Below the pieces are notes generated by a model. That model saw nothing but the letters and a program-made list of their open reading frames with translations, had not been told where the DNA came from and did no database searches. A program made the position numbers and the translations under genes. Shown here piece by piece: positions 1-22,194 of a stretch of 22,194 nucleotides of DNA (the first letter of the stretch is position 1; each line of letters opens with the position of its first letter). Origin of the DNA: a virus; the IMG/VR virus record IMGVR_UViG_3300023109_000163, positions 1-22,194 of that record; one strand, written 5' to 3'.

Positions 1-295
1 TTTCGCCCCTACCTTTACATAGGTATAGTATTTCTCTTGTAAATTTATCTTCGCCTAGGTTAGCAACATCTGCGTTTAGTCTGTCACTGGATCCCCAGTA
101 AGTTCGCCAATCGCTTTCTTTGGTGCCTCGTCTTTTATTTTTTTTGCCTTTTAGAGGTGGCTTAGTAGTTTTAAATTTTGCTAGTTTCTTGCCTATGTAT
201 TTTTGATCTGTAGTGGTATTGGTAATAAGATAGACAAAACCTTCGTATTCGTCTGGTATGTTATCTATCTCTTTGCCTTGATAAGTCCACTTCAT
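1..295 (-). CDS. GIY-YIG nuclease-like protein (C-terminus off the left edge)
   Basis: The first 98 codons are visible, from an ATG at 295-293 reading leftward with no stop before the window edge. Near residues 19-37 the protein has GFVYLI followed by KYIGKK, the two strands that name the GIY-YIG nuclease fold. Further on come YWGSSDRL and a FTREILYLC segment, spaced as in phage and homing GIY-YIG enzymes. The region between them is rich in Lys/Arg (around residues 38-62), suitable for DNA contact. The catalytic Glu expected later in the fold lies outside the window or cannot be placed. It sits 11 bp after the 69-residue gene and so is probably the distal gene of the gp47-gp46 operon. There is no good Shine-Dalgarno sequence. 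It could be a free-standing homing endonuclease or a repair/recombination nuclease; the sequence does not decide this. Confidence 0.72.
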   Translation of the reverse strand, partial: MKWTYQGKEIDNIPDEYEGFVYLITNTTTDQKYIGKKLAKFKTTKPPLKGKKNKRRGTKESDWRTYWGSSDRLNADVANLGEDKFTREILYLCKGRGE

Positions 296-306
296 AGTGA
301 TACTTA

Positions 307-516
307 TTATTTGCCTTTACGTTTTGCCTCTTTCTTGAGTTGATACGTGTCGTGTATCTCATCCATACGTTCTTTTGCAAGTTTTCGAATTTCTCGTAAC
401 CAACGCCTACTGGCAGCGTGTGTTCTATGACTCTTGCGAGACTCAAACGATTCGTTAGACTTGAAATATTCTATATACGCCTTTGTTAACTTATCGTGTG
501 TGTCGTCGTCTATCAT
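307..516 (-). CDS. Small basic protein of unknown function, coupled to gp46
   Basis: A 69-residue protein that I do not recognise. It is highly charged: an acidic start (MIDDD), then a mostly helical-looking body with many Arg/Lys and Glu, ending in a basic run (KKEAKRKGK). There is no signal peptide, membrane segment or cysteine. The start is supported by an ATGA overlap with the gp46 stop codon (516-513), the usual arrangement for translational coupling; no Shine-Dalgarno sequence is evident, in line with coupling. Its place directly after gp46 suggests a helper in DNA replication or recombination, but that is inference from position only. A different open frame overlaps it, but this frame fits the operon spacing better. 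Confidence 0.68.
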   Translation of the reverse strand: MIDDDTHDKLTKAYIEYFKSNESFESRKSHRTHAASRRWLREIRKLAKERMDEIHDTYQLKKEAKRKGK

Positions 517-2285
517 TCTACAATATCGATATCATTTTCGTAACTTGTAAACCCGTTTTCTTTAATAACTTTCATAACATAGTTAACACGACCTACAAGT
601 TCGTCTTTGTGTGAGATAAGATAAACATTCTTGTCACCTTCTCTTCCCATCTTTTTAAGAACACTTAGTGCATTTTCAACACCAGCAGTGTCCATACCGC
701 TGTCAATAAGTTCATCAATAAACATTAAGTTAATCTTCTGATATAAACTTTCCCAAACATCACGGAATGCAAAGCTCATACCAAGTATAAGTCTATTACG
801 TTCACCTCTACTCAAGTTATCAAAGTCTAATTCTTGTCCTAATTGGGTAATTTCAACAGCAAGGTCGTTTTGAAATACAACTTGATGCGGCAACCCTAAC
901 TTATCAAGATAATATGTAAGCCTATTGTTCAAGTATGCTAAGTTTTGATCAATAATTTTTTTACGAATAAAACTATCTTTGTTTGTAAGCAGTTTCATTA
1001 GAAACTCTTGGTGCTCTTTGTATTCAGTAAGTGAATTAACAGAACTCCAGTCAATATCTTGCATTGCAGTTGCAGTTAACTCGTCGATTTGTGTTTGATA
1101 CGGGTCAGTTTCGTCTTTCTTATTAGTAAGTGCTTGTTTTAAACTGTCAACATTCTGTCTATGATCGTATGCTTCTTTCGCAGTTTCATAAAATACACTA
1201 GGCTTACCGTTAATATCGCCGATATCTTCAAGACCTTTTAATACATCATTTACTTTAGTTTCAATTTCTGCTTGATATGTTGTAGCATCCATAAGCTCTT
1301 TAGATTTGCGCTCTGCAATCTCAGCTTTTTTATCTGCGTGAAGCTCTTGACCGCAAGTATAACACGTAGCATCTTCTAAATCAGCAATATCTTTTTGTGC
1401 CTTTTCAACACTCCTAGTAGCACGTACTAATGCCGGCTCAAGTGTGCTTAATTCTTTTTTAAGAGCAGAAATAGCGTTATTGTGCTGTGTCCAGTTAGAT
1501 AATTTTTCGTGGGCTTCTAACTCTGCATCAATATCTAACTTTTCTAATTCAGTAATGCCTGATTGTAATTTTGTACAGTCTTGATCTTTCTTAGATAGCC
1601 AAGCACGTTGTGTGCTACTTAAACTATCAATAGTTGTTTGAATTTTTTCGTTTGCACTTTGAATAGCATTAATTTTTAATGTTTCTTCGGTAATAGCATC
1701 TTTAGTTTGTTTAGTTTGATCTTTAAGATGATCAGCTTTTTCACTAAGAATAGTAATACCAAGCAACTGTTCAATAATTGCACGTTGATCGTTTTGCCTC
1801 ATACTTAAAAACGGTTCGGTATATGTGTTTAGTGCAACAATATGTTTGAACATATCGTGACTCATATCTAATAAGTCGTTAATAAATTCTTGTGTTTTAC
1901 GACTATCACCTTGTGATTCGTCTGTTAAATCTTGTTCTTGTTCATCTACAAAGAATTTTAATAAATTAGGTCCACGACCTCGTTCAATTCTGTAATCTAC
2001 ATTATTTTTTTCAAAATGTAGCGTAACTAACATACCTTTGCTGTTAGTTTTATTAATTAAATTGTTTGCTCTAATATTTGTAAGTGCTTTTCCGTACAAT
2101 GCATATGATAATGCATTAATGATAGTAGTTTTACCAGTACCGTTACGTGAACCACTGTCATCGCCACCTTGGTCTAAGTTTTCACCAAGTACAAGTGTAA
2201 GTTGTTCTCGATTAAAGTCTACGGCCTGAGTTTGATTACCTACACTCATAAAGTTTCGTACTGTGAGGTCTTTAATTTTTATCAT
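513..2285 (-). CDS. 46: gp46 recombination endonuclease subunit (Rad50/SbcC-like ATPase)
   Basis: In T4, gp46 with gp47 forms the Rad50-Mre11-type complex that resects DNA ends for recombination-dependent replication and helps degrade host DNA. This 590-residue protein has the full ABC/SMC layout. An N-terminal Walker A reads NGTGKTT (residues 48-54), followed by two long coiled-coil arms around a zinc hook CYTC (C308 and C311). Near the C-terminus come the signature LSRGER (491-496), Walker B MFIDEL (521-526) and the switch ISHKDE (567-572). Length is close to T4 gp46. The P-loop is preceded by an Asp/Gly/Ser-rich stretch (about residues 35-47) that T4 gp46 lacks; I believe marine relatives share it. 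The start overlaps the gp47 stop as ATGA (2285-2282), so translation is probably coupled, matching the need for a fixed ratio in the complex. Confidence 0.96.
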   Translation of the reverse strand: MIKIKDLTVRNFMSVGNQTQAVDFNREQLTLVLGENLDQGGDDSGSRNGTGKTTIINALSYALYGKALTNIRANNLINKTNSKGMLVTLHFEKNNVDYRIERGRGPNLLKFFVDEQEQDLTDESQGDSRKTQEFINDLLDMSHDMFKHIVALNTYTEPFLSMRQNDQRAIIEQLLGITILSEKADHLKDQTKQTKDAITEETLKINAIQSANEKIQTTIDSLSSTQRAWLSKKDQDCTKLQSGITELEKLDIDAELEAHEKLSNWTQHNNAISALKKELSTLEPALVRATRSVEKAQKDIADLEDATCYTCGQELHADKKAEIAERKSKELMDATTYQAEIETKVNDVLKGLEDIGDINGKPSVFYETAKEAYDHRQNVDSLKQALTNKKDETDPYQTQIDELTATAMQDIDWSSVNSLTEYKEHQEFLMKLLTNKDSFIRKKIIDQNLAYLNNRLTYYLDKLGLPHQVVFQNDLAVEITQLGQELDFDNLSRGERNRLILGMSFAFRDVWESLYQKINLMFIDELIDSGMDTAGVENALSVLKKMGREGDKNVYLISHKDELVGRVNYVMKVIKENGFTSYENDIDIVE

Positions 2286-3292
2286 AGTTCGTTATAAATG
2301 TCCATTAGCATCTTTTTGTTAAAGTTGTCTGAGTCGATTGCGGATATTTCACCAGCAACAATTTGATCGACACTTTCAAACTGTTGTATATCTAGTTGTG
2401 TGCTAATTTCTTCTAGTTGTTTTTGTGGAATTAAACTAATTTCACGACATTTATATTGATTAATAAATGTTTCCTTAATAAAACTTGCTTCTTCGTAGCT
2501 AATTGGCAAATCTAAGTTAACTCGCAAGTACATATTAGGTTTAATAAAAGAATCAGCTTCGTCTATTAGTTTACTAAGTTTAATTGTGCGGTATTTAGGA
2601 CAATTTGGCCAATTAAGATACTCAGGCTCTTTGTTATTCTCGCGATCGAGTATCATCATACCTCTATCATCGTCCCAAGCATCGGCATAGTTATGAGGAA
2701 ATGCATTACCTATGTAATGTACAACACCTTGCTGTTGACGTTTATGAAAATGTCCACTAAACACATATGATTGATTAGCAAAATCTTCTGCTCTAAGCTC
2801 TCCGTGGTCAGGCATCTGTACCATAGCGTTCATATAAAAACTAGGAAGTTCAAAATGACCAAATACATATTTGCTTTTTAATTTTCTAAGTTTTTTCCAC
2901 TCATCACCTACAAGCCACGGCACAATAGTTACATCTTCAATTGTAGTAATTTCGTCTACAAACGTAATGCCAGGGATATGTTTTGCAAATGCTGTTGAAT
3001 TTACATCTCTTTTGTCTTTATAATATAAATCGTGGTTACCGTCAAAAAAGTAAAACTGATCAAATGCTTTACCTAGTTTTTCCATACTACGAATTGTTGC
3101 GTCCATAGTAGTAAGATTAAGCGAATTTCTATTGTGGTGCCAATCTCCGCAGAAAATACCAGTTTCGCAACCGTTAGCTTTTGCTTGTTCAATGTACCAA
3201 TCTATGTAGTCTTCACAGTCTTGGTTGTGTACTTTTGAATTGCTTTTTAATCCAAAGTGGATGTCTGTAAAGACGGCTGCTTTCTTAAACAA
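2282..3292 (-). CDS. 47: gp47 recombination endonuclease subunit (Mre11/SbcD-like nuclease), TTG start
   Basis: This is the metallophosphoesterase partner of gp46. All phosphoesterase motifs are visible in order: D10 and H12 in FTDIHFG, D50 in FCGDWHHN, GNHD (residues 85-88), GHFE with H146, and GHFH with H181 and H183. These residues hold the two catalytic metal ions in the Mre11 family. At 336 residues it is close to T4 gp47. The reading frame begins at TTG (3292-3290): a GGAG ribosome-binding site lies at 3304-3301, 8 bases upstream. The only nearby ATG (3306-3304) is in another frame, and no in-frame ATG occurs before the first catalytic motif. The gene has its own candidate sigma70 promoter in the 52-bp gap after gp55, and its stop overlaps the gp46 start. 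Confidence 0.95.
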   Translation of the reverse strand: MFKKAAVFTDIHFGLKSNSKVHNQDCEDYIDWYIEQAKANGCETGIFCGDWHHNRNSLNLTTMDATIRSMEKLGKAFDQFYFFDGNHDLYYKDKRDVNSTAFAKHIPGITFVDEITTIEDVTIVPWLVGDEWKKLRKLKSKYVFGHFELPSFYMNAMVQMPDHGELRAEDFANQSYVFSGHFHKRQQQGVVHYIGNAFPHNYADAWDDDRGMMILDRENNKEPEYLNWPNCPKYRTIKLSKLIDEADSFIKPNMYLRVNLDLPISYEEASFIKETFINQYKCREISLIPQKQLEEISTQLDIQQFESVDQIVAGEISAIDSDNFNKKMLMDIYNEL

Positions 3293-3300
3293 TTTAAGTT

Positions 3301-3304
3301 CTCC
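3301..3304 (-). promoter_or_regulatory. Ribosome-binding site that fixes the gp47 TTG start
   Basis: GGAG on the minus strand, 8 bases before TTG (3292-3290). It is the only good Shine-Dalgarno match here, and the only start codon at a proper distance and in frame is TTG. Confidence 0.65.
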
Positions 3305-3319
3305 ATAATATACAATAAT

Positions 3320-3348
3320 ATAATACTATCTTTATATCTTAAAGTCAA
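3320..3348 (-). promoter_or_regulatory. Candidate host sigma70-type promoter for gp47-gp46
   Basis: On the minus strand, TTGACT (3348-3343) is followed after exactly 17 bp by TATTAT (3325-3320), each one base from the sigma70 consensus. The -35 box lies across the gp55 stop codon, so the promoter uses the end of gp55 and the very A/T-rich gap. The expected RNA start would be near 3313, just upstream of the gp47 ribosome-binding site at 3304-3301, giving a short leader of about 20 bases. This would let the nuclease genes be read early by the host polymerase. Confidence 0.6.
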
Positions 3349-4181
3349 GTGTTTTTTGCGGCTTTTTCAGCCTGTTCTCTTTTCATAGCAGCATCCCATT
3401 CAGCATTGTGCTGCCTAGTGTAGCTAGGATTCATATCATTCATTTCGAGTATGTCGTCTCTAATGTTTTGATTTCGTTTTTCGAGGTTAATAACTCTGAC
3501 AAAGGAATTGGTAACGGCGGCTGTGTAATAAGCGAATGGATTGTTGGACTTTGATTCATCAAACTGTAGACCAATTTGTGATAATTGTAAGATTGCCTGT
3601 CCTCGCATTTCGTCATTATATGTATATCCACGTACATTTCCCCTTGTTGCATACCTTTCACATAATTTAATCCACATTCGAGCAAGCTCGTCTGTTGCTT
3701 TAGCGTGTCTCATACTAAAGTTTCCGTTTTCCATACCACCTTCCCAGTGACTCTTTCCGATTAACACTAGTTCACCGTCTTCGTTGAACTTGTAATGCAC
3801 AAATGGTGGAAAATTTAACTTAACTTTTGTGTCTGCTATTGTTTTAGGATTTTTCTTACGACCAGGTTCTTCTGGAATATGATCAAACGTCATAATTCTA
3901 AAAATTAGTTCTTCTTTTGTAATTTTTTTGTAATCAACTTCGCACTCAGCTTGTTTAACCTTTTCACCTGCTAGTTTACGTGCTTCAAAATCAGCTAGTG
4001 TTAGTCTTTTTGCTTTGTTTCTTTTAGCTTCTGCAATGGTCCTTATATTAATTTTACTAATATCTAATAAAATTATATCATATTGATTGTATTCGGGCTC
4101 AATATAACTACAAAAGTTAGTTTTTGATTTGTGTATCTCTTTTAACATATCTTTATTATTAAGATAATTTACTCTACGCAT
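3345..4181 (-). CDS. 55: gp55 late-transcription sigma factor
   Basis: gp55 is the small sigma-like factor that directs host RNA polymerase to T4-type late promoters (TATAAATA), with the sliding clamp as activator. The N-terminus has NYLNNKDMLKEI (residues 5-16), matching T4 gp55 (YVNNKELLQAI). Residues about 163-248 contain the conserved core: ELARMWIKLCERYA, GYTYNDEMRGQAI and FDESKSNNPFAYYTAAVTNS, matching T4 segments GYTQSWKQEMIADGI and FDETKYKNPHAYITQA. Between these lies a segment of roughly 110-130 residues (about 25-150) that T4 gp55 lacks, making this protein 278 residues against 185 in T4. I believe the long form is shared by marine T4-like phages. The C-terminus is charged and helical. 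GGAG at 4191-4188 lies 6 bases before the ATG. It is transcribed divergently from the baseplate operon it probably activates. Confidence 0.9.
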   Translation of the reverse strand: MRRVNYLNNKDMLKEIHKSKTNFCSYIEPEYNQYDIILLDISKINIRTIAEAKRNKAKRLTLADFEARKLAGEKVKQAECEVDYKKITKEELIFRIMTFDHIPEEPGRKKNPKTIADTKVKLNFPPFVHYKFNEDGELVLIGKSHWEGGMENGNFSMRHAKATDELARMWIKLCERYATRGNVRGYTYNDEMRGQAILQLSQIGLQFDESKSNNPFAYYTAAVTNSFVRVINLEKRNQNIRDDILEMNDMNPSYTRQHNAEWDAAMKREQAEKAAKNT

Positions 4182-4187
4182 ATATTT

Positions 4188-4191
4188 CTCC
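4188..4191 (-). promoter_or_regulatory. Ribosome-binding site of gp55
   Basis: GGAG on the minus strand, 6 bases before the gp55 ATG (4181-4179). It supports this start over the internal Met at residue 12. Confidence 0.6.
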
Positions 4192-4204
4192 AGGTTATTA
4201 CTCT

Positions 4205-4233
4205 ATTATAAACTACATACTTAATTCTGTCAA
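4205..4233 (-). promoter_or_regulatory. Perfect-consensus sigma70 promoter of gp55
   Basis: On the minus strand, TTGACA (4233-4228) and TATAAT (4210-4205) are both exact matches to the sigma70 consensus, separated by exactly 17 bp. The predicted RNA start is near 4198, giving a leader of about 17 bases that contains the gp55 GGAG site. This should be a strong promoter for unmodified host RNA polymerase, so gp55 and probably the genes after it would be early or middle genes. The -35 element is adjacent to, and overlaps by one base in the 8-mer definition, the late-like motif on the opposite strand. Confidence 0.8.
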
Positions 4234-4240
4234 CTAAATA
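4233..4240 (+). promoter_or_regulatory. T4-late-type promoter motif ahead of the baseplate operon
   Basis: ACTAAATA on the plus strand resembles the T4 late -10 element TATAAATA, with six of eight bases matching and the TAAATA core intact. It lies 19 bp before the ATG of the first baseplate gene, with a strong AGGAG site (4246-4250) between. As expected for gp55-dependent promoters, no -35 box is needed. RNA would start close to 4246, leaving a very short leader, which weakens the call somewhat. Confidence 0.5.
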
Positions 4241-4245
4241 CTTAT

Positions 4246-4250
4246 AGGAG
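4246..4250 (+). promoter_or_regulatory. Ribosome-binding site of the gp48/54-like gene
   Basis: AGGAG with 9 bases to the ATG at 4260. It sits in the 78-bp divergent intergenic region and fixes the start of the first plus-strand gene. Confidence 0.65.
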
Positions 4251-4259
4251 ATTACCAAA

Positions 4260-5114
4260 ATGGCATTAAAGAAAATAATACAATCAAATGTAGAAAACCT
4301 CCAAAGCTCTGTTGAAAATACAGCTAAAGGTTTAGGAAGCAAACTTGCTAACTCTGCACTTGATGCTATAGGCCCTGCTGGTGGCCTATTAAAAGCACTA
4401 CTAAATGGCCCTAGTTCGATGCCTGCACTAAAAACACAGACAGTTGCTAGAGAGCCTAGTGGCAGTAACGACTGGCGTGTCAAATTAAGTTTGCCGCCGG
4501 GCTTTGTTGGAAAAGATGCTGGTACAATTTTTGATCCTTTAATAGAAACTAACGGATTAGTTTTTCCTTATACTCCTACAATATTAGTTCAACATACTGC
4601 CAACTATGATGCATTGCAGCCTGTACATAGTAATTATCCCTTTCCGCAATACCAAAACAGCCAAATTGAAGATATTGTTATTACTGGAGATTTTTTCTGC
4701 GAAAATGCAAAAGATGCACAGTATTGGACAGCAATGGTACACTACTTAAGAAGTATAACAAAAATGAATTACGGAACGGATGATAATTCCGGAGCACCTC
4801 CGCCCCTTGTAAAATTATCTGGTTACGGAGACTTTGTATTTCCAAAAGTTCCTGTTGCAATTAGAAACTTTACTGTTGACCTGCCTGCAGATGTTGATTA
4901 TATTAAAACAAAAGTTGAAGGTGATGTAGGAGTTGATGTTACAACTAGCGATCCGGGTACTGGCGATTTAGTTGGATGGGCACCAGCACAAAGTCAAGTT
5001 TCTGTTACTGTTACTCCGGTATTCTCAAGAGCAAAAGTATCACAGTTTAGTTTAGGTTCTTTTGTTAAAGGTGATTACTTAGGCGGCGGCGGAAATGGTG
5101 GAGGATTTATTTAA
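4260..5114 (+). CDS. 48: Baseplate tail-tube protein, gp48/gp54-like
   Basis: A 284-residue structural protein, first in the plus-strand operon. In T4, gp54 and gp48 sit on the baseplate hub and start the tail tube. The N-terminus (residues 1-60) looks like amphipathic helix followed by a Gly/Pro/Ala/Leu stretch. The middle (about 95-205) is a beta-rich domain with VFPYTPTILVQHTANYDAL and a FPQYQNSQIEDIVITGDFF segment, ending in the strand VAIRNFTVDLPADVDYI. The C-terminus has the strand QSQVSVTVTPVFSRAKVSQF (residues 244-263), which parallels the end of T4 gp48 (strand, then a Tyr/Leu-rich tail), and finishes in a Gly-rich tail. Assignment to gp48 rather than gp54 rests on my recollection of marine T4-like gene order (gp48 next to gp53) and is not certain. 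Its stop overlaps the gp53 start as TAATG. Confidence 0.66.
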   Translation: MALKKIIQSNVENLQSSVENTAKGLGSKLANSALDAIGPAGGLLKALLNGPSSMPALKTQTVAREPSGSNDWRVKLSLPPGFVGKDAGTIFDPLIETNGLVFPYTPTILVQHTANYDALQPVHSNYPFPQYQNSQIEDIVITGDFFCENAKDAQYWTAMVHYLRSITKMNYGTDDNSGAPPPLVKLSGYGDFVFPKVPVAIRNFTVDLPADVDYIKTKVEGDVGVDVTTSDPGTGDLVGWAPAQSQVSVTVTPVFSRAKVSQFSLGSFVKGDYLGGGGNGGGFI

Positions 5115-5413
5115 TGTCATATTCATCGCAAAGCCCCTGGGGAAGAACAAAAATACAAAATAATCAATACTTGGATGTGTTAACAATTCGTCCAGTGCCT
5201 AAGCAAGATGACGATGTGTTGTATGAAGTACAACCACAGTTTACACATAGACCCGACTTATTAGCTTATTCAGTTTACGGAACATCAAAACTTTGGTGGG
5301 TCTTTGCACAACGAAATATGGACATATTAAAAGATCCTGTATTTGACTTAGTTGCTGGTATAAAAATATATTTGCCAAAGCAAGATCAATTACAAAAATT
5401 TTTAGGATACTAA
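5114..5413 (+). CDS. 53: gp53 baseplate wedge protein
   Basis: This 99-residue protein has the compact signature of the gp53 family: an N-terminal PWGRTKI, a central RPDLLAYSVYGTSKLWWVFA (residues 47-66), then DPVFDLVAGIKIYLP (74-88), which is the LysM-like strand pattern described for gp53. gp53 joins neighbouring wedges around the hub. The protein is about half the length of T4 gp53 (196 residues), so only the conserved core is present. It overlaps the gp48/54-like gene by TAATG and ends one base before the next ATG. Confidence 0.85.
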   Translation: MSYSSQSPWGRTKIQNNQYLDVLTIRPVPKQDDDVLYEVQPQFTHRPDLLAYSVYGTSKLWWVFAQRNMDILKDPVFDLVAGIKIYLPKQDQLQKFLGY

Positions 5414-5414
5414 A

Positions 5415-7856
5415 ATGGCAATCCCTAGAGCAACAAAAATAGCCCAGCAAAGTCTTGAACGTGCTAAAGGCGTTGGAGAATCTCTATTATCAGATCCGTC
5501 TGCGCAAGCTGAAAACTTACTTCGTCAAGGATCTAATGCTCTTAATAGTGGTATTAAAGTTATTGACAGTTTTAAAGATAGTGTTGAAGATGTCTTGACC
5601 GGTTCAACAATTGATGTTGCTAATAAGATAGGTTTGTCAGCACCATCATTTGAACAAGCAGCCGAAGTAATAACACAAACAGCACTAAATCCAAATACAA
5701 TTTTAGGTTCTACTGATAATATATTAAAAAAATATGCGTCATATAACTATAACATAACCCTTGCTTGTTTAACTGTTAATGAATTAAATTTTCCTAACAC
5801 TACATACCGTGTCAAAGCACCTCAAGTAACAGTATTACGTTCGGGTGGTGGAGCTCCAGGAAAGGCACTAACAGCATACGAAACATCAGATGCACAATTA
5901 GAATATTTTATTGATGAGCTAAAGATGAATTCAGTTATGGCTCCGACAACAGCAACTAGAACATCTAATGCTACTACTTTTAGTTTTGTAGTTCACGAAC
6001 CATACAGTATGGGATTATTTCTACAAACATTAATGATTGCAGCACTAGATGCAGGACACGCTGATTACTTAAAAGCACCGTATGCTCTTATTATTGATTT
6101 TAAAGGGTTTGATGATAACGGAAACCCGCACAGTGTAGGAGCATTGGGTAGACGAGTATTTCCAATAAAAATTAATAAAATGGATTTTGATGTAAATGCT
6201 GGAGGCTCGGCATATAATATTTCAGCACACGCATTTAACGAAAGCGCATTAAGTAATATTGCACAGCATACTAAAAGTGATATAAAAATTAGTGGCGACA
6301 GTGTTCTTGAATTATTACAAAAAGGTCCAAATAGTTTGACTACTATTATGAACAAGCGTATAAGAGAAAAAGCCGAAGGAGAACCTGCTCCAATAAACAA
6401 AGATGAATATGTTATTATGTTTCCAAAAGAACTAACATCTAGTTTAGGATTAGACACTCAAACCGATAGTGGTACTAGTGATAATGCAGCAATGACAGTA
6501 GACGAATTTTATAGAAAGACGCAAGGTTTACTAAATTATAATGAGCTTCCAAAAGCTGGACAAGAAGAAGTACAAACTGCTTTTGATCAGTATAAAGAAT
6601 TATATGTAACTAACAATAATGTAGCTTCGGCTGTTAGAAGAATTGCAGAAAGTTCTGAATTAGCCAATCCAATTGGCAAGGGAACTATTGCAAAGTCAAT
6701 GGTTGAAGGAGGCAATACCCCGTTTGGTATCGAAGCATACACAAAAAACGAAAATGATGTATATGTTTCAGAAAAAGTTACAATCTCAAATGATTTTAGA
6801 GAATTTACATTTCCGCTAGGTACTAGTGTTGAACAAATTATCGAAGAAATAGTCATCTTAAGTTCTTATGGTAAATCTGCTGCAACAGAATTTACTCCAG
6901 ATTCAGACGGGATGATAAACTGGTTTAGAATTCATACTCAAACATTCTTAGTACCTGATGAACAAGTAAGGAGTGTAAGCGGTGAAAATCCAAAAGTATT
7001 TGTATATGCTGTTGTTCCTTATAAAGTTCATTCGTCAGTCTTTAATAATGCTTCACAACCATCAGTTGGTATTGAAAAACGTAAACAGCAGGCAGCTAAA
7101 ACATATGATTATATCTATACAGGAAAAAACGACGATATACTCGACTTTGAAATTAATTTTAATAATGCATTTTATAAAGCATTAAACACAAATATAAACG
7201 GTAGTGGTGATTCTAGACTTTTAGCAAAAAACGGATCAAATGGGTCGACTGAAGAATCTTATAATGCATCTGAAGGAAATTCTGAAGGCAGTGGATTTTC
7301 TAATCCTAATGTGTCTGACGTAGGAGATGCTAACGGCACAGGTAAAGGAGGAGGATCGACAATGGATTCTCCAGCAGTTCAGGTTGCTAGAATGTTTAAC
7401 GAAGCAATAGTAAATAATAATGTTGATATGATTGTTATGGATCTTACTGTTCTTGGAGATCCTTACTACCTAGCAGATAGTGGAGTTGGAAATTATAGCT
7501 CACCAGTTGCAGCGAAAGCATACACTGCTGACGGGTCAATGGATTATCAAAGAAGTGAAGTTGAAGTGAATGTTAATTTCCGTACACCTATTGATTATAA
7601 CGGCGAAACAGGATCAATGATATTCCCACAGGATACTATTCCAGTAAAGGCATTTAGTGGATTATACAAAGTAAACACTGTTGAAAACAGTTTTAGTGGC
7701 GGAAAATTTACACAGGTGTTAAGTATGAACAGAAGACCAAAACAAGACGACTCACCAATTACTGGACTATCTAGTGATCCGGGTGCAGTAAAGTCGACAG
7801 AAAACACCGATGCAGGCAAGGAACAAATTACAAATAATACAGGGAATCCGCAGTAA
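5415..7856 (+). CDS. Large baseplate hub-like structural protein
   Basis: An 813-residue protein between gp53 and gp5. Residues 1-65 are Ala/Gln/Ser-rich and helical. Residues about 110-290 form a beta-rich domain (with LNFPNTTYRVKAPQVTVLRS and the FVVHEPYSMGLFLQTLMIAA segment), resembling tube-like folds used in baseplate hubs. Residues about 595-650 are a flexible Gly/Ser/Asn linker. The last part (about 655-780) contains VMDLTVLGDPYYLADSG, VNFRTPIDYN, VKAFSGLYKV and GGKFTQVLSMNRR, a pattern I associate with contractile-tail hub proteins (gp27/gpD/gp44-like). No catalytic motif is evident. T4 gp27 has 391 residues, so this would be an enlarged form, and its place directly before gp5, the natural partner of gp27, fits. 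AGGA at 5404-5407 lies 7 bases before the ATG; the stop overlaps the gp5 start as TAATG. The gp27 role is an inference. Confidence 0.55.
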   Translation: MAIPRATKIAQQSLERAKGVGESLLSDPSAQAENLLRQGSNALNSGIKVIDSFKDSVEDVLTGSTIDVANKIGLSAPSFEQAAEVITQTALNPNTILGSTDNILKKYASYNYNITLACLTVNELNFPNTTYRVKAPQVTVLRSGGGAPGKALTAYETSDAQLEYFIDELKMNSVMAPTTATRTSNATTFSFVVHEPYSMGLFLQTLMIAALDAGHADYLKAPYALIIDFKGFDDNGNPHSVGALGRRVFPIKINKMDFDVNAGGSAYNISAHAFNESALSNIAQHTKSDIKISGDSVLELLQKGPNSLTTIMNKRIREKAEGEPAPINKDEYVIMFPKELTSSLGLDTQTDSGTSDNAAMTVDEFYRKTQGLLNYNELPKAGQEEVQTAFDQYKELYVTNNNVASAVRRIAESSELANPIGKGTIAKSMVEGGNTPFGIEAYTKNENDVYVSEKVTISNDFREFTFPLGTSVEQIIEEIVILSSYGKSAATEFTPDSDGMINWFRIHTQTFLVPDEQVRSVSGENPKVFVYAVVPYKVHSSVFNNASQPSVGIEKRKQQAAKTYDYIYTGKNDDILDFEINFNNAFYKALNTNINGSGDSRLLAKNGSNGSTEESYNASEGNSEGSGFSNPNVSDVGDANGTGKGGGSTMDSPAVQVARMFNEAIVNNNVDMIVMDLTVLGDPYYLADSGVGNYSSPVAAKAYTADGSMDYQRSEVEVNVNFRTPIDYNGETGSMIFPQDTIPVKAFSGLYKVNTVENSFSGGKFTQVLSMNRRPKQDDSPITGLSSDPGAVKSTENTDAGKEQITNNTGNPQ

Positions 7857-10327
7857 TGGCAATTGATGGACGTTCAGCGAGAAAAACGCTAGTAATCAAT
7901 CCAGGGCCATATGAAGCGTTGGTTGTATCCTTGCTTGATCCAAAAAGAATGGGTGCAATACAAGTTGAACTATTAAAAAATAGCACTTCGGGTAATCAGC
8001 CCGAACGATCAGGACAAATTGTTACAGTACAATATATGAGTCCGTTTGCCGGAGTTACTCCAATTGACGGAACCACTAGTCAAGATGACTTTCAAGGAAC
8101 ACAGAAAAGTTACGGATTTTGGGCGATACCTCCTAGTGTAGGAACAAAGGTACTTGTTATGTTTGCAGAAGGTAACATAGCAAGGGGCTATTGGATAGGA
8201 TGTGTTCCAGACGTGTATCAAAATCATATGACACCAGATCCGTGGGCCGGCACTGAATTTAATAATACTGACAGTTCTAAAAAACTTCCTACAGGGGAGT
8301 ATAATAAAAGACTTTCGTCTGGCGTCGGAAACGATCCTTCAAAATATATTAAACCTGTTAATAATGATTTTTATACTATACTTGGAAGACAAGGTCTAGT
8401 AGATGACGATATTAGAGGTCCTGCTAATAGTACTAGCAGACGAAACTTACCTAGTAGTGTATTTGGTATTAGTACTCCAGGACCTCGAGACAAAAGAAAC
8501 GGAGCTCCTAAAAGTTCAGTTGGTCCAAAAGAGTATAGTACACAAACATTTACAAGTATACTAGGTGGTTCTAGTATTGTTATGGATGACGGCGATGAAC
8601 GTTTTTTAAGAAATAGTTTCGCCGGACAAGACGCAATGTTATATACTGATGTAGTTGCTGACGCTCAAGCAACCACCGGCATTAAGACACTACCTAAAGG
8701 TGAATCTTTTAGGATTAGAACACGCACAGGCCATCAAATTCTTCTACATAATTCAGAAGACTTAATTTATATTGGCAATGCAACAGGCAGTTCTTGGATA
8801 GAAATGACTGCCAACGGCAAAATTGATATCTATGCACAAGATAGTATTAGTATTAGGACTCAAAATGATCTTAATATAAGTGCTGATCGAGATATTAATA
8901 TGACTGCGGCACGTGATATTAACTATAATGCAGGTAGAGATTATAAACTTACTGTTGGTAATAACAGTGACTATAAAGTTGGCGGCAAACACAATATGGA
9001 GATTGGCGCTGATGAAAATCATTATGTTGGTGCATCACAGAAAATATTTGTTGGCGCTACTGGAGATTTAATTGTAACTGGTGCTCATACTATTACAAAT
9101 AACGCAACACTAGACATTAATACTAAAGGTAACAGAAAAGATACACAGGCAAATTTAGACTTAAACACTGGAGGATATAATTATTTCACAGCAGGCGGAA
9201 ATACAGATATTTTGAGTGGCGGCAATCATAACGAAACAGCCACTGAAATTCATATGAATGGTCCAGCAGCGACTGAAGCAGCAACGGCAGGAAGTGCAGC
9301 TCAAGCACAAGTTGCAGCCCCTGCTCTGTGGCCTGTGCGTGTTCCAGTACACGAGCCGTGGCTAGGCCACGAGCATTTAGACCCTGGAACATTTACTCCA
9401 GGATTTACACAAGCAAGCGGTTCTCCGAGTCCAGCATTAAGAGAATCTACACCGTTACTAAGTAGCGATAGTGACTTAACTACAAGTGCTGGCGCTGCAA
9501 GCGGCGCAACAGTTACAGCGGCAAATACAAACGGTCCGCAGACAGTTGTTCCTGGTCAAGTAGGACCTACAGGAGATCAGCCAGCTAAACCAGTTGAAGT
9601 TACATTATTACAACAATTCTTCTTAAATGAATTAATTAAGAAAATTGGATTAGATCCAGCAAATGCACTTAAATCAGCAGATCCTAATAGACTTGCTGAA
9701 GGAGAAACTCCAGGTAACGCAGAAGCACTTGGTATGGCAATGGCACAGATACAAGCAGAATGTGGATTCAAACCAAGAAGTGAAAACTTAAATTATAGAG
9801 CAAGTACATTACGTAGAGTATTCCCAACGCGAGTTAAAACAGATGCGTTTGCACAAGAACTTGCAGCAGCAGGTCCTGCTGCTATTGGTAACACTATTTA
9901 CGGAAATCGATACGGCAACGCACAAAACGAAGGCTACAAGTACCGTGGTAGAGGACTAATACAGTTAACGTTTAAAGGTAACTACGAAACCTACGGTCCA
10001 AAAGCAGGACATCCTGAAATTGTACAAAATCCTGACTTAGTTAATGATCCAGAAATTGCTGTAAGAATTGCTTGTGCATATATTCAATCCAAAAGTGTAA
10101 CTTGGACTAGTTACGACTTTGGTGCTTTAGGACAGCAGTTCCGCAGAGCAGTTGGATATGCCGATCAAGGCGGCAAAGAAACTGCTAATCGTATTGGTTT
10201 AGGAAGAGGGTTTGCAAGCAAAATTATAACTGGCGACTTAACTCCTGTAGCAAGTATTACAACAGAACCAGCAGGAACAAACATTGAAGCAGGTAATCGT
10301 GTAGATCCTGCGGCAGGTCCGCAATAG
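7856..10327 (+). CDS. 5: gp5 baseplate spike with OB-fold, octad needle and C-terminal GH19 domain
   Basis: An 823-residue tail spike. Residues about 15-120 are the gp5/VgrG-type OB-fold, with the typical GFWAIPPSVGTKVLVMFAEG and RGYWIGCVPD. Residues 321-464 fall into strict octapeptide repeats, the trimeric beta-helix needle of gp5. Residues about 465-580 form an Ala/Pro/Thr/Ser-rich linker containing VPVHEPWLGHEHLDPGTF. Residues about 582-795 match glycoside hydrolase family 19 (chitinase-fold phage endolysins): MAQIQAECGF with E635, SENLNYRASTLRRVFPTR with E643, then YGNRYGNAQNEGYKYRGRGL and IQLTFKGNYETYG. The Glu pair probably cleaves peptidoglycan during tail penetration. In T4 gp5 the muralytic domain is a GH24 lysozyme between OB-fold and needle. 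Here it is a different family and lies beyond the needle. An AGGGAA site precedes the TAATG start. Confidence 0.9.
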   Translation: MAIDGRSARKTLVINPGPYEALVVSLLDPKRMGAIQVELLKNSTSGNQPERSGQIVTVQYMSPFAGVTPIDGTTSQDDFQGTQKSYGFWAIPPSVGTKVLVMFAEGNIARGYWIGCVPDVYQNHMTPDPWAGTEFNNTDSSKKLPTGEYNKRLSSGVGNDPSKYIKPVNNDFYTILGRQGLVDDDIRGPANSTSRRNLPSSVFGISTPGPRDKRNGAPKSSVGPKEYSTQTFTSILGGSSIVMDDGDERFLRNSFAGQDAMLYTDVVADAQATTGIKTLPKGESFRIRTRTGHQILLHNSEDLIYIGNATGSSWIEMTANGKIDIYAQDSISIRTQNDLNISADRDINMTAARDINYNAGRDYKLTVGNNSDYKVGGKHNMEIGADENHYVGASQKIFVGATGDLIVTGAHTITNNATLDINTKGNRKDTQANLDLNTGGYNYFTAGGNTDILSGGNHNETATEIHMNGPAATEAATAGSAAQAQVAAPALWPVRVPVHEPWLGHEHLDPGTFTPGFTQASGSPSPALRESTPLLSSDSDLTTSAGAASGATVTAANTNGPQTVVPGQVGPTGDQPAKPVEVTLLQQFFLNELIKKIGLDPANALKSADPNRLAEGETPGNAEALGMAMAQIQAECGFKPRSENLNYRASTLRRVFPTRVKTDAFAQELAAAGPAAIGNTIYGNRYGNAQNEGYKYRGRGLIQLTFKGNYETYGPKAGHPEIVQNPDLVNDPEIAVRIACAYIQSKSVTWTSYDFGALGQQFRRAVGYADQGGKETANRIGLGRGFASKIITGDLTPVASITTEPAGTNIEAGNRVDPAAGPQ
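8816..9247 (+). repeat. Eighteen octapeptide repeats of the gp5 needle
   Basis: The codons for gp5 residues 321-464 divide without gaps into 18 blocks of 8 residues (24 bases each), for example GKIDIYAQ, DSISIRTQ, NDLNISAD, RDINMTAA, RDINYNAG, GKHNMEIG and ASQKIFVG. Alternating hydrophobic positions and a frequent Gly at block ends are typical of the intertwined triple-stranded beta-helix of T4 gp5 and VgrG needles. One further block (residues 313-320) may belong to it. The repeats are visible at protein level; the DNA has diverged. Confidence 0.85.
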
Positions 10328-10331
10328 AGGG
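10327..10331 (+). promoter_or_regulatory. Ribosome-binding site of gp25
   Basis: GAGGG beginning at the last base of the gp5 stop codon, 10 bases before the ATG at 10342. It supports the ATG chosen for gp25. Confidence 0.5.
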
Positions 10332-10341
10332 TAAATACGTT

Positions 10342-10788
10342 ATGAGCACACAAGAAAAAAAATTATACAAAGAAGTAACAGTAAAAGGAAATAAACGTCC
10401 TTCCGCCCCAGTCGAAAGTCGTGCTTACAGAGGCATTTCAACAACAAATCCAGAAAATACTAGTTTTAATCTTTATGATATTGCTCTTATAAAGCAAGAT
10501 ATTATTAATCACTTTCATATTCGTGTAGGCGAAAAACTTGAGAATCCTGAATTTGGAACTATTATTTGGGACGTTATTTTTGAACCAATGACCGAACTTT
10601 TAAGAGAAGCAATAGCAAATAACGTTACAGAAATTATTAATTATGATCCACGTGTTCAAGTAGAACAAGTTACTGTAGATACATACGAAAGCGGCATTAT
10701 GATAGAGTGTACATTGCTGTATTTGCCGTATAATATCTCAGAAAGTATGCGTATGAGATTTGACGAAGATAACTCAATTTTAACTTAA
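10342..10788 (+). CDS. 25: gp25 baseplate wedge protein (lysozyme-like fold family)
   Basis: gp25 is part of the conserved inner wedge core together with gp6 and gp53, and is found across contractile injection systems. This 148-residue protein has the family signature at residues 51-90: KQDIINHFHIRVGEKLENPE, then FGTIIWDVIFEPMTELLREA, followed by NNVTEIINYDPRV and the strand EQVTVDT. The first 40 residues are a polar extension beyond the T4 protein (132 residues). It follows gp5 by 14 bases. Despite the historical name of the fold family, wedge gp25 proteins are structural, and no catalytic pair is claimed here. Confidence 0.92.
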   Translation: MSTQEKKLYKEVTVKGNKRPSAPVESRAYRGISTTNPENTSFNLYDIALIKQDIINHFHIRVGEKLENPEFGTIIWDVIFEPMTELLREAIANNVTEIINYDPRVQVEQVTVDTYESGIMIECTLLYLPYNISESMRMRFDEDNSILT

Positions 10789-10849
10789 AGAATTATATAC
10801 GCACTTATCTAATCTTAATAAATACTGTTACACATAAAGGAAAGCAAGT
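10789..10849 (+). promoter_or_regulatory. gp25-gp6 gap with T4-late-type promoter motif and ribosome-binding site
   Basis: This 61-bp gap is the only sizeable one inside the plus-strand operon. It holds AATAAATA at 10817-10824, seven of eight bases of the T4 late element TATAAATA, and AAGGAA (10837-10842) 7 bases before the gp6 ATG. RNA would start near 10830. This suggests extra late transcription of gp6 and the giant protein gene. No hairpin terminator is evident. Confidence 0.55.
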
Positions 10850-13800
10850 ATGTCAACAACCGACAGACAAAACAGACTATTATTAGCAGAAGATTGGAAG
10901 CGTGTTTACCAGTCATTCCGCAATGCGGATTTTCAAAGCTATGACTTTGACAATCTTCGCAGAACAATGATCTCATATTTACGAGAAAACTATCCAGAAG
11001 ATTTTAATGACTATGTAGAGTCAAGTGAATACTTGGCATTAATTGATCTTATTGCTTTCTTAGGTCAAAATATTAGTTTTCGAATTGATTTAAATGCCCG
11101 TGAAAACTTTTTAGAATTAGCAGAACGCCGTGAAAGCGTATTACGTTTAGCAAGATTGCTTTCCTATAATCCTAAACGTAATCAAGCATCCAACGGATTA
11201 TTAAAGTTTGAAACAATTAGTACAACTGAAGATTTATTTGATTCTAACGGAACTAATTTATCAGGACAGACTATTGTATGGAACGATATTTCAAATCAAG
11301 ACTGGTACGAGCAGTTTGTTAAAGTATTAAATTCAGCACTACCAGCAAATGGAGTTTTTGGAAGACCAAACAAAACTGATACAGTTAATGGTATAAGTGC
11401 AGAACAGTATAGAGTAAATGGCACAAACACTGATATTCCAGTATTTGGCTTTAGTAAAAGTGTAGACGGTAAGTCTACACAGTTTGAAATAGTTAGTACT
11501 GATATTGGTTCTGGAAACATTATTGAAGAAGCTCCTCTACCAGGAAGTAATTTTGCGTTTTTGTATAGAGATGACGGTCAGGGTGCTGGATCAAATAACA
11601 CAGGATTTTTTGCACACTTTAGACAAGGAAGATTAGATCAAGGCGATTTTAATATTTCTAAACCAAGTGCTAATCAAGTTGTTGCTATTGATGCAATTAA
11701 TGTTAACAATTCAGATACTTGGTTATATAAATTAGATAACCTTGGCAACGAATCAGAATTATGGACAAAGGTTGATGCTGTAGAAGGCAACAATATTGTG
11801 TATAATAGTTTAAGTAAAAATATTAGAAACATTTATAGTGTATTAACTCGTGTTGAAGATAGAGTTAGTTTAGTTTTTAGTGACGGAACTTTTGGATCTT
11901 TACCAAAAGGAAACTTTAAAATATATTATAGAACTAGTGATAATAGAAATTACGTCATTACTCCAGACGAATTAATTAATATTACAATTAGCATTCCTTA
12001 TCAAAGTAAAACAGGAACAAGCGAAAAACTTACAATTGGCTTAGCGTTAAAATACACAGTTGACAATGGTACTACTTCTGAGTCAAATAATGAAATAAAA
12101 GCAAATGCACCTGCAACATACTATACACAAAATAGAATGGTTACAGGTGAAGATTATCAAATAGCACCACTAGCAGTTAGTCAAGAAATTATAAAAGTAA
12201 AAAGTGTAAACAGAACGTCGAGCGGAATATCACGATATTACGATTTGCTAGATGCAACTGGAAAATACAGTAAAACTAACTTATACGGTAAAGATGGAAT
12301 ACTTTATACACAAACGCTAACAAATAAAGAGACATTTACATTTAATACAAAGACAGATATTGAAGGTATTATTAAAACTCAAATTGAAAGAATTTTAAAA
12401 GACTACAAAGTTAAAAACTTTTACTATGCACAGTTTGCAAAAATATTAGTTAGCGATATTGGAGCAAGATGGAATCAAGTTACCCGAGCGCAAAACATAA
12501 CTACAGGTTATCTAACAGATGCAGATTTTTCTAAATTAAAAACGGGAACATTTACAGCATCAACGTTGCAGTACTTGGAACCTGGAGCAATGCTTAAATT
12601 TGAAGCTCCGTCCGGGTATCATTTTATGCCTGATGGAACTATAATGGCAGGTTCTGCAGATCATCCTGGTGCAACAACTTATAAATGGACTAAAGTTGTA
12701 AGCGTTAGTGGTTCTGGAGTTAACAATACAAATGACGGACAGGGTGCTATTGTTCTAAACGACATCATTCCAGGTCCTATTAATAATGATATAACAACAG
12801 CTCCTCAGTTAACAGAAATTAAACCGTTGTTTACTACAGAAGTAGAAACACAAATTAAAACACAAATAATTGACCAAATATTTACTTATAAAACGTTTGG
12901 ACTTCGATATGACTTCCAAACAAATACTTGGCGTGTTATACTAGAAGCTGATCTTGATATACGTTCAAACTTTAGTACTGGTAAAACTGGAGATTTATCT
13001 AATCAAAACTTAGATGCAAGTTGGGTACTATTATTTCAAACCAATGGCGAAACATATACAATAACCTATAGAGGTCAGCGTTATGTATTTGAAAGTGACA
13101 GAGAAATAAGATTCTATTATGACAGTTCAGATAAAGTATATGATCCTTTAACTAATCAAATTATAAAAGACAAAATATCGTTAATGTCTATTAATACTCA
13201 ACCAGACGCCAGCGGTTATGCCTTAACACCATTTACAGTTCCGTTCAATTGGGAAATTGTTAAAGAATACAGAGACGGCGAAGGTTATGTTGATTCTAAG
13301 AAGATAGAAGTAGGGTTTTTTGATAGCGACGATGACGGCGTAGTTGACGATCCAGAAATATTTGACAAATTTATTACTACTAATGCAAGTAAGAAATATA
13401 TATTCTTAAAGAAATATATTACAACTGACAATGTTGACGATTTTAGATATGTTGATCAAACAACTGAAAACATACAAGTAGTAGATAACGAAGCAGAAAT
13501 AACTGATAATGGTATAGGTAGCTATCCTGATAATTCTGTTTTCTATCAGATAGATAAAAACATATTCAAAGTTTATAATGTAACAACAGAAAAATTAGAA
13601 TTGTCAGTTGACTATAGAGCATATTCAGGAAGAGATAAAATTATTTTCCAATACGAACACGCTGCTGACGAAAGTAGTAGAATTGATCCTAGTAGTTCTA
13701 ATATTATTGATGTATATATGCTTACAAAGCAATACGATACATTATATCGACAGTATTTGCAAGGAGCAATAGAAACTAGACCACTAGCACCTAGTTCAGA

Positions 13801-14362
13801 TACTTTATATGTTAATTTTGGAGAAGAAATTAACAAAATTAAGTCGATATCAGATGAAGTAATTTATCATCCGGTTAAGTACAAAGTACTATTTGGTACT
13901 GAAGCATCGGATGATTTAAAAGCAATGTTTAAAATAGTTAAAAACCCGGATAGAGTTGTAAACGAAAACGAATTAAAAGCTAATGTAATTGCAGCAATAA
14001 ATGAATTTTTTGCAATTGAAAATTGGGAGTTTGGAGATACATTTTACTTTTCAGAACTTAGTAATTATGTAATGACACAACTTGCTCCTGATCTTGCAGC
14101 ATTTGTAATTGTACCAATACAAGAATCACTATCTTTTGGTAGTATGTTTGAAGTAAGAAGTGAAGCCGACGAAGTGTTTATTAGCTCTGCAACTGTAGAA
14201 AATATAGAAGTAGTATCGTCATTAACAGCGTCAAAATTAAAAGCAACTGGAGCAATATATGCTGATGCAACACAAGCATCAGGAGTAGTTAGTGCTTCAG
14301 GAAGCAATGTCTCGAGCAATATCTCAAGCAGTAGCTCATCAAGTGGAGGACTAAGTTACTAA
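10850..14362 (+). CDS. 6: gp6 baseplate wedge protein, enlarged
   Basis: gp6 makes the inner ring of the baseplate that holds the wedges together. Residues 47-111 have the strongly conserved N-terminal signature: YVESSEYLALIDLIAFLGQN, ISFRIDLNARENFLELAERR and ESVLRLARLLSYNPKRN. Residues about 1025-1090 carry the C-terminal baseplate-J-like part, with NENELKANVIAAINEFF, NWEFGDTFYFSELSNYVM and FVIVPI. At 1170 residues it is much longer than T4 gp6 (660). The extra mass is in the middle, which includes an EF-hand-like loop at residues 825-836. The C-terminus ends in a Ser/Gly tail. The stop overlaps the next start as TAATG, so the giant protein downstream is probably co-translated with it. Confidence 0.93.
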   Translation: MSTTDRQNRLLLAEDWKRVYQSFRNADFQSYDFDNLRRTMISYLRENYPEDFNDYVESSEYLALIDLIAFLGQNISFRIDLNARENFLELAERRESVLRLARLLSYNPKRNQASNGLLKFETISTTEDLFDSNGTNLSGQTIVWNDISNQDWYEQFVKVLNSALPANGVFGRPNKTDTVNGISAEQYRVNGTNTDIPVFGFSKSVDGKSTQFEIVSTDIGSGNIIEEAPLPGSNFAFLYRDDGQGAGSNNTGFFAHFRQGRLDQGDFNISKPSANQVVAIDAINVNNSDTWLYKLDNLGNESELWTKVDAVEGNNIVYNSLSKNIRNIYSVLTRVEDRVSLVFSDGTFGSLPKGNFKIYYRTSDNRNYVITPDELINITISIPYQSKTGTSEKLTIGLALKYTVDNGTTSESNNEIKANAPATYYTQNRMVTGEDYQIAPLAVSQEIIKVKSVNRTSSGISRYYDLLDATGKYSKTNLYGKDGILYTQTLTNKETFTFNTKTDIEGIIKTQIERILKDYKVKNFYYAQFAKILVSDIGARWNQVTRAQNITTGYLTDADFSKLKTGTFTASTLQYLEPGAMLKFEAPSGYHFMPDGTIMAGSADHPGATTYKWTKVVSVSGSGVNNTNDGQGAIVLNDIIPGPINNDITTAPQLTEIKPLFTTEVETQIKTQIIDQIFTYKTFGLRYDFQTNTWRVILEADLDIRSNFSTGKTGDLSNQNLDASWVLLFQTNGETYTITYRGQRYVFESDREIRFYYDSSDKVYDPLTNQIIKDKISLMSINTQPDASGYALTPFTVPFNWEIVKEYRDGEGYVDSKKIEVGFFDSDDDGVVDDPEIFDKFITTNASKKYIFLKKYITTDNVDDFRYVDQTTENIQVVDNEAEITDNGIGSYPDNSVFYQIDKNIFKVYNVTTEKLELSVDYRAYSGRDKIIFQYEHAADESSRIDPSSSNIIDVYMLTKQYDTLYRQYLQGAIETRPLAPSSDTLYVNFGEEINKIKSISDEVIYHPVKYKVLFGTEASDDLKAMFKIVKNPDRVVNENELKANVIAAINEFFAIENWEFGDTFYFSELSNYVMTQLAPDLAAFVIVPIQESLSFGSMFEVRSEADEVFISSATVENIEVVSSLTASKLKATGAIYADATQASGVVSASGSNVSSNISSSSSSSGGLSY
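13322..13357 (+). other. EF-hand-like calcium loop coded inside gp6
   Basis: gp6 residues 825-836 read DSDDDGVVDDPE. Acidic residues stand at positions 1, 3, 5, 9 and 12 with Gly at 6, the pattern of a 12-residue EF-hand or dockerin-type Ca2+ loop. It lies in the enlarged middle part of gp6, before FDKFITT. Calcium binding is inferred from the motif alone. Confidence 0.5.
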
Positions 14363-17300
14363 TGTCATACGACAACGATCAGAATGAATATCCGTTGCCA
14401 GCAGAAGGTAATAATAACAGAAAAAGTGAATCTTTACTACCTCGATTTTTTAGAACAGAAACGAATAAAAAGTTTTTACAAGCAACATTAGATCAGCTTA
14501 CTCAACCAGGAGTTGCTGAAAAGCTAAATGGTTATTACGGCAGACAAATTTCAAAAGCATATAATGCCGACGACAACTACGTTGGCGATGTGTCAACGAA
14601 CAGAGAAAACTATCAGTTTGAACCAGCAACAATAATTAAAGACAATTTAGACAATGTAACTTTTTATAAAGATTACAATGACTACTTAAATCAAATTAGC
14701 AGTTTTGGCGGTAACGTTCAAAATCAAGATATATTAAATTCACAAGAATTTTATGCGTGGAATCCTCATATTGATTGGGATAAGTTTAGTAACTTTCGTG
14801 AGTATTATTGGTTACCGTATGGTCCACAAACTGTAAGAATTGCAGGACAAGAACGTGGTGTTGAAAGTACTATTGCTGTTAAACTTATTAATAATGTAGA
14901 CAATGTTACATATAGTTTTAGTACAGATGAATTAGTCAATAATCCAACACTAATTTTGTATAGAGGCCAAACATATACATTTGATGTAGATGCAGTTGGT
15001 ACCCCAATTACTATTAAAACAAAAAGAACGCTAGAAGAAAGTTTTAACTATGACGATGGAGTGAGTGCGCAAGCCGTAGAAAAAGGAAAAATAACATTTA
15101 CAGTTGGCAATTCTACTCCTGAAGTATTATACTATGTTGCTGAAAATGATATTAATAATACTGGTCTAATACAAATTAAAGATATTGAAGAAAATACAGA
15201 AATTGATGTCGAAAAAGAAGTATTAGGTAAAACAACATATAAATCATCTCAAGGTACAGTACTTTCAAATGGTATGAAAATATCTTTTGCAGGATTTGTA
15301 ACTCCTGCAGAGTATGCAGAGGGTGATTGGTATGTAGAGGGCGTTGGCAGTTCTATTAAATTAATAAAAGAGTCTAGTTTAGAAATACCTGGATCGTATG
15401 CAGACAATAAAGATGTTCCGTTTGATACAAATGCATTTGATAGATTACCATTTGCAAATGCTAACGGATACCCAACTGCAAAAGATTATATCGTAATTAA
15501 TCGCGGAAGTCTTGATAAAAATATGTGGACCAGATATAATAGATGGTTCCATAAAGATGTAATTGAAGCATCTGCAATAGCAAATGGACAAACTGTAAGT
15601 GCTGATCAAAGTGCTAGAGCTACTAGACCAATTGTTGAATTTGAAGCAGGATTAAAATTATTTAATTTTGGAACAAGCAACAAAAAGAACGTAGATGTTA
15701 TTGATACATTTACTAAAGATATATTTTCAATAATTGAAGGATCTTTAGGATATAATGTTGACGGAATAGATCTTGTAAATGGTATGCGTGTATTGTTTAC
15801 TGCTGACGAAGATATTCGAGAAGCAGGTAAAATTTATAAAATTGAATTTGTTAGACATAAAGGTCGTAGACAAATAAGTTTAGTTGAAGAGTCTGATTCT
15901 AATCCTTTAGAAAACGAAACAGTATTAGCATTACAAGGTGAAGCATACCAAGGAAAAATGTTTTACTATAATGGAACTTCGTGGAATTTAACGCAAGAAA
16001 AAACACAAGTTAATCAGTCACCACTATTTGATCTATTTGATGATGTAGGTGATAGTTACGCAGATCCGTCAATGTATCCTAATTCAACATTTAACGGAAC
16101 TAAATTATTTTCTTATAAAACTGGTACAGGAATTACCGACAGTGAATTAGGATTTCCGTTATCTTATAAAAGTATACAAAATATTGGAGATTTAGTTTTT
16201 AACTTTGATCTATTATTAGACACGTTCACGTATACAGATACATCTTTAGCAACAGTAACACAAGGCACTGATGTATGTGTGTTACATAACTACTCGTCTA
16301 GAAATAATTACAATAGTGTTAACGGATGGATCAAAGCAAATACTGAAAGTACTCAGCGTGTGTTACGTCAGTATGTTGCTAATACAAACCAAACAGATTT
16401 TGCAGTAGATGTATACGACAACAGCAGTATACTTGAAGATTTAAATATTCGAATTACAGTAAATAACAATCTTAAATTTGTTAACATAGACTATGAAATT
16501 GTAAACATAGGAACAATTGCAACAGTAAGATTTAATAATCCATTAAATGAAAATGATATTGTAGTACTAAGAACACGTTCTGCTACAACCAAAAATGAAA
16601 ATGGTATATATGAAATTGCTGGAAACTTAGAACGCAATCCATTAAACAACGATGTAACAACATTTACATTAGGCGAAGTTAACGAACACGTTTCTACTAT
16701 AGTACAAGAAACAGATGAATTTTTTGGAACTTATCCTGGACCAGGAAATTTACGTGATATTAGCAACGCTGCACAATATGGTAGAAGATTCTTACAACAT
16801 AGTGGACCGACTAATTTATCACTTTATCATATTACAGATAAGAGTGCAAATATTATTAAGTCTATGGATTTTGCTAGAAGAGAATACGCAAAATTTAAAA
16901 GATTATTTTTACAAACATCATTAGGATTAGGATTTGACGGTACACCTAAAGCACACGTTGATTTAATTTTTAAAGAGTTAAACAAAAACAAAACAAGTAA
17001 CTTACCATTTTACTTTAGTGATATGGTTCCAACTGGCGCAGCAAGAAGACTTGACTATGATGCTATACCAGGTAATGTATATTATGCACTTACACAAGCA
17101 TTTGACATCACTGTTCCTAGCATATTAGCTGTTAACGTTTACTTAAATGATGTACAATTAACTTACGATAAGGATTATACATTTAATGCAGATGGTTTTT
17201 GTGAAATTACTACTACACTAGAATCCACTGATAAAATTACTATATTTGAATTCGAAACAACTGACGGTTCTTATGTTCCGCCGACTCCGACAAAGTTAGG

Positions 17301-20300
17301 TTTATATCCAAAATTTGAACCAAAACTGTTTGTTGACAGTTCTTATGCAACACCCCAGACAGTTATTCAAGGCCACGATGGGTCGATTACTGCTGCGTTT
17401 AATGACTACAGAGATGACTTAATACTAGAACTTGAAAAGAGAATTTATAACAATTTAAAAGTACAGTATAACAGTAATTTAATTGATATTCATAGTTTTA
17501 TTCCAGGCGCAGCTAGAACAACCGGAATATCCTTTGATTCTATAAACAACACAATGTTAAAAGATTTTGCATCTTGGCTAAACACTGTTGGCAATGTTGA
17601 TTATACTGATTCGAATTTTTATAATAGAGAAGACAGATTTACTTATAACTATAGCTCAATGACGTCCCCAACTGGAACAATATTACCAGGCTACTGGCGA
17701 GCAATATATAATCAGGCTTATGATACTGATAGGCCGCATACTCATCCTTGGGAAATGTTAGGTTTTAATATTAAACCAAGTTGGTGGGAAACACAATATG
17801 GGCCTGCTCCTTATACTAGTAATAATGATGTTATGTGGTCTGATTTAGAAAAGGGTATAATTAATGAGCCTAACAAAGCAAAAGTAATATTAAAAAAATA
17901 CATTAGACCAAACTTAACTTCAAATTTGCCAGTTAATGGACAAGGAGAGTTATTAAGTCCTTTAGATAGCGGCTATGCTCGTGACTATGTAAATGCGTTA
18001 ACTCGTCAACCATTTAAGTTTGGTGACGAAGCTCCTGTTGAAACTGCTTGGAGGAAAAGTTCAGATTATCCTTTCTCGTTATTTAAATCTTGGATTTTAA
18101 ATCAACCTTCAAAAATTATAGGTTTAGGTTTTGATAGATTGCGCACAATTAGAAATAGTGCCGGACAGTTAGTTTATTCTCAAACTAACAAAAGACTGCG
18201 TCTACAAGACTTAGTATTTCCTAATAACTCAGCGCAAGAAACTGCTAATCGTGTATATAGTTCTGGATTTATAAACTTTATTTCAAACTACCTTGCAAGT
18301 AATATTTTAGTTAACTATCAAAATTATCAAAATAATATAAAAAGTATTACAAATCAAATGGCATTTAAAATAGGCGGATTCACTGATAAGTCTAAATTTA
18401 ATTTAATACTTGATTCTAGAACACCTTTAAATGAAGGCAACGTTTTTATTCCAGAAGAAAATTATAATGTAACGTTACAAACAAGTAGTCCTATTGAAAT
18501 TGTTACTTATAGCGGTGTTGTTGTAGAAAAAATATCATCAGGATATGTTATTAGAGGATATGATGTAACTAACCCTGCTTTTAAATATTATAAGTTTGAT
18601 AAAAACGAAAAAGACCCAATAGTCAGTGTTGGCGGCATTAGTGCTTCGTATATTCAATGGGCTGAAAGAAAACGGTATACTGAAAGTTCAATAGTTGAGT
18701 ATAATAATGCTTATTATAGAACTAAAGAAACACATACTAGTACTGGAAACTTTGATACATCTAAATTCGCTAGATTGCCTAGCTTGCCAGTTACTGGCGG
18801 AAGATCTGCAATATTTAGATCAAAGTTTGATAAAACTTTTGTACAACAATTACCATACGGATCTGTACTACCCGATAGTCAAGCTGTTGTAGACTTTTTG
18901 TTAGGATACGGCGAGCATTTATTAGATCAAGGTTTTGTTTTTAACAATTTTAATAGTAATTTAGAACAAATTGAAAATTGGAAATTAAGTTCAAAAGAAT
19001 TTTTATTCTGGACTTTACAGAATTGGGATACCGGATCCTTACTTACAGTAAGCCCGTCGGCTCAGCGAATTGAGTTTAAACGTAGTGATGCAGTTGTTGA
19101 TGACGTATTTGATACATTTTATGATTACGGACTTGTAAAGGCAGACGGAACTAAACTAAAATCAGAATTTTGTAATATTTTAAGAACTAACGACAATGAG
19201 TTTTTATTCACTGTTAAAAATACTGCTGACGGAATTTACGCAATAAAACTTCCATTAGTTCAAAAAGAACACGTAGTAATTTTAGATAATGAAACAGCGT
19301 TTAAGGACACTATTTACGATCTAGAACCTGGTTATAGACAAGAAAGAATTCGTGTATTAGGATACAGAACTGCTGATTGGTCTGGTGGATTAAATATTCC
19401 AGGATTTATATACGACCAAGCAGTAGTAACAGAATGGACACCTTGGAAAGATTATGCAATTGGTGACGTAGTTAAATACAAAGAATACTATTACACTGCA
19501 ACTAAAAAAATAACTGGTAGCGAAGTATTTGTTTCTAAGAACTGGTATAGATTAGATGAAAAACCAACTCCGGGACTATTAACTAATTTAGAATACAAAA
19601 CTAATCAGTTTGCAGACTTCTACGATTTAGACACTGATAACTTTGATGTTAGTCAGCAAGAAGTTGCACAGCATTTAATTGGTTATCAAAAGCGTGATTA
19701 TCTAGCAAATATTATTAATGACGATGTTAGTCAGTATAAATTTTATCAAGGCTTTATTGCTGACAAAGGTACTAAAAACGCATTAACTAAACTGTTTGAT
19801 GCACTCGGCGCAGTAGATAAAGAAAGTTTAAATTTTTATGAAGAGTGGGCTGTTAGAACAGGACAGTACGGTGCAGCTGACGGATATGAAGAACTTGAAT
19901 TTTTATTAGACGAAGAACAATTTAGATTAAGTCCTCAGCCAATATTATTAACAAGTATAATACCTGATGATGTTTCAGATTTAATATACCGTCAATTACC
20001 GTCTAGTGTATATGTTGCTCCTAAAGATTATAACGGAAAGCCATTTCCAACAGCATATGTTGAAGAAACTCCGATTAAAACTGCTGGATATGTAAGAGAA
20101 GATGATGTTAATTTTATTGTAACTAATAAAGATGAAATTTTAAATTTAGATATAACAGATTTTGACAGAAATGAATATGTTTGGGTAACATTTGAAGATC
20201 AAGAATGGAATGTATACAAACATATCGATACAAACTATACTATAATAGATGCAATACCTGATGGAAATGCTTGCACATTAGTTCTTGATAAAATAAGCAA

Positions 20301-22194
20301 CTTTAAAGAAGGCGACTTTATTGGAATACAAAATATTACTGATCTTAACGGATTTTATAAAGTATTAAGTAGTTCTGTAAATAGAATTGATATAGACTTA
20401 GGTGATGTAGCTTTTACAGGTGTAGAAGAATCAGACGGCAGTACAGTAGGAATTTTAACAACATTTGTTTCCAATCGTGTTTCTAAATTAGAAGATGCAA
20501 ATGAGTACGCACAAAGAGATATTGCAACTAAGGAAAAGATTTGGATTGATAGTGCTGACGACAAAGGTAGATGGAATGTAATACAATCATCTCCTGCATA
20601 CGATTTAGATGAAGATGTTATAAATCCAACACAATCAAATACAAGTTTTGGTAAATCAATTGCTGCTGATACTACAAACACTTTTGTTGCTATTGGCTCT
20701 CCAGAAAATAGTGAAGGCAAAGTTCACATATACAAGCGACAGCAGGATGGCAGCACAGTTTATGGAACACTGCAACCACACCAAACACTAGAACCAATTA
20801 CAAACTTTGACAACGGCGCAAGTAAGTTTGGATCTAGTGTTGCAATGAGTCCAGATGGAGAATATATTGTTGTTGGTGCTCCAGAGGCAACATATGTTAA
20901 AAGTGCATTTAAAGACAACTTTACACTCACAAGTGATTATAAATTAGGTGCTATTGTACAATATGAAGGTGGACTATATAAATCAAGAAGAAGCGTAAAA
21001 GGTAATACTGATAATATAGTATTTGGTTCTTTTGACAGCGCAAGCCGCTGGCGTTCAGAACTATACAAAGTTCATAATTCTTATGCAGACTTCCCTACAC
21101 TTGCAATGGGTGATTTACCATTAGCAGTGTCAACTGATCATATTTTAGTAAGAGCTCCGATTGATTCTTATGAAGGAAGTAATATTGGAGACAGGTTGTA
21201 TTTAGATTGGAATGATTTATCAAATGCTTATGGTAATAATTCTGGTGTTAATATTACTGGAATTGATATGACATCGCCAATGAAACTAATTACACAAACA
21301 GATCACGGGTTGTCTGATGCTGATACAATAATAATTACCGACGTACCAAATGATAACATTGTGTTACCTGATACTGGACAATTTGATAATAGTAATGTTA
21401 ATGTTCCGTATGATACTATTCAACAGCAAGGTGTTAAAGGCTTAGAAAACAGAACATATTTTGTTAAAGTTATTTCAGCACAGCAAATTGAGTTATATGA
21501 AGATTCTGCATTATTACAAAGAGTAAATGCAAATATAGGATTTTCAGGACAGCCGATTGGAGCTGCCGCCGGAAACTTAAATTTAGGTGACGGCACTATA
21601 CAGGGAACAATAAGACAAATTGAAACTCCGTTTAGCAATATTACAGAACCTGGCATTCCTTGGAAAACATTTTTAACGTCTGATGTTCATACTATTAGAC
21701 GTAAGATTACTGATGTATTTTATGTTTTAGATCCTGTAAACATTCCTAATATTCCTGTAGAATTAACACTAGCAGGAAATCTTCCTAATGCTGTAAATGT
21801 TGGTGATATTATAAGGCAAGAAAACAATACTGTTGTAGGAACAGTAAAACAAATTAATAACAACGTAATACAAGTTATAGATATTTCGGGTATATTTAAG
21901 ACTGGAGTCGACGGTGGCGGAAATATTACTTATACTAGCGGAGAAACGACAGTAGTAGCAAGCAATACTGTACCTTCAGCAGTTACATCAATTGTTGATG
22001 AAGGCGTAAGAGTAACTACTTCTACTGGTAACGCTACAGTTGTATATTCACGTAACGAACTAGGTAAACTTGTAATTTATGCTAACGATAAAAATGGTGT
22101 ATTTGATGCAACAGGCGAATTGTTTATTAACGATCAATTTAAAATTGGTAATTATGAACGCCCATTGCACGACGAAATTGATAGAAGTAGTGTA
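14362..22194 (+). CDS. Giant baseplate/virion structural protein in the gp7 position (C-terminus off the right edge)
   Basis: An open frame of at least 2611 codons runs from ATG 14362 to the window edge with no stop. GGAGGA at 14345-14350 precedes it, and the start overlaps the gp6 stop as TAATG. T4 has gp7 (1032 residues) here; marine T4-like phages, as I recall, have very large structural proteins at this place, some called VrlC-like. Visible parts: an N-terminal segment with FYAWNPHIDWDKFSNFREYY; a degenerate cupredoxin-like domain (residues about 193-272); a conserved-looking Trp/Pro-rich region with DTDRPHTHPWEML (from 1121); three CBM5/12-like modules (about 1433-1473, 1692-1733, 2189-2235); a helical segment (1776-1815) loosely like the T4 gp7 C-terminal helices; FG-GAP-like motifs (about 2095-2177); and an FCCH-like segment (2307-2360). 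Probable role: wedge scaffold with accessory, possibly glycan-binding, domains. The gp7 assignment is from position and is not proven. Confidence 0.7.
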   Translation, partial: MSYDNDQNEYPLPAEGNNNRKSESLLPRFFRTETNKKFLQATLDQLTQPGVAEKLNGYYGRQISKAYNADDNYVGDVSTNRENYQFEPATIIKDNLDNVTFYKDYNDYLNQISSFGGNVQNQDILNSQEFYAWNPHIDWDKFSNFREYYWLPYGPQTVRIAGQERGVESTIAVKLINNVDNVTYSFSTDELVNNPTLILYRGQTYTFDVDAVGTPITIKTKRTLEESFNYDDGVSAQAVEKGKITFTVGNSTPEVLYYVAENDINNTGLIQIKDIEENTEIDVEKEVLGKTTYKSSQGTVLSNGMKISFAGFVTPAEYAEGDWYVEGVGSSIKLIKESSLEIPGSYADNKDVPFDTNAFDRLPFANANGYPTAKDYIVINRGSLDKNMWTRYNRWFHKDVIEASAIANGQTVSADQSARATRPIVEFEAGLKLFNFGTSNKKNVDVIDTFTKDIFSIIEGSLGYNVDGIDLVNGMRVLFTADEDIREAGKIYKIEFVRHKGRRQISLVEESDSNPLENETVLALQGEAYQGKMFYYNGTSWNLTQEKTQVNQSPLFDLFDDVGDSYADPSMYPNSTFNGTKLFSYKTGTGITDSELGFPLSYKSIQNIGDLVFNFDLLLDTFTYTDTSLATVTQGTDVCVLHNYSSRNNYNSVNGWIKANTESTQRVLRQYVANTNQTDFAVDVYDNSSILEDLNIRITVNNNLKFVNIDYEIVNIGTIATVRFNNPLNENDIVVLRTRSATTKNENGIYEIAGNLERNPLNNDVTTFTLGEVNEHVSTIVQETDEFFGTYPGPGNLRDISNAAQYGRRFLQHSGPTNLSLYHITDKSANIIKSMDFARREYAKFKRLFLQTSLGLGFDGTPKAHVDLIFKELNKNKTSNLPFYFSDMVPTGAARRLDYDAIPGNVYYALTQAFDITVPSILAVNVYLNDVQLTYDKDYTFNADGFCEITTTLESTDKITIFEFETTDGSYVPPTPTKLGLYPKFEPKLFVDSSYATPQTVIQGHDGSITAAFNDYRDDLILELEKRIYNNLKVQYNSNLIDIHSFIPGAARTTGISFDSINNTMLKDFASWLNTVGNVDYTDSNFYNREDRFTYNYSSMTSPTGTILPGYWRAIYNQAYDTDRPHTHPWEMLGFNIKPSWWETQYGPAPYTSNNDVMWSDLEKGIINEPNKAKVILKKYIRPNLTSNLPVNGQGELLSPLDSGYARDYVNALTRQPFKFGDEAPVETAWRKSSDYPFSLFKSWILNQPSKIIGLGFDRLRTIRNSAGQLVYSQTNKRLRLQDLVFPNNSAQETANRVYSSGFINFISNYLASNILVNYQNYQNNIKSITNQMAFKIGGFTDKSKFNLILDSRTPLNEGNVFIPEENYNVTLQTSSPIEIVTYSGVVVEKISSGYVIRGYDVTNPAFKYYKFDKNEKDPIVSVGGISASYIQWAERKRYTESSIVEYNNAYYRTKETHTSTGNFDTSKFARLPSLPVTGGRSAIFRSKFDKTFVQQLPYGSVLPDSQAVVDFLLGYGEHLLDQGFVFNNFNSNLEQIENWKLSSKEFLFWTLQNWDTGSLLTVSPSAQRIEFKRSDAVVDDVFDTFYDYGLVKADGTKLKSEFCNILRTNDNEFLFTVKNTADGIYAIKLPLVQKEHVVILDNETAFKDTIYDLEPGYRQERIRVLGYRTADWSGGLNIPGFIYDQAVVTEWTPWKDYAIGDVVKYKEYYYTATKKITGSEVFVSKNWYRLDEKPTPGLLTNLEYKTNQFADFYDLDTDNFDVSQQEVAQHLIGYQKRDYLANIINDDVSQYKFYQGFIADKGTKNALTKLFDALGAVDKESLNFYEEWAVRTGQYGAADGYEELEFLLDEEQFRLSPQPILLTSIIPDDVSDLIYRQLPSSVYVAPKDYNGKPFPTAYVEETPIKTAGYVREDDVNFIVTNKDEILNLDITDFDRNEYVWVTFEDQEWNVYKHIDTNYTIIDAIPDGNACTLVLDKISNFKEGDFIGIQNITDLNGFYKVLSSSVNRIDIDLGDVAFTGVEESDGSTVGILTTFVSNRVSKLEDANEYAQRDIATKEKIWIDSADDKGRWNVIQSSPAYDLDEDVINPTQSNTSFGKSIAADTTNTFVAIGSPENSEGKVHIYKRQQDGSTVYGTLQPHQTLEPITNFDNGASKFGSSVAMSPDGEYIVVGAPEATYVKSAFKDNFTLTSDYKLGAIVQYEGGLYKSRRSVKGNTDNIVFGSFDSASRWRSELYKVHNSYADFPTLAMGDLPLAVSTDHILVRAPIDSYEGSNIGDRLYLDWNDLSNAYGNNSGVNITGIDMTSPMKLITQTDHGLSDADTIIITDVPNDNIVLPDTGQFDNSNVNVPYDTIQQQGVKGLENRTYFVKVISAQQIELYEDSALLQRVNANIGFSGQPIGAAAGNLNLGDGTIQGTIRQIETPFSNITEPGIPWKTFLTSDVHTIRRKITDVFYVLDPVNIPNIPVELTLAGNLPNAVNVGDIIRQENNTVVGTVKQINNNVIQVIDISGIFKTGVDGGGNITYTSGETTVVASNTVPSAVTSIVDEGVRVTTSTGNATVVYSRNELGKLVIYANDKNGVFDATGELFINDQFKIGNYERPLHDEIDRSSV
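14938..15177 (+). other. Degenerate cupredoxin-like domain in the giant protein
   Basis: Residues about 193-272 contain NPTLILYRGQTYTFDVDA, then GTPITIKT, a YDDGV turn, GKITFTVGNSTPEVLYYVA and GLIQI. This is the strand order of a cupredoxin-like domain I recognise from marine phage structural proteins, where the usual form has GHPF and a Cys/His-containing end. Here His is replaced (GTPI) and no Cys or His ligands remain, so copper binding is unlikely; the fold is probably kept as a structural module. Confidence 0.45.
18658..18780 (+). repeat. CBM5/12-like module, copy A
   Basis: Giant-protein residues about 1433-1473 read WAERKRYTESSIVEYNNAYY and then RTKETHTSTGNFDTSKFARL. Pattern: aromatic start, IV-x-Y strand, YY-x-T strand, then Gly-Asn-Phe and a closing aromatic/Leu, as in small carbohydrate-binding modules of families 5/12. 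It is related to copies B and C. Confidence 0.5.
19435..19555 (+). repeat. CBM5/12-like module, copy B
   Basis: Residues about 1692-1733 contain WTPWKDYAIGDVVKYKEYYY followed by TATKKITGSEVF and NWYRLD. This is the clearest copy: two Trp at the start, the YxxGDVVxY strand, YYTAT strand, a Gly turn and the closing Trp1728, as expected for a CBM5/12-like fold with exposed aromatic residues. Confidence 0.55.
20644..20892 (+). other. Two FG-GAP-like beta-propeller motifs in the giant protein
   Basis: Residues 2095 onward have SFGKSIAAD followed by FVAIGSPEN, and residues 2155 onward have KFGSSVAMSPDGEYIVVGAP. Both fit the FG-x-SVA...GAP pattern of FG-GAP/integrin-type propeller blades, separated by about 60 residues. 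More blades may follow beyond the window; a late segment HILVRAPIDSYEGSNIG (near 21138-21190) looks like a divergent one. Confidence 0.55.
20926..21063 (+). repeat. CBM5/12-like module, copy C
   Basis: Residues about 2189-2235 contain SDYKLGAIVQYEGGLYKSRR, then a Gly/Asn turn, FGSFDSASRWRSEL with Trp2230. Same order as copies A and B, but inserted just after the second FG-GAP-like motif, so it may interrupt a beta-propeller blade. Confidence 0.5.

Follow-up and report, generated by a model that had tools for sequence, protein, structure and literature searches.

T4-type phages are usually considered to pass from early to late transcription by means of gp55, gp33 and the replication clamp. In the DNA analysed here, a gene for the late sigma factor gp55 and a baseplate operon diverge from an intergenic region of 78 bp. 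The DNA is a 22 kb fragment from an uncultured virus record (IMG/VR, IMGVR_UViG_3300023109_000163), and its whole length of 22,194 nt is referred to below as the window.

Gene layout and collection of relatives

The coordinates of the features are given in Table 1. Rightward from 4260, the operon encodes a virion structural protein, a gp53-like wedge, a gp5-like hub/lysozyme, a gp25-like wedge and a gp6-like ORF in this order. Compared with T4 gp55 (185 aa), the gp55 of the window (278 aa) has about 115 extra residues, which separate a T4-like N-terminal segment from sigma region 2 and are common to jumbo phages, e.g., PA5oct and RaK2. That this extra domain may read the dyad described below was considered; its model was poor (pLDDT 60.6) and gave no fold match. 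The C-terminal part of the gp5-like hub protein (7856-10327, plus strand) matches endolysin/glycoside hydrolase 19 families, and a SegE-type GIY-YIG endonuclease is encoded at 2-295 (minus strand), downstream of gp46.

Nucleotide BLAST of the promoter region against phage records gave no match. Relatives were collected by two gp55 scans, which yielded 106 distinct upstream regions that were long enough.

Table 1. Features of the window around the gp55 locus and the gp6-like gene
Feature	Position	Strand	Remarks
Separate sigma70 promoter before gp47, TTGACT-17-TATTAT	3320..3348	-	Internal control: without conserved spacer, without late motif
gp55, late sigma factor, 278 aa	3345..4181	-	phrog_12791 'sigma factor for late transcription' 5e-80; BLASTP vs T4 gp55 2e-09; PDB 7d7c
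gp47, gp46		-	Together with gp55 on minus strand
Ribosome-binding site GGAG, gp55	4188..4191	-	From sequence
-10 box TATAAT	4205..4210	-	TATAAT in 75/77 relatives; predicted RNA start ~4198
Upstream dyad element TATAAACTACATACTTAA	4207..4224	+	Over leftward -10 and spacer, 9 bp before octamer; profile and register match those at gp6
-35 box TTGACA	4228..4233	-	12/12 with -10; TTGAC[AT] in 76/77 relatives
T4-late-type octamer ACTAAATA	4233..4240	+	-13 to -6 of predicted rightward promoter; predicted RNA start ~4246
Ribosome-binding site AGGAGA, rightward operon	4247..4252	+	From sequence
Virion structural protein, operon gene 1	4260..5114	+	phrog_12050
gp53-like baseplate wedge	5114..5413	+	phrog_7145 1e-24
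Second two-part late promoter (predicted), before gp6-like gene, TACGCACTTA-N9-AATAAATA	10798..10824	+	

Predicted leftward and rightward promoters

An exact-consensus host promoter facing gp55 had been proposed, and the predicted promoter was present as described: TTGACA and TATAAT with a 17-bp spacer (16-18 bp in sigma70 promoters) make a 12/12 match, the best and the sole such site among 89 promoter-like sites in the window, scored against the sigma70 consensus. From composition, or from a first-order simulation, 0.056 such sites would be expected per window. Bacterial genomes with the composite pattern described below were rejected as a clue to the host; the listed matches, mostly from Clostridia and other Firmicutes, look like chance. 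At one related locus (L074), the full composite is accompanied by a second sigma70 promoter closer to gp55.

The T4-late-like CTAAATA motif that the original prediction placed in front of the baseplate operon was recovered as ACTAAATA, 19 nt before the first gene of the operon, with a spacing to the start codon as for other late motifs. As in T4-type late promoters, TATAAATA or a close variant lies one helical turn before the predicted start, ahead of structural genes. CTAAATA itself was rejected as the motif that late promoters of the family generally carry: by intergenic motif counts in eight relatives, the general motif before structural genes is NATAAATA. The second position is A in the commonest form, where CTAAATA has T's neighbour C, and ACTAAATA is a less common variant, its C being conserved in 97 of the 103 upstream regions that bear the composite. 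With a gp55 homologue encoded alongside, gp55-polymerase is the candidate for recognition of the octamer. Both promoters are very likely to be real.

A late-like GGTAAATA at 10330-10337 (plus strand) stands merely 4-5 nt ahead of the gp25-like start codon in most relatives and, because this is too close for a normal leader, is perhaps part of a ribosome-binding or stop-codon context.

Conservation of the composite element

An alignment of related phages had been suggested as a check, and both motifs and their register proved to be conserved; the refuting outcome named for this comparison, lack of either motif in close relatives, did not arise. The composite pattern TATTTA(G)TTGAC-N18-TATAAT lies directly upstream of gp55 in 100/106 regions when applied strictly and in 103/106 with a relaxed -10. 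Mean pairwise identity over its 36 bp is 83%, vs 39% and 41% in the flanks; in gp55 itself, third positions of codons are 53% identical and fourfold sites 44%. Conservation of the composite is far above chance. Among the relatives, the -10 lies 19-65 nt from gp55 and the octamer 11-31 nt from the operon start; because these outward distances to both start codons vary, the composite alone is rigid.

Of 25 long contigs, 24 have a single copy of the 12-mer TATTTAGTTGAC and one has two: a first set of 10 had one copy each, and a second set of 15, several of them collected by means of gp6, had 16 copies in total. A scan of IMG/VR with the composite gave at least 80 loci; among the matches listed, 68 immediately precede gp55, and another 3 end inside gp55, in the part of its start that is visible. 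Judged from these contigs and the listed IMG/VR matches, the composite appears essentially specific to gp55. A late motif adjoins the -35 box in 74/77 gp55 promoters vs 0/40 gp47 promoters.

Dyad element in the spacer

The overlap of the two motifs was as claimed in that the octamer and the -35 box touch, sharing one base pair, but its extent had been understated, the spacer of the early promoter doubling as an upstream element of the predicted late promoter. Read rightward, the 17-bp spacer is the dyad ATTAAnTRCGYAnTTAAT, and its information content is 1.01 bits/column at gp55 vs 0.27 at the gp47 promoter of the same phages. Ahead of the gp6-like gene, 71 distinct relatives have a strongly conserved element, AATTAWnTACGCACTTW, whose spacing to the octamer is fixed, and comparison of the gp55 spacer profile with the gp6 late-promoter profile scored +6.6 at shift 0 and -16 or lower elsewhere. 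The window holds two copies of the element, at 4214 and 10798. The recognition elements of the predicted promoters overlap through the shared base pair and through the dyad over the spacer, so that the two promoters, as read from the DNA, are superimposed rather than merely touching. The conserved spacer was also considered as a general sigma70 feature, and this was rejected because it is absent at the gp47 promoter and because the dyad stays in place when the early promoter moves (see below).

In T4, no element preceding the late octamer is conserved (PMC2988020, PMC7892883), whereas at both the gp6 and gp55 sites the dyad lies at a fixed spacing, 9 bp upstream of the octamer; the rightward promoter is therefore read as a variant and not as a strict T4 late promoter. 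The position of the dyad near -29 was compared with MotA-type activation, and MotA_activ was found in 0/10 contigs by a search that had no positive control match. The sequence of the dyad differs from the MotA box.

A dyad-binding protein of the phage or host might be the real switch, activating the late promoter from near -29 and, from its place between -35 and -10, repressing gp55, with occlusion by gp55-polymerase secondary. The dyad symmetry of the gp6 element, centred 16 bp before the octamer, and the exact spacing common to the gp6 and gp55 sites point to such a protein, although at gp55 this symmetry cannot be fully separated from the sigma70 boxes. Further strong intergenic copies of the dyad lie near gp26-like hub, tape-measure and tail-tube genes, but most late promoters in the family are without it. 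The gp45 clamp (phrog_223 profile) was found in 0/9 contigs, with the T4 control positive, which would leave room for another activator; this absence is weak because the contigs are incomplete. As the protein is so far hypothetical, we regard this explanation as somewhat unlikely, and we think it unlikely that a putative dimeric dyad binder replaces the sliding clamp as activator of some late tail promoters and, at the same site, also represses early gp55. In that case one 36-bp element would pass transcription over to the phage sigma factor from host sigma70, with a built-in shut-off.

Near-perfect palindromes AACTACGTAGTT were also noted between genes at L134 (G002 9656) and L147 (G007 13630), the one at G007 13630 standing just after TATAAATA, where it has the look of a binding site placed behind a late promoter.

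Separated promoters and deeper relatives

The three remaining regions of the 106 (L237, L238 and L239), which form one clade by gp55 identity, have separated promoters. In this clade another sigma70 promoter sits some 55 bp closer to gp55 and the early boxes are lost at the old place, while the dyad, the 9-bp gap and the octamer, in the form TATAAATA, are retained. Because both stay when the early promoter moves, the dyad and the octamer are assigned to the rightward promoter.

This clade bears on another reading of CTAAATA, as an extended -35 or UP-like part of the gp55 promoter, with the operon read from elsewhere. The nearly constant attachment of the motif to the -35 box and the preference of the family's late motifs for A at the second position would fit such a role. 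It is made highly improbable by the gp47 promoters, which lack the motif, by the moved-promoter clade, in which the motif stays with the operon, by the occurrence of GCTAAATA in 12/71 gp6 late promoters, and by the usual distance of the motif from the operon start codon.

Gene order is unchanged in PA5oct, RaK2, 121Q, CBB, GAP32, Munch and others, with gp55-47-46 opposite structural protein-gp53. A TATAAATA-type motif directed toward the tail operon lies about 5 nt or less from a likely -35 in RaK2, 121Q, Hallingskeid, CBB, GAP32 and Munch; in PA5oct it is about 22 nt from the -35, and in a Vibrio phage the distance is about 20 nt, without a clear -35. Several -35 boxes of these deeper relatives are poor sigma70 matches, and Atu_ph07 retains TATTTAGTTGACAAATTAACTAC. 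The close spacing in RaK2, 121Q, CBB, GAP32 and Munch favours the dual-use reading given below, and the wider spacing in PA5oct and the Vibrio phage, which also has this gene order, speaks against it.

Genome compaction alone might have produced this arrangement, from unrelated promoters that overlapped in an ancestor and are hard to separate since every base does double duty, any interference being tolerated without a switch. Conservation of the register would then be expected without regulatory purpose, because the overlap of two working promoters itself fixes the register; intergenic regions are short and coding density is 97-99%; and L237-L239 persist with separated promoters, so that the coupling can be lost and is not essential. 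However, near-abutment recurs with different boxes and spacings in the RaK2, 121Q, CBB and Munch lineages, and escape is rare (3/106, in one clade) though it requires just a new sigma70 promoter. Compaction alone is accordingly a serious possibility that we do not favour.

Proposed mechanism

The preferred reading is that the locus is probably a dual-use intergenic promoter, in which sigma70 would act leftward early and gp55-polymerase rightward late on about 36 bp of shared DNA. Host sigma70-polymerase would transcribe gp55 early, and gp55-polymerase would later transcribe the baseplate operon by way of the dyad (centre near -29) and the octamer. With the dyad filling the sigma70 spacer and the octamer abutting the -35 box, bound polymerases would exclude each other and one promoter would be used at a time. 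The predicted starts point away from each other across 48 bp, so that two polymerases should not fit together; enzymes bound at such starts would collide. If both promoters work, this geometry makes their mutual exclusion very probable.

The regulatory consequences are put forward with more reserve. It is possible, though somewhat doubtful, that the late polymerase or the putative dyad binder lowers gp55 as the tail operon starts and that the early promoter silences the operon until gp55 accumulates; a meaningful negative feedback on gp55 is likewise suggested only tentatively. Through conserved DNA, production of the late sigma factor would be coupled with the first late operon, and an element absent in T4 is present in some late promoters. 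Because the motifs are exact, the switch and the putative binding protein could be tested on short templates. As a marker, the composite identifies with high specificity the gp55 locus of a large, widespread, mostly uncultured phage family.

Comparison with known systems

The locus shares with T4 a gp55 homologue and, ahead of structural genes, an octamer NATAAATA or ACTAAATA in the -10 position. In T4 and cyanophage S-RIM8, gp55 has same-strand surroundings, in T4 as part of a same-strand gene run, whereas here it lies opposite the tail operon.

Overlapping divergent switches of the pLS20 type generally rest on a separate repressor, whereas here the product of one promoter would be the specificity factor of the other. 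Divergent promoters sharing DNA are the point of likeness with plasmid pLS20 (PMC4207663). The late promoters of Aeh1 are CTAAATA (PMC1524935), with the same C at -12 in the octamer; the motif is general in Aeh1 and here mainly a variant at the gp55 overlap. The report on CBB (PMC5259590) describes late ATAAATA motifs and gp55 behind a TATA-type promoter, and gives gp33 and gp45 as not detected. CBB and GAP32 resemble the present family in their divergent gene order, in having ATAAATA ahead of structural genes and in the TATA-type promoter of their gp55 homologue. They differ in that their -35 is of the TGAAACG class and that the gp55 promoter and the late motif are reported separately, an overlap being unmentioned in the available part of that report. 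In RB49 and cyanophages (PMC2984593), early and late motifs likewise stand near each other ahead of a single gene, which both promoters drive in the same direction; here the promoters diverge, and one would make the sigma factor for the other. In the open-access literature, neither the composite nor the dyad was found to be described, no paper combined gp55, a late promoter and negative feedback, wider searches gave none among the titles listed, and nothing useful was found on PA5oct.

Two further arrangements were observed among the relatives. At L125, L137 and L142 (G001 105131, G002 78375 and G003 31432), GATAAATA or TATAAATA is followed by a recurring leader of about 115 nt ('ctattaatgca...'), which may contain a structured RNA or a small gene, and then by a very long ORF. 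At L152 and L155 (G009 49122 and G008 49021), CTAAATACAATG lies within a sigma70 spacer in the same direction, a different kind of early/late overlap.
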